Shown: positions 1-64,000 of the stretch, one piece after another
Layout of the letters: each line of letters opens with the position of its first letter
Numbering within the stretch: position 1 is the first letter of the stretch
NCBI RefSeq assembly: GCF_001494635.1
Contig: NZ_LOJF01000001.1
Location: 124,001 to 188,000 of the forward strand
DNA length: 64,000 nucleotides
Direction of reading: 5' to 3'
Source: Tractidigestivibacter scatoligenes
GTDB taxonomy: Bacteria > Actinomycetota > Coriobacteriia > Coriobacteriales > Atopobiaceae
Position numbers and translations under genes: made by a program
The notes under the pieces: model-generated
Databases searched by the model: none
The model's input: the letters and a program-made list of their open reading frames with translations, nothing else
Told to the model about the DNA's origin: nothing

Positions 1-15
1 TCCTCCCCACCCCCC

Positions 16-98
16 CCTTCTTTATCGGTTTCTGTGAAACGGACATTGCGTTTGCCCAGTTGGCGAGAAGCAGAATTCACAGATACCGATAAAGAAGG
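16..98 (+). repeat. 83-bp MITE-like element, copy 1
   Basis: The element is bounded by 23-bp terminal inverted repeats (CCTTCTTTATCGG...TGTGAA at 16-38 and its complement at 76-98, one mismatch). Between them is an asymmetric 37-bp core containing CGTTTGCCCAGTTG. A second 83-bp copy lies at 3263-3345 in the opposite orientation, so the pair brackets the mgtA locus. No coding capacity is evident. It could be a miniature non-autonomous transposon or a bidirectional terminator/REP-type palindrome. Confidence 0.7.
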
Positions 99-156
99 AA
101 CAGGAGAGGAGGGAGCGGAGGGGGCAAGAGCGTCACGGCAGCAAGGTACCAGGCCA

Positions 157-2922
157 CTAGAGCAGGCGTCCAAAGCGACGCACATAGGCCCTTCTCGCCA
201 GCAGTACGAGAACCGCGTAGCCAAGCACAACCAGGGGCAGCACGGCGAGAAATGCCACGGGCAGCGGCGCCATGCCAAGGGCAGCCCCAACCCCCGTAAA
301 CGGGATGGCCAGCGACAGCACGATGGCACCGGCGTCAAGCAGCAGCACGCGCCAGTCTGCCATGCTCTGCACGAAGGGGATGCGCTCGGTCCGAACCAAA
401 TGCACGAAGAGTACCTGTGTGCACATTGATTCGACGAACCAACCTGCCTGGAAGGTCGCAGCGAAGAGAGCCGTAGCGGTAGGGTTCCCCACAATGGCCT
501 GCCAACTACCCCCGGCCACGCTCGGGCACACCCAGAAGAACAGCAGCGCAAAGGTCACCACGTCGAACACCGAGCTTGTGGGTCCAATCCAGCGCATGAA
601 GCTCGCAATGGAACCAGACCTCCACGTCTGGGGGACCTGCAGCTCCCGTGCGTCGACGCTGTCCCAGGGGATGGCGGCGCAGGCGCAGTCGTAGATGAAG
701 TTGAGAAGTAGCAGCTGTACGGCGGTCATGGGCAGGAAGGGGAGAAACACGCTCGCCACCAGGACCGAGAAGATGTTGCCAAAGTTGGAGCTGGCCGTCA
801 TCTTCACATACTTGTTCATGTTGAAGAAGGTGCGCCGCCCCGCAACGATGCCCCGCTCCAGAACCCCAAGGTCCTTCTCGAGAAGGATGATGTCCGCTGC
901 CTCCTTGGCCACGTCCGCACCAGAATCCACCGAGACACCGCAGTCGCTAGCCCCCATGGCAGCGGCGTCGTTCACGCCGTCTCCCATGAAGCCCACCACG
1001 TGTCCGCACGAGCGGAGCGCCCGCACGACGCGCACCTTCTGGTCGGGCGAGAGCTTTGCGAACACGGTGGTGTGCTCCGCATGCTCAGAAAGCTCCTCGT
1101 CTGACAGTTTGGCGACCGCCGCACCGTCAAGCGTCCCCTCCACGTCAAGTCCGATCGTCTCGCACACCGTGCACGCAACCCGAAGGGAATCGCCGGTAAG
1201 GACCTTGGTCGCAACGCCATGCTCGCGCAGGGCGGCAACCGCCTGTGCGGCGCTCCTCTTTGGCGGGTCGAGAAATGCCAGGTAGCCAATGAGCGTCATG
1301 CCGTGCTCGTCCTCCCCGGAAAGGACCCCCGCCGCCGCGGGATCCTCCTTGCGAGCCACGCCCAGCACGCGCATGCCCTTGTCGGCAAGGTCATAGGCGG
1401 TGGAGAGCACCCGTTCGCGAACGTCGCCCCCAAGAGGGACCACACTGCCGTCGTATTCGACCTCGGTGCAGACCCCAAGGACCTCCTCGATTGCACCTTT
1501 GGTGACCATGAGGCGGCGGCCGTCGTTGTTCTCGACGACAACGCTCACGCGGCGGCGCTCGAAGTCGAACGGAACCTCGTCAACAAGGTGCCAGCTTGTT
1601 GACAGCTCGTCTGCGTCGATGCCGGGAACTCCGCGGGCGGTCTCCTCGGTCGCGCGCGAGATAATTGCCGAGTCTATGAGGTTGCGCACGCCCGTCTCAA
1701 AGAAGCTGTTGAGAAACGCGTGGCCGAGCACTCGCGGGTCCTCGCGTCCCATGAGGTCTAGGTGCCGCTCGAGAACGACGTGGTCCTCGGTGAGCGTGCC
1801 GGTCTTGTCGGTGCAAAGCACGTCCATGGCACCAAGATTCTGGATGGCGTCAAGCCGCTTCACGATCACGCGGTCGCGGGAGAGGTCCACGGCACCCTTC
1901 GCAAGGCAGGTCATCACGATCATGGGCAGCATCTCGGGCGTGAGACCCACGGCAACCGAGAGCGAAAAGAGCAGCGCCGAGAGCCAGTCGCCCTTCGTAA
2001 GTCCGTTGATGACGAGGACGAGAGGCGCCATGACCACCATGAGGCGCAGCAGGAGCCTGCTCACCGAGGCGATTCCCTCGTCATAGGCAGTCTTGCCGCG
2101 CTTGGCACCAAGACTTGTCGCCATGCCGCCAAACATGGTGTTTGCCCCAGTGGCGACAACCACTACCACGCCACTCCCCGAGACCACAGTGGAACCCATG
2201 AGCACAATGTTGTCGAGGTCCCCTGCGGTGCGGGTGTCATCGGCGGGTGCGGGGCGAGGCGTTGCCACACGCTCCACGGGAAGGCTCTCTCCCGTGAGCG
2301 ACGACATGCCGAGGAAAAGGTCGCGCGCCTGAATGAGCCGTGCGTCCGCCGGCACGATGTCGCCCGATGCAAGGTGCACGATGTCGCCAACAACCACGTC
2401 TGCCAGGGGAATCTCCACGCGCCCCACGTCCGCGCGCTCGACGTTGCAGGTGGTCTGTATCGTCTTGGCGAGCGCCGCCGCGGCGTCGTCGCTCTTGCCC
2501 TCCTGCACGAATCTCAAAGTGCCGGAGACGGCAATCATTGCGAAAATGATGATGAAGGTCGAAGGGTCGCGCTCGGCGGGTGCAGCCAGAATCACATCGG
2601 TGACAAGAGACACCACGGCGAGAAGCGCGAGGATTCCCGTGAAGGGGTCCACGAAGGCCTTCGCGAAGCGCACCGGCACAGGGTCGCGATGGGCGTGCGC
2701 GACCTCGTTTGAACCCCATGCGGCACGGGACAGCTCGACCTTCTCGGCAGAGAGGCCGTCATGGCTGGTGTTGAACTCGTTGAGAAGCTCTTCCGTTTCG
2801 AGCGAGGAGACACGGCACAGCCATTCGAGCTGGGACGACTTCCCCGTTGGCGTCTCCGCACGGTGAGCGATAAGCCCCGTCCTTGTCAGCCTGGACAGGA
2901 ACCCGTTGGTGAGCAGCCTCAT
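157..2922 (-). CDS. mgtA: magnesium-translocating P-type ATPase (MgtA/MgtB family)
   Basis: Inner-membrane P-type ATPase of 921 residues, the usual MgtA length, predicted to import Mg2+ with ATP hydrolysis. Visible features in order are an N-terminal cation-ATPase domain, paired membrane helices near residues 90-150, the TGES actuator motif (SLTGESLP), the DKTGTLT phosphorylation site, the hinge motif GDGVNDAAAM, and six C-terminal membrane segments. The N-terminus and the 'DPFTGILALLAVVSLVTD' type helix resemble MgtA rather than Ca2+ or heavy-metal ATPases. The gene is monocistronic and is preceded by a 27-codon leader ORF (3041-3124), which suggests post-transcriptional control. Substrate assignment is by family resemblance. 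The start at 2922 has a GGAGGTGGCCC Shine-Dalgarno region just upstream. Confidence 0.9.
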   Translation of the reverse strand: MRLLTNGFLSRLTRTGLIAHRAETPTGKSSQLEWLCRVSSLETEELLNEFNTSHDGLSAEKVELSRAAWGSNEVAHAHRDPVPVRFAKAFVDPFTGILALLAVVSLVTDVILAAPAERDPSTFIIIFAMIAVSGTLRFVQEGKSDDAAAALAKTIQTTCNVERADVGRVEIPLADVVVGDIVHLASGDIVPADARLIQARDLFLGMSSLTGESLPVERVATPRPAPADDTRTAGDLDNIVLMGSTVVSGSGVVVVVATGANTMFGGMATSLGAKRGKTAYDEGIASVSRLLLRLMVVMAPLVLVINGLTKGDWLSALLFSLSVAVGLTPEMLPMIVMTCLAKGAVDLSRDRVIVKRLDAIQNLGAMDVLCTDKTGTLTEDHVVLERHLDLMGREDPRVLGHAFLNSFFETGVRNLIDSAIISRATEETARGVPGIDADELSTSWHLVDEVPFDFERRRVSVVVENNDGRRLMVTKGAIEEVLGVCTEVEYDGSVVPLGGDVRERVLSTAYDLADKGMRVLGVARKEDPAAAGVLSGEDEHGMTLIGYLAFLDPPKRSAAQAVAALREHGVATKVLTGDSLRVACTVCETIGLDVEGTLDGAAVAKLSDEELSEHAEHTTVFAKLSPDQKVRVVRALRSCGHVVGFMGDGVNDAAAMGASDCGVSVDSGADVAKEAADIILLEKDLGVLERGIVAGRRTFFNMNKYVKMTASSNFGNIFSVLVASVFLPFLPMTAVQLLLLNFIYDCACAAIPWDSVDARELQVPQTWRSGSIASFMRWIGPTSSVFDVVTFALLFFWVCPSVAGGSWQAIVGNPTATALFAATFQAGWFVESMCTQVLFVHLVRTERIPFVQSMADWRVLLLDAGAIVLSLAIPFTGVGAALGMAPLPVAFLAVLPLVVLGYAVLVLLARRAYVRRFGRLL

Positions 2923-3040
2923 GGGCCACCTCCGATCCGGGGATGCACGCAGGGACGCAGTACAACGTCAGCTGCGTAGGAACCGGCGGCGAGGCGGGCA
3001 CACAATAGGCTTGAATGAGCAGGGTGGGGCCGCGCCAGCG

Positions 3041-3124
3041 CTACCGACGGCGCCCGTCTCCCCTTTTGGCAGGCGCCAACCTCACTGAGCTTGAGTTTTC
3101 TCGAGCATGACTACCGTCGCTCAT
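3041..3124 (-). CDS. putative leader peptide upstream of mgtA (27 aa)
   Basis: An ATG at 3124 is preceded by a strong GGAGGTG Shine-Dalgarno 6 nt upstream. The short ORF has 27 codons, is rich in Arg, Ser and Gly, and ends with Arg-Arg-Arg-stop. It finishes 118 bp before mgtA. The coding region contains a hairpin with GGCGCC arms (around 3050-3077), so ribosome position on the leader could influence RNA folding. The placement recalls mgtL of enteric mgtA, but the sequence is not Pro-rich and I see no homology. The peptide is not known to be made. Confidence 0.45.
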   Translation of the reverse strand: MSDGSHARENSSSVRLAPAKRGDGRRR

Positions 3125-3178
3125 GGATGGCACCTCCTTGGCGTCAGGGGCTCCCGCCCCTTTGAATCAGTTGCTCTC

Positions 3179-3184
3179 ACTATA
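3179..3184 (-). promoter_or_regulatory. candidate -10 box for mgtA leader transcript
   Basis: Read on the minus strand this is TATAGT, located about 55 bp upstream of the leader ORF. No convincing -35 box sits at 16-18 bp. Instead the upstream DNA is the 18-bp periodic tract at 3184-3272, which would suit an activator-dependent promoter. Confidence 0.35.
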
Positions 3185-3272
3185 CCCCACCCTCTTTAGC
3201 TAGCCCCTCCCTCTTTAGCCGGTCTCCCTTCTTTACCCAACCCCCCTTCCTTATCCTCCCTCCCTTCTTTAT
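3184..3272. repeat. five degenerate 18-19 bp tandem units (polypyrimidine, TCTTTA)
   Basis: TCTTTA or TCCTTA hexamers, each preceded by a C-rich run, recur at 3193, 3212, 3230, 3248 and 3266, a period of 19, 18, 18 and 18 bp. The last unit merges into the terminal repeat of the 83-bp element. The tract lies directly upstream of the putative mgtA leader promoter. It could be a phased regulator-binding array or a decayed expansion of the element's end. Confidence 0.55.
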
Positions 3273-3345
3273 CGGTATCTGTGAATCTTGTTAGCCGGCA
3301 ACTGGGCAAACGTGAAGTCTGTTTCACAGATACCGATAAAGAAGG
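3263..3345 (-). repeat. 83-bp MITE-like element, copy 2
   Basis: Terminal inverted repeats of 23 bp are perfect here (3263-3285 and 3323-3345). Its core, read on the minus strand, aligns with the core of copy 1 and shares CGTTTGCCCAGTTG. The orientation is opposite to copy 1 at 16-98. Confidence 0.7.
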
Positions 3346-3381
3346 GAGGGAAGGGGTGAGGGGGATACCAGGGAACGAGAG

Positions 3382-3416
3382 AAAAGAGAAGGCCCCGCGG
3401 AGACAACCGCAGGGCC
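3382..3416 (-). terminator. terminator of the tRNA-Ile/tRNA-Ala unit
   Basis: On the minus strand a stem of about 10 bp (GGCCCTGCGG with CCGCGGGGCC, one mismatch) is followed by the T-rich tract TTCTCTTTT. It lies 11 nt downstream of tRNA-Ala. Confidence 0.75.
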
Positions 3417-3426
3417 CTCGAACATG

Positions 3427-3502
3427 TGGTGGAGACAATGGGGTTCGAACCCACGACCTCAGGCTTGCAAAGCCCGCGCTCTCCCAGCTGAGCTATGTCC
3501 CC
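3427..3502 (-). tRNA. tRNA-Ala (TGC)
   Basis: A 76-nt cloverleaf with encoded CCA. The acceptor is GGGGACA paired with TGTCTCC (one G-U), the anticodon loop is TTTGCAA giving anticodon TGC, and the T-arm is GGGTTCGAACCC. It lies downstream of tRNA-Ile on the same strand. Confidence 0.96.
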
Positions 3503-3512
3503 TTATAAATAA

Positions 3513-3547
3513 TCACCCCAGCGGCGACTCGGCTAACGCTGGGGTGA
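3513..3547. other. perfect 11-bp stem-loop between the two tRNA genes
   Basis: TCACCCCAGCG and CGCTGGGGTGA are perfectly complementary and separated by 13 nt. The stem sits between tRNA-Ile and tRNA-Ala. No T-run follows on the minus strand, so it may be a processing or attenuation structure rather than a full terminator. Confidence 0.6.
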
Positions 3548-3561
3548 CTATTGTCAAAAGG

Positions 3562-3638
3562 TGGTGGGCCTGACAAGGTTCGAACTTGTGACCTCCCGGT
3601 TATCAGCCGGACGCTCTGACCAACTGAGCTACAGGCCC
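3562..3638 (-). tRNA. tRNA-Ile (GAT)
   Basis: A 77-nt cloverleaf with encoded CCA. It begins GGGCCTGTAGCTCAG, the anticodon loop is CTGATAA with anticodon GAT, and the T-arm carries GTTCGAACC. It pairs with tRNA-Ala in the Ile-Ala arrangement often found in rRNA spacers, but no rRNA is present here. Confidence 0.96.
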
Positions 3639-3855
3639 AACGCAAGAAGGAATACTACACCCCACCCCACTCAAGGTCAACAACCACTCCCAAGAAATTT
3701 TGGGAGATTCTTCGGGAACATCGATAGTACAGGGCTTGGGACGCCAAATGCGCAGGCATCCTGGCATCTCTCGGCAGAAGTTTTCGTGACCAAGCTTGTG
3801 CACCCAGCATGTTTGGGTAGGATAGGCGGGCAACAGCACGACAGGGGGTGGCTAC

Positions 3856-4392
3856 ATGCTTACGGAAATGGACATCAAAACGGTGGTGATTGGCGGGGGG
3901 CCAGTCTCTTCCCTCATTGTCCTCAAGCCAGCAAAGCAAAACGAGAAGGAGCCGCTCAGCCTTCCCATCCGCATTGGGTCGGTAGAGGCGACGGCAATCA
4001 GCATGGGCGTCAATCCTGAGAACAGCGCACGCCCCATGACTCACGATCTGCTCAAGTCTGTTATGGAGTCCCTTGGCGGGCACCTGCGCAGCGTCATCAT
4101 CAACGATGTCTCGGGCACCACGTTCTATGCCCAGCTCGACCTCGTGAACGCGGACGGTCGCCAGGTTCTTGTTGACTGCCGCCCGTCTGACGCCATCGCG
4201 CTAGCCGTACGCTGCGGGGCGCCGCTCTTCGCCGAGCAGTCCGTGCTCGACGTAGCAGGCATGCCCGACTTTGGCGCCATTGAGGACCAAGAGCACAATC
4301 AGGAGATGCAGGACTTCCACGAGTTTGTGGAGGGCCTCTCGCCAGACGACTTCAACGTGACCGACGGCGGCGACAACGCCCCACAGAAATGA
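3856..4392 (+). CDS. DUF151 bifunctional nuclease family protein
   Basis: This 178-aa protein matches the DUF151/BFN family, a conserved soluble domain with reported DNase/RNase activity in some members. Recognisable signatures are the N-terminal strand followed by 'LPIRIGSVEATAI', the central 'RPMTHDLL', 'VIINDV..TTFYA', and the family hallmark 'DCRPSDAIALAVR' near residue 115. About 45 acidic, low-complexity residues follow the domain. The start has GGGGGTG upstream. It converges on gyrA, with a bidirectional terminator and two inverted repeats in between. The cellular role in this lineage is unknown. Confidence 0.85.
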   Translation: MLTEMDIKTVVIGGGPVSSLIVLKPAKQNEKEPLSLPIRIGSVEATAISMGVNPENSARPMTHDLLKSVMESLGGHLRSVIINDVSGTTFYAQLDLVNADGRQVLVDCRPSDAIALAVRCGAPLFAEQSVLDVAGMPDFGAIEDQEHNQEMQDFHEFVEGLSPDDFNVTDGGDNAPQK

Positions 4393-4397
4393 GACAA

Positions 4398-4426
4398 TGA
4401 GACAAGGGGACAGTCCCTTTGTCTCA
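4398..4426. repeat. 29-bp near-palindromic REP-like repeat, copy 1
   Basis: Arms TGAGACAAGGGGAC and (T)CCCTTTGTCTCA surround an AG centre with one arm mismatch. The exact reverse complement occurs at 4505-4533. Each copy lies at the end of one of the convergent genes, outside the terminator hairpin. Confidence 0.8.
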
Positions 4427-4441
4427 TCGGACCGCAAGAAT

Positions 4442-4481
4442 AAGGACCCGGCAGCCAACTCAACGGCTGTCGGGTCCTTTT
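4442..4481. terminator. bidirectional terminator between the DUF151 gene and gyrA
   Basis: AAGGACCCGGCAGCC and GGCTGTCGGGTCCTT form a long stem around AACTCAAC. TTTT follows on the plus strand and TTATTCTT on the minus strand, so it can stop both convergent transcripts. Confidence 0.85.
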
Positions 4482-4504
4482 CGTTGCTAGCCCCTGCTAC
4501 TCAA

Positions 4505-4533
4505 TGAGACAAAGGGACTGTCCCCTTGTCTCA
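4505..4533. repeat. 29-bp near-palindromic REP-like repeat, copy 2
   Basis: This is the exact reverse complement of the repeat at 4398-4426. Its last three bases are the complement of the gyrA stop codon (4531-4533), so the repeat touches the coding region. Confidence 0.8.
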
Positions 4534-7335
4534 CTCGTCCTCGTCGAGAAGGTCGGGCGAGACCTCCTCATCGCCACCAATGTCGACGGGCTCATCCTCG
4601 TCGACGTCCTTGGCACCGGCCGCTGCAAGGTCGAGCATTCCCTGGTTGGCATCGTGCTTGGGCGCCTTCTTCTTGTGAGCGACCATACGCGCCACGGCGG
4701 AGACGTGGTCGCTGTCGGCGAGGTTCATGACCTTCACACCCTGCGTGGAACGTCCGAGCTTGGGGATGTCGCTCGTCTTGACGCGGATGACCACACCATC
4801 GACCGAGACGATCATGAGCTCGTGCTGCGGCCCCACCACGCGGCAGGCCACGAGGTTACCCTTCTTGGCCGTCATGGCAATGGTGAAGACGCCCTGGCCA
4901 CCGCGTTTGTGCTCGGGGTAGTCGGCCACCGGGGTACGCTTGCCGTAGCCGTTCTCGGTAATTACGAACAGGTCACCGTTGCCGTTGGTGATTTCCATGC
5001 CCAGCATGGAGGCGCCATTCTTGAGGGTGATGCCGCGCACACCGGAGGTGTCCCTGCCCATGGCACGAACGTCAGACTCATCAAAGAGGATGGCCTTGCC
5101 GTCGGTGGTAACAAGAATGACCTTGTCGCCAGCGCGCACGCGCCTCACGTTGACCAGCTCATCGCCGGCCTTGAGGTTGATGGCAATGAGACCGTCGCGA
5201 CGGGTGCGGTCGTACTCGGACATGGCCGTCTTCTTCACCATGCCGCTCTTGGTGGCGAACATGAGATAGTCGTCGGCGGGGAAGTCGCGGCAGGTGATTA
5301 CGGCCGTGGGGTGCTCGCCCTCGGAGAGCGAGAGCACGTTCACAATCGCCGAGCCGCGCGCCTGGCGGCTGCCAATGGGCAGCTCGTGAACCTTCAGGCG
5401 GTAGACACGACCAAAGTTAGTGAAGAACATCACGTAGTCGTGGGTCGACGCCACGAAGAGGTCCTCGACAAAGTCGTTGTCCTTGAGCGAGAGGCCCTGG
5501 ACGCCCTTGCCGCCGCGACGCTGGGAGCGGTAGGTGGCAACCGGCAGGCGCTTGATGTAGCCGGAGTGGGTGACGGTGACCACCATGTCCTCCTCGGCGA
5601 TGAGGTCCTCGACGTCGAGGTCCTGTGCCTCCTGGGAGGAGATGCTGGTACGGCGCTTGTCGGCGAAGCGCTCCACGATCTGGCCAAGCTCGTCCTTGAT
5701 GACGCCCAGGATCTTCTCGCGGTGGGCGAGAAGATCGCGGTAGTAGTCGATGAGCTTATGGAGCTCTTCGATCTCGGCGGCGAGCTGCTCGCGGGCCAAA
5801 CCGGTGAGCTTGCGCAGGCGCATGGCGAGAATGGCGTCACACTGGGGGTCGTCCAGGCCAAAGCGCTCGTTCATGCGGCGCTTTGCCTCGGCCTCGGTCT
5901 CGGAGGAGCGGATGATGTGCACGATCTCGTCGATGTTATCGACGGCGATGAGCAGCCCCTCCTTGATGTGGACATCCTTCAGCGCCTTGTCGAGGTCAAA
6001 CTGGGTGCGCCTGGTCACCACGTCAATCTGGTGATTGATGTAGTACTGCAGCATCTCGCGCAGCGTAAGCGTGCGAGGCACGCCGTCTACCAGGGCGATG
6101 TCGATGGCGTTGAAGTTGGACTGCAGCGCCGTCTTCTTATAGAGGTTGTTAAGGACCACCTGCGGGACGGCGCCCTGCTTGAGGTCGATGACAATGCGCA
6201 TACCCTTGCGGTTGGACTCGTCGCGCATGTCCGAGATACCCTCGATCTTCTTCTCGTTGACCGCCTGGGCGATCTTCTCCTGGAGAAGGCCCTTGTTGAC
6301 GGCATAGGGAATCTCGGTGACCACCAGGCGCTGGCGGCCGTTCTTGACCTGCTCCACGTGGACCTTGGCGCGCACGGTGATGCAGCCGCGACCGGTCTCG
6401 TAGGTGTCGCGGATGCCCTCGGTGCCCATGATGACGCCACCCGTGGGGAAGTCGGGCCCGGGAAGCACGGTCATGAGCTCGTCCGTGGTGGCATCGGGGT
6501 TATCGATGAGCATGTTGACAGCTGCTGCAACCTCGCGGAGGTTGTGGGGCGGCACGTTGGTAGCCATGCCAACGGCGATGCCCGAGGAGCCGTTCACGAG
6601 GAGGTTAGGGAACCTCGACGGAAGGACGGCGGGCTCGGTGAGCGACTCGTCGTAGTTGGGCTGGAGGTCGACGGTCTCCTTATTGAGGTCGGCGAGCATC
6701 TCCATGGCCGCACGCGTGAGGCGGCTCTCGGTGTAACGCATGGCCGCCGGGGGGTCACCGTCGATGGAGCCAAAGTTGCCGTGACCATCGATGAGGGGCA
6801 GGCGCATCGAGAAGTCCTGCGCCATACGAACCATCGAGTCATAGATGGCAGCGTCGCCGTGGGGGTGATACTTACCCATGACCTCGCCGACCGTCCAGGC
6901 CGACTTCTTGTGGGGCTTGTTGGGCGTGATGCCCGCCTCGTTCATGGCGTAGAGGATGCGCCTGTGGACGGGCTTGAGGCCATCGCGCACGTCCGGCAGG
7001 GCGCGCGCCACAATGACCGACATCGAGTACTCGAGGAAGGACTGCTTCATCTCGGTAGCCATGTCGGTGGGCTTGAGCGTGCCGCCATGGATGTCGGTGA
7101 GGTCGAGGCGGGTGCCTGCCTCGTCGGAAATCGTATGGTCGAGGTCCGCGCCGGCGAGATGTCCTACATCCTCGGCGTCATCGTCGTCCGAGTCGTCATC
7201 CTCGGTATCGTCGTAGTCCTCATCGTCCAGCTCGTCATCGTCTTCGAGCTCGTCGCCCTCGTCCGGGCCCACGCCATTCTCGAGATCGTCCTCGTCATCG
7301 GCGGGACCATGGTTCCTGTTGTTATCGTCTGCCAC
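4531..7335 (-). CDS. gyrA: DNA gyrase subunit A with long acidic N-terminal extension
   Basis: Catalytic A subunit of DNA gyrase (A2B2), which breaks and rejoins DNA to introduce negative supercoils. The breakage-rejoining core starts near residue 95; Tyr201 in RYTESRLTR corresponds to E. coli Tyr122. The quinolone pocket reads [10 protein letters not shown], so Ala162 replaces E. coli Ser83 and Asp166 matches Asp87. The GyrA box QRRGGKG lies near residue 580, and six beta-pinwheel repeats follow to an acidic tail. Residues 1-60 are an unusual Asp/Glu run, making the protein about 79 residues longer at the N-terminus than E. coli GyrA. The GTG start at 7335 has AAAGG 7 nt upstream, while the internal Met before the core has no good ribosome site. 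gyrB ends 44 bp upstream on the same strand. Confidence 0.97.
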
Positions 7336-7379
7336 GAGTTGCCTTTCTCATCTCTCGCCTATAGCGCCTGGTGAAGGCC

Positions 7380-9380
<2,001 letters not shown>

Positions 9381-9475
9381 TTAAGTGTACTCCATGGGCA
9401 CTTTTCTTCTCGGCACGCAAGAATTTGGGGTGTCTAAAACAGAATACCTGCGCATCAGCGCCACGGAGAGGCGTG

Positions 9476-10012
9476 TTAGGGCCGAGAAGTTCCGTCGTTC
9501 GTGTCTCTGCTCTTTTCGCGCCTGAAGGACAGGCTCATGGCCTTGTAGACGCTCCCTCTGAGAGATTCCGGTACGGATTCCGCAAGCTTTTTGACAGTGT
9601 CCTGCTCGCTTCCGGTAAGTTCCGGCAGGGGTGCCTTGGACGTCTCGTCCGCGGCAGCACCACTTGCACGTTCCTTGCGCGACGCAGCACCGTGCCCGTA
9701 CTGGGAGACGATGAACTCAATCTCAGAGACCTCAAGGCCACCCATGGAAAGGCGCGCCCTGTAGACCTCGCGGTTCGCTCTAAAGTCCACCGCTCGCATG
9801 CGCGAATCCACATAGACGCCCAGTATGGGGGCGGCCCCCTTCACGTGCGGCTCCTTGAGGAAGACGCCGGTGGTGTGGGCGCGCTCCACGTCGCCGTTCA
9901 CGTTATGCCACACGTAGGCGGCGCGCTGGTTAGCGCTCATGGAACGGCGCGCCTCGGGGCTCGAAAACATGCCCTTGAGCAGCGACGATATGCCTTCGTA
10001 GTCCTCACTCAC
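9476..10012 (-). CDS. dciA: DciA-like protein (DUF721), helicase-loading factor
   Basis: A 178-aa DUF721 protein. The family includes DciA, which acts with the replicative helicase DnaB in bacteria that lack DnaC/DnaI loaders. The slot between recF and gyrB is the standard actinobacterial position. The N-terminal half carries 'AAYVWHNVNGDVERAHT' and 'ILGVYVDSRMRAVDFRANREVYRARL', typical of the KH-like DUF721 fold. The C-terminal half is low-complexity and basic. The start is GTG at 10012, overlapping the recF stop (GTGAGTGA), with GGTGGAG upstream inside recF. The overlap implies translational coupling. Confidence 0.82.
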   Translation of the reverse strand: MSEDYEGISSLLKGMFSSPEARRSMSANQRAAYVWHNVNGDVERAHTTGVFLKEPHVKGAAPILGVYVDSRMRAVDFRANREVYRARLSMGGLEVSEIEFIVSQYGHGAASRKERASGAAADETSKAPLPELTGSEQDTVKKLAESVPESLRGSVYKAMSLSFRREKSRDTNDGTSRP

Positions 10013-11093
10013 CAAACTCCACCACCTTCGAGCGCCCAAGGAGCTCGTCCGAGAAGTATCCGAGGTTAGTGGTGGTGACGACCGTCTGGATGCCGCTCTG
10101 GGCAAACTCGATCACAGACTGGCGACGCGTCTCGTCTAGCTCGGACATCACGTCATCCAGTAGCAGCAGCGGGCGCGAGCCGGTGACGTCTTCCGAGACG
10201 AGCACCTCGGCCATCTTGAGCGCCAGCACGATGGAACGCTGCTGACCCTGTGAGCCAAAGCTGCGGGCATCTCTGCCGTCGATGGCAAAGACCATGTCAT
10301 CGCGGTGAGGCCCCACCGTGGTCTGCTGGCGGCGCAGATCATCCGAGCGCGCCTCCTCAAGGCGTGCAAGGAAGCGCTCGGCCAGCCCCTCGCGCGAGAG
10401 CGCGAGTGGGTCGTCGCAGACGGTGCTCTCGTAGGTGCAGGTGAGCTCCTCGCCGCCGGCAATGCTCCCGTAGACGTCCAGAATCTTCTCGCGCAGGCGC
10501 CCAAAGAGACGCACGCGGGCCTGGAGCAGGGTCGCTCCGCCCACAGCCACGGACGAGTCCCAGGCGCTCAGCAGCGAGAGGTCGGGCCTCTCGTCCTTGA
10601 GCAGGCGGTTTCTCTGCTCGATGGCACGGGTGTAGGCGGCGAGGAGCTTTGAGTAGCCCACGGCCGCCTGGCAGCCAAAGCCATCCAGCTCCACGCGGCG
10701 GAAGGACGCGCCACGCTTCACAAGCGAGAGGTCGTCTGGACAGAAGAGCACGCTCATGAGCGAGGAGGGCATGTCCGCCGCCTGGCAGTGCTTGCCGTTG
10801 CGCGAGAACTGCCTGCGCTGCGGGGTGATGTCGCAGGCAACGTCAACCACGCGCCCGTCGCCCGCAAGCCGCGCGTGAATGCGGGCGCGCTCACAGTCAG
10901 CAAGGATGAGCTGCGACGGCGTGGGGTGCCTAAACGACGCCCCCGCCGTGAGCATCTGCAGCGCCTCGACGGTGTTTGTCTTGCCCACGGCGTTTCTCCC
11001 CACAAGAATCGTGGTCGTGGGCGAGAAGGACACCTCGCGCTCGCGGAAGTTCCTGAACTGCTTGAGCCCCAGGCTCTCTACGAGAAGGCCCAC
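10005..11093 (-). CDS. recF: DNA replication and repair protein RecF
   Basis: SMC-like ABC ATPase of 362 aa that binds gapped DNA and helps load RecA via RecOR. Walker A is GRNAVGKTN near residue 32, the signature region is 'SFGSQGQQRSIVLALK' near 280, and Walker B is 'LLLLDDVMSELDETRR' near 320. The GTG start at 11093 follows the dnaN stop by 1 nt, so the gene is probably translationally coupled to dnaN. Its 3' end overlaps dciA. Confidence 0.96.
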   Translation of the reverse strand: MGLLVESLGLKQFRNFREREVSFSPTTTILVGRNAVGKTNTVEALQMLTAGASFRHPTPSQLILADCERARIHARLAGDGRVVDVACDITPQRRQFSRNGKHCQAADMPSSLMSVLFCPDDLSLVKRGASFRRVELDGFGCQAAVGYSKLLAAYTRAIEQRNRLLKDERPDLSLLSAWDSSVAVGGATLLQARVRLFGRLREKILDVYGSIAGGEELTCTYESTVCDDPLALSREGLAERFLARLEEARSDDLRRQQTTVGPHRDDMVFAIDGRDARSFGSQGQQRSIVLALKMAEVLVSEDVTGSRPLLLLDDVMSELDETRRQSVIEFAQSGIQTVVTTTNLGYFSDELLGRSKVVEFGE

Positions 11094-11094
11094 G

Positions 11095-12192
11095 CTACAT
11101 CCGGACAGGCATCAGCATGTAGAGGTAGTTGATCTTGCCGTTGGTCTTGAAGATGCCAGGCTGCATGTTGCTCTGCAGCTCCAGGACCAGCTCCTTCTTG
11201 TCCGAAATGGCATTCACGCAGTCAAAGACGTAGTGGTAGTTGAGCGCGATGGAGAGACTCTGCCCCTCGACCTCCACGGGCAGAAGCTCGGTGGACTCGC
11301 CCTGGTCGGGCGAGGATGCCGAGAGGCGCATGACCTTGCCGTCAGCGTCGATGTCAAAGCGCACGGAGGCGTTGGAGATGGCCACAACCGAGACGCGCTT
11401 GAGCGCCGCAGAGAAGGCCTCGACGTCAATGTGCACCGAGGTATTGCAACTCGACGGCAGGAGCTGGCGGTAGTCGGGGAAGTTGCCCTCAATCTTGCTC
11501 GAGATGAAGGTCGTGTTGCCAAAGGTGAAGACCACCTGGCTGTCGGTGGTGCCAATGGAGATGCGCTCCTCGAGGTTGGGCATCGAGAGCACGTCGTGGA
11601 AGACGGAGCCGGGCACGATGGTGCGGAACTCGCCCTCGCCCGTCTCGGCAGAGGCATCGCAGACAGCCAGGCGGTAGGAGTCCGTGGCAACAAGGCGGAT
11701 GGTGTTGTTAGCGGCGGTGAGCAGGATTCCTTGCAGGATGGGTCGCGTGGTCTCCTTGGAGGTCACTTTGTAAACCTTGTCGACCATGCCGGAGAGAAGC
11801 TCGCTCGGAAGCTCCGTTGCGTCCTCGAGGGAGTACTCGGGGAACGCCGGCCAGTCGGCGGGGTTAAGGGTGTTCAGACGGAACGAGGACTTCTCGCACG
11901 AGATGGAGATGGTGCGCTCACCGCCGTCGAAGGTTACAGCCGCATCGTCGAGCGTCTTCACGATGCTCGTGAGCATCTTGCCCGAGACCACCGTCTCGCC
12001 GGCCTCCTCCACGTTTGCGGGGATGCGGTGGCGGATTGTGATGGTGAGGTTGTTGGTCTGGAACTCGAGGGTGCCCTCCTCGGCTTTGATGTAGATGCCC
12101 GAGAGCAAGGGAAGGGTTGAGTTGGTCCCCATGCCCTTGGCAACGACTGACAGTGCCTTGAGAAGTGAAGACTGACTTACGGTGAACCTCAT
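11095..12192 (-). CDS. dnaN: DNA polymerase III beta subunit (sliding clamp)
   Basis: Sliding clamp of 365 aa that tethers the replicative polymerase to DNA as a ring dimer. Three repeats of the clamp fold are visible: 'LLSGIYIKAEEG', 'RPILQGILLTAANN' and the C-terminal 'YLYMLMPVRM', which matches the conserved 'MPMRL'-type ending. The start ATG at 12192 has GAGAGGG about 6 nt upstream. It lies downstream of dnaA across a 234-bp gap. Confidence 0.97.
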   Translation of the reverse strand: MRFTVSQSSLLKALSVVAKGMGTNSTLPLLSGIYIKAEEGTLEFQTNNLTITIRHRIPANVEEAGETVVSGKMLTSIVKTLDDAAVTFDGGERTISISCEKSSFRLNTLNPADWPAFPEYSLEDATELPSELLSGMVDKVYKVTSKETTRPILQGILLTAANNTIRLVATDSYRLAVCDASAETGEGEFRTIVPGSVFHDVLSMPNLEERISIGTTDSQVVFTFGNTTFISSKIEGNFPDYRQLLPSSCNTSVHIDVEAFSAALKRVSVVAISNASVRFDIDADGKVMRLSASSPDQGESTELLPVEVEGQSLSIALNYHYVFDCVNAISDKKELVLELQSNMQPGIFKTNGKINYLYMLMPVRM

Positions 12193-12426
12193 GGCTGCCC
12201 TCTCTTATCTATTAGTTCTTTATCTATATATAAAAGCAATAGTAGTAATAAGGTCTGTCTAAAAGTTGAGAACTCACAAACTCGCTGGTAGATGCCATAA
12301 CAAATCTTTTGGTTCGTCTTCTTGAAGCCTGCGATTCTCGACGGTTGAAGGCGTGTCGATAACTCTCTCAACATTGTGCCCCCACTTTTCGAGGGTTTTC
12401 GTACGCCTTTCTCCCATCTTTTTGAC
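12193..12426. other. dnaA-dnaN intergenic region with DnaA-box-like motifs
   Basis: This 234-bp gap is AT-richer than its flanks and includes a run of TA steps (12232-12250). GTTGAGAACT (12265-12274) and TCTCAACA (about 12366-12373) resemble the TT(T/A)TCAACA motifs found near the origin, but imperfectly. No ORF or clear terminator is seen. It may hold the dnaN promoter. Confidence 0.4.
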
Positions 12427-13989
12427 CTACGTGTTCTCGGTGATGTTGTCGCGGATCTGCACCAGGCGGTCGTGGTAGATCTTGTCCTCCTTGCGCTTCT
12501 TGTCCACCACACGGATGCTGTTGAGCATCGTGGCGTGGCTCCTGCCACCAAAGTGCTCGCCAATCTCGGCATAGGTGGCGTCGCAGAGCTCCTTCGAGAG
12601 CCATACGGCGATGTGCCGCGCGTTCATGATGTCCTTGTTGCGCTTCTCGCCCACGAGGTCAGAGTGCGAGATGTCGAAGTACTGCTCGACGGCGCGTTGG
12701 ATCTCCTCGATCTTGTACTGCTTCTCGCCGTTTGGCCACGACTCCTTGGCAAGGCGGTTGATGTCCTCGTGCGAGAGTTCCTCACCGCGCTGCTCGCGGT
12801 GGGTCTCGGCGATGAGGCAGCGCTGGCAGAAGCCCTCAATAACGCGGATGTTGGTGCCCGCACGCTCGGCCATGTAGCGAATGTTGTCCTCGGAGATGGT
12901 GCCCGTGATGGCCAGTCCCACGTGCCCCTCAGCTGCGTCTTCGTGCATGCGCTCGCAGAAGGTGGTGATGAGGCGCAACTTGAGCTCGTAGTTTGGCACT
13001 TGAATCGACGTCGAGAAGCCCGAGTCAAGGCGACTCGTCACACGCTCGTCGAAGGCCGCCTCGGCGCCCAGCTGCGAGGGCGAGCGGTCTGCCGCAAGTA
13101 CGATCTGTTTGCCGGCGCTAGTGAGGTGGTTGAAGGCGTCGAAGAAGAAGTCGATGGTGCCTGCCTTGCCAGCAAGCTTCTGGATGTCATCGATGATAAG
13201 GACGTCGATGTCGTAATAGTGGTCGCGCAGGATGTCCGGCGCCGACCTCTCGCGGTGTGACATGGCCGTGGTGTAGTCGGTGATGAAGGACGAGCCATCC
13301 TTGTATACGCAGACGCGCGTGGGGTCGTTTGCCGAGATGTAGTTCTGGATGGCACGAAGGAGGTGCGTCTTTCCCAGTCCGCTCTTGCCATAGATGAAGA
13401 GAGGGTTGTAGGTGCGGTTCTCGCCGTTTGCCACCTGGAGTGCTGCCTGGTAGGCGAATGTGTTCTCGTCGCCCACGACAAATCGGTCGAAGGTGAGCTT
13501 GGAGTCCATCTCGGAGATATCGTCCACCAGGGGATTTGCCGCGCGCCGCTCGTGGCCTGCGGCCTCGCGCGCGGCGTTCTCGTCAAGCCACGCATCCTCG
13601 GGGTTTCGCTGCAGCGGCGCGGGTGCCGGCGCTGGGGTTGGCGCTGCCGTCTGCGGCGATGGCGCCATCCATCTACGTGCCTCCTCGGGCGTCACTGCCG
13701 AGTTTGGGGCGAGAGGGGCTGCGTCTGGGTCTTGTACAAACGAGATGTCGAGTGTGGTTGGCTCGAAGGCTGCCTCGGTGAGGCACTCGTTGATGACATC
13801 AAGGTTCTTCGAGAGGCGGTTCTTCACCGTACGGCTGTGTGTCTCTACGTGGAGCACGCCGGCATCAAGCGATGTTGGGGCACAGCTGCGCAGCATGGCC
13901 ATGACCGAGCCGGGCAGGTGACGCTTGCTCACCAGGTCGAACATGTCCTGCCACAGTGCCTCGGTGTCTGAGTCGATCTCTGGTTCCAT
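12427..13989 (-). CDS. dnaA: chromosomal replication initiator DnaA, divergent recognition helix
   Basis: AAA+ initiator of 520 aa. It has an N-terminal DnaB-interaction domain (1-85), a Pro/Ala-rich linker (about 95-160), an AAA+ core with Walker A GKSGLGKT at 201-208 and Walker B LIIDDIQ at 264-270, and a C-terminal domain IV. The domain IV signature normally reads GGRDHTTVLHA; here it is GGRSHATMLNS (481-491), so the base-contacting Asp and first Thr are changed. The usual ARPRQ is MNARH (455-459). The ATP site looks intact, so the protein should be functional but with altered box recognition. The nearby motifs TTTTCAACA fit this. Confidence 0.96.
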   Translation of the reverse strand: MEPEIDSDTEALWQDMFDLVSKRHLPGSVMAMLRSCAPTSLDAGVLHVETHSRTVKNRLSKNLDVINECLTEAAFEPTTLDISFVQDPDAAPLAPNSAVTPEEARRWMAPSPQTAAPTPAPAPAPLQRNPEDAWLDENAAREAAGHERRAANPLVDDISEMDSKLTFDRFVVGDENTFAYQAALQVANGENRTYNPLFIYGKSGLGKTHLLRAIQNYISANDPTRVCVYKDGSSFITDYTTAMSHRERSAPDILRDHYYDIDVLIIDDIQKLAGKAGTIDFFFDAFNHLTSAGKQIVLAADRSPSQLGAEAAFDERVTSRLDSGFSTSIQVPNYELKLRLITTFCERMHEDAAEGHVGLAITGTISEDNIRYMAERAGTNIRVIEGFCQRCLIAETHREQRGEELSHEDINRLAKESWPNGEKQYKIEEIQRAVEQYFDISHSDLVGEKRNKDIMNARHIAVWLSKELCDATYAEIGEHFGGRSHATMLNSIRVVDKKRKEDKIYHDRLVQIRDNITENT

Positions 13990-14032
13990 GTCTGTGTGTC
14001 CCTCTCGGCTTTCATGGGTGCATACGGTACCT

Positions 14033-14050
14033 GTCTCTCGTGCGAGAGAC
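14033..14050. promoter_or_regulatory. perfect 8-bp-arm palindrome at the dnaA transcription start
   Basis: GTCTCTCG-TG-CGAGAGAC lies 2 bp downstream of the dnaA -10 box and 43 bp before the ATG, spanning the expected start point. It could be an operator or a 5'-UTR hairpin. Confidence 0.5.
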
Positions 14051-14051
14051 C

Positions 14052-14057
14052 ATTATA
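14052..14057 (-). promoter_or_regulatory. dnaA promoter -10 box
   Basis: Read on the minus strand this is TATAAT. A DnaA-box-like TTTTCAACA (14065-14073) sits in the spacer just upstream, which would allow autorepression. The -35 is poor (around GGTAGA). Confidence 0.55.
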
Positions 14058-14064
14058 AGGAAAT

Positions 14065-14147
14065 TGTTGAAAACTCTACCCTATGAACTCTATGAGAGTC
14101 GAGAACCACGAGAAATGTTGAAAACTTTGTCTTAGGACTGTTGAGAA
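14065..14147. other. left cluster of putative DnaA boxes (oriC part 1)
   Basis: Three same-orientation motifs lie at 14065-14073 (TGTTGAAAA), 14116-14124 (TGTTGAAAA) and 14139-14147 (TGTTGAGAA). Read on the other strand they are TTTTCAACA, TTTTCAACA and TTCTCAACA. They resemble the classical TTATCCACA with C-to-A at position 6. They lie between dnaA and the GHKL gene. Confidence 0.55.
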
Positions 14148-14154
14148 GGACTTT

Positions 14155-15255
14155 CTACACGAAGTTCTGCCCCAGCTGTGTGAGGTAGTACTTCTGACCC
14201 ACCTTCTTGAGAATGCCCATCTGTACCAGGTTGGCAAGCTCGCGCGACCACGTGGGAGCCGACTTGCCGTAGGCCCTCACGAGTTCCGTGGGCCCAACCA
14301 TCTCGTGTGCCGAGAGATACTCGAGTATTGCCTGCGAGCGGTCCGAGAGGTTGATGCGACCAAGCTCGGCCGTCCACGCTGGTGGCTGCTGTTCGGGCGC
14401 GGGCGTAGGCACCGGCGTCGAGAATGGAGTTGTGGCCGGTGCTGGCGCTGGGGCCTGCTGCTGGTAGCTTGGCTGTGGATAGCCCTGCTGCGAGTAGAAG
14501 CCCTGCTGGACCTGCGGTTGCGCTGGCTGGTAGTACTGTTGATAACCTGGCATGTAGGTCTGTGTGTAGACTCCTGGCATCTGCTGGGTGGGATATGGAC
14601 TCTGCCCATAGGGCTGTGGCATCTGTGGCATTGCTCCCGCAGGCTTGCCTGGTGCCGCGCACCTCTCGGCGTCCTCCTTTGGCCTGGTAGAGATTGTGAC
14701 GACCGTCCCCCCGGAGATGTTGTCCTCTATGGTGAGGCTACCGCCCTTGTCGGTCATGTACTGCTGCACGTACGGAAGACCAGACCCCACGCCGCGGATA
14801 TAGTGCTTCATCTCCTCGGTTGCGGAGGTCGTGCCGTACTCCATGGCCAGGTCCTTCTCCTGTATACCAGGTCCTTGGTCAGAGAAGCGCAGTGTGTTGC
14901 CCTCGTCGAGGATCGTGATGGTGGGCGCGATGAAGTAGGCGTGGATGAAGTTCTCGACAATCTCGCGAATCACGGTGAAGGGAATGGTGCTTCCCTGCTC
15001 GTGTGCCAAGCGGTTGACGGTTGCGGTGATCTCCTCGAGGTAGCTGCGAATGTCCGTGGGCTCGATGACCACCACTCGTGGCGCGGCCGCCGCGTCGTCG
15101 TAGATGGCGATACGGGCGGGATAGCGCACAGCTCCAAGCTCGCCTTGGGAGGCGTTGCTGCCGCCTTCGCCCTGGGAACTCTCTGTGGACTTCTCGTCTC
15201 CCTTGCCCGCATCTTGGGGCGTGTTGTCGACGAACGGATAGAACGCGTGGTCCAT
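14155..15255 (-). CDS. origin-embedded GHKL ATPase with Pro/Gln/Tyr-rich linker and winged helix
   Basis: A 366-aa protein I cannot assign to a named gene. Residues 90-190 form a histidine-kinase-type GHKL ATP-binding fold: N-box REIVENFIHAY (97-107), G1 FSDQGPGI (124-131), G2 RGVGSGLPYVQQY (154-166), and closing 'GGTVVTISTRP'. There is no His-phosphotransfer domain, which recalls anti-sigma-factor kinases. Residues about 208-295 are a low-complexity, prion-like tract rich in Pro, Gln and Tyr. Residues 300-366 look like a winged helix-turn-helix ('RSQAILEYLSAHEMVGPTELVRAYG', 'LVQMGILKKVGQKYYLT'; given in parts, not contiguous). It sits divergent from rpmH and upstream of dnaA, between two clusters of DnaA-box-like motifs. 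A DNA-binding, ATP-controlled role at the origin is inference. Confidence 0.75.
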   Translation of the reverse strand: MDHAFYPFVDNTPQDAGKGDEKSTESSQGEGGSNASQGELGAVRYPARIAIYDDAAAAPRVVVIEPTDIRSYLEEITATVNRLAHEQGSTIPFTVIREIVENFIHAYFIAPTITILDEGNTLRFSDQGPGIQEKDLAMEYGTTSATEEMKHYIRGVGSGLPYVQQYMTDKGGSLTIEDNISGGTVVTISTRPKEDAERCAAPGKPAGAMPQMPQPYGQSPYPTQQMPGVYTQTYMPGYQQYYQPAQPQVQQGFYSQQGYPQPSYQQQAPAPAPATTPFSTPVPTPAPEQQPPAWTAELGRINLSDRSQAILEYLSAHEMVGPTELVRAYGKSAPTWSRELANLVQMGILKKVGQKYYLTQLGQNFV

Positions 15256-15569
15256 CCCGCTTTACCTCTTGATTCTTTTCACCAGCTCTGACTTTTCAAC
15301 CTCGTTTGAACCTTGGATGAAAACTTTCACTCGGATTTCTATGTGAACGAAAGTTTTCAACAAAGGATGAAACATGGTTGATAACTGGGACTCAACGTAA
15401 AATACCGGCTGGAAAATCATAGCATCAGGAAGAAAGTTGTCAGTAGGTTGGTATGGTCTTTTCGTCTCATGGAAGATTTCTTGCAAAGCTTTTCTACTGG
15501 GGAGTGGCTGGCGCCAAGCCTTACCATGAGACAACCCACTGAGAATCCGTGCAGTTATTCTGCATTAAA
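15256..15569. other. probable oriC core, right cluster of putative DnaA boxes
   Basis: This gene-free region is AT-richer than its surroundings. It contains TTTTCAACC (15293-15301), TTTTCAACA (15354-15362), the inverted GGTTGATAA (15376-15384), and related GATGAAAACT and ACTCAAC fragments. The rpmH and GHKL genes diverge from it, and gene orientation and origin gene content switch here. No canonical TTATCCACA is present. I infer this is the right half of oriC. Confidence 0.55.
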
Positions 15570-15599
15570 TTGACATCTTGACGGAGAGACCCTTACAAT
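15570..15599 (+). promoter_or_regulatory. rpmH promoter
   Basis: TTGACA at 15570-15575 and TACAAT at 15594-15599 are separated by 18 bp, giving a strong housekeeping promoter about 50 bp before the rpmH start. Confidence 0.8.
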
Positions 15600-15648
15600 C
15601 TTTGGGCTTAGTGCTCAAGACATTAGACCCGTATGGGAGGAATACATC

Positions 15649-15783
15649 ATGAAGCGTACGTATCAGCCCAACAAGCGTAAGCGCGCCAAGACCCACGGCT
15701 TCCGCGCCCGTATGGCCACTAAGGGCGGTCGCAAGGTTCTCGCACGTCGTCGTGCCAAGGGCCGCAAGCAGCTCACCGTCTAA
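15649..15783 (+). CDS. rpmH: 50S ribosomal protein L34
   Basis: A 44-aa highly basic protein with the full L34 pattern ([19 protein letters not shown], then [11 protein letters not shown] and a basic tail). GGGAGG at 15635-15640 is the ribosome site. It is the first gene of the rightward rpmH-rnpA-yidD-yidC-jag-rsmG block. Confidence 0.98.
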
Positions 15784-15792
15784 CACAGCATC

Positions 15793-16122
15793 ATGGAGAC
15801 CATCAAATCGCGTGCCGAATTTGAGAGGGTCTTCTCGCGCGGGAAGCGCTACAACGACGCATTACTGCGCATTCGAGTGGTGCCAACGAGCGAAGGCGAC
15901 CTGCCGAAGGTCGCCTTCGTTGCGCCAAAAAGGCTTGGAAACGCCGTCTACAGAAATAGGTGCAAGCGCGTCCTGCGAGAGGCAGCACGCGCTTGTTCGC
16001 TACCGCGTGACGGCTACGACGTAATCCTCTTCTCGACCGACAAGACCCATGACAGCTCTCCCGAGCGCGTGGCGACGTCCCTTGAGAGGTTGCTCGAGAG
16101 GGCCGGTGTGGTGTGTGGCTGA
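15793..16122 (+). CDS. rnpA: ribonuclease P protein component
   Basis: Basic 109-aa protein that binds RNase P RNA and aids tRNA 5' maturation. The N-terminal '[14 protein letters not shown]' and the central RNR-like motif '[16 protein letters not shown]' (residues 50-66) are diagnostic. It starts 9 nt after the rpmH stop and overlaps yidD at its 3' end. Confidence 0.97.
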
Positions 16123-16351
16123 ATCCAAGGGGGAGTCTGCGCTTTCGCGCGCGGCTACGAGGGCCATTAGGTTCTATCAGCGTCGCATCTCACCCTTGTT
16201 CCTTCCACACTGCATCTATACGCCCACCTGCTCGGAGTACGCTCGACAGGCTATAGCCAAGTACGGTCTGGCGAAGGGCGGGTGGCTTGCCGTGAAGCGC
16301 ATCTTGCGGTGTCATCCCTTCCACGCCGGTGGATACGACCTCGTTCCCTAA
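16115..16351 (+). CDS. yidD: membrane protein insertion efficiency factor YidD
   Basis: A small protein of 78 aa thought to help YidC/Sec-dependent membrane protein insertion. The family motif is clear: '[12 protein letters not shown]', '[13 protein letters not shown]', '[22 protein letters not shown]'. I chose GTG at 16115, which overlaps the rnpA stop in GTGGCTGA; GTG at 16106 is an alternative. The tandem rnpA-yidD-yidC order is conserved. Confidence 0.93.
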
Positions 16352-16378
16352 TCGTCTGGGGACACACACGGAGGAACC

Positions 16379-17143
16379 ATGTGGGATTGGATTATTGACT
16401 TTCTCGCCGGCGTGCTCGCGGGCATTGAGGGATTCTGCGGGGACTGGGGCCTCGCAATTATCATCCTCACCGTCATCATCCGCGTGCTCATCATGCCTTT
16501 GATGAACAAGCAGGTTGAGTCTTCCGCACGCATGCAGGCTGCACAGCCCAAGATCATGGAGCTGCAGGCCAAGTATGCCGACGATCCCGAGCGCCAGGCC
16601 CAGGAGATGCAGAAGCTCTACTCTGACATTCACTTCAACCCTGTTATGGGTTGTCTGCCAGTGCTGCTCCAGATGCCCGTCTTCTTTGCACTGTTCACGG
16701 TGGCTCGCGATCGCATCCCCTCTGATGCAAGCTTCTACGGCATCATCCCCTCGCTTGCTGGCTCTGCAGGTGGCATGATCAGCTCCGACGGATGGGGTCC
16801 TGCTGCTATCTACATCTTCTTCGTAATTCTCTTTGGCGTCCTCACGTTCCTTCAGATGGCCATCAACTCTGGTCAGGTCTCTGAGGACCAGCGCAAGCAG
16901 CAGCTTGGCATGGGCGCCGTCATGGCCGTGATGATGGCGTGGTTTGGTTGGAGCATCCCCGCTGGCGTTGTCCTCTACTACAACGCTTCTGCGCTGTGGG
17001 GCATCGTGCAGCAGTACTTCGTGACGCGCAAGGTCATGGAGAAGGCCAAGGCTGAGGCAGAGCAGAGCATGCAGGGCCAGTCCTCCGTCACCGTTGATGT
17101 GGTGCGCAAGGAGAAGAAGCCCCGGCCTCATAAGAAGAGCTAG
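16379..17143 (+). CDS. yidC: membrane protein insertase YidC (Oxa1 family)
   Basis: Polytopic insertase of 254 aa, the short Gram-positive/actinobacterial form without a large extracytoplasmic domain. Helices are visible at about 5-25, 27-45, 95-115, 135-155 and 175-205. The hydrophilic-groove Arg is in 'VIIRVLIMPLMNKQ', followed by the amphipathic coiled region rich in Gln/Glu and 'FNPVMGCLPVLLQMPVFFALF'. The C-tail is basic (KEKKPRPHKK), as expected for ribosome contact. It lies 27 bp downstream of yidD. Confidence 0.96.
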   Translation: MWDWIIDFLAGVLAGIEGFCGDWGLAIIILTVIIRVLIMPLMNKQVESSARMQAAQPKIMELQAKYADDPERQAQEMQKLYSDIHFNPVMGCLPVLLQMPVFFALFTVARDRIPSDASFYGIIPSLAGSAGGMISSDGWGPAAIYIFFVILFGVLTFLQMAINSGQVSEDQRKQQLGMGAVMAVMMAWFGWSIPAGVVLYYNASALWGIVQQYFVTRKVMEKAKAEAEQSMQGQSSVTVDVVRKEKKPRPHKKS

Positions 17144-17246
17144 AGGTTAAGCGCTAAATACTTATTCATTTCGCCGATACGCCTGTTAATATACGGGATA
17201 ACTAATATCTAATGAAATTTATACCTACCTGTTTAGGAGGTTTGTG

Positions 17247-17849
17247 ATGGAGGAAGGAATCCTCGACGAGGTTGTCGAGTCTGAGGAGGTTGTATCGGCT
17301 GATGCCGATGTACAGGACTCCTCTGTTGATGAGTTCGCGCAGATTCGTGAGCACTATGAGTCTGGCGTTGCTCTGACTGATGACGAGACCGACCGCATTG
17401 CCGATGTTGCCGTTGAGTACCTGCGCGGCATTCTCAATCTCTTTGGTGAGACGCACTCCTCCATTGACGAGTACGATGGCGATGAGGGTGAGCTCATTCT
17501 TGATGTGAGCGGTGGAGACCTTGCCGTCCTCATTGGCCGCCACGGTCGCACGCTGGAGGCTCTGCAAACGGTTATCTCCACGCTCGTGAGCAGTCGTCTC
17601 AAGTTCTACTATCCCATTGTTGTTGACATTGAGAGCTACCGCAGCCGGGCCAAGAATAAGATCGAGCAGATGGCTATCAACGCTGCTTCTCGTGCCAAGA
17701 GCCATGGCTCCAGCGTCAAGCTTGCTCCTATGAATGCGTACGACCGTCGTTTGGTTCACCTTGCACTGCGTGATGATCCCGAGGTCACTACACACTCTGA
17801 GGGTGACGACCCTGACAGGTACGTCGTGGTAACGCCGGTTAAGCTGTAG
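17247..17849 (+). CDS. khpB: RNA-binding protein KhpB/Jag (KH + R3H)
   Basis: A 200-aa protein with an acidic N-terminus, a KH domain at about 85-145 ('VLIGRHGRTLEALQTVIS'), and an R3H domain near the end ('MNAYDRRLVHLALRDDPEVTTHSEGDDP'; discontinuous excerpt). The family binds RNA and influences cell-wall synthesis and division in Firmicutes. I preferred ATG at 17247 over the adjacent GTG at 17244, since AGGAGG at 17235-17240 is then spaced 6 nt. An AT-rich 100-bp gap after yidC may carry its own promoter. Confidence 0.92.
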   Translation: MEEGILDEVVESEEVVSADADVQDSSVDEFAQIREHYESGVALTDDETDRIADVAVEYLRGILNLFGETHSSIDEYDGDEGELILDVSGGDLAVLIGRHGRTLEALQTVISTLVSSRLKFYYPIVVDIESYRSRAKNKIEQMAINAASRAKSHGSSVKLAPMNAYDRRLVHLALRDDPEVTTHSEGDDPDRYVVVTPVKL

Positions 17850-17884
17850 TCCATCTCTTATTGGTTCTACATGCGCTACAGTTT

Positions 17885-17917
17885 GGGAGGGTGAGATAGT
17901 CACCCTCCCTTTTTTTT
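17885..17917 (+). terminator. rho-independent terminator after khpB
   Basis: GGGAGGGTGA-GATAG-TCACCCTCCC followed by eight Ts, a textbook terminator. It separates khpB from rsmG. Confidence 0.95.
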
Positions 17918-17999
17918 CTTGCCAAAATCTTTTGACTCAAGAGTTTTTGGCAGTATGTAAAACTCTATGGAATCGTATGTCTTGCTATAAGGAGTGAAG

Positions 18000-18755
18000 A
18001 TGGATCAAAACTCCCATGAGGTTCTTAAAGATGAGCTCCTTGAGATTCTCGCCTCCGATACTGACCTTTCGTTGATTACTGTGACCCCAGAAATGGCCGA
18101 GCTACTCATTCAACATTTAGAGCTCGTCGTTGAGAAGAACAACAGTATTAATCTCACTAGGATTACCAATGAACATGAGGCTATTGTCCTGCATGTCATC
18201 GACTCACTGATGTTAATTGCTCATAACCCCATTGTATTGGGGCCAGACGAGAAGCTATTAGATGTTGGTACTGGAGCTGGCTATCCTGGACTGCCTCTTA
18301 CAATTGTGAGTGGTTGTCAGAGCACACTCATTGATTCTGTTGGCAAGAAGGTTAATGCCGTTGAAGAGTTTACTGATGTCCTGGGGCTCGCTGATCGTGT
18401 CTCGTGTCTGCATGCACGTGCGGAGGAAGTTCCCGAAACTTGTCACTCTCGATTTGATGTTGTTGTTGCTCGTGCTGTTGCCCAAACGAATGTTCTCATT
18501 GAATATGCTACGCCTTGTTTAAGAAGGAATGGTACCCTTCTTGTTGGCAAAGGGAACCCGAGTGATGAAGAGACTCAAGCTGCTTCTCGTGCTGCAAGGA
18601 TTTGCGGGCTTGAGGAATCTGGCCGGTTTGAATATGATCTTCCTCATGACCTTGGACATAGAACTATTCTTGTATATACAAAGACAGGTAATCCTCGTAT
18701 TAAGCTTCCGCGTCAGAATGGTATGGCAAAGAGAAGCCCCCTTGGACTCCACTAA
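18000..18755 (+). CDS. rsmG: 16S rRNA (guanine527-N7)-methyltransferase RsmG
   Basis: SAM-dependent methyltransferase of 251 aa. Motif I is 'LLDVGTGAGYPGLPL', preceded by 'LTRITNEHEAIVLHVIDSLM' and followed by the helix 'VGKKVNAVEEF' and 'VVARAVAQ', all characteristic of GidB/RsmG. ATG at 18000 has AAGGAG 5 nt upstream; a GTG 6 nt earlier overlaps that site. The gene is noticeably AT-rich compared with the left arm and ends just before the parS array. Confidence 0.95.
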   Translation: MDQNSHEVLKDELLEILASDTDLSLITVTPEMAELLIQHLELVVEKNNSINLTRITNEHEAIVLHVIDSLMLIAHNPIVLGPDEKLLDVGTGAGYPGLPLTIVSGCQSTLIDSVGKKVNAVEEFTDVLGLADRVSCLHARAEEVPETCHSRFDVVVARAVAQTNVLIEYATPCLRRNGTLLVGKGNPSDEETQAASRAARICGLEESGRFEYDLPHDLGHRTILVYTKTGNPRIKLPRQNGMAKRSPLGLH

Positions 18756-18864
18756 GACACTGTAAGTATCTATTTTTGCTATTCGGCTCTATCGACGTAT
18801 CTTTTACGGCTCTCACCGGATTGCTTCGATGGGAGCCGAATTTCTATGAGCGGAAGATTTTAGC

Positions 18865-18880
18865 TGTTTCACGTGAAACA
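18865..18880. other. parS site 1
   Basis: Exact TGTTTCACGTGAAACA, the consensus bacterial chromosomal parS bound by ParB. Confidence 0.95.
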
Positions 18881-18955
18881 CGACTCATGGTTAGCTGCAT
18901 AACTTAAGAGTGCAAACCTTTGGGATTGCTATTATCTTCTTTGCGGCATATAACC

Positions 18956-18971
18956 TGTTTCACGTGAAACG
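18956..18971. other. parS site 2
   Basis: TGTTTCACGTGAAACG, 15 of 16 consensus positions. Confidence 0.93.
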
Positions 18972-19052
18972 GCTTTACTCTAGCTCAGTCTTAGACTCGA
19001 AGTTTGTTGAATATTGATTGAAGGTAAAATCGCCTAGAGCGTAAGCTTTGGA

Positions 19053-19068
19053 CGTTTCACGTGAAACT
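19053..19068. other. parS site 3
   Basis: CGTTTCACGTGAAACT, with the 14-bp core GTTTCACGTGAAAC intact. Confidence 0.9.
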
Positions 19069-19149
19069 ACTTCGTCGAATCTTAAAGTCACTATTGAACG
19101 TATTTATAGTGGGATAAATCACAACACCAATAGAGAGTGAAATTTTCGA

Positions 19150-19165
19150 TATTTCATATGAAAAG
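19150..19165. other. decayed parS-like site
   Basis: TATTTCATATGAAAAG keeps the TTTCA...TGAAA arms but has TA in place of the central CG. It sits 97 bp after site 3 and 104 bp before site 4, so it fits the roughly 97-bp spacing of the array. Confidence 0.45.
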
Positions 19166-19253
19166 ACTCGTTGTAATCAATATTTGGCAAATAGCCCAGC
19201 TATTGAGCTTCGTGATATATGCATTGGTTTCCAACAAAGACTCAATCCAGTAG

Positions 19254-19269
19254 TGTTTCACGTGAAACG
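19254..19269. other. parS site 4
   Basis: TGTTTCACGTGAAACG, 15 of 16 consensus positions. Confidence 0.93.
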
Positions 19270-19315
19270 TCTGAAAATTAAAAAAGTCATTATTGAATAT
19301 AGTGATGAACAATGA

Positions 19316-19331
19316 TGTTTCACGTGAAACG
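19316..19331. other. parS site 5
   Basis: TGTTTCACGTGAAACG, 15 of 16 consensus positions. Confidence 0.93.
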
Positions 19332-19385
19332 GCTAATTCGATTAACCAGAATCCAAAACAAAGCTACTTCGAGAAAGATTCTCGA

Positions 19386-19401
19386 AGTTTCACGTGAAAC
19401 A
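19386..19401. other. parS site 6
   Basis: AGTTTCACGTGAAACA, 15 of 16 positions. It lies 81 bp before the preferred parA start, where bound ParB could affect parA transcription. Confidence 0.93.
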
Positions 19402-19481
19402 ATACCCTATGATTGTCACACACCACATTGGTGAGCAAACACAGTTTAGACGTAAACATACTCGGCAATTGGGGGTCATTC

Positions 19482-20282
19482 GTGGGCTTTCAAGATGTAA
19501 AACGCGGATTTACCAATAGAGACCCGAAAGTTTTAGCGATTATCAACCAAAAGGGCGGAGTTGGAAAATCAACGACGGCGATAAACCTTTCTGCAGCGCT
19601 TGGAGAGGCTAAGAAGAAGGTACTTGTCATCGATTTGGACCCTCAGGGGAACACGACAAGTGGATATGGCATCGAGAAGGAAGATCTAGAGCACGATATG
19701 TATGATGTCTTGCTCCAAGACTTCCCAATTGAGGATGTAATTGTCGATACGGTTGAAGATAGAGTTTTTGTAGCACCAGCAACAATTCAACTTGCTGGTG
19801 CAGAAATAGAGCTCGTATCAGCAATGGCGCGTGAAAGCATTCTAAAAAACGTTGTCGAAAAGATTAAGGATGAATTTGACTACGTATTTATCGACTGCCC
19901 CCCATCGCTCGGATTGCTCACAATTAATGCACTTGTTGCTTCAGATCAACTGCTGATTCCTATCCAGTGCGAATATTACGCACTAGAGGGAGTTACGAAG
20001 CTCATTGAATCAATGAAGATGGTTAAGAGTCGCCTAAATCCTTCCCTCGCGATATTTGGCGTCGTCATGACGATGTATGACACGCGTACAACGCTCTCGC
20101 ACCAGGTGGTCGAGGAGTGCGAGAACTATTTTGGTCAGCAGATATTCAAGACATACATTCCACGCAATGTCAAAATTGCTGAAGCACCAAGTCATGGTTT
20201 GCCAGTAACAATGTATGCGCGAATGAGCAAGGGTGCTTCTGCCTATACAAAGCTTGCTAAGGAAGTGATTCGTCGTGGCTAA
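19482..20282 (+). CDS. parA: chromosome partitioning ATPase ParA (Soj)
   Basis: Deviant Walker ATPase of 266 aa that binds nucleoid DNA with ATP and moves ParB-parS complexes. The KGGVGKSTT motif lies near residue 26 and 'VIDLDPQGNTTSGYG' and 'FIDCPPSLGLLTINAL' follow. I chose GTG at 19482, preceded by TGGGGGT. A TTG at 19413 would add 23 residues but has no clear ribosome site and would start next to a parS site. The stop overlaps the parB start in GTGGCTAA. Confidence 0.95.
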   Translation: MGFQDVKRGFTNRDPKVLAIINQKGGVGKSTTAINLSAALGEAKKKVLVIDLDPQGNTTSGYGIEKEDLEHDMYDVLLQDFPIEDVIVDTVEDRVFVAPATIQLAGAEIELVSAMARESILKNVVEKIKDEFDYVFIDCPPSLGLLTINALVASDQLLIPIQCEYYALEGVTKLIESMKMVKSRLNPSLAIFGVVMTMYDTRTTLSHQVVEECENYFGQQIFKTYIPRNVKIAEAPSHGLPVTMYARMSKGASAYTKLAKEVIRRG

Positions 20283-21129
20283 GAAATCAGGACTGGGCAA
20301 GGGACTAGAATCACTGATGGGCGAAGCGAATGCAGAAGTAGGCGCCCCAGCTGCAGATTCAACGTTGCCAATTACGAAAATCAAGCCAAACAAAGGGCAG
20401 CCACGCAAGAATTTCAATCCTGATGAACTTGCTGAGCTTGCCGATTCCATCAAGCAGAATGGCATACTTCAACCAATAATCGTTCGAAAAAAGGGAATTA
20501 CCTATGAGATCGTTGCAGGTGAGAGACGCTATCAGGCGGCAAAGCTTGCTGGTCTAGATGAAGTACCTGTCGTCATCAGAGACATTAGCGATGAGGACGT
20601 GTTCAAACTTGCTCTCATCGAGAACCTCCAGCGCTCTGACCTCAATCCTATCGAGGAGGCACAGGGATACAAGCAGCTCCTTGACAATAACGGTCTTACT
20701 CAGGAAGAGGTAGCTCGTCTCGTATCTAAGTCGAGGTCTGCAATAACTAACACACTCCGGCTGCTTGACCTTCCAGACGAAGTCCAGGAGCTCATGAGTG
20801 AGGGTAAGCTGACTGCTGGCCACGCGAGGGCAATTCTCGCCGTCCCATCTGAGGAGGGACGGGTTCGTCTTGCTGAGAAGGTCGTTGCTCAGGGTTTGTC
20901 GGTACGACAGACAGAAACCCTTGCACCACTGTTTTCTGACAACAGCCAGGCGGAACCGGTACATCGCCAACCTGTACCACAGTCCTTCAAGCGCGCGGCA
21001 CGACAGATGAGGCTGGCACTAGATACCAACGTAAAGGTTAAGACAGTCCGTGGAAGGAACAAGGTGGAGATTGAATTCGAGGACGAGGATGCGCTCGCCC
21101 ACCTCGTCGACCTTCTCACAAGGGACTAG
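20275..21129 (+). CDS. parB: chromosome partitioning protein ParB (Spo0J)
   Basis: CTP-dependent DNA clamp of 284 aa that loads on parS. It shows 'GLGKGLESLM' at the N-terminus, the CTPase/ParB box 'GERRYQAAKLAGL' near residue 84, helix-turn-helix 'TQEEVARLVSKSRSAITNTLRLL' (in parts), and a short C-terminal dimerisation region. The GTG start overlaps parA. The six parS sites just upstream are its expected targets. Confidence 0.96.
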   Translation: MAKKSGLGKGLESLMGEANAEVGAPAADSTLPITKIKPNKGQPRKNFNPDELAELADSIKQNGILQPIIVRKKGITYEIVAGERRYQAAKLAGLDEVPVVIRDISDEDVFKLALIENLQRSDLNPIEEAQGYKQLLDNNGLTQEEVARLVSKSRSAITNTLRLLDLPDEVQELMSEGKLTAGHARAILAVPSEEGRVRLAEKVVAQGLSVRQTETLAPLFSDNSQAEPVHRQPVPQSFKRAARQMRLALDTNVKVKTVRGRNKVEIEFEDEDALAHLVDLLTRD

Positions 21130-21137
21130 GAGCAGGA

Positions 21138-21383
21138 ATGAAGAAGCTACTTCGTGGTGTGGTGGTCATCGCAACCGCTGCTGGCGTTGGTTATGTGGTC
21201 TACAAAGAGGTCCTCTCCGACGAGGCAAAGGAGAATATCAATAAGATGGTGGATACGGTTAAGACCTCCTACAGGCGCATAAACGAAGTTATCAACTCAG
21301 TGAGAGGTGACGTTATGCCGGACGATGGACCTCTACCTAACGTCCAGACAACCATGCGCCAGTGGAAAGACCTTGGATACTAG
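21138..21383 (+). CDS. small single-pass membrane protein (YtxH-like), unknown function
   Basis: 81-aa protein with an N-terminal hydrophobic segment (about residues 5-24, 'LLRGVVVIATAAGVGYVVY') followed by a charged amphipathic helix 'SDEAKENINKMVDTVKTSYR' and a C-terminal 'RQWKDLGY'. This layout is typical of YtxH-like proteins. AGGAG lies upstream, and the gene follows parB by 8 bp, so it is probably the last gene of the parAB operon. Function unknown. Confidence 0.75.
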   Translation: MKKLLRGVVVIATAAGVGYVVYKEVLSDEAKENINKMVDTVKTSYRRINEVINSVRGDVMPDDGPLPNVQTTMRQWKDLGY

Positions 21384-21417
21384 GGAATCCGCAGAAGCGG
21401 TAAGAACTTATAATTAA

Positions 21418-21429
21418 GAACATATGTTC
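21418..21429. promoter_or_regulatory. LexA-box-like palindrome between convergent genes
   Basis: GAACATATGTTC is a perfect palindrome matching the GAAC-N4-GTTC form of Gram-positive and actinobacterial LexA sites, extended as AGAACATATGTTCT. It lies between the 3' ends of the small membrane protein gene and rlmN, so no obvious target gene starts here. Confidence 0.35.
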
Positions 21430-21434
21430 TAATT

Positions 21435-21470
21435 AAGAGGGGCGATCACCAATGAGTGACCGCCCCTCTT
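21435..21470. terminator. terminator between the 21138 gene and rlmN
   Basis: AGAGGGGCG-ATCAC and GTGAC-CGCCCCTCT form a stem around CAATGA. On the minus strand it is followed by TTAATT, suiting rlmN. On the plus strand the tail is weak. Confidence 0.75.
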
Positions 21471-21491
21471 CCAAGAAGAGCGTTAAACGGC

Positions 21492-22550
21492 TTACAGCTC
21501 CTGCATACGCTGCCTGAGCTGACCGCACGCAGCGTCGATATCAGCGCCGCGAGAGTTCCTGATAGTAGCCTCCACACCAACGGAAGCCAGACGAGCAACA
21601 AACTCCTCGGCACGCTCGGGGCTTGCGGGCTTGAGCTTTGAGCCAGGAACCTCGTTAAGCTGAATGATATTCACGTGTGCCAGGGTGCCTCGGCAGAAGT
21701 CGCATAGGGCTCCAAGCTCGTCTTCGTTGTCGTTGACGCCCTGGATAAGTGCGTACTCATAGGTGGGACGGCGGCCGGTCTTGTCCACATACTCGCCCAT
21801 CACGTCATAGAGGTGAATGAGGGAGTACTTCTTGACACCAGGCATGAGGATGTTGCGCGTGCTCTGGTTGGCGGAGTGAAGCGAAACGGCGAGCGTGAAC
21901 TGCTCGGGCTCATTGGCAAAACGCTTAATCATGGGGATAACGCCGCAGGTGGACACCGTGAGGTGTCGCGCGCCAATGCCGGCGCCCTCAGGGGAGTTGA
22001 GACGCCGTAGAGCAGCAAGCGTAGCGTCATAGTTCATCATGGGCTCGCCCTGCCCCATCATCACAACGCTGGTAACACGCGTGTTGAAGTCATCACGCAC
22101 GTGCATAACCTGCTCGTAAATCTCGCCAGCCGTCAGCGAGCGGGTAAGGCCCGAGGCGCCGGTTGCGCAGAACGCGCAGCCCATGGCGCAGCCGGCCTGC
22201 GTAGAGACGCACACGGCAAGGCGGTTCTTCGAGGGCATGCCAACACACTCAACGGCAACGCCATCAGGAAAGCGAAGCAGGTACTTGCGGCTACCGTCTT
22301 GCGAGACCTGTCGTGCTATCTCCTCGACGCCTCCGAGTGTGACGTAGTCCGCAAGCTCGGCTCGCAGCGCCTTGGACAGGTTGGTCATCTGGTCGAGTGA
22401 GGTGGCGTTCTTAACCCACACCCAGTCCTCAATCTGCTTTGCACGAAACTTGGGCTGGCCAAGCTCTGCGAGAAGGGTCTCAAGCTGGCCGTGCGTACAG
22501 TTCCTCAGGTCGAGCTTCTCGTTGTTTCGGTTGACGTCTTCCGTCTGCAT
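21492..22550 (-). CDS. rlmN: 23S rRNA (adenine2503-C2)-methyltransferase RlmN
   Basis: Radical-SAM methyltransferase of 352 aa that methylates A2503 of 23S rRNA and A37 of some tRNAs. The [4Fe-4S] motif is 'CAMGCAFCATG' near residue 124 (CxxxCxxC). 'GQGEPMMNYD' and the C-terminal catalytic Cys in 'GADIDAACGQLRQ' are present, with the N-terminal 'PKFRAKQIEDWVW' domain. ATG at 22550 is chosen because it starts the conserved domain and has a G-rich site upstream; the open frame continues further without support. It diverges from ddl. Confidence 0.95.
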   Translation of the reverse strand: MQTEDVNRNNEKLDLRNCTHGQLETLLAELGQPKFRAKQIEDWVWVKNATSLDQMTNLSKALRAELADYVTLGGVEEIARQVSQDGSRKYLLRFPDGVAVECVGMPSKNRLAVCVSTQAGCAMGCAFCATGASGLTRSLTAGEIYEQVMHVRDDFNTRVTSVVMMGQGEPMMNYDATLAALRRLNSPEGAGIGARHLTVSTCGVIPMIKRFANEPEQFTLAVSLHSANQSTRNILMPGVKKYSLIHLYDVMGEYVDKTGRRPTYEYALIQGVNDNEDELGALCDFCRGTLAHVNIIQLNEVPGSKLKPASPERAEEFVARLASVGVEATIRNSRGADIDAACGQLRQRMQEL

Positions 22551-22658
22551 TTCTGGCCCCTTGCCCTTGTCGTATGGTGTGGTGGAGTATCCTCTTTGGG
22601 TTACTGTCTCCGTGTGAGTTGAGTCTACCGCACGGCGGAGAGATGCGAGGGAGAGCAC

Positions 22659-23630
22659 ATGACAAGTCAGGACGTGTTGGGCCTCAAGGTTGTCGTTATA
22701 GCCGGCGGCTGGTCTGACGAGAAGGAAATTTCCCTGGACTCTGGGCGCGCGTGCCAGAAGGCGCTTACTGAGGCAGGCTTCAAGGGCGTTGACCTGCTCG
22801 ATGCCGCAGACGGCGAGTTTGTGTCGAAGCTCGTTGCCGGAGGGTACGACGTGGCCTTCGTCGCAATGCACGGGCGTTACGGCGAGGATGGCTGCATCCA
22901 GGGTCTTCTCGAGATTCTGCACATGCCCTACACCTTCTCGGGAGTTCTTGGCAGCGCGGTGAGCACCGAGAAGGAGGTTGCCAAGACCCTCTACCGTCAG
23001 GCTGGCATCCCCACGCCGCGTGGGACTGACGTTGCGGCTGGCACAAAGCTCACGGATGACGATGTTGATCGCATTGTGGGTGAGCTTGGCCTGCCGCTCT
23101 TTGTGAAGCCCGCGGCCAATGGATCGAGCTTTGGTGTCACGCGTGTGACCAGCGCCTCCCAGCTTCGCGAGGCCGTGGAGCGTGCGACGGCTGGTGGCGA
23201 CAGGGCCCTCATCGAGGAGTGCGTAACCGGCACCGAGATCACCGTTCCCGTGATTGGCAACGCCGAGCCAAAGGCGCTACCGATTGTTGAGATTGTGACC
23301 GGAGCGGAGTTCTATGACCTCAAGGTCAAGTATGAGCCCTCCTCCATGCACCACGTGATTCCTGCTCGCCTTGAGGCCGGCGTCTACGCGCGTGCCCAGG
23401 AGCTGGCCGTTCGCGCGCATCGTGCCCTTGGCTGCCTTGGGGCTTCGCGCAGCGACTTCATTGTGCGTGAGGATGGCACGCCAGTGATTCTCGAGACCAA
23501 CACCATTCCCGGCATGACCGAGACAAGCCTACTGCCCGACTCCGCCCGTCATGGCGGCATCGAGTTCCCCGAGCTCTGCAAGAAGTTCGTGGAGTATGCG
23601 CTCGAGGCCCATGGGAAGTCGGAGGCATAG
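22659..23630 (+). CDS. ddl: D-alanine--D-alanine ligase
   Basis: ATP-grasp ligase of 323 aa forming D-Ala-D-Ala for peptidoglycan precursors in the cytoplasm. 'VVIAGGWSDEKEISLDSG' at the N-terminus, 'HGRYGEDGCIQGLLE', 'LPLFVKPAANGSSFGVTRV' and the Mg-binding end 'VILETNTIPGMTETSL' match the family. A Tyr in 'EFYDLKVKY' fits a D-Ala rather than D-Lac ligase. It shares a short intergenic region with rlmN and is followed after 1 nt by the DinG-like gene. Confidence 0.93.
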   Translation: MTSQDVLGLKVVVIAGGWSDEKEISLDSGRACQKALTEAGFKGVDLLDAADGEFVSKLVAGGYDVAFVAMHGRYGEDGCIQGLLEILHMPYTFSGVLGSAVSTEKEVAKTLYRQAGIPTPRGTDVAAGTKLTDDDVDRIVGELGLPLFVKPAANGSSFGVTRVTSASQLREAVERATAGGDRALIEECVTGTEITVPVIGNAEPKALPIVEIVTGAEFYDLKVKYEPSSMHHVIPARLEAGVYARAQELAVRAHRALGCLGASRSDFIVREDGTPVILETNTIPGMTETSLLPDSARHGGIEFPELCKKFVEYALEAHGKSEA

Positions 23631-23631
23631 C

Positions 23632-26610
23632 ATGGCCCTAGCCAACGTTGGCGGGCGAGAAGAGAACACGCAACGAGCTGCAGCCGCCCTTGAGCGGCTG
23701 CTTCTCCCTGGAACGCCCGAGGACATTCGCGCGAACTACCAAAGCCTTGCCGAACGGGCACAAACCCATGGGTTTGACCTGCTTGAAGAGGACATCGTGG
23801 TGCTCGATACCGAGACCACGGGCCTCTCGTTTAAAGACTGCGAGCTCATAGAGATCTCTGCTGCGCGACTCTCTGGCCGCGAGGCGGTCGAGCGATTTGA
23901 GACCTTCGTTGACCCCGGCAGGCCCATTCCACCAGAGATTCAGCGCCTCACGGGGATACGCGATGTAGACGTTGCTGGCGCACCTAGTCCCGAGGAAGCG
24001 GTTCGCGACCTGGCGGACTTTGTGGGCGGCTCTCCTGTGCTGGCGCACAACGCGACCTTTGACCGCACCTTCATCGAGGGGGTCCGCGGAGGCGCGGAGG
24101 TGTCGGACACGTGGATTGACACACTCGCTCTCTCTCGCATAGCGCTCCCGCGCCTCTCGTCCCACCGGCTCTCGGACATGGCGGAGGCGTTTGGCTGCGA
24201 TTCTGTCACGCACCGCGCGGGTGACGACGTTGATGCGCTCTGCGGGATGTGGCGCATCATCCTATTGGGCCTTTCTGATCTACCAGCAGGGCTTTTAGGC
24301 AAGCTCTCGGATATGCATCCCGAGGTGGAGTGGCCGTTCAGGCCCGTTATCGCGCACCTTGCAGCCGAGAGCGGCCCGGAGGCCTTCTCGCTGAAGGCCT
24401 TGCGTCATGGACTGGTCTCCCGCGAGGAGGCACATCCTCGCGCGGATGCCGCTGAGAGCGACGAGGCGCTTGTTGCGCCCGCTCCTGAGGTAATACGGGA
24501 CGAGTTCACGGCAGACGGCGTGGTTGGACGCATGTACGAGAACTACGAGACCCGCCCAGAGCAGGTCTCGATGGCGCTTGAGGTTCGAGACGCGCTTGCC
24601 ACCTCGACCCACCGTACGATCGAGGCAGGCACGGGCGTTGGGAAGTCCATCGCCTACCTGCTGCCCGAGGTCCTTTTCGCCCAGCGCAACAACGTGACCG
24701 TGGGAATTGCGACAAAGACCAACGCCCTTACCGACCAGCTTGTCTCCCACGAGCTGCCGGCGCTTGCCCGCGCGCTGCCAAAGGGGCTCAGCTTCCACAG
24801 CCTGAAGGGCTACGAGCACTACCCGTGCCTGCACAGGCTTGATCGCGCTGCCGTGGAGGATCTTCCCCTTGAGCTGGCACGCAACGATGGGCGCTCAGAC
24901 AATGCCATTGCGGGCGACATGCTTACGGCCATTGCCGTAACGTATGCGTACGCCTGCCAGTCTCCTGACGGCGACCTTGACGCGCTGGGAATCCGTTGGC
25001 GCTACGTCCCACGCCAGATGCTCACTACCACCCCCAACGAGTGCCTGCGCACGCGCTGCCCGTACTTCCCCAACGAGTGTTTGGTCCATGGTGCACGTCG
25101 CCGTGCCGCCAGCGGCGACGTGGTGGTGACCAACCACTCGCTGCTGCTGCGCAACGTTGCTGCAGAGGGGAAGATTCTGCCACCCATTCGTCACTGGGTG
25201 ATTGACGAGGCCCACTCCTTTGAGGGCGAGGCCCGTCGCCAGTGGGCGCACGAGGTCTCTGGCGATGCCGCCCGTGCGGCGTTTGAGCTGCTTGGTGGCA
25301 CCAAGAGCGGTGCGCTGCACACGGTGATGACGTCCGTCTCGGCATCCAAGCTCGAGGGGGCAACGCTTGTACAGGGGCTGCTCACCAAGGCGGCGGCGGC
25401 CGTTTCGCGTGCGGCCGTGTCCACGGCAGACCTCTTCATGGCTGTGCACGAGCTTGGGCCGCTTGCAAGGGGCGACGGCGGCTACGACATGGTGACTCTC
25501 TGGATTGACGAAAAGGTCCGCGAAACGTCGCAGTGGGGTGCTGTGGCAGAGGCGGGGTCTGCTGCCGTGGCGCATCTGGACGAGGCGGCGAAGCACTTGA
25601 GCGAGGCTGAGGAGAAGCTTGCCGAGGTCGCTCCGCAGCTGGCCGCGGATCTTACGGAGTCTGGGCGCTTTGTCACCGAGCTGCTAGAGAGCCTGCGGCT
25701 TATCCTTGGCGGAGAGGACCAAACGTACGTGTATTCCGCTGAGCTATACCGCTCCAAGCGGCGCATTGGCGCCGAGAAGCTCCTGGCCGAGAAGCTCGAC
25801 GTGGGTGCGGACCTTGCCCAGAACTGGCTGCCCGAGATGAAGAGCGTGGTGTTCACCTCGGCCACTATGGCAGTGAGGGATGACTTCTCGCACTTTGACC
25901 ATGCGGTGGGGCTTGACCGCCTGCCTGCAGCCATGCACAAAGATGTGCGGCTTGATTCAAGCTTTGATTTTGACAACAGCATGTCAGTCATTGTGACCAA
26001 AGATATGCCGGCACCAAACGAGAGTAACTACCTCGATTCCCTTATCGACCTGCTCTATAACGTTCACTGTTCGATGGATGGCTCTGTGCTCACGCTGTTT
26101 ACCAACAGGCGCGATATGGAGCGTGTGTACGCCGAGCTTGGGCCGCGCCTTAACAAGGCGGGGCTTGCATTGGTATGCCAAGAGCGTGGCTCCTCTCCGC
26201 GACGCCTGCGCCAGCAATTCTTGGCCGAGAAACGCACGTCGCTGCTCGCACTGCGCTCGTTTTGGGAGGGCTTCGATGCCACCGGTGACACGCTGAGGTG
26301 CGTGGTCATCCCAAAGCTACCGTTTGCGAGCCCCAACGACCCCATAGTACGTGAGCGAGACCTGCGTGAGGACCGTGCGTGGTGGCGCTACTCGCTTCCC
26401 GAGGCGGTCATCTCGGTAAAGCAGGCCGCAGGCCGCCTTATTCGCACGTCGAACGACCGCGGGGTGCTGGTGCTCGCGGATTCGCGCGTAGTGCAGAAGC
26501 GCTATGGCCGGTCCTTTACGGGGTCGCTGCCTTCCAAGAGCGTGACTACGCTGGAGACCGCGAATGTGGGTCGCTATATCGAGATGTGGCGCTCGTCGCA
26601 CGAACGATAG
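23632..26610 (+). CDS. dinG: DinG-family helicase fused to DEDDh 3'-5' exonuclease
   Basis: A 992-aa two-part enzyme. Residues about 55-215 form a DnaQ-like exonuclease with 'VVLDTETTGLS' (Exo I), 'LAHNATFDRTF' (Exo II) and 'HRAGDDVDAL' (Exo III). From about 300 an XPD/DinG superfamily-2 helicase follows, with Walker A 'EAGTGVGKSIAYLLP', DEAH box 'VIDEAHSFEG', and the C-terminal 'QAAGRLIRTSNDRGVL'. Cysteines 'PCLHRL' and ECLRTRCPYFPNEC (spacing 4 and 6) match an iron-sulphur domain, which some Bacillus-type DinG proteins lack. ATG at 23632 has GGAGG upstream and follows ddl directly. Likely role: DNA repair/unwinding with nuclease activity. Confidence 0.88.
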   Translation: MALANVGGREENTQRAAAALERLLLPGTPEDIRANYQSLAERAQTHGFDLLEEDIVVLDTETTGLSFKDCELIEISAARLSGREAVERFETFVDPGRPIPPEIQRLTGIRDVDVAGAPSPEEAVRDLADFVGGSPVLAHNATFDRTFIEGVRGGAEVSDTWIDTLALSRIALPRLSSHRLSDMAEAFGCDSVTHRAGDDVDALCGMWRIILLGLSDLPAGLLGKLSDMHPEVEWPFRPVIAHLAAESGPEAFSLKALRHGLVSREEAHPRADAAESDEALVAPAPEVIRDEFTADGVVGRMYENYETRPEQVSMALEVRDALATSTHRTIEAGTGVGKSIAYLLPEVLFAQRNNVTVGIATKTNALTDQLVSHELPALARALPKGLSFHSLKGYEHYPCLHRLDRAAVEDLPLELARNDGRSDNAIAGDMLTAIAVTYAYACQSPDGDLDALGIRWRYVPRQMLTTTPNECLRTRCPYFPNECLVHGARRRAASGDVVVTNHSLLLRNVAAEGKILPPIRHWVIDEAHSFEGEARRQWAHEVSGDAARAAFELLGGTKSGALHTVMTSVSASKLEGATLVQGLLTKAAAAVSRAAVSTADLFMAVHELGPLARGDGGYDMVTLWIDEKVRETSQWGAVAEAGSAAVAHLDEAAKHLSEAEEKLAEVAPQLAADLTESGRFVTELLESLRLILGGEDQTYVYSAELYRSKRRIGAEKLLAEKLDVGADLAQNWLPEMKSVVFTSATMAVRDDFSHFDHAVGLDRLPAAMHKDVRLDSSFDFDNSMSVIVTKDMPAPNESNYLDSLIDLLYNVHCSMDGSVLTLFTNRRDMERVYAELGPRLNKAGLALVCQERGSSPRRLRQQFLAEKRTSLLALRSFWEGFDATGDTLRCVVIPKLPFASPNDPIVRERDLREDRAWWRYSLPEAVISVKQAAGRLIRTSNDRGVLVLADSRVVQKRYGRSFTGSLPSKSVTTLETANVGRYIEMWRSSHER

Positions 26611-26621
26611 GTGCGGAACAG

Positions 26622-27572
26622 CTACTGCTCATCAAGTTTTTTGCGCGCATAGGCGACGGCGAGGGATCTGACCTCGCTGTCGCCTATGTATACGGTGCCG
26701 GAACACGCAGCGAGGCGCCTAGGCAGCCAGTCTCCCCTGTAGTAGGGAATCCTGGCGTAGACCACGGAGCCGTCGTCGCGCTCAACGTGCAGACCGGGCC
26801 AGTCGAGAAGTTCGAGGTAGTGTCTGTCGTGGAAGGTAACGCGTACCGTGCGCGCGCCAACACTCTCCTCTGGTTCTGAGCCAACTTCTTCTGCCAGGGC
26901 GACGCTCACGCCTTTCATGCGGTCCAGCCGAAAGACGCGCTCCCCATGGCGGGAGGGGTCATAGGCGTCGAGATACCAGGTGCCATTGGTGTTGCGCAGC
27001 CCCCGCGGGTCAACGTGACGCTGCCTGGGGGCGTCGTCCGCAATGCCCTGATACATGAAGTCGAGCATCCCAAGCTGGGATATTGCCTTCGAGCACGTGA
27101 GGATTGTCTCTCCCACCTGGGACTTGTTGGAGTCTGTGATGCCGCCGTCATCACCCAGGGCACACGCGACATGGGTATTGCTGATGCCTGTGGGAGAAAG
27201 CGATGAGGAGATCTTCTTTCGCAGCGGCGCATCTACAGGAATCCCCAACTGGTCGAGGGCCGCCTGCACCGCAATGGTCTCGGACTTGGTGAGGCGAAGC
27301 CTTCTCGCGTGGTTGCCTGCGCCCCCTTCCAGGGTGAGACGCCCGTTGCCGGCGTCTGCCGAGAGGGGTAGAACCGCCGCACCCTCTCCACTCGCGGAGA
27401 GGATAAGTTCCATGCGGTGGCGCGCCTCTTCCTTGGAGATACCCAGGCGTCCTGCGATGGTGACAACGTTGATGCTGTCACCGGCATGGTCCAGCGACGA
27501 TATGATGGCCACCAGCTCGCGGGCCTCCTGCAGTCCTCCCTTGCGACCAGCACCCTGCTTGCGACTAGCCAT
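26622..27572 (-). CDS. WYL-domain transcriptional regulator (PafC-like partner)
   Basis: A 316-aa regulator: N-terminal winged helix-turn-helix ('INVVTIAGRLGISKEEARHRM'), a central WYL domain ('RQRHVDPRGLRNTNGTWYLDAYD' in the usual W-Y-L region), and a C-terminal WCX extension. ATG at 27572 overlaps the end of the upstream WYL gene by 8 nt (ATGGCTAG), so the two are translationally coupled, as in actinobacterial pafBC. It converges on the DinG-exonuclease gene with only 11 bp between stops. A DNA-damage role is plausible by analogy, not shown. Confidence 0.8.
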   Translation of the reverse strand: MASRKQGAGRKGGLQEARELVAIISSLDHAGDSINVVTIAGRLGISKEEARHRMELILSASGEGAAVLPLSADAGNGRLTLEGGAGNHARRLRLTKSETIAVQAALDQLGIPVDAPLRKKISSSLSPTGISNTHVACALGDDGGITDSNKSQVGETILTCSKAISQLGMLDFMYQGIADDAPRQRHVDPRGLRNTNGTWYLDAYDPSRHGERVFRLDRMKGVSVALAEEVGSEPEESVGARTVRVTFHDRHYLELLDWPGLHVERDDGSVVYARIPYYRGDWLPRRLAACSGTVYIGDSEVRSLAVAYARKKLDEQ

Positions 27573-28563
27573 GTGCAACAACCCCTTCAAGCTTTGCGTA
27601 CCAGGCAGCAACAAGCTCTGCTGGTGAGAGGGGCGTAATGTCTTCCGCGATGGCCCACGACGCGGCGTCCTCAATGTTGCTCACCTCAACGCGCCACGTT
27701 GTGGTTGCGTGGGGTTCGTGGGTGGCCGTTGGCGTCTCGAACGTCCCTTTGCCTCTCGTGACCTGCATGAACTCGCGCACCGCATCCTCAGGTACAGCAA
27801 ACACACCCTCGCACGAGGTTGGCCCCAGCTGGAATGGGAGCTTCTGCCAGTCCCTAATGTCGAAGTCCTCCGGAATCTCGAAGGACGTTCCTGCAATCTT
27901 TGATGCGCGGTGGACCCGGTCAATGCGGTATGTGCGAGAAGAACCAGCGATCACAGATCCGGCGTCGTCGATGGCAGGCGCCACCATGTACAAGTGCCCG
28001 CGCATTCCAAAGAAGCCGTAGGGGGCAATTCGCCGCTTGATGGTTGTTCCGTCGGCACGGGTGTAGTCGATGGAAGCCGCAATACCAGAGAAGCTGCACT
28101 CCTGAAGGGTGGCGAGCTGTCGGCTTGGGACTCGCTCCTCGGCAGGCAGCGCAACTGACGCAGGATAGTCAAAGGCATCATCGATCTTTGAGAGCGCGAT
28201 GCGCAGCTCTGCTCCATAGGGAAAGTCCTGGTCGTCGACGAGGGGAAGGCAGGCCACGTCGAGCGCCATGGCGTCTTCCTCCGAGAGCTCAGTGCTCTCC
28301 ACGAACGATGCGCTGTCCACCTGCCAGAGCGCCTCTGGGCCGTCGACGCGCCTCACCGTGATCCCACACTCGGCAAGGGCAGCCCTGTCACGGCGGAATG
28401 CCGTGCGATAAGAGTCTGCCTTTGTGAGGTCGGAGTAGAACGCGTGCCAGATGGTGGCGTCGCGAATGGTGTCTGAGCTCATGAAGGCAAGGGCGAGCGA
28501 AGCGATTCTCCTTGCCTGCTCGTCGTCCTTTGAGATCTCGGCATAGCCGTCCACAGCGTTCAA
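27565..28563 (-). CDS. WYL-domain transcriptional regulator (PafB-like partner)
   Basis: A 332-aa protein with an N-terminal HTH region (about 15-75), then the WYL domain ('IDYTRADGTTIKRRIAPYGFFGMRGHLYMV' region, quoted in part) and a C-terminal WCX. I placed the start at TTG 28563 because GGGAGG sits 6 nt upstream; GTG at 28554 is an alternative. It is the first gene of the two-gene WYL operon and is divergent from the M28-like gene. Confidence 0.78.
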   Translation of the reverse strand: MNAVDGYAEISKDDEQARRIASLALAFMSSDTIRDATIWHAFYSDLTKADSYRTAFRRDRAALAECGITVRRVDGPEALWQVDSASFVESTELSEEDAMALDVACLPLVDDQDFPYGAELRIALSKIDDAFDYPASVALPAEERVPSRQLATLQECSFSGIAASIDYTRADGTTIKRRIAPYGFFGMRGHLYMVAPAIDDAGSVIAGSSRTYRIDRVHRASKIAGTSFEIPEDFDIRDWQKLPFQLGPTSCEGVFAVPEDAVREFMQVTRGKGTFETPTATHEPHATTTWRVEVSNIEDAASWAIAEDITPLSPAELVAAWYAKLEGVVAHG

Positions 28564-28837
28564 TTCGACCCTCCCGTCCAAACCACGGCGGCGGCCTGCG
28601 TGCCCCCATCAGCCATAGCCGTGACATTGACTCATCTGGACTAGAAGATAGTAGACCGGATGACATTCGGCGCGCTTCGGGTGCTGTCATGTGCGCTCGT
28701 TGTGGGGGAATTGGCGTGCAGAAGACCGTCCAGGGGGTACAGGGGTGATATCGAGGTCCCTCAAGACGTATACTCGACAAAGTATATGCGCATTCTCGCG
28801 ACCGAGGGGGCCGCGTGACCAGCGGAGGATGTACAGC

Positions 28838-31456
28838 ATGGCCATGACACATGATTATATGGACTACCTGGAGGATCAGATTGGCATCTCTCCTGCAAAC
28901 AGCCAGGAAGAGCTCCAGGCCGCCCAGACTATCGCCGACCTCATGCGTCAGCATGACGTGGACGTTAACGTGGAGGAGTTCGATGCTCCGGGCCTTGGGC
29001 GCATGGTACGTTGCGTCCTTCTCGCTCTGATGTTTATTGGGACAGTCCTTTCTGGCACGGGTGTCTCTGCCCTTGGCGTCATTCTTGCTGTGGTACCAGC
29101 GGCTCTCCTGATGCTTGATGCGCTTGGAATTGGAGGCGGCTTCCTCTCCAAACTTGGGCCGTCCGCGCGCAGCCAGAATGTGGTTGCCGTGCACCATGCC
29201 ACGGGCGAGCTTGTTGCCAAGGGCAACAGGCCCATCGTGGTGGTTGCCCACTACGATTCTCCGCACGACAGCTTCCTGTACGGAAGTCCGCTCTCCCGCT
29301 ACATCCCTATGTTGCGCAAGGCGCTCAAGTGGCTTGTCCCTGCCGTTGGAATTTGTGCCCTGCTCCAGGTGTTCTCCTTCCTGCCCGCGCCCTTCCGTTC
29401 GGTCCTCTGGGTACTTGGCATCCTGCTTGCGATTCCCCTCGCGGCATTTGGCGCCGATGGCATTTACCAGAAGTTCTCTCGCTGCTCGCTTGGCTCTAAT
29501 GACAACAAGTCCTCGGTTGCCGCCCTTCTCGGCATCCTTGATAACGTTCGCCCCTCTGGCGAGAAGCCCGTTTCGCAGCGCGCCATCGAGAGGGAACAGC
29601 GTGAGCAGGAGGCAGCTCGGGCTGCTGAGCTTGCCGCAAGTCAGGCTGAGACCGTCCCGGAGCCTGCTCCGGCTTCCGAGCCGGAACCCGAGGAAGTAGT
29701 TGGCGTCCGTCACGGCAAGGATGTGATTGCTGCCCTTGGAATCCTTCCTGCCGATTGCGAGATTGAGTACGTTGACTCCTCTAGGAATATGAGAGCCTCG
29801 TCGTACGACGCCGATGAGACCAGCGAGTTGCCCGGAAGCCCTGTTCGCGCCGGCGCGCGCATTGATGCCGAAACCGAAGTTGACACTGCGGACTCTACCG
29901 AGAGCCTCCCCAAGCCAATGCCCTCCCGTACCACTGATGCAAGCGTGGAGCCTGCCCCTGCTACTCCTGCGGCAGATGTTGACGCTACGGCGGAGGTGCC
30001 TACCCCTGGTGCTGCCGGTGTTGACGTTGACGCTGCGGCGCCTGCTGAGGGTGCCGCCGCAGATACCCCTGCACCTGCTCCCGAGAAGACCCGCTTCTTC
30101 GACCGCAAGAAGCTTGCGAGCATGTTTGACCGCTTTGAGAGCCGTGGCGTAGGCGAGAAGGACGACTCGGGTCTCACCGCGACGCCCAACGACGACCTTG
30201 GGTCTACGCGCCCGACAGCGCCAACGCCTCGCAAGCGTCCCGAAAAGCCGGACGATCCCAACTGGGGCAAGTCGAACTTCAAGCCACAGGTTTCGGATGT
30301 GGCGCGCCGAGCTGCACTCTTTGATCTTCCTGACCCGTCGCAGATGTCCGATCCCTTGGCATCCGATCCAGATGCCACCCGGCTCGCTCCTTCCCGCACG
30401 GCGGCAACCCCCTCCAGGAGGAGCATGGGGAACCTTCTGAGCGATGCAGACGCCAGGAACGCCCAGCGCATACGCAGCAGCGTGCCTGACCCCGATGTGC
30501 CCGTGATCACCCCTGCCCCTGCAACACCGGCGCCCGTTCAGGAGCCAGTCGATGCCCAGCAGGACGGCTTGGACGTTATTAGCGCGGATGACCTTGGGAT
30601 GCAGCAGGAGCCCGAGCCCGAGCATCGTTCCGAGAGGCACCACTTCAACTTCTTCAACCGCAGCAAGGACAATGCTGGTGGTCGTTCTCGGAACCAGGCC
30701 ATGCGTGGCGGTAACTGGTTGAGCGATGATCCCGAAAACTGGGATGACAGCTCCGATTCCGACTCCTGGAAGGGAGGCGCCACCACAAGGAGCGGTCTCA
30801 GGCTGGTTGATGACGTTCCCGCTGATGCATCGGATGACCCCAACGCAACCGCGCCTGCGGATGGATCGTCTCTCGCCGAGACCCCCTATGATGCCGAGCA
30901 GAACGAGCCCACAGCAGACGGTGCTCCCAACGAAGAGACCGTGGAAGCTCCCGCCGACGTTCCTACCGAGGAAGACCTGCGTGCTGCCGTGCTCCATATG
31001 GGTGACGACGAGCTTGTCTGTCACGACATCTGGTTTGTTGCCCTTGGCGCTTCGGACCTCGACCATGTTGGCATGCGCTCCTTCTTGACTGAGCACCGCT
31101 CTGCCATTCGCGGCGCATTTCTTGTGAACCTTGACTGCGTTGGTGCCGGCGACCTTTCGCTCCTGACGCACGAGGGCTTTGAGCCAACCCGTCGCGCAGA
31201 CAGGAGACTCTTGAGGCTCCTCACTGGAACGGCGGCCGACCTCCATGTGGATCTAAAGACACATACGTATGACTGGGCTGATACCGACGCCTCCGTTGCT
31301 ATGCGCACCTCCGTGCGAGCGGTGACGGTCATGGGCCTGGGAGAGAATGGGCTGCCTGCGCTTTCTCGCACCGAGCAGGACGTTCCTGAGAACGTCGACG
31401 GTGACCAGGCTGCCTCCGTCGCCGAGCTCGTCACGGAGATGATTCGGCGCTCGTAG
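28838..31456 (+). CDS. M28-peptidase-like membrane protein, degenerate metal site, long disordered insert
   Basis: An 872-aa protein with an M28-type fold split by insertions. HYD (138-140) and ND (221-222) match the first zinc ligands, with hydrophobic segments at about 55-95 and 163-205. Residues about 240-710 are low-complexity, rich in Pro, Ala, Asp and Glu. The C-terminal part resumes the fold ('DIWFVALGASDLDHVGMRSFL', quoted in part, then 'NLDCVGAGD'). The usual catalytic Glu-Glu corresponds here to Ser-Asp, and the final His before 'ENVD' corresponds to Arg. It may be an inactive peptidase or binding protein. ATG at 28838 has GGAGG 9 nt upstream. The gene ends at a strong terminator. 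Confidence 0.65.
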   Translation: MAMTHDYMDYLEDQIGISPANSQEELQAAQTIADLMRQHDVDVNVEEFDAPGLGRMVRCVLLALMFIGTVLSGTGVSALGVILAVVPAALLMLDALGIGGGFLSKLGPSARSQNVVAVHHATGELVAKGNRPIVVVAHYDSPHDSFLYGSPLSRYIPMLRKALKWLVPAVGICALLQVFSFLPAPFRSVLWVLGILLAIPLAAFGADGIYQKFSRCSLGSNDNKSSVAALLGILDNVRPSGEKPVSQRAIEREQREQEAARAAELAASQAETVPEPAPASEPEPEEVVGVRHGKDVIAALGILPADCEIEYVDSSRNMRASSYDADETSELPGSPVRAGARIDAETEVDTADSTESLPKPMPSRTTDASVEPAPATPAADVDATAEVPTPGAAGVDVDAAAPAEGAAADTPAPAPEKTRFFDRKKLASMFDRFESRGVGEKDDSGLTATPNDDLGSTRPTAPTPRKRPEKPDDPNWGKSNFKPQVSDVARRAALFDLPDPSQMSDPLASDPDATRLAPSRTAATPSRRSMGNLLSDADARNAQRIRSSVPDPDVPVITPAPATPAPVQEPVDAQQDGLDVISADDLGMQQEPEPEHRSERHHFNFFNRSKDNAGGRSRNQAMRGGNWLSDDPENWDDSSDSDSWKGGATTRSGLRLVDDVPADASDDPNATAPADGSSLAETPYDAEQNEPTADGAPNEETVEAPADVPTEEDLRAAVLHMGDDELVCHDIWFVALGASDLDHVGMRSFLTEHRSAIRGAFLVNLDCVGAGDLSLLTHEGFEPTRRADRRLLRLLTGTAADLHVDLKTHTYDWADTDASVAMRTSVRAVTVMGLGENGLPALSRTEQDVPENVDGDQAASVAELVTEMIRRS

Positions 31457-31492
31457 GCATGTGCCTCGAGTTTTTGGAGTCTGCGAGTTCGA

Positions 31493-31518
31493 GGGGGCCG
31501 GCCTTGCCGGCCCCCTTT
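31493..31518 (+). terminator. terminator after the M28-like gene
   Basis: GGGGGCCGGC-CTT-GCCGGCCCCC followed by TTT forms a very stable 10-bp stem, 36 bp after the stop. The adhesin gene converges from the other side. Confidence 0.85.
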
Positions 31519-31545
31519 GTGTGTCAACGCGGCGCGACCCTAACG

Positions 31546-34500
31546 TCACTCCTTCTTCCTGCGCCAGAGCGCGAGAATAATGCCAGCGCATCCAAGTGCG
31601 GCACAGGCCCCAATGGCCATACGCGCCGTCTCGTCACCAGTTCTGGGCGTCCCCTCTCGTCCGGATCTGCCCTTCTCGCTCGGTGGCACGTCTTCTCGGT
31701 AGTCGACAGACTGGCTTACGGAAGTAAGGTCCTTGTGGCTGGCAACTTCCTGTCCGCCTCGATAAAGAGATTCGAAGACAACTACCTTCCTGCCCTCGAA
31801 GGCTGAGCCATCCGTCTCGAACGGCATGGCAACCTGTCCGTCCGCCTGGGTGGGGATGAACTTCTGCGATGCCTCGATGGGATTGCCGCCTGAGTCAAGA
31901 AGTGGCTCCCCACTCTCAGCGTCCATGAGCGTCCCCTTTAGCTCATAGTCGCTCCCGGGAACAAGTCCCTCGTAGGCTACGACGTCGACGATTCCCGTGG
32001 TGTTTTGTGCCACGCCTTCGTGGCTTCCTGTCTTCTCGTCTGTTGCTGTTGTCTGGATGGATGGCTCATTTTCCTCTCGATTGTCTATGGTGCCAAGGTC
32101 AAGCACCTCGTTGTGCCGCGACCCGGGGAATTCGGTCGTGAGCTCAAACGAGACAAGCGCTCTCCCACGGTTGGCCTCACAGCGCAGCTCCTGGATTTGG
32201 TATCGATCGTACGGAAGCGAGGCTAACCCCTCGATGGGGTCTTGGTCGCCCTCGAGAGAGCCGCCAAACCATATGCCGCTGTGAGAATCCAGCTTTGAGG
32301 AATCCACTTCCGCCTCTCCTGAAGCCGCGCCGTTTGATTCCAACGCAGCGTCGTTTGCGTTGGTACGCTGCTGGGAGGCGAAGACGGAGGAGCCAAAGAT
32401 GCCGTTCTCATCCGTCACGGCAATATGGTGTTCTCCCGTGGTGAGGCTGGTGATGAGAAACGCTACGTTGCCCATTGACTCCTGCGTTCTCTCATCGCGC
32501 TTGACGAAGCGAATGTCACTGCGCTCCACTTGGTCATGAACTGCGTCCTCAGGCGCCGTAAGGTCGACAATAGTGCCGTCATCGACTACGCGGAACGTTG
32601 CCGACCAGAGCCTGGCCTCGCTGTCCAGAAGGTATCCCGTGGGCGCAGACACCTCGCGAACCCTATAGGTGCCATATGGAAGGGTATTTGCGCTGGTGGA
32701 GGCAATGCCGTCCTCGTCTGTTGTCAGCGTTGCCGCAATGTCGCCAGGGTTGACTGTAGCGCCATCAACAACGACTGGGTTCTCGGAGGCGTTCGTCACA
32801 GCAAGCGTTGCCCCGGCGAGCGTCGCAGAACCAAGCGGTGCGTCCACGAGCGTCTCGCGGTCAAGCTTGCCAACGCGAACCCCTCCGCGAACAACCTGGT
32901 CATCGACGGGCGCCTGAGCGGAGACCACCACCCCATCCTCTTGGATGATCACATCGGCCTTCCAGCTTGTATTGACAAGGTAGCCTTCCGGAGCAGATAT
33001 CTCGCGAATGGAGTAGCGCCCATAGGGAAGTTGGTGGGAACCGGTTGTTGCATGGCCATGAGCGTCCGTCACGAGGTCGACGTTCTTGAGGGCCTCACCA
33101 GGAGCAAAGCTCTCTCCTGCTACAACCACGGGATGGGCAGAGTTGTTGGTAATCTCGAAGCGTGCGCCCTCAAGTGCGCTGTCTCCCTGTGGAGCTGAGG
33201 TTTCAAGCTCGTGGTCGATCTTGTCAACACTGATGCCTCCAGATACCGGAGTGTTTGGAAGCTCAACCTGAGCCTGGTTCCCCTCATGAAGCACAATCGT
33301 TTTGGCCCAGTCCTCGTTGAGGAGGTATCCCGTAGGAGCCTTTGTCTCCTTGAGTACGTAGGTGCCATAGGGCAATTCGATGGCCGGGAACTTGCCTTCG
33401 GCGTTTGCCGAGAGCCTGCACACCACGTCACCGGGGGCAAAGGTCTTGGCGCCATATATCACAGGCTTTTGGGAGGCATTGGTGATGCTCACTTCGGCGC
33501 CTTCGAAGACGGCGTCACCCTGCGGCCCATTAGCCCCGAGGTTGATGTCCACCTTTGCTACTGGCGGGAACACGATTCTTTCGATGTTCTCGTCCACAGT
33601 GCCGGCATTGGCGGGAGTCTGAGAGTCGGCAATGGTTGCGATGCCTACCCAATTCGAGTTGAGCTGGTAGCCTTCGGGTGCCTCGATTTCTCGCAGCTCA
33701 TAGGTGCCAAACGGCAGGACCTTCTCGCTTGTGGCGTTACCAGAGGAGTCTGTCACCAACTCCACGCCCTCGATAACCTCTCCAATGTTGTAGACGATGC
33801 CATTAACGTTGACGGCGTGGTCGGACATGTTGCGCACCTGGAACCTCGCCCCAGCCAATGTGGCGTCACCCTGAGAAACGCCTTCCCTGAGTTGGTGGTC
33901 AATCTTGTTTACGTGGATTGAGCCGAGGATTACCTGGTCATCGATGCCACGCCCCATTACGTCTTTCACTGCACTGCTATTGTTCCAGCCATCAAGTGTC
34001 TTCCAGGTGGCAATGCCGTCCTCGAGCGTGACGGTGGCCACATGAACAGAGGTATCGGTAAGCTCGTAGCCCTTTGGAGCAAGGGTCTCCTGGATGCCAT
34101 AGGTGCCCAAGGGAAAGACCGTCTCGCCTTGCGAGTTGGTGTACAGCTCGTCCCCAGAGACAAGCTGAGAGCTGCTGTAGGTTGTCACGCCATTCTCGCC
34201 CGCCGCAAAGACCCATGTGCGAAGTGCCTGGCCAGAGATGTCTCCGGTGGTGTTTCCGTAGTAGGAGACGGTGAACTGCGCCCCCGCCAGAGAGGCGTCG
34301 CCCTGTGCCGTTCCTCCTGTCTGGGAATCCAGCTTCTGGACTATGGCTCCGGCGGGCGCGCTTGCAGGGACCTCCTCAACGGGATTTCCCTCCACCTGCG
34401 CTGTGGTGCCTGAGCTAACAGTGGCTCTGTAGACCTTCTCGTCCAGCAGATAGCCCTGCGAGGGATAGATTTCGCGAACGTAGTAGTCCCCCGAGGGGAT

Positions 34501-35577
34501 GTTCGCAAACACGGCATGGCCATCGGAGTCTGTGGTGGCAGACTGCACCAGCTGCGTGCACTGCTCGTCGGAGTAGAGCCCATAGCATGCTCCCTCGAGT
34601 GAATAGCTGGTGTTATACTGCGTGATGGCCTTGTTTGCCGACTGCTTGTACAGCTCCACCTGACCGTTGGACGGGCCCAGCGGGAACAGAACCCAGCAGG
34701 ACGGGAAGCACTTGGGAGTAATGGCTGAGATCTGGTTGCCATTAATAAGCGTGTCTCCCGACCCCAAACCATTTGGCCTGTGGGCGGAATGCCAGAAGAG
34801 GTCTTCGTCAGAGGTGCTTCCCCAGAAGAAGCCCACGTGGTCATCTACGGTGTTGCCATAGGCATCTGCTCCTGCCCGGAACACGGACGTGTAGGGTATG
34901 GCGCAGATGATGTCTCCCTTTTGGAGCAGGCCGGATGCCAGCATCTCCTCCTTTGAATCGAAGGTGTAGGAGATAACGTCATTGTGCTGGCAGACCGCAA
35001 ACCAGTTAACCAACGCCGCCCAGTTCCCGCGGTGGCCGTCGGTATTCACGAAGGTTTGGTATGGCGTGCCACCCACCTTGTCGAGGACGTAGGCGACAAA
35101 CCCGTTGCACTGCATGCCGGGAGAGTAGCCACCCGGATCCCCGTTTGGCCGTGGCTTGTTTCCGGTGTCGTTGACGCCCTTGTAGGGGGTGCCAAGGTAG
35201 TAGCTGTCGTTCTCGTGCGCTGCGAGCTCGTCCACAACCTGCTGGCGCGTCACACCTACCACATCGCTGATGTACCTGCTGCCATTGGGGTTATGCAGGA
35301 AGGCAATGCTTGTGTTGCCTGTTGCTGGAGACTGTGCCAACGCAACCCCGGCACCGCCCAAAGGAAGACCTCCAAACAGTTGCTCGGCAACGACAACGGC
35401 TGCCATTGCGAGGGCCAGAATCCCGCGCCACAGCGATCGCCTCCCTGCATGTCCCGGTCCAACGTGGGGTCCGCCTCGCAGCTTGTCTCCACCAACGAGT
35501 CGTGCGCGAGGGACGTCCCTCTTAGCGCGCCTGTGATTCGCTTCCCCTCTGAGTTCCTTTGGTCGCTCTGGTTTCAT
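31546..35577 (-). CDS. cell-wall-anchored adhesin: NlpC/P60-like + SpaA repeats + VaFE domain
   Basis: A 1343-aa surface protein. The signal-anchor is at about 48-82 after a long basic N-region. Residues about 120-290 resemble an NlpC/P60 hydrolase, with Cys157 in MQCNGFVAYVL, His247 in DDHVGFFWG and possible third residue His263. At least seven SpaA/Cna-B-like repeats follow, recognisable by 'KID/KLD' lysine strands and 'REIEAPEGY' or 'KETKAPTGY' Glu strands expected to form isopeptide bonds. A VaFE-type (Thr-Gln ester-bond) domain lies near 1150-1290 ('VVVFESLYRGGQEVASHKDL'). The C-terminus is a sorting signal TPRTG, a hydrophobic helix and RRKKE. M7 of the open frame is the start, with GGAGGAGG upstream. 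No sortase is nearby. Confidence 0.85.
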   Translation of the reverse strand: MKPERPKELRGEANHRRAKRDVPRARLVGGDKLRGGPHVGPGHAGRRSLWRGILALAMAAVVVAEQLFGGLPLGGAGVALAQSPATGNTSIAFLHNPNGSRYISDVVGVTRQQVVDELAAHENDSYYLGTPYKGVNDTGNKPRPNGDPGGYSPGMQCNGFVAYVLDKVGGTPYQTFVNTDGHRGNWAALVNWFAVCQHNDVISYTFDSKEEMLASGLLQKGDIICAIPYTSVFRAGADAYGNTVDDHVGFFWGSTSDEDLFWHSAHRPNGLGSGDTLINGNQISAITPKCFPSCWVLFPLGPSNGQVELYKQSANKAITQYNTSYSLEGACYGLYSDEQCTQLVQSATTDSDGHAVFANIPSGDYYVREIYPSQGYLLDEKVYRATVSSGTTAQVEGNPVEEVPASAPAGAIVQKLDSQTGGTAQGDASLAGAQFTVSYYGNTTGDISGQALRTWVFAAGENGVTTYSSSQLVSGDELYTNSQGETVFPLGTYGIQETLAPKGYELTDTSVHVATVTLEDGIATWKTLDGWNNSSAVKDVMGRGIDDQVILGSIHVNKIDHQLREGVSQGDATLAGARFQVRNMSDHAVNVNGIVYNIGEVIEGVELVTDSSGNATSEKVLPFGTYELREIEAPEGYQLNSNWVGIATIADSQTPANAGTVDENIERIVFPPVAKVDINLGANGPQGDAVFEGAEVSITNASQKPVIYGAKTFAPGDVVCRLSANAEGKFPAIELPYGTYVLKETKAPTGYLLNEDWAKTIVLHEGNQAQVELPNTPVSGGISVDKIDHELETSAPQGDSALEGARFEITNNSAHPVVVAGESFAPGEALKNVDLVTDAHGHATTGSHQLPYGRYSIREISAPEGYLVNTSWKADVIIQEDGVVVSAQAPVDDQVVRGGVRVGKLDRETLVDAPLGSATLAGATLAVTNASENPVVVDGATVNPGDIAATLTTDEDGIASTSANTLPYGTYRVREVSAPTGYLLDSEARLWSATFRVVDDGTIVDLTAPEDAVHDQVERSDIRFVKRDERTQESMGNVAFLITSLTTGEHHIAVTDENGIFGSSVFASQQRTNANDAALESNGAASGEAEVDSSKLDSHSGIWFGGSLEGDQDPIEGLASLPYDRYQIQELRCEANRGRALVSFELTTEFPGSRHNEVLDLGTIDNREENEPSIQTTATDEKTGSHEGVAQNTTGIVDVVAYEGLVPGSDYELKGTLMDAESGEPLLDSGGNPIEASQKFIPTQADGQVAMPFETDGSAFEGRKVVVFESLYRGGQEVASHKDLTSVSQSVDYREDVPPSEKGRSGREGTPRTGDETARMAIGACAALGCAGIILALWRRKKE

Positions 35578-35878
35578 GCGTCCTCCTCCATACATCGATG
35601 GGCCTGTTGAGGGGGACCTAGGCTAAAGGGAGAAGCTTGCACTCTTTTGACGCTGCGCGTACAGGTTGCTGGCACACAGCTTGCAGAGTTTTCTACAACA
35701 CCCTTTGTAAGCTGGTGAAACATGGATTCCGCAAAGATGGCAATCTCGACCAAAATACGTAGCGAGAAATATGCATCAACTTTGGCTATGGGATTCGAGG
35801 GCCGTTCTCCTCACCCAGTTTTTGTGGACTGGGTATACCTACCAGCAGGTAATTATGGCTCACGAGAGAGGAACCAAA
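35578..35878. other. intergenic region between divergent adhesin and 35879 genes
   Basis: About 300 bp with no supported gene. It should hold promoters for both directions. An inverted repeat CAGCTT/AAGCTG flanks 35680-35715, but I see no confident -35/-10 pairs. Confidence 0.4.
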
Positions 35879-36253
35879 ATGGACAAGCAGCTGCTGGATT
35901 ACGCCGCCTCGAAGGTTGACGAAATGCTCGCCGCTCCGTCGGCTTCGGAAGAGACCAAGCGTGCCGCGCAGGCATGGAAGGATGCCGTTGCCAAGGGCAA
36001 TGACGCTGACGCCGCTACAAACACGCTGCTTGACGCCATTAGCGCGCACCAGACCACCATCGATGACCTTATCGGCTTTGTGGGCTCCGACACGGGTAAG
36101 CAGGTCTTTGGCGAGGAGGGTGCCGCCAAGATGCTGGCCCACTCCGAGGAGCGCAAGAAGGCCGGAGCCAAGTTCTGCGACTGTGCTGCTTGCAGGCCCT
36201 GCCACGAGCTGCTGCACAAGTTTGGCCGCGAGGAGGCAGACGTCTACCTGTAG
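35879..36253 (+). CDS. conserved-looking small protein with C-terminal Cys motif
   Basis: 124 aa, soluble, mostly helical and charged, not recognised. The last 35 residues carry a four-Cys cluster CDCAACRPCHELL that could bind a metal or iron-sulphur cluster or act in redox chemistry. ATG at 35879 is chosen because GAGAGAGGA sits 7 nt upstream; the longer open frame from 35771 has no such site. It is monocistronic, with a hairpin downstream at 36271. Confidence 0.7.
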   Translation: MDKQLLDYAASKVDEMLAAPSASEETKRAAQAWKDAVAKGNDADAATNTLLDAISAHQTTIDDLIGFVGSDTGKQVFGEEGAAKMLAHSEERKKAGAKFCDCAACRPCHELLHKFGREEADVYL

Positions 36254-36270
36254 GCGCTTTTGCCTGGGTG

Positions 36271-36300
36271 CCTGCCTACCGCGGCGTGCGGTGGCAGGCG
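36271..36300. terminator. stem-loop downstream of the 35879 gene
   Basis: CCTGCCTACCGC pairs with GCGGTGGCAGG, with one bulged base, around a GGCGT loop. The stem is strong but no T-run follows, so termination is uncertain. Confidence 0.5.
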
Positions 36301-36361
36301 AACGGCTAACTTATGGAGTGGAGCCACCTCGCCGGCTTGCTGTGATAGAATCACGACACAT

Positions 36362-36436
36362 GCGGGCATCGCCAAGTGGTAAGGCAATGGCTTCCCAAGC
36401 CATCATCCGCGGGTTCGAATCCCGTTGCCCGCTCCA
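36362..36436 (+). tRNA. tRNA-Gly (CCC)
   Basis: 75-nt cloverleaf starting GCGGGCA and ending TGCCCGCTCCA with encoded CCA. Anticodon loop CTTCCCAA gives CCC. T-arm GGGTTCGAATCCC. Confidence 0.95.
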
Positions 36437-36445
36437 GAATACGCC

Positions 36446-36468
36446 GGGCCCCTTCGGGGGCCCTTTTT
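36446..36468 (+). terminator. terminator after tRNA-Gly
   Basis: GGGCCCC-TTCG-GGGGCCC followed by TTTTT, a compact UUCG-capped terminator. Confidence 0.93.
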
Positions 36469-36542
36469 ATGGGTACTAACCATATGACGGTAAGCGCCTT
36501 AGCATGGGCGCGCCACGCACCAAACCCGAAGGGACCATTACC

Positions 36543-37823
36543 ATGACTGCCATTCCCATGACGGACGAAGAATGCCGCCTGGCAACCGAGGCTATCTCGG
36601 AGCAGCTTGATCGTTATGCAAACCTGCTGGTAAAGAAGGGTGTCGCTCTTCACCCCGAGCAGGAGCTTGTACTGTCGGCACCCGTTGAGCGGGCTGACTT
36701 TGCGCGTAGGGTTGTCCGTGCTGCATACCGTATTGGCGCAGGCCACGTGACGGTGATTTGGCACGATGACCAAGTGACTCGCATGACGTACGAGAACGTC
36801 CCCACGTCTTGGTTCGAGACGGTTCCCTCCTGGCAGCGTGAGCAGCTTAACTCCCTTGCGGAAGCTGGTGCGGCGTTTCTGTTCCTCGAGGGGTCTGATC
36901 CGTCGTCGCTCAAGGGCATAGATCCTGCCAAGCCCGCTACTGCATCGCGTGCGCGTAACGAGCAGTGCAAGTCGTTCCGCGATGGCATGGATTTTGGGCG
37001 TAACGCCTGGTGCATAGCCGGCGTTCCCGTGAAGGCGTGGGCTCACGAGGTCTTCCCCGAGCTCTCCCCAGCCGAGGCGGTTTATCGGCTGTGGGTAGCC
37101 ATTCTCGAGACCTCGCGCGCCGAAGGCGACGACCCCGAGAGCGCCTGGGAAACGCACAATGCCTCGTTCGAGCAGACTAAGCGCATGCTCAATCGCAAGC
37201 ACTACTCGGCGCTGCGCTACGCCTCTTCCAACGGCACGGATCTTACCGTTGGTCTTACCGAGGGCCATATCTGGGAGGGCGGCGCCGGGCGGCTCCAGGA
37301 CGGCACGGTCTTCTTCCCCAACATCCCCACAGAGGAGGTCTTTACCTCACCTGACCGCATGCGCGTTGATGGCATCGTGTATTCCGCGCTGCCGCTTGTG
37401 CACAACGGCCAGACGGTTCGTGACTTCTGGTTGCGCTTCGAGGGCGGCGCTGTGGTGGACTATGGTGCCAAGGCTGGTAAGGATGTCCTGCAGCACATCC
37501 TCGAGACGGATGAGAACGCCGTGCGTCTTGGCGAGGTCGCGCTCGTCTCCAAAAACACTCCCATCCGCCAGAGCGGAATCCTTTTCTACGACACCTTGTA
37601 TGACGAGAACGCCAGCTGCCACCTTGCGTTGGGCATGGGCTTCCCCGAGTGCGTGAAGGACGGCCTCTCGATGAACAAGGAGCAGCTCATGGCTGCCGGC
37701 GTCAATCAGAGCCACACGCACGTGGACTTCATGGTGGGTTCCGACGATCTCAACATCTGGGGCGTTGCTGCCGACGGCACCGAGACCCCTGTTTTCATAA
37801 ACGGCCAGTGGCCGTGGGAGTAG
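36543..37823 (+). CDS. M29 family aminopeptidase (AmpS-like)
   Basis: Thermophilic-type metallo-aminopeptidase of 426 aa that removes N-terminal residues from peptides in the cytoplasm. Family ligands are visible: Glu in 'NIPTEEVFTSP', Glu in 'RLGEVALV', 'FYDTLYDENASCHLALG' with His, and 'HTHVDFMVGSDDLNIWG' with His and Asp. Length fits the family (about 410). I chose ATG at 36543, with GAAGGGA 8 nt upstream, over the ATG at 36504, which lacks a ribosome site. Monocistronic between two tRNA genes. Confidence 0.9.
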   Translation: MTAIPMTDEECRLATEAISEQLDRYANLLVKKGVALHPEQELVLSAPVERADFARRVVRAAYRIGAGHVTVIWHDDQVTRMTYENVPTSWFETVPSWQREQLNSLAEAGAAFLFLEGSDPSSLKGIDPAKPATASRARNEQCKSFRDGMDFGRNAWCIAGVPVKAWAHEVFPELSPAEAVYRLWVAILETSRAEGDDPESAWETHNASFEQTKRMLNRKHYSALRYASSNGTDLTVGLTEGHIWEGGAGRLQDGTVFFPNIPTEEVFTSPDRMRVDGIVYSALPLVHNGQTVRDFWLRFEGGAVVDYGAKAGKDVLQHILETDENAVRLGEVALVSKNTPIRQSGILFYDTLYDENASCHLALGMGFPECVKDGLSMNKEQLMAAGVNQSHTHVDFMVGSDDLNIWGVAADGTETPVFINGQWPWE

Positions 37824-37884
37824 GGCTAACCCAGAGCTCGCCACGTGGTAGAATTGCGCTGCTATAGTGGCTTGGCCACGGCAC

Positions 37885-37960
37885 GCGCTCTTAGCTCAGT
37901 TGGTAGAGCAGGGGACTTTTAATCCCAAGGTCGAGGGTTCGACCCCCTCAGGGCGCACCA
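37885..37960 (+). tRNA. tRNA-Lys (TTT)
   Basis: 76-nt cloverleaf with encoded CCA; anticodon loop CTTTTAA gives TTT. T-arm GGGTTCGACCC. Confidence 0.95.
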
Positions 37961-37969
37961 CGAGAAACA

Positions 37970-38004
37970 GCAGGTCACGGCCCATGTGGCTGTGGCCTGC
38001 TTTT
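37970..38004 (+). terminator. terminator after tRNA-Lys
   Basis: GCAGGTCACGGCC pairs with GGCTGTGGCCTGC (two G-U or mismatch positions), followed by TTTT. Confidence 0.8.
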
Positions 38005-38068
38005 ACATTGCTGCCATCGCACAAGCGCGACCCTTTTGTTTCAAGCAGAATTCTTTTCTCGTACGCTC

Positions 38069-38098
38069 TTGCCAGCCTGCCCCATGCGGGCCTATAGT
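38069..38098 (+). promoter_or_regulatory. argG promoter
   Basis: TTGCCA at 38069-38074 and TATAGT at 38093-38098, spaced 18 bp. It predicts a leader RNA of about 305 nt before argG that contains the Arg-rich ORF at 38162. Confidence 0.55.
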
Positions 38099-38161
38099 CG
38101 CGCATAGCAACGACAGCCGCGCGAGATATCGCGCGCCACTTTTCGAAGGGGTGACCAACGC

Positions 38162-38251
38162 ATGATTTGCACTGCACGCAGCCATGGCATGGTCTCTCTT
38201 CGACGCCAGAACCGACGAATCAGCCCCGCGATGTCGCGTGCGCTGGCATAG
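38162..38251 (+). CDS. putative Arg-rich leader peptide of argGH (29 aa)
   Basis: ATG at 38162 has GAAGGGG about 10 nt upstream. The 29-codon ORF encodes a peptide with six Arg, including the cluster LRRQNRR read as CGA CGC CAG AAC CGA CGA. CGA is a rare codon in a GC-rich genome. It ends 161 bp before argG and starts about 55 nt into the predicted transcript. This is the layout of a ribosome-mediated attenuator sensing charged tRNA-Arg. Hairpins are present downstream but I see no T-run, so the mechanism is uncertain. Translation unproven. Confidence 0.5.
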   Translation: MICTARSHGMVSLRRQNRRISPAMSRALA

Positions 38252-38412
38252 GTTCTTGTCGTCTCTCTCGTCACAGGCAGTTCTAGACAAGGCACCCAGC
38301 AGCGCCCGGCACGATCGGGGGCTCTTCGTGACGCCGCGAAACAACCACGGCGCTCGTTTGTTCGCATGTCTGCAAGGGGTATCAAGGCCCAACAACAGAA
38401 AGGTGCACCAAC

Positions 38413-39633
38413 ATGGCTGAGAAGGAAAAGGTCGTCCTCGCGTATTCCGGTGGTCTGGACACGTCCGTCATCGTGAAGTGGCTGCAGGTCGAGAAGAACA
38501 TGGACGTCATCGCCATCTGCGGCAACGTAGGCCAGGATGAGAAGGACCTCTCTTGGATCAAGCAGAAGGCCCTCGACATGGGCGCCATCGCCTCCGAGGC
38601 CGTCGACATGCGCGAGGAGTACGCCGAGACCATCGTCTCCAAGGCCATCTGGGCAAACGGCAAGTACGAGGGCATCTACCCGCTGCTCTCCGCGCTCTCT
38701 CGCCCCATCATCTCCAAGCACCTCGTGGACATCGCGCACGAGTACGGCGCCAAGTACATCGCTCACGGCTGCACCGGCAAGGGCAATGACCAGGTGCGTT
38801 TCGAGACCTCGATTCGCGCCCTTGACCCGTCGCTCGAGATTATTGCGCCCGTGCGCGAGTGGGACCTCACCACGCGTGACTCCGAGATGGAGTGGGCCAA
38901 GGCCCACGGCGTGCCCGTGCCCACCACTCACAAGAAGCCCTACTCCATCGACGACAACCTGTGGGGCCGTGCCATCGAGTGCGGCGTGCTCGAGGACACC
39001 TGGAATGAGCCGCCCGCGGACATCTGGACTATGACCAAGAACCCCGAGGACTGCCCCGCCGACCCCGAGACCGTGGTTATTGGCTTTGAGGGCGGCCTGC
39101 CCGTCTCGATCAACGGCGAGAAGATGTCGCTGCTCGACTGCATCATCAAGGCCAACGAGATCGCCGGCCGTAACGGCTTTGGCCGCATCGACATGATCGA
39201 GGACCGCGTCGTGGGCATCAAGAGCCGCGAGTGCTACGAGTGCCCCGCCGCGCTGCTGCTCATTCAGGCTCACCAGTCGCTCGAGACGCTGTGCCTTGAT
39301 GCGGAGACCCTGAAGCAGAAGGCCAAGCTCGATGTCGAGTGGGCCTCCACGGTCTACCGCGGCCTCTGGTACTCGCAGAACCGCGAGGCCATCGACGCGT
39401 ACAACGCCTACACCCAGAAGTACGTCACCGGCGAGGTGCGCATCAAGCTCTGCAAGGGTGGCCTGTTCGTCGACGGCCTGCGCTCGCCGTACAGCCTGTA
39501 CGACTACAACCTGGCCACCTACGACGAGGGCGACACCTTCGACCACACGGCCTCCAAGGGCTTCATCACCATCCACGGCCTGCAGTCCAAGACCTGGTCT
39601 CGCGTCCAGGGCCCCGGCTCCAAGCTGCAGTAG
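38413..39633 (+). CDS. argG: argininosuccinate synthase
   Basis: Cytoplasmic ligase of 406 aa joining citrulline and aspartate with ATP in arginine biosynthesis. The P-loop 'LAYSGGLDTSVIVKWL' is at residue 10, and 'AHGCTGKGNDQVRFE', 'YSIDDNLWGR' and 'GIKSRECYECPAA' are characteristic. It is followed by argH after 157 bp that include a terminator-like hairpin, so argH may be transcribed at a reduced level. A long regulatory leader precedes it. Confidence 0.97.
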   Translation: MAEKEKVVLAYSGGLDTSVIVKWLQVEKNMDVIAICGNVGQDEKDLSWIKQKALDMGAIASEAVDMREEYAETIVSKAIWANGKYEGIYPLLSALSRPIISKHLVDIAHEYGAKYIAHGCTGKGNDQVRFETSIRALDPSLEIIAPVREWDLTTRDSEMEWAKAHGVPVPTTHKKPYSIDDNLWGRAIECGVLEDTWNEPPADIWTMTKNPEDCPADPETVVIGFEGGLPVSINGEKMSLLDCIIKANEIAGRNGFGRIDMIEDRVVGIKSRECYECPAALLLIQAHQSLETLCLDAETLKQKAKLDVEWASTVYRGLWYSQNREAIDAYNAYTQKYVTGEVRIKLCKGGLFVDGLRSPYSLYDYNLATYDEGDTFDHTASKGFITIHGLQSKTWSRVQGPGSKLQ

Positions 39634-39687
39634 ATCGCTACTGGGCGGGACAGACTCGGTCCGCCCAAGAAGCACGTGGGAAGCGAT

Positions 39688-39718
39688 GCCGCCGTCGGGG
39701 TTCCCGGCGGCGGCTTTT
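39688..39718 (+). terminator. terminator-like hairpin between argG and argH
   Basis: GCCGCCGTCGGG and CCCGGCGGCGGC form a stem around GTT, followed by TTTTCT. It probably attenuates or ends argG transcription. Confidence 0.75.
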
Positions 39719-39790
39719 CTACCAGCTCGTTTGCGCGAGCTGTTGCGGTAAGCTAGCAGGCACACTGGCACGGTATCGAGAGGGGCTCGC

Positions 39791-41176
39791 ATGGCACTGT
39801 GGGGCGGTAGGTTCGAGAAGGGCGTCGATGCCTTCACGCAGGAGTTTGGCGCATCGCTCGAGGATGACAAGGCCATGGCGCAGGAGGACATCAAGGGCTC
39901 GCGCGCGCACGCCAAGATGCTGGCCAAGCAGGGCATCATCTCCAACGATGACGCCGCGGCCATCGATGCCGGACTCGAGAAGATCTCTGGCCAGATCGCG
40001 GATGGCACCTTTGCCTGGGATGTGAACGACGAGGACGTCCACATGGCCGTTGAGAAGGCCCTTACCGCAGACATCGGCACGCCCGGCGCGCGCCTGCACA
40101 CGGGGCGCTCGCGCAACGACCAGGTGGCGACCGACATCCGTCTCTACGCCAAGCGCCTCTGCGAGGAGCTCCTCGAGGGCAACGTCGAGCTGCGCCGCAC
40201 CCTCTTGAGCGTTGCCGAGAAGAACCTGGGCGTGGTGATGCCGGGCTATACGCACCTGCAGCACGCGCAGCCGGTGCTCTTCTCGCACCACATGCTGGCG
40301 TACTTCTGGATGTTCTCGCGCGACTACACGCGCCTTGTCGCCGCTCGTACTGCTGCTGACGCCAACCCGCTGGGCTCGGCGGCGCTCGCCGGCACCACCT
40401 ATCCGCTCGACCGCGACTACACCACCCAGCTTTTGGGCTTTGATCACGCGATTTCCAACTCGATGGACGCCGTCTCGGACCGCGACTACCTACTCGACCT
40501 CGACTACGCCTGCGCCGTAAGCATGATGCACCTCTCGCGCCTGTGCGAGGAGATTGTCCTGTGGAGCAGCACGGAGTTTGGCTTCATCACGCTCTCGGAC
40601 AGCTACTCTACCGGCTCGTCCATCATGCCACAGAAGAAGAACCCAGACTTTGCCGAGCTCACGCGCGGCAAGACCGGTCGCGTCTACGGTGACCTCATGG
40701 CGCTGCTCACCACCATGAAGTCGCTCCCGCTTGCCTACAACAAGGACCTCCAGGAGTGCAAGGAGGGCCCGGCAGATGCGGCCAAGACTCTGCTCGACTG
40801 CATGGCGATTGCCTCCGGGATGCTCGAGACCATGACCGTGAATGCCAAGACCATGCTCGCGCAGGCAGGCAAGGGCTTTACCGCCGCCACGGATGTTGCC
40901 GACTACCTGGCCAAGAAGGGCATGCCGTTCCGTGAGGCGCATGAGGTCGTGGGCAAGCTGGTGCTCTACTGTGAGAAGCACGGAAAGGGCCTCGAGGACC
41001 TGACGGCAGAGGAGTTCCAGGCGTCAAGCCCCCTCTTTGGGGATGACATCGCGCAGGACCTTGACCCCGCGGGCATTGCCAACGCTCGTGTGACCTATGG
41101 CGGTACGGGCGAGGCGGCGGTGCGCGTGCAGCTTGCCGAGGCCAAGGAGCGCCTAGCGGCCGACGAGGGTCGGTAA
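39791..41176 (+). CDS. argH: argininosuccinate lyase
   Basis: Fumarase/aspartase superfamily lyase of 461 aa that splits argininosuccinate into arginine and fumarate. 'LWGGRFEKGVD' at the N-terminus, 'LHTGRSRNDQVATD', 'PGYTHLQHAQPV' and the signature loop 'GSSIMPQKKNPD' are all present. It is the last gene of the argGH unit, and a GC-rich stem-loop (about 41200-41228) follows it. Confidence 0.97.
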   Translation: MALWGGRFEKGVDAFTQEFGASLEDDKAMAQEDIKGSRAHAKMLAKQGIISNDDAAAIDAGLEKISGQIADGTFAWDVNDEDVHMAVEKALTADIGTPGARLHTGRSRNDQVATDIRLYAKRLCEELLEGNVELRRTLLSVAEKNLGVVMPGYTHLQHAQPVLFSHHMLAYFWMFSRDYTRLVAARTAADANPLGSAALAGTTYPLDRDYTTQLLGFDHAISNSMDAVSDRDYLLDLDYACAVSMMHLSRLCEEIVLWSSTEFGFITLSDSYSTGSSIMPQKKNPDFAELTRGKTGRVYGDLMALLTTMKSLPLAYNKDLQECKEGPADAAKTLLDCMAIASGMLETMTVNAKTMLAQAGKGFTAATDVADYLAKKGMPFREAHEVVGKLVLYCEKHGKGLEDLTAEEFQASSPLFGDDIAQDLDPAGIANARVTYGGTGEAAVRVQLAEAKERLAADEGR

Positions 41177-41240
41177 GGCAGTCTAAAACTGGCAAAAGCG
41201 GGGCGAGCGCGCACGAGCGTGCCCGCCCCGGTGCTATGTC

Positions 41241-41267
41241 TGCATAAAAACGCGCTATCGGACGGGA
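41241..41267 (+). repeat. ACGCGCTATCGGACGG repeat, copy a
   Basis: First of two direct 27-bp copies (CTGCATAAAAACGCGC... core ...TATCGGACGGG) spaced exactly 40 bp from copy b. Inverted copies c and d lie beyond an AT-rich centre. Confidence 0.85.
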
Positions 41268-41280
41268 TTTCGTGGCCAGC

Positions 41281-41307
41281 TGCATAAAAACGCGCTATCG
41301 GACGGGT
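41281..41307 (+). repeat. ACGCGCTATCGGACGG repeat, copy b
   Basis: Identical to copy a over 27 bp, 40 bp downstream in the same orientation. Confidence 0.85.
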
Positions 41308-41425
41308 CTCTCAGAGACCAGCAATCAATCATGAAACTAATTATCCATGAATATGAAAATATCTATAAAAATATTCAGTACCTTACATACTTAGTTGCAA
41401 GATTGATACCGCAAGCTCAAAGGCA

Positions 41426-41450
41426 CCGTCCGATAGCGCGTTTTTATGCG
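41426..41450 (-). repeat. ACGCGCTATCGGACGG repeat, copy c
   Basis: Inverted copy; the minus strand matches copies a and b over about 24 bp. Between b and c is an AT-rich 118-bp segment with no gene. Confidence 0.85.
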
Positions 41451-41465
41451 CCAAAGCTAGAATGT

Positions 41466-41490
41466 CCGTCCGATAGAGCGTTTTTATGCA
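41466..41490 (-). repeat. ACGCGCTATCGGACGG repeat, copy d
   Basis: Inverted copy with one substitution in the core, again exactly 40 bp from copy c. Confidence 0.82.
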
Positions 41491-41582
41491 CCAAGAGCCC
41501 GTGTGAGCAGTTCCTTGCCGCAAAGAAAGGCCCGGGAGGCAATCGTGACGCCTCCGGGCCTCCGCACCAGTTCCTAGAGCGG

Positions 41583-42691
41583 CTAGATTACGCCGTACTC
41601 CTTGAGCAGCTTCTCGATGTCCGTGCTCTTGACCTTGCGGAGCGCGGTCTCAAGCGCCTTCCGTTCGATGAGCGGCAGCTTCATATCAGTGACCTTACGG
41701 CCGTCCTGCAGTTTGGTTGTAGCGTCAAGCAGGCAACGCACATCGTAGACGGAGCTCCAGACCTCGGGGGCGCCACGATCCACATTGCACAGCGTGTAGA
41801 CGGCCTCCATGCCGGTGCGCATGGAGTACTCGGTGGTGAAGATGGTGTCGCGCGCGACCTCGCAAATTGCCCGATAAAAGCAAAGTTGACGGCGCCCTCG
41901 GGAACCACCTTAGGCCTGTCCGTGTCGTTCCTGGGCATGAAGAAGGCCGTGATGTAGGGCATGTAGCAGGTGGTGGTGTTGGCATGTTCCTGTGCCAGCG
42001 ACACGATACGGTCCTCGGGGATGCCAGCGTGGTACAGCCACTCCTCGCAGACCTCTGCGCCGGTGCACTCGCGCATGGGCTTCTTGACAAAGCCGCCCTC
42101 GCGGTCGGTGAAGAGCGCGTACACCCACACAAGTACGTGGCCCTTGGGTTGGGTCTTGAACTGTGGCTGGCGGTTGATGGTCCAGCTGAGCAGCTACTTC
42201 GAGTCGCGCGCGGTCACGATGCCGCCCGTTACCACGCGGCCGGAGAGCGGGTCTCGGCGGCAGACGTGCTGAATCGCCGAGAGAATCTCGGGGTCATCGG
42301 TATCGACGGTGGCGCTCATCCAGTTGGACTGCTCGGGGTCACTGCAGAACACATCGGGATGGCCAAACGAACCGTCAGGCGCCTGCGCGGCAATCCGACG
42401 CCACATGTCCCAGCCGCCACCAGGACGAATCTCGGGGTCGACCTTGGCCACGGTGTTCTGCGAGCCCCACGTGGCATTCTCGACGCAACCGCCGTCGGTG
42501 ATGTAGACCTGGTCGTTCTCGGTGAGGGGAATGCGCTTCTCGGCGCCGTCACTCTCAACCACAATGGCCCGCGCGACCTTTTTGGCCGCCTCGGTGGCGA
42601 GCATGGTCACCGTGATCTTGTCGAGGGGGTGGCAACGGATGAGCCGCTTGAGAGCAAGTGCGAGCTCCATTTTGGCATCTTTACGTTGCAT
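41583..42691 (-). pseudogene. chimeric pseudogene: TetR N-terminus joined to truncated oleate hydratase
   Basis: The first ~30 codons (from 42691) look like a TetR-type helix-turn-helix start ('MELALALKRLIRCHPLDKIT'). They run in frame into the C-terminal half of an oleate hydratase (MCRA family): 'RPGGGWDMWRRIAAQ', 'FGHPDVFCSDPEQSNWMSAT', 'RRDPLSGRVVTGGIV', then after damage 'PMRECTGAEVCEEWLYHAG', 'PEGAVNFAFIGQFA' and 'TGMEAVYTLCNVDRGAPEVW'. Two lesions are visible. An in-frame TAG at about 42194-42196 replaces the Trp of the expected 'WLLSWT', and a one-base deletion near 41861-41866 shifts frame after IGQFA. The FAD-binding N-terminal half is missing. An internal deletion followed by decay explains this; it is not an active enzyme. 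Confidence 0.85.
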
Positions 42692-42833
42692 GCACAGCGC
42701 CTCTCTACACTGGTGACCTGCGAAAACAGAAACATGCCTGTTCTATACCCAACGGCAACCGGCGGCAAGGCGGCTAAGCTTGGGCCGACTTGCCTCAAGG
42801 AGGCGCCGCTGGGGCGACTCCCAAGGTCTTCGG

Positions 42834-42861
42834 TTAACATTGGTCCGCAGTGATGTAGTAT
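42834..42861 (+). promoter_or_regulatory. promoter of the 42912 membrane protein gene
   Basis: TTAACA at 42834-42839 and TAGTAT at 42856-42861, spaced 16 bp. The LexA-like palindrome at 42868-42879 lies at the expected start point. Confidence 0.55.
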
Positions 42862-42867
42862 GAAGTA

Positions 42868-42879
42868 GAACACACGTTC
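42868..42879. promoter_or_regulatory. LexA (SOS) box-like operator
   Basis: GAACACACGTTC fits GAAC-N4-GTTC and extends to AGAACACACGTTCT. It sits 6 bp downstream of the -10 box and 32 bp before the gene start, a standard position for repression. Confidence 0.5.
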
Positions 42880-42911
42880 TGTTTTCTCTATCCCTGTAGA
42901 TGGGAGAGCAT

Positions 42912-43937
42912 ATGGAAAAGAGCAACCTTAGCGAGGCCTTGCAGAGAGTCGTGCCCGCTGTGGAGCAGGGTGATTCCACAGGGCCGGACTACCAGCTGCC
43001 CACGCCCCCAAAGAGGTGGCCGTTCGATTTGGCAACCCCCGCAACGGTGGTAGCGACGGTAATCTTGGTAGCGCTCCTTCTCATCTGCGAGTTTCCACTT
43101 GGGACATACTACTCTTCGACTGAAGCCTATACCGGGGTAAACGAGACGCTCGACAAGCAGAAGACCGGTGCCTTGGGACTTGTTGCAACTGCCACAACAG
43201 CATCTGTGGCGGTGTCTGCCATCCCGGATGACGTGGGTACCCCCATAGCCAACCAGCTAGCAGACCTCTCGGGCAAGCTATCGGTTGTTCTTGCCATCAT
43301 CTATCTAGAGAAGTTTCTCCTTACCACCTTTGGCATGGTGGGGTTTAGGTTCTTGGTTCCTATAGGGATTTGCTTTGCACTTGGTTGGCTATGGACGTAT
43401 AGGGATTGGGGCCCGCGGCAAGTTCTGTTTACGTGGGCGGCCAAACTCGTGGTGGTTGGTATTGCGCTGGTAACGCTTGTGCCGGTGAGTGCCACACTCA
43501 CCAATACCATCGACGAGCAATACAAGACGTCTCTCGCGGCGGAAGAGGCCGCCCAAAAGGCAGATGAGACAAGTGCAACTGTCTATGAGGAGAACAGCAA
43601 TCAGGATACCGAGCAGGATCAGAACATTCTCGAGATGCTTGGGTCTGCAATAACGAGTGGAATCGACGCGCTTGCTTCTGGCGCTGCAGACGCTGCAAAC
43701 GCCGTGGGCGAGCAACTCAACAAGTTAATTGACACGGTGGCTGCAACCATTGTGACATCCTGTCTGGTGCCCCTTGCTGTGCTTCTTCTCTATTTCTGGG
43801 TCATCAAGCTCTTCACCGGCGCAGACCTTACGGGCTACGTATCTAGGGCGCAAGATGCGGCAAGCTCATCTGTTCGGCGTGCGGGTTCCGTTACACGCGC
43901 TGCTGCCAAGCAGCACCGTGCCTCCACATCCAAATAG
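42912..43937 (+). CDS. membrane protein of unknown function, possibly SOS-regulated
   Basis: 341-aa integral membrane protein not matching a family I recognise. Hydrophobic segments lie at about 48-66, 125-150, 155-165, 178-200 and 278-302. Two soluble loops are present: residues 70-115, and a longer acidic segment at 200-275 rich in Ala, Glu, Asp and Asn. The C-terminal tail is basic with Ser, Arg and Ala. ATG at 42912 has GGGAGAG upstream; an ATG 12 nt earlier overlaps that site. The LexA-like box in the promoter suggests DNA-damage induction. Function unknown. Confidence 0.7.
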   Translation: MEKSNLSEALQRVVPAVEQGDSTGPDYQLPTPPKRWPFDLATPATVVATVILVALLLICEFPLGTYYSSTEAYTGVNETLDKQKTGALGLVATATTASVAVSAIPDDVGTPIANQLADLSGKLSVVLAIIYLEKFLLTTFGMVGFRFLVPIGICFALGWLWTYRDWGPRQVLFTWAAKLVVVGIALVTLVPVSATLTNTIDEQYKTSLAAEEAAQKADETSATVYEENSNQDTEQDQNILEMLGSAITSGIDALASGAADAANAVGEQLNKLIDTVAATIVTSCLVPLAVLLLYFWVIKLFTGADLTGYVSRAQDAASSSVRRAGSVTRAAAKQHRASTSK

Positions 43938-43989
43938 ACTGCCGCGGTAGAATCAAGGCATCAAAGACCTCGCTGCGAAAGGAACGCAG

Positions 43990-45336
43990 ATGATCGATCG
44001 CTATACCCGTCCCGAAATGGGCCGCATCTTCTCGCTGGAGAACAAGTACGCCATCTGGCAAGAGATTGAGGTCCTTGCATGCGAGGCGCAAGCCGAGCTT
44101 GGCAAGATTGGCATCACCAAGGAGGAGGCAGCCTGGATTCGCGAGCACGCCGCCTTTGATAAGGATGAGGTCGACGCCATCGAGGCCGTCACCAACCATG
44201 ATGTCATTGCCTTCCTCACCGACATGGGCCGTCACATCGACGCAGACGTCCCCGAGGGCGACCCCAAGCCCAGCCGCTGGGTCCACTTTGGCATGACCAG
44301 CTCGGACCTTGGCGACACCGCGCTGTGTTACCAGCTGGTGCAGGCAACGGACATCCTGCTTGATGACTGCAAGAAGCTCGGCGAGATTTGCAAGCGCCGT
44401 GCCTTCGAGGAGCGCGAGACCCTCTGCGTTGGGCGCACCCACGGCATCCATGCCGAGCCCATGACCTTTGGCATGAAGTTTGGCAGCTGGGCCTGGGAGC
44501 TTAAGCGCGACTATGACCGCCTTAAGGACGCCCGTGCCAACGTGGCATTTGGTGCTATCTCTGGTGCGGTGGGCACGTACAGCTCGATTGACCCGTTTGT
44601 CGAGGAGTACGTCTGCGAGTACCTTGGCCTGGTGCACGATCCTCTCTCCACGCAGGTCATCTCGCGCGACCACCATGCCTACCTCGCCGGTGTCCTTGCC
44701 ACCACGGCGGCTACCTGCGAGCGCATTGCTACAGAGATTCGCAACCTCCAACGCACCGACACCCTCGAGGTGGAGGAGCCTTTCCGCAAGGGCCAGAAGG
44801 GGAGCTCCGCCATGCCCCACAAGCGCAATCCCATCACTGCCGAGAAGGTCTGTGGCCTCTCTCGCGTAGTAAAGGCCAATGCCCAGGTTGCCTTTGACAA
44901 CGTGGCGCTGTGGCACGAGCGTGACATCTCGCACTCCTCGGCCGAGCGTGTTGCCCAGGCCGATAGCTTCATTGCGCTTGACCACATGTTCCAGTGCCTT
45001 ATCCGCATTGTGGACGGGCTGGTACTCTACCCGCAGCGCATGCTGGCTAACCTCAACAAGACTCGTGGACTCATCTACTCGAGCAAGGTCCTTCTCGCCC
45101 TTGTCGAGACCGGCATCACCCGCGAGGAGGCCTACAAGATCGTTCAGGACGATGCCATGGCAACCTGGCACGAGGTGCAGGACTGCACACCGGGCACGTC
45201 GTTCAAGGACAAGCTCGCCGCAGACAGCCGCTGTACGCTTACTCCGCAGCAGCTCGACGCAATCTTTGATCCGCAGAGCTTCCTTGTACGCAAGGACGTC
45301 GTGTTTGATCGCCTGGAGAAGCTCGAGTTCGAGTAG
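43990..45336 (+). CDS. purB: adenylosuccinate lyase
   Basis: Fumarase-superfamily lyase of 448 aa acting twice in purine synthesis (SAICAR to AICAR, adenylosuccinate to AMP). 'SRWVHFGMTSSDLGDTA', 'VGRTHGIHAEPMTFG', and the signature 'GSSAMPHKRNPITAE' are clear. AAAGGAACGCAG precedes the ATG. It is followed closely by the TSCPD gene. Confidence 0.96.
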   Translation: MIDRYTRPEMGRIFSLENKYAIWQEIEVLACEAQAELGKIGITKEEAAWIREHAAFDKDEVDAIEAVTNHDVIAFLTDMGRHIDADVPEGDPKPSRWVHFGMTSSDLGDTALCYQLVQATDILLDDCKKLGEICKRRAFEERETLCVGRTHGIHAEPMTFGMKFGSWAWELKRDYDRLKDARANVAFGAISGAVGTYSSIDPFVEEYVCEYLGLVHDPLSTQVISRDHHAYLAGVLATTAATCERIATEIRNLQRTDTLEVEEPFRKGQKGSSAMPHKRNPITAEKVCGLSRVVKANAQVAFDNVALWHERDISHSSAERVAQADSFIALDHMFQCLIRIVDGLVLYPQRMLANLNKTRGLIYSSKVLLALVETGITREEAYKIVQDDAMATWHEVQDCTPGTSFKDKLAADSRCTLTPQQLDAIFDPQSFLVRKDVVFDRLEKLEFE

Positions 45337-45388
45337 ATGGTTGTACCAGCGTTTTTCTCGCCACTCATGACCAATAAGAGGGGAATCC

Positions 45389-45655
45389 ATGTTCCACTAT
45401 GACTTCCGGCCTCGAGGCGTCTGCTCGCAGGCCATCCACGTTGACCTGAGTGATGACGGTTCCACCATCGAGGGCGTTGCCTTTGATGGCGGCTGCAACG
45501 GCAACCTTAAGGCCATTGGCAAGCTGGTTAAGGGCCAGCCCGTCGACCAGGTTGCAAACACCCTTGAGGGCAACACCTGTGGCCCCCGCCGCACCTCCTG
45601 CGCAGACCAGCTGAGCCACGCCCTGCGCGAGGCCCAGTCCGCGGCGCGCGCCTAG
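45389..45655 (+). CDS. TSCPD domain protein (TIGR03905 type)
   Basis: 88-aa protein with the Cys-rich TSCPD domain also found in some ribonucleotide reductases ('VCSQAIHVDL', 'FDGGCNGNL', 'GNTCGPRRTSCADQL'). Cys residues at about 12, 31, 63 and 69 could bind metal. GGGGAATCC lies upstream. Its job as a free-standing protein is not known. It precedes the Tat lipoprotein gene by 9 bp. Confidence 0.88.
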   Translation: MFHYDFRPRGVCSQAIHVDLSDDGSTIEGVAFDGGCNGNLKAIGKLVKGQPVDQVANTLEGNTCGPRRTSCADQLSHALREAQSAARA

Positions 45656-45664
45656 GAGCTCGAC

Positions 45665-46906
45665 GTGCTTGGCCACCGCCACACACAAGCGTCCCACCGT
45701 GCGGGCATCTCTCGACGCTCGTTCTTCAAGACGGGCGTTGCGGCTGCCTCTGCCGCTGCAACCATAGGTGTCCTAGCGGGCTGCACAAACACCGCGCAGG
45801 ACACGGCGGACACGGCCGAGCCCGTCAACGTCTCTGAAGACACGGGCACAAGCGTCCTCGATACCTTCACCTCGGTCGACCTGCCCTACTCTGCAAGCAA
45901 CCAGTGGACGCTGCCCCTGGGTAACGTTCTGCATCCTGCCGAGGGCGTGTGGCTTCCTGTTACTACGGCTGGGGCCTCCTCTAATCCCATGGTGGTGGCC
46001 TCGGCCTTCTCGACCTCATCGGGCGAGCTCAAAGAGGTCGTCACCAAGACTGTCACGGGTACCACTACCTCGGTAATCTATAGCGTTGCCTGCTCGGATT
46101 CGGTATACGCATGGGTTGAGCTGGACATGATCACCCGCGAGTGGAGCCTCTTTGCCTCGGCGTTCTCAAACGGCGCCCTTACGGGCGAGACCAAGACCCT
46201 CTGGCAGGCAGACTCCGACTGGGACCCCGCTCCCGTTGCCTGTAGCGGAACCTCTGTTATCTGGCAGGTGCAGCCTTCAACCTCTGGCTCGAAAACCGCT
46301 GAGACCTCCTACTGCTATCTCTGGACCGTTGGCTCCTCCGACGCTCAAGCCGTCGTGGAGTCGCCGGGCCGCTTTGCCACCTCGCCTGCCGTCTGCGGTG
46401 ACTGGGTTGTCCTTGCTCCCCGCGTGCGCGCGAGCGAGGGAACCTACTACGGGGTCACCGCCTATACCATCGCCGATGGTCTTCAGACCAAGGTGGACCA
46501 GCTTGTGATGCCCGCCTCGGTTAAGCCTTTCAGAGCCTGCCGCATGGGTGAGAAGTTTGTGGTCTCCGTAGAGGCAAACTACAGCTCGGGTGGCCTTCTT
46601 GGCAACATGGGCACCTATATCGGGTCGAGTGACGGCAGCGATTTTCTCTACCTCTCCCGCGAGCCGTTCGAGTGCGCAGCGGCTGGCAAAAACGGCGTCT
46701 ACTTCATCAAAAGTCGTTCTTCCTACATTGTGGTTAACGCCAACGACCAAACCTACAGCGTGCTTTCCTCGGTCGATAGGAGCGTGGACTATGGCGAGTA
46801 CCCGGCGCGTGTTGGCGAGTGCAACACCTTTGTGACGTTCTCGTCGGTCAAGGACGCCACCACCGGCTACCCCGCTTCCGTAATTGTGAGAACCTTCCCC
46901 CTATAG
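45665..46906 (+). CDS. Tat-exported lipoprotein of unknown function
   Basis: 413 aa. The N-terminus carries a twin-arginine motif SRRSFFK, a hydrophobic stretch and the lipobox LAGC, with Cys at about residue 41, so the mature protein should be lipid-anchored outside. The rest is rich in Ser, Thr, Val and Trp and has repeated beta-strand motifs ('SVIYSVACSDSVYAWVEL', 'CGDWVVLAPRV'), suggesting a beta-propeller-like domain. I do not recognise a family. GTG at 45665 has AGGAG upstream and follows the TSCPD gene by 9 bp. Confidence 0.8.
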   Translation: MLGHRHTQASHRAGISRRSFFKTGVAAASAAATIGVLAGCTNTAQDTADTAEPVNVSEDTGTSVLDTFTSVDLPYSASNQWTLPLGNVLHPAEGVWLPVTTAGASSNPMVVASAFSTSSGELKEVVTKTVTGTTTSVIYSVACSDSVYAWVELDMITREWSLFASAFSNGALTGETKTLWQADSDWDPAPVACSGTSVIWQVQPSTSGSKTAETSYCYLWTVGSSDAQAVVESPGRFATSPAVCGDWVVLAPRVRASEGTYYGVTAYTIADGLQTKVDQLVMPASVKPFRACRMGEKFVVSVEANYSSGGLLGNMGTYIGSSDGSDFLYLSREPFECAAAGKNGVYFIKSRSSYIVVNANDQTYSVLSSVDRSVDYGEYPARVGECNTFVTFSSVKDATTGYPASVIVRTFPL

Positions 46907-46936
46907 CTTGGTTCGACTTTGGGCCTAGTGGGGTAC

Positions 46937-46958
46937 ACTACTATGGAACTACTATGGA
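46937..46958. promoter_or_regulatory. two perfect tandem 11-bp repeats, candidate response-regulator operator
   Basis: ACTACTATGGA occurs twice with no gap, immediately after a TACACT that looks like a -10 box (46934-46939). OmpR/PhoB-type regulators bind tandem half-sites with 11-bp spacing. The repeat lies 52 bp upstream of the response regulator gene, suggesting autoregulation. Confidence 0.6.
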
Positions 46959-47010
46959 AACGGTGGGTTTCATCTATCCATCGAGCGTTGCCAAGCTTAA
47001 AGGAGGCCGT

Positions 47011-47748
47011 ATGGCTTCAGACGAGAAGAAGATTCTGCTGGTAGAAGACGAGAAGGCAATCCGTGACGTCGTGGCCGCCTACCTCGACCACGAGAACTAT
47101 ATCGTGCGCGGTGTCGGCGACGGCCAGAGCGCCGTCGAGGAGTTTGAGAAGCACTCGTTTGACCTTGTGATTCTCGACCTCATGCTCCCCAAGCTCTCTG
47201 GCGAGCGCGTATGCCGTGCCATCCGTGAAACCTCTAATGTGCCTATCATCATGCTTACCGCCAAGGGCGAGGTCGAGGACCGCGTTATTGGCCTTGAGCT
47301 TGGTGCCGACGACTATCTCATCAAGCCCTTCTCGCCGCGTGAGCTCATCGCCCGCGTGCGCGCGCTGCTGCGTCGCGCCCACACCGAGACCGAGCCCCAG
47401 CTTGAGGTTCTGGACTTTGGCGATCTTGTCATCGACATCTCCGGCCACAAGGTCATGGTCGAGGGCAAGGAGGTTGACCTCACCGCCTCCGAGTTCAAGC
47501 TTCTCACCACGCTTGCCCGCTATCCCGGCCGCGTCTACACGCGCATGGAGCTGGTTGAGAAGGTCCTCGGCTATGACTTCGAGGGCTACGAGCGCACCAT
47601 CGACTCCCACGTAAAGAACCTGCGCGCCAAGCTCGGCGACGACCCGCGCAACCCGCGCTGGCTCTACACCGTTCACGGCGTTGGCTATCGCTTTGAGGCT
47701 CCCCAGGCCGACGACAAGGCCAAGGCGGCCAAGGCCAAAGCCGAGTAG
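47011..47748 (+). CDS. OmpR/PhoB-family response regulator
   Basis: 245-aa regulator: receiver domain 1-120 with acidic pocket 'LLVEDEKA', phospho-Asp in 'LVILDLMLPKLSG' and 'TAKGEVEDRVIGLELGADDYLIKPF', then a winged-helix effector (about 130-232) ending 'RWLYTVHGVGYRFE', with a short Ala/Lys tail. ATG at 47011 has AAAGGAGG upstream. It is followed after 9 bp by its kinase. The signal and targets are unknown. Confidence 0.95.
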   Translation: MASDEKKILLVEDEKAIRDVVAAYLDHENYIVRGVGDGQSAVEEFEKHSFDLVILDLMLPKLSGERVCRAIRETSNVPIIMLTAKGEVEDRVIGLELGADDYLIKPFSPRELIARVRALLRRAHTETEPQLEVLDFGDLVIDISGHKVMVEGKEVDLTASEFKLLTTLARYPGRVYTRMELVEKVLGYDFEGYERTIDSHVKNLRAKLGDDPRNPRWLYTVHGVGYRFEAPQADDKAKAAKAKAE

Positions 47749-47757
47749 GAGGCCAGC

Positions 47758-49299
47758 GTGGCCTCGCATGGACCAAGTAACGATCGCGCGGCCGGTGGTG
47801 GTTCTGAGGCCACCACGGGCCGTGGCTCGTTTAACACGATAAAGCCAGACCCCAAGCACAGCTGGACCTACTCGACCAAGTTGGCCATCTCGTTCGCGCT
47901 TACCGCGGTCATGACGGCGGCCATCTTCGTGATGGTCCTGGCGGTGGTGTGGGAGAGCCAGTTTAAGGCCTATACCAGAAGCAACATGCAGTCGCTCGCC
48001 CAGTCGGCGGCTGATACGCTGGCCATTGGGTATGACACGGCCGGGGGCTGGACGCCAGGGGTTATCGCCAACGCGTCCTCCTTCTCGGTCTCCTCGCCAG
48101 ACGTTGGGCTCCAGGTGCTCGACGCGGACGGCAACATCATCTACGACGACACGCTGGGAATGTCTCGCCATGGCGATTCCGGCGTTACCACCACGGGGAC
48201 AAGTACGGTGCCCACGGCTTCGGAGTCTGTAGTGACGGCCAGCGTGGTTGACTCCGAGGGAGAGATGGTGGGTACGGTGCGGCTCTGGGCCTTTGGCTCG
48301 GATGCGCTCCTCACTTCCTCAGATGCCAAGTTCCGTGCGAGCTCCTACAGCGCCATTGCCGCAGCCGCGGCCATTGCTGTGGTGCTCGCGGTAATCATTG
48401 GCTACTTTGTCTCGCGCTCGCTCACCAAGCCCATCCAGCGCATCACGCGTACAGCCTCGCAGATTAGAAACGGTGACCTCACCGCTCGCACGGGCGTGCG
48501 CGGCACGGACGAGATTGGCCAGCTTGGTGAGACCTTCGATGACATGGCAACCTCGCTCGAGAAGGACCTCAAGCTCGAGCACCGCCTTACCAGCGACGTT
48601 GCGCACGAGCTGCGAACCCCGCTCATGGCAATCCTCGCGACCGTCGAAGCCATGCAGGACGGTGTCCTGCCCGCAGACGACGAGCACCTGGAGACCCTTG
48701 CGTCCGAGACGCGCCGTCTTTCTCGCCTTGTCGACGCCATGCTCAAGCTCTCGCGCCTCGAGAACGGCACGACGGAGCTCAAGGTGGAGCGCACCGACGT
48801 GGTCTATCTGGTCAAAAGCCTCGTGAGCTCGCAGCACCAGCTCTTCCACGAGAAGGGCTTGCACCTGCGCTTCAAGGACGACACGGCTCATGGCGAGTGC
48901 CAGGCGGACGTCGACCCGGACCTTATCCGCGAGGCCGTGGTCAACCTCATGAGCAACGCCATGCGCTACACCGACGAGGACGGCTGGGTTGTTGTCTCGG
49001 TTGGCTCTGACCACTCGGACGCCATCATCTCGGTGCGCGACACGGGCATTGGCATTGCCAAGGAGGACATCCCGCAGACCTTCTCGCGCTTCTGGCGCTC
49101 GGATGTAAGCCGAGAGCGGGTCTCAGGCGGCTTGGGCGTGGGCCTCTCCATTACCAAGGAGATTGTGGACCGGCATAACGGAACCATCTCGGTTGACTCC
49201 GAGCTGGGCAAGGGCACCACGTTCACCATCCGCGTGCCTCTCAACCGCGGGCGGCGCAATCTCAAGCAGGCGCTGCAGGAGAAGCAACAGGAGAAGTAG
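47758..49299 (+). CDS. sensor histidine kinase (HAMP-HisKA-HATPase)
   Basis: 513-aa membrane kinase and partner of the preceding regulator. Transmembrane segments at about 42-65 and 200-222 flank an extracytoplasmic sensor loop of ~135 residues. HAMP follows ('FVSRSLTKPIQRITRTASQI'), then the phospho-His in 'SDVAHELRTPLMAI' and the ATPase motifs 'NLMSNAMRYT', 'VRDTGIGIAKED' and 'GGLGVGLSITKEIV'. GTG at 47758 has AGGAGG upstream. The sensor loop shows no family I recognise. Confidence 0.94.
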   Translation: MASHGPSNDRAAGGGSEATTGRGSFNTIKPDPKHSWTYSTKLAISFALTAVMTAAIFVMVLAVVWESQFKAYTRSNMQSLAQSAADTLAIGYDTAGGWTPGVIANASSFSVSSPDVGLQVLDADGNIIYDDTLGMSRHGDSGVTTTGTSTVPTASESVVTASVVDSEGEMVGTVRLWAFGSDALLTSSDAKFRASSYSAIAAAAAIAVVLAVIIGYFVSRSLTKPIQRITRTASQIRNGDLTARTGVRGTDEIGQLGETFDDMATSLEKDLKLEHRLTSDVAHELRTPLMAILATVEAMQDGVLPADDEHLETLASETRRLSRLVDAMLKLSRLENGTTELKVERTDVVYLVKSLVSSQHQLFHEKGLHLRFKDDTAHGECQADVDPDLIREAVVNLMSNAMRYTDEDGWVVVSVGSDHSDAIISVRDTGIGIAKEDIPQTFSRFWRSDVSRERVSGGLGVGLSITKEIVDRHNGTISVDSELGKGTTFTIRVPLNRGRRNLKQALQEKQQEK

Positions 49300-49411
49300 G
49301 GGTTACTGCGACAGAGGCGCTCTGATGTGCTCGACCTCTGCGGGCGTGCGCTACACTACTCACTGCGTGCCTGACCAGCGGGCGCACTATCAACAGGAAA
49401 CGAGGTCTATC

Positions 49412-50308
49412 GTGGCAGACATCGAGCTTCGCCCGGATTCCCATGGCAAGGTCCGCGACATCTATGACTGCGGGGACGCCCTGCTCATGGTCGCATCGGA
49501 TCGCATCAGCGCGTTTGACTACATTCTTCCGGACGAGATTCCCTATAAGGGTGAGATTCTCACGCGCATCTCGGCCTTCTGGTTTGAGCGCTTTGCCGAC
49601 CTCATGCCCAACCACCTGATCTCGATGGACGTCGCCGACTACCCCGCAGAGTACCACCGCTACGCAAGCTACCTTGCCGGCCGCTCCATGCTGGTCAAGA
49701 AGGCAAAGACCATCCCCATCGAGTGCATCGTGCGCGGGTATCTCACCGGCTCAGGCAAGAAGACCTATGACGCCAACGGTACCGTCTGCGGCATCAAGCT
49801 TCCCGGTGGCCTGGTGGAGGCGTCCAAGCTCCCTGAGCCCATCTTTACCCCGTCGACCAAGGCGGCCCTGGGCGACCACGACGAGAACATCTCGTTTGAG
49901 CGCTGCGCCCAGATCGTGGGCGAGGAGACCGCGGCCCAGCTGCGCGACGCTTCTCTCGCCATCTATAAGGCGGCGGCTGAGTACGCAGCCACGCGCGGCA
50001 TCATCATTGCCGATACCAAGTTTGAGTTTGGCTTCATCGACGACAAGCTCACGCTTATCGACGAGTGCCTCACGCCGGATTCCAGCCGCTTCTGGCCTGC
50101 CGATGGCTACCAGCCCGGCCACGTCCAGCCCAGCTACGACAAGCAGTATGTGCGCGACTGGCTCAAGGCAAACTGGGACATGACCGGCGAGCCGCCCCAC
50201 CTTCCCAAGGACGTCATCGAGGGAACGTCCAGCCGCTACCAGGAGGCGTTCCAGATTATCACCGGCCACGAGTTTGAGCCCATGAAGGAGTCCCATGTCA
50301 CTGCGTGA
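49412..50308 (+). CDS. purC: SAICAR synthase (phosphoribosylaminoimidazole-succinocarboxamide synthase)
   Basis: 298-aa enzyme joining CAIR and aspartate with ATP in purine synthesis. 'GKVRDIYDCGDALLMVASDRISAFDYILPD' motifs, 'VRGYLTGSGKKTYD', 'DTKFEFGFIDDKLTLIDECLTPDSSRFWP' (quoted discontinuously) match the long form. GTG at 49412 has GAGG upstream and fits the family N-terminus. It overlaps the next gene by 14 bp. purB is 4 kb away on the same strand. Confidence 0.95.
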   Translation: MADIELRPDSHGKVRDIYDCGDALLMVASDRISAFDYILPDEIPYKGEILTRISAFWFERFADLMPNHLISMDVADYPAEYHRYASYLAGRSMLVKKAKTIPIECIVRGYLTGSGKKTYDANGTVCGIKLPGGLVEASKLPEPIFTPSTKAALGDHDENISFERCAQIVGEETAAQLRDASLAIYKAAAEYAATRGIIIADTKFEFGFIDDKLTLIDECLTPDSSRFWPADGYQPGHVQPSYDKQYVRDWLKANWDMTGEPPHLPKDVIEGTSSRYQEAFQIITGHEFEPMKESHVTA

Positions 50309-51062
50309 TACCATCGACGGCGCCCGCAAGGAGGCGCAGGAGGCTGGCGGCCTGAGCGGCAACGTTAAGCCTGCCGCCGATGCCGCCAAGGCCGAGAAGC
50401 CCGAGCGCGGCGCAAAGGCCGAGAAGTCCGGAAAGGACGAGGCCGAGAAGCGCGACCCCATGACCACCAGGAGCTATCGCAGCTCTGCGGCCGGCGCCAA
50501 GCCCAGCCGCGAGGCGGCCTCGACGGTTCGCGCAGCATCTTCCGGCTCCTCCGCCGGCATGGGCGGCATGGGCGGCGGCCTCTTTGGCGGAGGCAACAGT
50601 CCGGCCCAGAAGGAGGCCCGCAAGGAGGAGAAGCGCAAGCAGCGCGAGGAGGAGGACTTCCGCCAGCGCGGCTACGACCTTATCCTTCGCACTAATGAGG
50701 AGTACCGTCGCACCGACCGCACATGGTGGATTCTCATTGGCGTTGGCTTTGGCATGACCATCGTCTCGCTGATTCTGGTGTGGGCATTCCCTGCCGACAG
50801 CACCGACTACCAGACTGTTGTTGGCATTGCCTCGGTGGCGTCGCTGGTGCTTGCGTATGGCCTTATCATTGGCGCCTTCGTGTACGACTGGCGCGTGCGT
50901 CGCCCCGTTCGCAAGGCTACCGAGCGCAAGGTTGCTGGGTATAGCGACAAGAAGCTCGCAGAGCTCTTCGAGGCCGAGCGTCGGCGCGAGAACGCGGCGC
51001 AGGCTGCGCGCCAGGCCGAGAAGGAAGCCGCAAAGGAGCGTCGTACCAACAAGAAGAAGTAG
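50295..51062 (+). CDS. small two-helix membrane protein with low-complexity N-terminus
   Basis: 255 aa. The first ~125 residues are low-complexity (Ala, Lys, Glu, Gly, Ser) with a Gly/Met-rich patch 'GMGGMGGGLFGGGN'. Two hydrophobic helices at about 142-160 and 175-197 follow, then a charged coiled-coil tail rich in Glu, Arg, Ala and Lys. ATG at 50295 overlaps purC. I do not recognise a family. Confidence 0.75.
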   Translation: MSLRDTIDGARKEAQEAGGLSGNVKPAADAAKAEKPERGAKAEKSGKDEAEKRDPMTTRSYRSSAAGAKPSREAASTVRAASSGSSAGMGGMGGGLFGGGNSPAQKEARKEEKRKQREEEDFRQRGYDLILRTNEEYRRTDRTWWILIGVGFGMTIVSLILVWAFPADSTDYQTVVGIASVASLVLAYGLIIGAFVYDWRVRRPVRKATERKVAGYSDKKLAELFEAERRRENAAQAARQAEKEAAKERRTNKKK

Positions 51063-51113
51063 GCTTGTACCATGGCATACGCCGTTTGTCGATGGTAGAA
51101 TGTCTTCTCGCAC

Positions 51114-51189
51114 GCCCTCGTAGCTCAGGGGATAGAGCACAGGTTTCCTAAACCTGGTGTCGGCCGTTCGAATCGGCCCGGGGGCACCA
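51114..51189 (+). tRNA. tRNA-Arg (CCT)
   Basis: 76-nt cloverleaf: GCCCTCG acceptor paired with CGGGGGC, anticodon loop TTTCCTAAA giving CCT, encoded CCA. Confidence 0.95.
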
Positions 51190-51198
51190 CGAATCGTC

Positions 51199-51240
51199 GC
51201 AGGCCAGGGCCTTTAGGGGCTCTGGCCCGCTTGCTTTTTT
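51199..51240 (+). terminator. terminator after tRNA-Arg
   Basis: GGCCAGGGCC pairs imperfectly with GGGCTCTGGCC around a short loop, and TTTTTT follows at about 51234-51239. Confidence 0.75.
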
Positions 51241-51543
51241 GTGTCGGCGCGCCAGGTACGAAGCCGTGCGAGAAGCGCGCCTGCTGGAATCGCCACTTCT
51301 TACTTGCAAGAATTGCCCTTCGCGCGAGATTTTGCCGCCCGAAGGGCCGTTTTGTACGTGATTGCTTCGATAGCGCTCTCTCCGGCGCCGTTTTCTCGCC
51401 GGAGGGCGAGTTTCCGCAGGAGAGCGTGGGCGCGCAATTCCCCCCTTCGGCGTCATGCGCCTCCCTACGGCTGGTACCGCATGAGCGCTACACTCAAACC
51501 ATCACCGTGCCGTCACCCCACAACCGCTGGTGAAGGGGGAACC
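51241..51543. other. gene-poor leader region before the AlbA_2 gene with two hairpins
   Basis: About 300 bp with no supported gene. GCCCTTCG...CGAAGGGC (about 51317-51346) followed by CGTTTT, and CTCCGGCG...CGCCGGAG (about 51381-51405), form two hairpins. They may be terminators of an upstream transcript or a structured 5' leader. No confident promoter is seen. Confidence 0.4.
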
Positions 51544-52806
51544 ATGTTTAGCCCGTTTCGCGACGAGCAAGGTCGGCCCAAAGCGATTGGCGATGTGACC
51601 TGGGAGGACCTTGCCCAACTCTCGGATCTTGAGGAAGGCTTTGTCCTGGAGTTCAAGCAGACCTTTGGTCCCAGCGTGCGCAGGAAGATTCCCAAGATTG
51701 TGGCGTCGTTCTCGAACTCGCGCGGCGGCTGGCTGGTGATTGGCATTGCGGATGACTCCCGCGAGGTCATGCCCGTCCCGCGAGGCACCGCAGACGTTAG
51801 CCAGGTGATAGGCGAGCTCTGCCGCCGTCACGTCTCGCCAGCACCGCACTTTGAGGTTCGCTTCCTAGCGGACCCATCGGATGACAATTGCGGCGTAATT
51901 CTGGTGCGCATTGACGAGGGGGATTTCCCGCCATACGTTGCTGACGGTATCGTCGAGATACGCGAGGGCTCAACCTCAGGGCCGGCCGACGGAACCGCGC
52001 TGGTAGACCTCTACGATCGCGCGACAAGCCGACGCCTGGACGTGCGCCGCTTCTGCCGCCGGACGGTCTACTATCCCATGGCAGATGACGCGGTAGACCC
52101 CGTTGCCCTCTTTGACCTCTACCTCTTTAGACTCGGTCCAGAGGCCGAGGAGGTCAATTCCCGCGCAAGCATCAACGAGGGTGCCGCTGCAATGCGCGCA
52201 GCCTTCGATTGCTACGGGATTGGCTGCCGCATCCAGCATGCGCACGACAGCCTGGTGTTTAGAACTTCTCAGCGAGACGAGACGGTCGTTGCGCATTCGG
52301 CAATCGAGCTCTTTCCCAACGAGTCTATGAAGCTCTCGGTACCTGCGGTTATGGTCACGGGAGAAGAGCGCGAACAAGCTCTGCAATCTCTCGCGGAGCG
52401 CACGCTCTTCTCGCCGCGGTCGGATGCGCGTCTGATGGACGCTACTGCCACGCTGCGCCGCGTGACGAGAATGGCGTCACTGCTCGATCGCTACGTGCGG
52501 CTGCGCGGCCTCTCTTGGCGGGAGTTTGCGGTGGCATACGAGCTTGAGCACATGGCTGGCGTAACCCTTTGGTCGGCAAACGAGACGTACCTTGGCTACG
52601 CGGCTCGGCATGGCGCCCTCTACTGCGCGAGCACTGACTGCATCTCGCGCGTTCGCTACCTCGACGATGGTGCGCACGAGACGTTCCGTGCGCGTCAGTT
52701 TGCGGGCAGCCACTTCTTCGAGGCATGTGGCCTACCGCTTGGCTCTCCCGATCCCGATGACGTGGAGCTGGTGAACGCCCTACTCAGCACCAGCGGGGAA
52801 CGGTAG
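51544..52806 (+). CDS. AlbA_2 (Schlafen-type) domain protein
   Basis: 420 aa. The N-terminal 130 residues match the AlbA_2 nucleic-acid-binding/putative ATP-dependent helicase-linked domain: 'EGFVLEFKQTFGPSVRRKIPKIVASFSNSRGGWLVIGIAD' (pattern, quoted in part), then 'PPYVADGIVEIREGSTS'. The remainder is not recognised. It lacks the C-terminal HTH often seen in the family. ATG at 51544 has AAGGGGGAA upstream. Family members occur as regulators or defence components; here the role is unknown, but it sits next to a restriction-modification pair. Confidence 0.8.
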   Translation: MFSPFRDEQGRPKAIGDVTWEDLAQLSDLEEGFVLEFKQTFGPSVRRKIPKIVASFSNSRGGWLVIGIADDSREVMPVPRGTADVSQVIGELCRRHVSPAPHFEVRFLADPSDDNCGVILVRIDEGDFPPYVADGIVEIREGSTSGPADGTALVDLYDRATSRRLDVRRFCRRTVYYPMADDAVDPVALFDLYLFRLGPEAEEVNSRASINEGAAAMRAAFDCYGIGCRIQHAHDSLVFRTSQRDETVVAHSAIELFPNESMKLSVPAVMVTGEEREQALQSLAERTLFSPRSDARLMDATATLRRVTRMASLLDRYVRLRGLSWREFAVAYELEHMAGVTLWSANETYLGYAARHGALYCASTDCISRVRYLDDGAHETFRARQFAGSHFFEACGLPLGSPDPDDVELVNALLSTSGER

Positions 52807-53108
52807 GGGAGAGACCCAAGACGGCTTTGCGCCCAGCACTGCCTGCGTGGCTGCCTTGGTTGGCACAGCGTCGAACCCACGTACCTTACAACTGTGGAGC
52901 AACAAACCTTGCAATTGTGGAACTTGCTACCCCGCAATCTAGGAAGCTTCTGGGTGAAGCACGACTAGCTCACTTGCCGGAAAAAGGCCTGAATGAGAAC
53001 TACGCACGGTCGAGTGCCGGCCTCATAGACAACTGGGCTTTTGCACGCCTCGCTCCTTACCGTGCGTAGTTCCTTGCGTAGCAGCACAACATGAATTGAA
53101 GCCGCCCG
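52807..53108. other. spacer between AlbA_2 gene and methyltransferase, with inverted repeats
   Basis: No supported gene. It contains the inverted repeat AACTACGCACGGT (52998-53010) and ACCGTGCGTAGTT (53059-53071), 13 bp each, and a pair of related CAA(C/T)TGTGGA motifs near 52890-52920. The 13-bp repeats may be a terminator for the methyltransferase gene or a remnant of a mobile boundary. Confidence 0.45.
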
Positions 53109-54398
53109 CTATTCGCTGCCCTTTTTAGAAGAGAATTCCTTTGCAACTTCAAGACCAATAAGGTGGGGGATGCCAACAACAAGTGCGTTGCCCATGCAAA
53201 ACGCGCGCTGCCCATCGGTCATTCCCGTGTCCGTCCAACCCTTTGGAAAACATTGGAGCTGGTCTAGCTCGTCTGGAACTAGTCGGCGAAGTCGTCCATC
53301 CGCACACTGCACAACATGCTTGAAGCGTGACGCGCCACGGCCGCCCTCACCCGTAAGAATGGTTCGAGAAGGTCTATCCGTTGGATCCGGGAAGGACATG
53401 GCACCTTCGGAATAACTGTATTCGAAACCCGTGGCCTTATTGGTTCGCTTCTCCTTTTTTGAGCCTTTGAGGTACTCCCACTTCTCCCGCTGCGACTCAG
53501 GAACGAAGAACTCCTCGGGTACGTTCACATCGGGGATAAGAACGTCTCCTAGAGTCTCTCGAGGCCCGTTATAGGCCTCCAGCGCCTTGCAAGTAATCAC
53601 CTTGCTTCCAACCATTACGCCCGCATCCAAGAAAGGTGAGAGTTTTCCGCCTACGTTGAAAGATTGGGAGACAACATAGGGGTCAGCTGGGATGTCGACA
53701 TAGCTAACTGCCTCTGGCGCCTCCATGGGAAAGGCGCTTGCCATTGCACCATGGAGGAGCCTCTCCTTGAGGTCCCACTGCACATTGCGTTCAGCAAGAA
53801 TGTAGACGCGTTTCCTACGCTGAGGAAAGCCGTATTCGGCACTGTTAACGACCCTCCACTCCACCGAATAGCCAAGCGAAGCGAGGCAGGAGAGAATGAC
53901 AGCAAAATCTCTCCCTCGCTGTTTCGCTGGACTCTTGAGAAGTCGGTCAACGTTCTCGAACAAGCACCAGTGCGCATTATCAGGCGATTTGGCAAGTTGG
54001 ATTCGCAAAAAGCGGTAGATGGACCACCAGAGGACGCCCTTCTTGCCTTCAATGCCATCGGCATGAGAGAGAGGACGAGCAACTGAATAGTCTTGGCAGG
54101 GAAAGCCACCAACCACAATGTCGACATCGGGGATGGCTCGCTGACCAGCATCGTATTCGTCAAGGACAGCGGCAATATCCTCATTTACTAGGGAACCCTT
54201 CCCAAAGCGGGCCTCGTAGCAACGGGCGGCAAACTGCCTTTTATCAGAGCCGGGCTCCCATTGGTTTGCCCATACAGTTCTGTATGGGCCCGCGGAAGGC
54301 AGGTTCCAGCCCTTGGCGTCGTCGCAATAGCCTTCGAGGCCGAGCCTGAATCCGCCGACTCCAGCAAAGAGCTCGGCTACCTTAATCTCTTCGTCCAC
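53109..54398 (-). CDS. type II DNA cytosine-5 methyltransferase
   Basis: 429-aa m5C methyltransferase. Conserved motifs run in order: 'AELFAGVGGFRLGLEG' (I), 'GGFPCQDYSVAR' with the catalytic Cys (IV), 'FENVDRLL' (VI), 'QRRKRVYILAE' (VIII), and a C-terminal motif X region ('QRAFCMGNALVVGIPHLIG', quoted in part). It protects the host from the neighbouring Sau3AI-like nuclease, whose family cuts GATC, so the probable product is GAT(m5C); this is inference. GTG at 54398 has GGAGAA upstream. It lies 63 bp after the nuclease on the same strand. Confidence 0.9.
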   Translation of the reverse strand: MDEEIKVAELFAGVGGFRLGLEGYCDDAKGWNLPSAGPYRTVWANQWEPGSDKRQFAARCYEARFGKGSLVNEDIAAVLDEYDAGQRAIPDVDIVVGGFPCQDYSVARPLSHADGIEGKKGVLWWSIYRFLRIQLAKSPDNAHWCLFENVDRLLKSPAKQRGRDFAVILSCLASLGYSVEWRVVNSAEYGFPQRRKRVYILAERNVQWDLKERLLHGAMASAFPMEAPEAVSYVDIPADPYVVSQSFNVGGKLSPFLDAGVMVGSKVITCKALEAYNGPRETLGDVLIPDVNVPEEFFVPESQREKWEYLKGSKKEKRTNKATGFEYSYSEGAMSFPDPTDRPSRTILTGEGGRGASRFKHVVQCADGRLRRLVPDELDQLQCFPKGWTDTGMTDGQRAFCMGNALVVGIPHLIGLEVAKEFSSKKGSE

Positions 54399-54461
54399 GT
54401 TTCTCCGTTCGCTGTCTGTGGACTAATTCCTAGGCGATCATGATAGCCGATCTCGGTGTTG

Positions 54462-55823
54462 TTAATTGTGGCTGTGTGTAGCTATGGCCATCTCAATCTC
54501 CGTTTTCATGTATGAGGCATTGAGCCAAAAGCACTTCTTTACGACTGGTGCGCCATGGGGTTGAGGTCGAGTATCGTGTCCATCTCGTGCATGGGGCCGT
54601 ACATGACAGCAACGATTCTCGGTGGCTCTTACCGAGATTTCAGCATGCCCCTCCCTTACGTTATTGCGCATCTGTTCATAGCAGCGCCGTGCCTCGGGGA
54701 TGTCCTTCTCGGGCATCTGCCAGAGTGTTACGTCAGAGAGTCTGTAAGCTCCATCGGAGCTCTCGCGGTAAATAACGAGAAGCCACATTTGTTGGAGGTA
54801 ACCATAGAATCTAGAGCTCTCAAAGGGTGTCTTTTCGAGTTCAAAGTAGTCAAATGCAGGAAAGGAGATGTCCTCCTTTGGACGACCGCTCTTATTTAGA
54901 CGTATGGTCTTGGGCTGGATGCCCGCTTTTGCAAACTCGTCTATCTCAGCGTTTTCTTCTACACCGAGGATTGATTTGGTTACAAGTGCGCAGGCGTTCT
55001 TGGGAAGTCGCTTTCCGGGCCTTGTGACACAGAATTTTCTGCACAAATCTTCTTCGGTCATTCCGAAGTACGGAACAAAACGCCTGTGTACAAGGTCGAG
55101 AAGACCAAGGCTATCTTCTCCCCGCATGCGCCTGATTGCTTGTCTATTTTGGCGTAGCCTGTTTTCTGCGGCGGTCATGTAGGATGCTTTCAGTGCCCAA
55201 GCCCGTGGTTTGGCGGGAACACTAGAGTATGGTTGCTTGGTTCGTTCTGTCGAATTGGCGGCTTTAGTGCATGCCTCGAGGTAGAGGGTATCAGAGCCCG
55301 AGATATCCTCCGCGTGGCCGGCGCGAATCTTGTTTACTACCGTCTCCCAATCAATTTTGAACTGGGGCATGTCTTCTTTTGGAAGGCCCCATAGCTCTGC
55401 CATCTCTACCTTGTAATCAAGCGGGTCGGAGTCCTTCTCCCAAACGTAGGAGACAAGAAGTATCTTAGATGCCTTCTTAACGAGATGGCTCGTTTCAAAT
55501 GTCTCGTGCACCACGGTCATGTAGTTAATCTTCATGAGGACGAGGCGTTCCTTCGCTACGAGCTCTCCCTTTCTTGTCCGTTTTACTGGTGTTGACTTGA
55601 GTTCGAGTCCTGCCTTAGGAAAGTCTGGCATGGAGTCGCTGTTTGGCTTGTATTCGAAGAAGTACTCTTCCAATGCATTGCCAAATGATCCGCGCCGTCG
55701 CTTCGGGCTTTGAAGCGCTGGTGCGTCAGTCTTTTCGCGAAGCGTGTGCCCAACAAGGGTCTCTGCGTATTCAACTATTGAGTGAATCTTGGTTGGGTCA
55801 TAGGGAAGATGGCTCTTATCCAC
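54462..55823 (-). CDS. Sau3AI-family type II restriction endonuclease
   Basis: 453-aa protein resembling Sau3AI, which has two MutH-like halves. The first half carries the catalytic-type pattern 'MPDFPKAGLELKSTPVKRTR' with 'LVAKERLVL' (about residues 65-95). The second half repeats a diverged version ('AKAGIQPKTIRLNKSGRPKED'). A short internal repeat 'AGHAED'/'EGHAE' and 'WALKASYM'/'FWLNASYM' shows the duplication. It precedes the methyltransferase. Base composition is lower in GC than the flanks, suggesting acquisition. The GATC target is inferred from the family. Confidence 0.82.
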   Translation of the reverse strand: MDKSHLPYDPTKIHSIVEYAETLVGHTLREKTDAPALQSPKRRRGSFGNALEEYFFEYKPNSDSMPDFPKAGLELKSTPVKRTRKGELVAKERLVLMKINYMTVVHETFETSHLVKKASKILLVSYVWEKDSDPLDYKVEMAELWGLPKEDMPQFKIDWETVVNKIRAGHAEDISGSDTLYLEACTKAANSTERTKQPYSSVPAKPRAWALKASYMTAAENRLRQNRQAIRRMRGEDSLGLLDLVHRRFVPYFGMTEEDLCRKFCVTRPGKRLPKNACALVTKSILGVEENAEIDEFAKAGIQPKTIRLNKSGRPKEDISFPAFDYFELEKTPFESSRFYGYLQQMWLLVIYRESSDGAYRLSDVTLWQMPEKDIPEARRCYEQMRNNVREGHAEISVRATENRCCHVRPHARDGHDTRPQPHGAPVVKKCFWLNASYMKTEIEMAIATHSHN

Positions 55824-55940
55824 GGTCGCCTCCGGCAGGCGCGAAGCATCGATGCTGTTTACGGGTGGTGTTGCAAGACCAGCTTACCGCTATAACCCAG
55901 ACGAGCTGTGACTCGCCCGTCTCCCCTACATCACAGCAAA

Positions 55941-55971
55941 GCCTCCGGTCCGCATCCTGCAGACCGGAGGC
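55941..55971 (-). terminator. terminator of the pknB operon
   Basis: On the minus strand GCCTCCGGTC and GACCGGAGGC form a perfect 10-bp stem around an 11-nt loop, followed by TTTG. It lies just after pknB. Confidence 0.85.
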
Positions 55972-56007
55972 TCGCAACTCTCGCTTGCCGGTTGTCAACC
56001 GGTGGTA

Positions 56008-57996
56008 CTAGTGATTGCCTGAAGTGCCGCTACTACCCGAGTGATCTCCGCCCGAGGTGTTGCCCTCGTTGCCCGTCGTGTTATTGCTGCTCGAGCCAGA
56101 GCCGCTCGACACCACAATCGTGATGGTCGACCCCGAGGTCGCCGAGGTAGCAGACTGCGAGATGACCTTGCCCTTCGCAACGGTGCTGCTCGTCTCGGTA
56201 GTCACCGAGACGCCAAAGCCTGCATTCTTGAGCGCGGTCTCGGCCGAGGACTCGTCATAGCCCACAACGTTGGGCACCGAGACGGACGCCGGGCCCGTGG
56301 ACACCGTAATGGTCACCGTGCTGCCCTTGTCGGCGCTCGTGCCGGCAGACGGGTTGGAGCTAATCACGTAGCCCTTCTCGACGCTGGACGAGGAGGACTG
56401 CACCACGTTCACGCTAAAGCCGTCGCTCTTGAGCGCGCTTGTTGCGTCGGACTGGGAGTCACCCACAACATTGGGAACGGAGACCTGCTCAGCGCCCTGC
56501 GAGAGGTGATAGGTAATGGTGTCTCCGGCCTTGGCCGAGGTACCGGCTGCGGGCTCCTGCTCCGCTACGTGGCCAACCTCAACGTCGGCGTTGTAGACAG
56601 AATCCCCCGCCTGGCCCTTAAGCCCGTATTTGTTGAGAAGGTCCTGTGCCTCGGAGGGTGTGCAGTTGGTGAGGTCTGGCACCGTGACCGAAGCTGCCGG
56701 CTCTTCTCCCTTCGAGACCACGATGTCAATCTTCGAGCCCTCCGTTGCCGTTCGTCCGGCACCGGGCGTCTGCTCGATGATCTTGCCCTCCTCGACGGTA
56801 GAGGAGTACTGCTCGGTCACTTCGCCTATCTCGAAGCCATGACCGTCAGAGTCGAGCATTGCCGCGGCCTCATCCTGCGTAAGGCCCAGGAGGTTGGGCA
56901 CCGAGTATGCCTTTGATCCGGACCCAAGTACGCTCACAACGAGAAACACCACAAGCGCAATGCCCGCTATTGCGCCAATGACAGCAAGCACTCGGTTGCG
57001 CCGCTGCTTCTTCCGGCGCTCCTCCTCTTCTTGGGCAGCCTGCTCGGTAGCAGACTGGGGGCGCATCCTGCCGGTGGCCTGCATGCGCGGCATGCTCTGC
57101 GTGGCGTTGCTCCCGCGAGCGGCCAGGGGCGTGGTTGCCGCTGCGGGCAGCATTGCCGTTGCGTTGTTGACCGCCTGCATGCGGCCGGCAAGGTAATCGT
57201 GAAGCGTGTGGTAGAGCTCGTCAGCCGTCTGGAAGCGGTCCTTGGGGTCCTTCTGCATGCACTTGAGAATGATGGCCTCAAGCTGCGGGTCCACGTTGGG
57301 GTTGATTTGGCTGGGCGGCACGGGCTGCTCGGTGACCTGCTTCATGGCCACGGTCACGGCGTTGTCGCCATCAAACGGAACGCGACCGGTAGCGGCCTCG
57401 TACATCACGATGCCAAGAGAGTAGAGGTCGGTGGTGGGGCCAAGGGGCTTGCCCTGGGTCTGCTCGGGCGATACGTAGTGCGCCGTGCCCAGCACGGAGT
57501 TGTCGGTAGTGAGGTGGCTGTTCTTGGCGCGGGCAATGCCAAAGTCCATCACCTTGATGTTGCCATCGGGCTGCACCATAATGTTCTGCGGCTTGATGTC
57601 TCGGTGAATGATGTCATGGTTGTGGGCCACGGAGAGTGCCTGAGCTATCTGCGAGCCAATCTGCGCAACCTTCTTGCAGTCGAGTGCTCCATGCTTGCGG
57701 ATGCCGCTCTTGAGGTCGGTTCCGCGCAGGTACTCCATGATGATGTAGTAGGTATCGCCGTCCTTGCCCCAGTCATAGACCGAGACAATGTACGGGCTGT
57801 TGAGCGCAGCCGCTGCCTGCGCCTCCTGCTTGAAGCGCGCTGCAAACGAGGGGTCGGTTGCGTACTGGGGCAGCATCGTCTTAATTGCGACAGTCCTCCC
57901 CAGGACCTGGTCCATGCCACGGTACACCGTGGCCATGCCTCCCGTCCCCACCTTGTCGAGGACCTGGTACCTTCCGCCAAGGACCCTGTCTGCCAT
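56008..57996 (-). CDS. pknB: PASTA-domain serine/threonine protein kinase PknB
   Basis: 662-aa membrane kinase coordinating peptidoglycan synthesis. The kinase domain (about 8-270) has 'GTGGMATVYRGMD', 'IIHRDIKPQNIMV' and 'VMDFGIARAKN'. A membrane helix lies near 345-365 ('AVIGAIAGIALVVFLVVSVL'), then four PASTA repeats (e.g. 'VSVPNVVGDSQSDATSALK') and a Gly/Ser/Asn-rich tail. PASTA repeats sense muropeptides or lipid II in other species. It is the last gene of the fhaA-fhaB-pstP-SEDS/PBP-pknB operon; GGAGAGG precedes the ATG. Confidence 0.96.
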   Translation of the reverse strand: MADRVLGGRYQVLDKVGTGGMATVYRGMDQVLGRTVAIKTMLPQYATDPSFAARFKQEAQAAAALNSPYIVSVYDWGKDGDTYYIIMEYLRGTDLKSGIRKHGALDCKKVAQIGSQIAQALSVAHNHDIIHRDIKPQNIMVQPDGNIKVMDFGIARAKNSHLTTDNSVLGTAHYVSPEQTQGKPLGPTTDLYSLGIVMYEAATGRVPFDGDNAVTVAMKQVTEQPVPPSQINPNVDPQLEAIILKCMQKDPKDRFQTADELYHTLHDYLAGRMQAVNNATAMLPAAATTPLAARGSNATQSMPRMQATGRMRPQSATEQAAQEEEERRKKQRRNRVLAVIGAIAGIALVVFLVVSVLGSGSKAYSVPNLLGLTQDEAAAMLDSDGHGFEIGEVTEQYSSTVEEGKIIEQTPGAGRTATEGSKIDIVVSKGEEPAASVTVPDLTNCTPSEAQDLLNKYGLKGQAGDSVYNADVEVGHVAEQEPAAGTSAKAGDTITYHLSQGAEQVSVPNVVGDSQSDATSALKSDGFSVNVVQSSSSSVEKGYVISSNPSAGTSADKGSTVTITVSTGPASVSVPNVVGYDESSAETALKNAGFGVSVTTETSSTVAKGKVISQSATSATSGSTITIVVSSGSGSSSNNTTGNEGNTSGGDHSGSSGTSGNH

Positions 57997-58085
57997 CTGC
58001 CTCTCCTATCACCCAAGCGGCAACACCGCGTCTTGTGTCTACGTTTAAAGTGCTCTGCGGTTCGCGTTCGTAAAGCCTATCTTCA

Positions 58086-60956
58086 TCAGCTTGCGCCAAG
58101 TGCCTGAATATTGAGGCAGCTCGCAAGGACCTGCCCCGCCACTGCGGCAGCGTACCCCTCGACGTCGGCGCCATCTTCTCCCTCGATGGCAACAGAGATG
58201 ACGAGCGTGGGGTTGTCGTACGGCGCGAAGCCGATGAAGAACGAGTTGATCTTGCCGTCCTCGATTTGGGCGGTGCCAGTCTTGCCGGCAACCTGGACGC
58301 CCTGGACCTTGGCCCTGGTTCCGGTGCCGTGGTCAACAACGCCCAGCATGGCCTCCTTGACCTGTGAGGCAGTGTCGGCGGAGATTGCCTGTCCCAAAGA
58401 CTTGGGCTGCGTGGTAGAGATAACAGCACCCTCCGGCGAGAGCACGTGGTCTACCACGTACGGGTTCATGACCACGCCGCCGTTGGCGATTGCCTGCGCA
58501 ACCATGGCGTTCTGCATCACGGTTACCTGCGGTCCGGCGGGGCTTGCGTGCTGTCCCACGGGCTGGCCGCAGGCTGCCCACGCGGTCTCCCACTCGGTCA
58601 TCTCGGAAGGCTCTGGCATGAGCGACACCAGCGTATTGAAGTCCTGGCCCACATTGGTGCCATAGCCAAAGGCGTCGGCGTACTTCACCAGGTTGGAGGC
58701 CCCAACCTGGACGCCCACCTGACCAAAGACCGTGTTTGAAGAGAGTGCGAAGCCCTCCTTCAGGGTGGGGGTGCCGTAGTCGTTGTAGCCGTAGTTGCTC
58801 ACCTCGGCGCCGCCAATGGTGAGCGCTGGCTCAGCGTCGTAGACGGTGTCGAGCGTGGTGGTACCGGTGTCGAGCGCGGCAGAGAGCGTGACCGCCTTGA
58901 AGGTGGAGCCTGGCGAGTAGAGCGCCTGCGTGGTGCGATCGAGCAGCTGGGACCCCGAGCCGCTGGAGCTCATGACGCTATCCAGCTGGTCATAGGAGTA
59001 CGTTGGTGCGCTTGCCTTGGCGAGAACGGCTCCCGTGGACGGGTCGAGCACAACCACGGCGCCCGTGTAGCCCTCGAGGGCAGACTCGGCCGTGCGCTGC
59101 ATCTGGGAGTTGATGGTGAGTGCCACGGTATTGCCCGGTTCCTGGACGCCCGCGAGTGAGTAGAGCGCGCTTCTCCAGTCGGAGTAGTTGGAGCTGCCTG
59201 TCAGCGTCTCGTTCATGGTGGACTCAATGCCGGCAGAGCCGTAACGTGTCGAGATGTAGCCAACGGTGTGGGCGGCCAGCGACCCCTGCGGATAGGAGCG
59301 CAGGTAGGTGCCGTCCTCCTGGTGCAGGCTCTCTGCCAGCGTGACACCGTCGGAGGTGATGATGGCACCACGCTGTACGTAGGCGCTCTTGGCAATGGTG
59401 TGGTTGTTGGACGGCATGTTCTGGATGGTGCTGGCGTGAATCACCTGCAGGTAGGTGAGGTTGGCGATAAGCGCCGCAAAGAGCACTGCAAAGGCGGTGA
59501 TAAGCGCAGTGAGTCGCTTGCCCAGGGCAACGCGCCCAAGGACGCCAGATTCATCGCCCTGCACCTCAAAGCGACCACGGGCGTGCGACCCGTGCACAAA
59601 GGCGGATGCCTGGGCGCCCAGCAGCGAGACGTGCCCGTTGCCGTTCTCGGGTGTGCTGGCCACAAGCTGCGCTTCTCGGCCAGTACCCTCGTCGCCCGCA
59701 CGCAGGAGCAGGCCAACAATGATGAAGCTCGAGAGCAGCGAGCTGCCGCCCTGGCTCATGAAGGGCAGCGTCACGCCCGTGAGGGGCAACAGCTTGGTGA
59801 CACCAGCAATGATGAGGAACGCCTGGAAGCCAATGACCGTGGTAAGGCCTACCGCGGCAAAGGCAGAGGAATCGGACTTGGCGCGGGCCGCCGTGGCAAA
59901 GCCGCGCACGCAGAAGGGCATGTAGAGAATGATGACCGCGCTGGCACCCAGAAGACCCATCTCCTCGGCAATGGCCGAGAAGAGAAAGTCGCTCTCAACA
60001 AAGGGAATGAGGGTGGGCAGGCCCTTGCCGATGCCCGTGCCCACTAGGTCGCCGTCGGCGATGGAGTAGAGCGACTGCACGATCTGGTAGCCGCTGTCCT
60101 GCGTATCTGACCAGGGGTCAAGCCAGATGTCCACGCGAATCTTCACGTGCGAGAAGAAGTTGTAGCAGAAGAAAAAGCCAATGACCAAAAGGCCAAGGGC
60201 GATGAAGACATAGCTCCACCGACCCGTTGCCACGTAGAGCATGATCACAAAGTACATGAAGAAGAGCAGGGCGCTGCCCAGGTCGCGCTCAAAGATAACT
60301 ATGAGCAGGCTGATGCCCCACATGATGAAGAGGGGGAGCAGCATGCGGAAGCGCGGAATGCGGAAGGGTCCCACGCGGTGAGCAGTGATGGAGAGCGCCT
60401 CTCGGTTGGATGCCAGGTAGAAGGCCAAGAAGAGAACGATGAGGATCTTGGCAAGCTCGCCCGGCTGGAACGAGAAGCCGCCAAACGTAAGCCAGAGCTT
60501 GCTGCCGTTCTTCTCGGTACCAATGATCATGGGGAGTATGAGCAAGATCACGCCGATAAGGCCCAGCGTGTACTTGTAGTCGGCAAGCTTGTCGAGGTTC
60601 CGCACAAAGAAGAGCGTCGCAACCATCGCCGCAACCGAGATGAAGAGCCACATCACCTGGTTTTCGGCAAGGTCTGGGGCAAGCCGCGTAACAAAGGCTA
60701 TGCCAATGCCCGAGAGGAGAAATACCACGGGCAATATCACCGGGTCCGCATCTGGCGCAAGGATGCGCACGGCTATGTGAGCTACGGCAAACGCAACGAA
60801 GAGCCCCACGGGGACGGCGAGCGTACTCAGGGAGAGCGCCACGTTGTCGTTGACAATGTAGAGGGCGTAGAGCAGGACCACCGGCACGGCTGCCAGGCAG
60901 AGGAAGAGCAGCTCCATGTTTCTGCGGTTGCCACCGCGGATTCTCTCGTTGGCCAT
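58086..60956 (-). CDS. natural fusion of SEDS glycosyltransferase (RodA/FtsW) and class B penicillin-binding protein
   Basis: 956 aa in one chain. Residues 1-420 are a polytopic SEDS peptidoglycan polymerase ('[16 protein letters not shown]', '[12 protein letters not shown]', and the conserved Asp in WLDPW near 280). After a linker (about 420-480) and one more membrane helix (482-505), a transpeptidase follows with active-site STFK (about 684-687), SSN (about 739-741) and KTG (about 892-894). In M. tuberculosis these are separate genes rodA and pbpA in the same operon, so the order is kept but the stop is gone. ATG at 60956 has GGGGGTGAG upstream; a GTG 6 nt earlier is less well placed. Confidence 0.92.
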
Positions 60957-60958
60957 GG

Positions 60959-62536
60959 TCACTCACCCCCGTTTGTCTGCGTCGTATCCCCAGTAGTGTC
61001 GGCTGTTGTCGCGGTGTCCCCGTTTGCGGAGTCCGCGCCGGAATCTGTGCCAGACTCGGTCGTCTGCGTTCCGTCAGCCGGCGCCGCCTCGCCTGTGGGG
61101 TTGCCCTCGGCGGTGACCTCGGCGGCCTTCTCGGCTGCCTTGGTCTTCTCGGCGTCTATCTGCGTGCGATAGGACTCCACGGTCGAGAGGGCCTCTTGCT
61201 CGCTGTCAACGCGAACGCCACCGTGTTCAAGCTGTGTGGCCACGTTTGCGGGCAGGTCACTTACCTCAACTGCCGTGGTCTGCACAAGGTTGGAGAGGGA
61301 AATGCCAAGAACCTCGCCGTCAATTCCCTGGTAGATACCTACGGTGTCTCCGTCTACGCCCAGATACCACTCGTTCTTTGCAAAGGCGAAGATGCCGCCA
61401 AAAACCACGACGGCCACGAGCACCATGGCAACTACCACGCGAAGGGCAAACCCCACCGAGTGCTTGCGCGCGGCAGCCGCCACACCGTCGTTGAGGACGT
61501 CCACCACAATGACGGTAATATTGTCGGCGCCACCGGCGGTGAGCGCGGCGGAAACCAGGTTGTTTGCTGCCTGCTGCGGCGTGGCGCTCGAGACCGCCAG
61601 CGACTCTATCTCGCTGTCGGGAACCATGCTGGAGAGGCCGTCCGAGCAGAGGATGACGCGGTCGCCGTTGGACACCTCAATGGAGAAGTGATCGGCGTAC
61701 ATGTCCGGGTCTGAGCCCAGGGCTCGCGTGATGATGGAGCGCGAGGGGTGCACGCGTGCCTCGTCAGCGGTTATCTGGCCAGCGTCAACAAGCTCCTCCA
61801 CGTAGGAGTGGTCACGCGTCACGCGCACCAGAGTGCCTGCGTGCAAAAGGTAGATGCGAGAATCGCCCACGTGGGCAATGGCCATGCGGTTTCCGTCAAT
61901 GAGCGCGGCAGAGGCGGTGCAGCCCATGCCGGGCTTGCCGCGGCCTTCCTCTGCGCCTTTGATGACAGCCTGGTTGGCTGCCTCGATTGCTGCGCCCAGG
62001 AGCGTGTCGTCTGCGGTTGCCGGGGCCTTCTCGCCAATGGTCTCTACGGCGATGGAGCTTGCAACCTCGCCTGCCGCGTGACCTCCCATGCCGTCGCACA
62101 CCGCAAAGCAGGGCGTGCGAATGAGGAACGAGTCCTCGTTATGGCTTCTCACCAGGCCCACGTCGGAGCGCGCGCCCCAGGAGATGAACGCGTTCTTCCC
62201 GCAGGTGGCATCGGCTCCGGCGCGACCCTCCACGGGGATGGTCGCGCGTCCGGGAGCGTTGACGGGCTCCTGCGGCTGGGTTGTGTCCTCTGGTGCCTCC
62301 TCCTCGTGGGTGCCTTCGGGAGCGGAGGACGCGGGCTGCTCAACCGGCGCCGCATGTTTGGGCTGTGGCGCGGGCGTGGCCTCTTCGTCGGCTGGCGCGC
62401 TCTGGTCCACGGCGGCGTGTACGGTCTGCTCGGCAGCCGCGGCATGCTTTCCCACCGCCCCCGCTGGGGGGACGTCAGGCACGACCTCCTCGAGAGGCGT
62501 GTCCTTGAGCGGTGTCTGTTGGTCCTCGGCGGCCAT
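60959..62536 (-). CDS. pstP: PP2C-type phosphatase PstP
   Basis: 525-aa Ser/Thr phosphatase opposing PknB. About 115 low-complexity Ala/Pro/Glu residues precede the PP2C core, which has 'RSHNEDSFL', '[15 protein letters not shown]', 'GDSRIYLL', 'LCSDGLSSM' and '[13 protein letters not shown]'. A membrane helix near 365-385 leads to an outside segment and a Thr/Gly/Asp-rich tail. The Mg/Mn ligand Asp residues are intact. ATG at 62536 overlaps the fhaB stop in TAATG, and its stop overlaps the next gene's alternative GTG, so translation is coupled. Confidence 0.93.
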
Positions 62537-62949
62537 TATTGGCGGCTCACTCGCATGACGGTGTCGCCAACCTGCACCTCGTCACCGTCGCGAAGGGTGA
62601 CGGGCTGGTCGATGACATGGCCGTTGACCATGGTTCCGTTGGTGGAGCCAAGGTCCTCTAGAACCAGGGCGGGGCCCTGAATGGTAAAGCGCGCGTGCGT
62701 TGCCGATACGTATGGCTCGTCAATCACGATGTCAGAGGAGGGCGAGCGGCCCACAACCACGGGGCCGAGCACGTCCACATGCAGGCCACGCATGGCACGC
62801 GAGCCCTTCTCGACGTCCACGCACCAGATGGCGGTGTCCCTGCGCTGTCCACGCACTAGGCCCACGCCCGCGCGCATGGCGGCAAAGAGGAACACGTAAA
62901 GAAGCACTACCAGGATGATTCGCCCGGCAAAGAGGATTAGGTCGATCAT
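62536..62949 (-). CDS. fhaB: membrane-anchored FHA domain protein (FhaB/FipA-like)
   Basis: 137 aa. An N-terminal membrane helix (about 4-26) is followed by a basic linker and an FHA phosphothreonine-binding domain ('VVVGRSPSSDIVIDEPYVSATHARF', quoted pattern, and 'LEDLGSTNGTMVNG'). In M. tuberculosis the equivalent protein binds phosphorylated division proteins. It overlaps pstP at its stop and follows fhaA closely. Confidence 0.92.
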   Translation of the reverse strand: MIDLILFAGRIILVVLLYVFLFAAMRAGVGLVRGQRRDTAIWCVDVEKGSRAMRGLHVDVLGPVVVGRSPSSDIVIDEPYVSATHARFTIQGPALVLEDLGSTNGTMVNGHVIDQPVTLRDGDEVQVGDTVMRVSRQ

Positions 62950-62952
62950 GGC

Positions 62953-64000
62953 CTAGCTCTCCCTGAACTCGAGGTTCACGAGGCCAACGGTAATGAGGTC
63001 ACCGTCGCGCAGGACGCACTCGTCCACGTCGATATCGTTGACGAGCGTGCCGTTGGTGGAGTTGAGGTCAACGATGTGCCAGTTGCTGCCGTCGTACGAG
63101 AGTTCTGCGTGGCGACGGGAGACGTTGGGATCGCGCAGGTAGATGCCGCACTGCGAGCGCTCGCGCCCAATGAGGCACGAGGGGGCCTGCGCGGCATAGG
63201 TGCGGCCGCTCTGGCGGTCGATGAGCATGCAGGTTGCGGCATGGGGCGCTGCGGCCTGGGCAGGAGCTGCGGGCACAGAGACGCTGCGGCGTCGGGTGTC
63301 TGGCACAGGGGTGGGTGCCTGGTTAGCAGCCTGCGGCTGCGGAGTGGGCGCGGGGATGCTGCCGGGCTGCGGAGTTGCGGCCATAACGGCCTGGGCCTGC
63401 TCCTGGACTGCCTGTGCCACGGGTTGCACAACCGGCTGGCCGCCAGGAACGGCTGGAGTCACAACGGGCACGGCAACGGGAGGCACAACCTGTGATGGGC
63501 TTGCGTCAACGTAGGGCACCGGCATGGGGGTAGACGAAGAAGGCGAGGCCATCGCGGGAATCACGGTGCCTGCGGGCTCGACATAGTCAATGGGCATTAC
63601 GTCCAGGCCGGCATCGGTGCCGCTGGGGATGGGCTGTGGAGAAGGCATGGGCGCTACGGGCTGCGGAATGGGGTTGAGATGACCCACGCCTCGCCGTCCA
63701 CGCGGCTTGCCAATTGCCGCTGCGCCTCCAACGCTGGAGTTGCCGCCTAGGAATGCGCGCTCCTCCTCGCGAAGTCGCGCAAGCGTCTGCTCGTTGACGT
63801 TCTCGGCGTCAACGTAGAACTTGCCGGACTTTAAGGACTCGTCAACCATAAAGCGCACGAGTGGCCTGCCTACCAACGCATAGCCCTTCTTGTTGGCGGA
63901 CTCGGTGATGAACTCGCCAAGTTCGTAGTCAATGCGCTCGTACAGCGGGCGCATAAGGGAGTCGTCCTCGGCCGAGACCAGCACCGTGTAGAGAGCGGGT
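62953..64000 (-). CDS. fhaA: FHA domain protein with DUF3662 N-terminal domain (FhaA), 5' end off the window
   Basis: At least 348 residues; the start lies beyond the window. The visible N-terminal part ('LYERIDYELGEFITESANKKGYALVG', quoted in part) belongs to the DUF3662 domain. A long Pro/Gln/Ala/Val-rich linker follows (about residues 85-245 of the visible part). A C-terminal FHA domain ends the protein ('CLIGRERSQCGIYLRDPNVSRRHAELSY', quoted pattern; 'VDLNSTNGTLVND'). FhaA is a PknB substrate-binding scaffold at the septum in mycobacteria. It heads the operon here. Confidence 0.9.
   Translation of the reverse strand, partial: PALYTVLVSAEDDSLMRPLYERIDYELGEFITESANKKGYALVGRPLVRFMVDESLKSGKFYVDAENVNEQTLARLREEERAFLGGNSSVGGAAAIGKPRGRRGVGHLNPIPQPVAPMPSPQPIPSGTDAGLDVMPIDYVEPAGTVIPAMASPSSSTPMPVPYVDASPSQVVPPVAVPVVTPAVPGGQPVVQPVAQAVQEQAQAVMAATPQPGSIPAPTPQPQAANQAPTPVPDTRRRSVSVPAAPAQAAAPHAATCMLIDRQSGRTYAAQAPSCLIGRERSQCGIYLRDPNVSRRHAELSYDGSNWHIVDLNSTNGTLVNDIDVDECVLRDGDLITVGLVNLEFRES

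Follow-up and report, generated by a model that had tools for sequence, protein, structure and literature searches.

Locus and Gene Content

The question raised by this locus is why a gene for a predicted ATPase with a C-terminal winged helix should lie directly beside dnaA. The window, by which the whole 64-kb stretch of DNA analyzed is meant, carried gyrB, recF, dnaN, dnaA and an ORF of 366 aa on the minus strand, with rpmH, rnpA, yidD and yidC on the plus strand (Table 1). ORF analysis of the window indicated that the 366-aa ORF was a genuine gene. It was on the same strand as dnaA, divergent from rpmH and situated between both, and the position claimed for it by an earlier sequence-only reading was thus borne out by the gene calls. 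The answer favored here, with a probability of roughly 0.55, is that the gene product would be a regulator under ATP control, acting on its own operon and on the origin.

Table 1. Coordinates in the window of the gene, its predicted domains and the neighboring features, with the evidence for each.
Feature	Position	Strand	Evidence
GHKL-ATPase/winged-helix gene, 366 aa, first of the predicted dnaA operon	14155..15255	-	ORF, homologues, synteny, dN/dS
Predicted GHKL ATP-binding domain, aa 43–191	14683..15129	-	Pfam HATPase_c, invariant residues, AlphaFold fold
Low-complexity P/Q/Y/A linker, aa 192–301	14353..14682	-	Composition, predicted disorder
C-terminal winged helix, aa 302–366	14158..14352	-	Pfam, conservation, AlphaFold, structure matches
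dnaA, box-reading helix GGRSHAT in place of GGRDHTT	12427..13989	-	ORF, Pfam, helix comparison
165-bp gap between gene and dnaA	13990..14154		Contains TTTTCAACA twice and TTCTCAACA
TTTTCAACA sites in gene–dnaA gap	14065-14073, 14116-14124	both -	Pattern search
TTCTCAACA in gene–dnaA gap	14139-14147	-	Pattern search
Gene–rpmH intergenic region, ancestral oriC and operon promoter side	15256..15648		Nearly all relatives have their boxes here
TTTTCAACA on rpmH side	15354-15362	+	Pattern search
Near-boxes on rpmH side	15276-15284, 15293-15301	+	Pattern search
Candidate sigma-70-like promoter of the gene, CTGACA-16-TATGAT, extended -10	15416..15443	-	Consensus match only
rpmH, divergent neighbor	15649..15783	+	Gene calls, synteny

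Domain Architecture

The window protein had a HATPase_c match at aa 93–190 (Pfam, E 1.5e-9, above cut-off), with the ATP-site motifs E98-x3-N102-x2-H105 (N-box), D126-x-G-P-G130 (G1) and G155-x-G-x-G159 (G2). Across 113 relatives, N102, H105, D126, G128, G130, G155, G157, G159, G172 and G183 were invariant or nearly so, and E98, at the GHKL catalytic-Glu position, was conserved in 97%. The N-box Asn, DxGxG, GxGxG and the match to the Bergerat fold place the domain in the GHKL superfamily, and it is predicted from these motifs and the modeled fold to bind ATP. The N-box, REIVENFIHA, was similar to that of the GyrB encoded in the same window, and E98 falls at the catalytic-base position of GyrB and MutL. 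Set against GyrB, MutL and Hsp90, which pair a catalytic Glu in the N-box with a transducer domain bearing a catalytic Lys, the protein had the Glu position and no space for a transducer domain, the linker and winged helix coming next.

No DHp/HisKA-type match was found by Pfam in the window protein; for 21 relatives, the 25 most frequent families likewise included none, and the fold ahead of the N-box consisted of two strands and one helix in the AlphaFold model. Since the DHp domain was absent, a two-component histidine kinase was ruled out. Sensor histidine kinases have the same ATPase fold and belong to the same Pfam family, HATPase_c, but the gene product had no DHp or sensor region, no response regulator was seen nearby, and its catalytic-Glu N-box was of the GyrB/MutL type.

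Several winged-helix Pfam families matched at about aa 304–363, among them HVO_A0261_N (E 1.4e-6) and IclR (4e-4), all under their cut-offs. The winged helix was present in nearly all members, with R306, G321, L340, L343 and G362 conserved among the 113 relatives, and its recognition helix, STAYRDL, was conserved outside Coriobacteriales. AlphaFold predicted a confident ATPase domain and winged helix (pLDDT >90 for most of the length of the latter) joined by a disordered linker, with residues 213–281 mostly below pLDDT 50; for a short-linker relative the mean pLDDT was 87. The winged helix of a relative matched those of MarR and Csa3 with Z 11–13. The sub-cut-off Pfam matches, the AlphaFold model and these structural matches all point to a winged helix. 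The sequence-only reading had proposed a His-kinase-type ATPase without phosphotransfer domain, a linker and a winged helix, and both Pfam and AlphaFold agreed with it.

Judged by profiles and models, the nearest counterparts of the winged helix by itself are Csa3 and MarR-type proteins. Csa3 ranked first among profiles (TIGR01884, best value 4.6e-9) and, with 2wte, among the closest in structure (Z 12.7). It shares the logic of a winged helix coupled to a ligand-binding dimer domain, although its sensor is a CARF domain (cyclic oligoadenylate) and not GHKL, and its context is CRISPR.

The linker (aa ~192–301) was composed of 22% P, 19% Q, 12% A and 9% Y. We take families f1–f3 of the genome sample to be Atopobiaceae (f1, the family of the window), Eggerthellaceae (f2) and Coriobacteriaceae (f3), and their order to be Coriobacteriales. 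In most Coriobacteriales the linker was 86–238 aa long and rich in P, Q, Y, A and G, compared to 11–60 aa elsewhere, and it was short in several genera of Atopobiaceae and Eggerthellaceae. By these comparisons the P/Q/Y-rich linker appears to be an addition of Coriobacteriales only, lost there more than once. Phase separation through the linker, which the sequence-only reading had raised as a possibility, cannot be the core function because only Coriobacteriales have the prion-like linker and it was repeatedly and independently lost there; such a role was rejected as a general mechanism. The linker would be a lineage-specific tether, not the active principle.

Compared with same-genus relatives, dN/dS was ~0.02–0.06 in the ATPase domain, 0.04–0.11 in the winged helix and 0.08–0.21 in the linker (rough values from few codons), and both folded domains appear to be under purifying selection. 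Many members also began with an N-terminal F-Y/F motif followed by a variable stretch (MDHAFYPF in the window, 15232-15255; MKSFYS elsewhere), possibly a short interaction motif.

Known Relatives

No Pfam or NCBIfam model spanned the whole protein, the specific NCBIfam matches were all far under cut-off, and no description of the protein was found among open-licence PMC papers; the earlier designation of the gene as undescribed therefore stands with respect to curated families and this literature. Among solved structures, the best whole-length match was PDB 3lmm, the Corynebacterium diphtheriae protein DIP2311, with Z 14.9 across 221 residues and rank 4 in Foldseek (E 1.4e-6). It likewise has a winged helix after a GHKL-type domain. 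It differs in sequence (14–16% identity), in its longer chain with a further N-terminal part (residues 234–496 aligned) and, with an rmsd of 11.4, in domain orientation. We know of no dnaA linkage for DIP2311. The combination of GHKL domain and winged helix is thus known from DIP2311, and ligand-controlled winged-helix regulators are common; the surprise is the place at the head of dnaA operons.

SpoIIAB and RsbW are also stand-alone GHKL domains without DHp, and an anti-sigma-like kinase or partner-switch protein of their type could control transcription or DnaA by phosphorylation. Profile matches of this kind were weak (NCBIfam spIIAB best 5e-6 among members; PDB 1th8 and others ~1e-4), but histidine-kinase, MutL and SpoIIAB profiles scored roughly alike, all far under their cut-offs, and the window protein reached only 16.3 bits against the spIIAB equivalog cut-off of 135. 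The C-terminal winged helix is foreign to SpoIIAB, and the gene heads dnaA operons, not sigma operons; no sigma or anti-anti-sigma gene was identified among its neighbors, which are rpmH and dnaA. A partner-switch kinase is accordingly quite unlikely.

As a conserved member of a replication operon, the gene resembles dnaN, recF and dciA, unlike which it stands upstream of dnaA. GHKL is not mentioned in a survey of DciA (PMC5109545).

Distribution and Conserved Place

A homologue was found in 171 of the 199 sampled genomes of the window's class at E <= 1e-24, a count that excludes nine genomes with generic kinase-like matches only (E 2e-5 or weaker, within E <= 1e-3). At the level of the phylum, 119/296 sampled genomes had a homologue at E <= 1e-10, while 177/296 were without match. 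The place of the gene was highly conserved: among 115 Actinomycetota loci with the gene, it was co-directional with and just upstream of dnaA in 108 of the 109 showing dnaA, and rpmH was divergent and upstream in 103 of the 111 showing rpmH. The exceptions were seven loci from several genera of Eggerthellaceae (L082, L083, L091, and L094-L097), in which gene and dnaA were inverted together relative to rpmH and dnaN, and one locus (L118, genome G191), in which the gene was inverted singly and diverged from dnaA.

The arrangement extended beyond the phylum. It was shared by all 80 named loci inspected, which were the best 80 of 411 and so biased to good orthologues, and which included MAGs labelled Armatimonadetes CSP1-3, Terrabacteria ANGP1, Bacillota and Clostridia. 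In two phyla chosen through these named loci, the gene occurred in 38/43 genomes (CSP1-3-type phylum) and 21/199 genomes (Bacillota-like phylum), both at E <= 1e-15. By these gene orders, the same place is kept in bacteria of at least three phyla. Absence or relocation in close relatives would have spoken against the sequence-only reading; the place was instead kept across a very large phylogenetic span, and the link to dnaA and oriC proposed there gains support from it. The gene was missing at dnaA in four fetched genomes of family f6 and one of Eggerthellaceae; it therefore cannot be strictly essential throughout the phylum.

Outside Coriobacteriales, the distance from the stop codon of the gene to the start of dnaA was mostly -14 to +30 bp, compared to 69–308 bp in Atopobiaceae; start codons were called by a simple rule, and a few larger gaps are start mis-calls. 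In the deep lineages, the gene thus appears as the first of the dnaA operon, ending about 0–30 bp from dnaA. Distances among the gene products tracked those among the DnaA proteins (Mantel 0.46 vs. a maximum of 0.09 in 200 permutations).

The rpmH–dnaA neighborhood is very conserved in bacteria, and the gene could regulate something else, its place being kept solely by the inertia of this region. Such an explanation is quite improbable, given that seven genomes inverted gene and dnaA jointly, breaking the link to rpmH, that near-zero gaps or overlaps suggest translational coupling, and that no strongly matching gene was found away from dnaA in the fetched loci where the contig permitted the check. 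The conserved place beside dnaA in three or more phyla makes it probable that the product is an as yet unexplored regulator dedicated to chromosome replication or to dnaA. We infer that the gene is co-transcribed with dnaA and that its product affects initiation or dnaA transcription.

DnaA Boxes and the DnaA Recognition Helix

The sequence-only reading had described DnaA-box-like motifs on both sides of the gene. These were real, with TTTTCAACA flanking the gene, but altered: a pattern search for the canonical box TTWTNCACA returned 0 sites in the window, whereas TTTTCAACA occurred exactly 3 times, all in the two intergenic regions flanking the gene; the 2.47 Mb genome in its entirety had just 10 copies. 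Taking the window together with 20 relatives from its family, TTWTCAACA was found at 51 sites vs. ~0.3 expected, 26 of them on the rpmH side and 25 in the gene–dnaA gap, and TTWTCCACA was nearly absent (1 site). Outside Coriobacteriales, 62 TTWTCCACA sites were observed on the rpmH side in 24 class members (0.06 expected), and none in the gene–dnaA gap of the class and phylum loci; the 75 named loci had 201 on the rpmH side vs. 0.7 expected.

The DnaA proteins of Atopobiaceae had Ser or Thr in place of Asp433 and usually Ala in place of Thr435 (E. coli numbering). Residues 432–435 of DnaA contact bases (PMC5043019). Canonical boxes were present in 58/63 genomes with Asp433 vs. 2/25 with Ser, Thr or Asn433 (Fisher p 3e-14 over 88 genomes, a value inflated by shared ancestry), and the Asn-bearing genomes of Coriobacteriaceae followed the same trend (1/4 vs. 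9/11). Across the relatives compared, a switch of box from TTWTCCACA to TTTTCAACA thus appears to accompany the change of DnaA Asp433 to Ser, Thr or Asn, and it is because of this switch that a standard box search came back blank in the window. The joint change of box and recognition helix offers a natural experiment on the co-evolution of initiator and origin site; if such co-evolution is true, the preference of DnaA domain IV for TTTTCAACA or TTATCCACA would depend on Ser or Asp at 433.

GC skew over the surrounding 400 kb gave no origin mark here, so calling the locus an origin rests on gene context and boxes. The description of the gene as embedded in the origin holds mainly for the family of the window; in nearly all relatives the boxes are on the rpmH side only, and the gene stands directly before dnaA.

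Operator Search and Proposed Role

K-mer, dyad and alignment searches of the intergenic regions on the rpmH side yielded no single operator motif common to all lineages. One candidate, TGAAnnnnTTCT, was mostly the start of a coding sequence (MKxF[FY]) and was discarded. Two conserved blocks other than DnaA boxes were found in oriC of class members outside the order of the window (L103, L111, L176, L188, L195, L205, L207, and L232), CCTTGAAAAC.CCTG about 400–530 bp and GATACGG-N7-CAGG.GTTT about 90–190 bp upstream of the gene; the two are in part inverse copies of each other. They are real footprints, yet restricted to part of the class, and neither is put forward as the operator.

The product might instead act mainly and directly as an initiation factor or brake, binding oriC or DnaA in an ATP-dependent manner and remodeling or blocking the orisome, with a transcriptional role secondary or absent. 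Across phyla, the gene is strictly linked to dnaA and the DnaA-box cluster, which is consistent with such an activity, as is the MutL/GyrB-like N-box with its catalytic Glu; but a winged-helix gene that comes first in an operon more often encodes an autoregulator, and oriC showed no universal motif other than that of DnaA. A direct initiation factor is therefore considered rather unlikely.

In the favored reading, the gene heading the dnaA operon would encode an uncharacterized single-copy regulator that is controlled by ATP and acts on both this operon and the origin. The GHKL domains of GyrB, MutL and SpoIIAB dimerize on ATP binding, and the GHKL domain of the present protein would probably do the same. 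This would pair the C-terminal winged helices, which would bind DNA between rpmH and the gene. In nearly all relatives this stretch serves at once as operon promoter region and as DnaA-box cluster of oriC, so a single binding event could set dnaA expression, origin firing or both, according to the ATP or adenylate state.

What is known of regulators of bacterial replication initiation comes mostly from E. coli, Bacillus and Caulobacter, and these regulators are lineage-specific. The place of this gene is kept in a large part of Actinomycetota, the CSP1-3-type phylum and part of the Bacillota-like phylum, which suggests an older layer of control, new to the open literature searched. More tentatively, the product may be a second, dedicated nucleotide switch at the bacterial origin: an ancient protein, binding oriC in an ATP-dependent way, that in several phyla would gate initiation jointly with DnaA and was overlooked since the common model organisms lack the gene.

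Further Box Arrangements

Outside the dnaA region, a divergent pair of TTTTCAACA sites with starts 47 bp apart was located just upstream of dnaB (L243:12948-13003; G000:C1:112948-113003) and was kept in two congeners; from its position and conservation, control of the helicase gene by DnaA is likely. In other genera of the family, an inverted repeat of about 49 bp, TGTTGAAAACTTTC-N~21-GAAAGTTTTCAACA, was found at L263 (G182), L264, L258, and L259, the G182 copy lying in the rpmH-side region. Its form suggests a fixed two-box module with a box longer than 9 bp.
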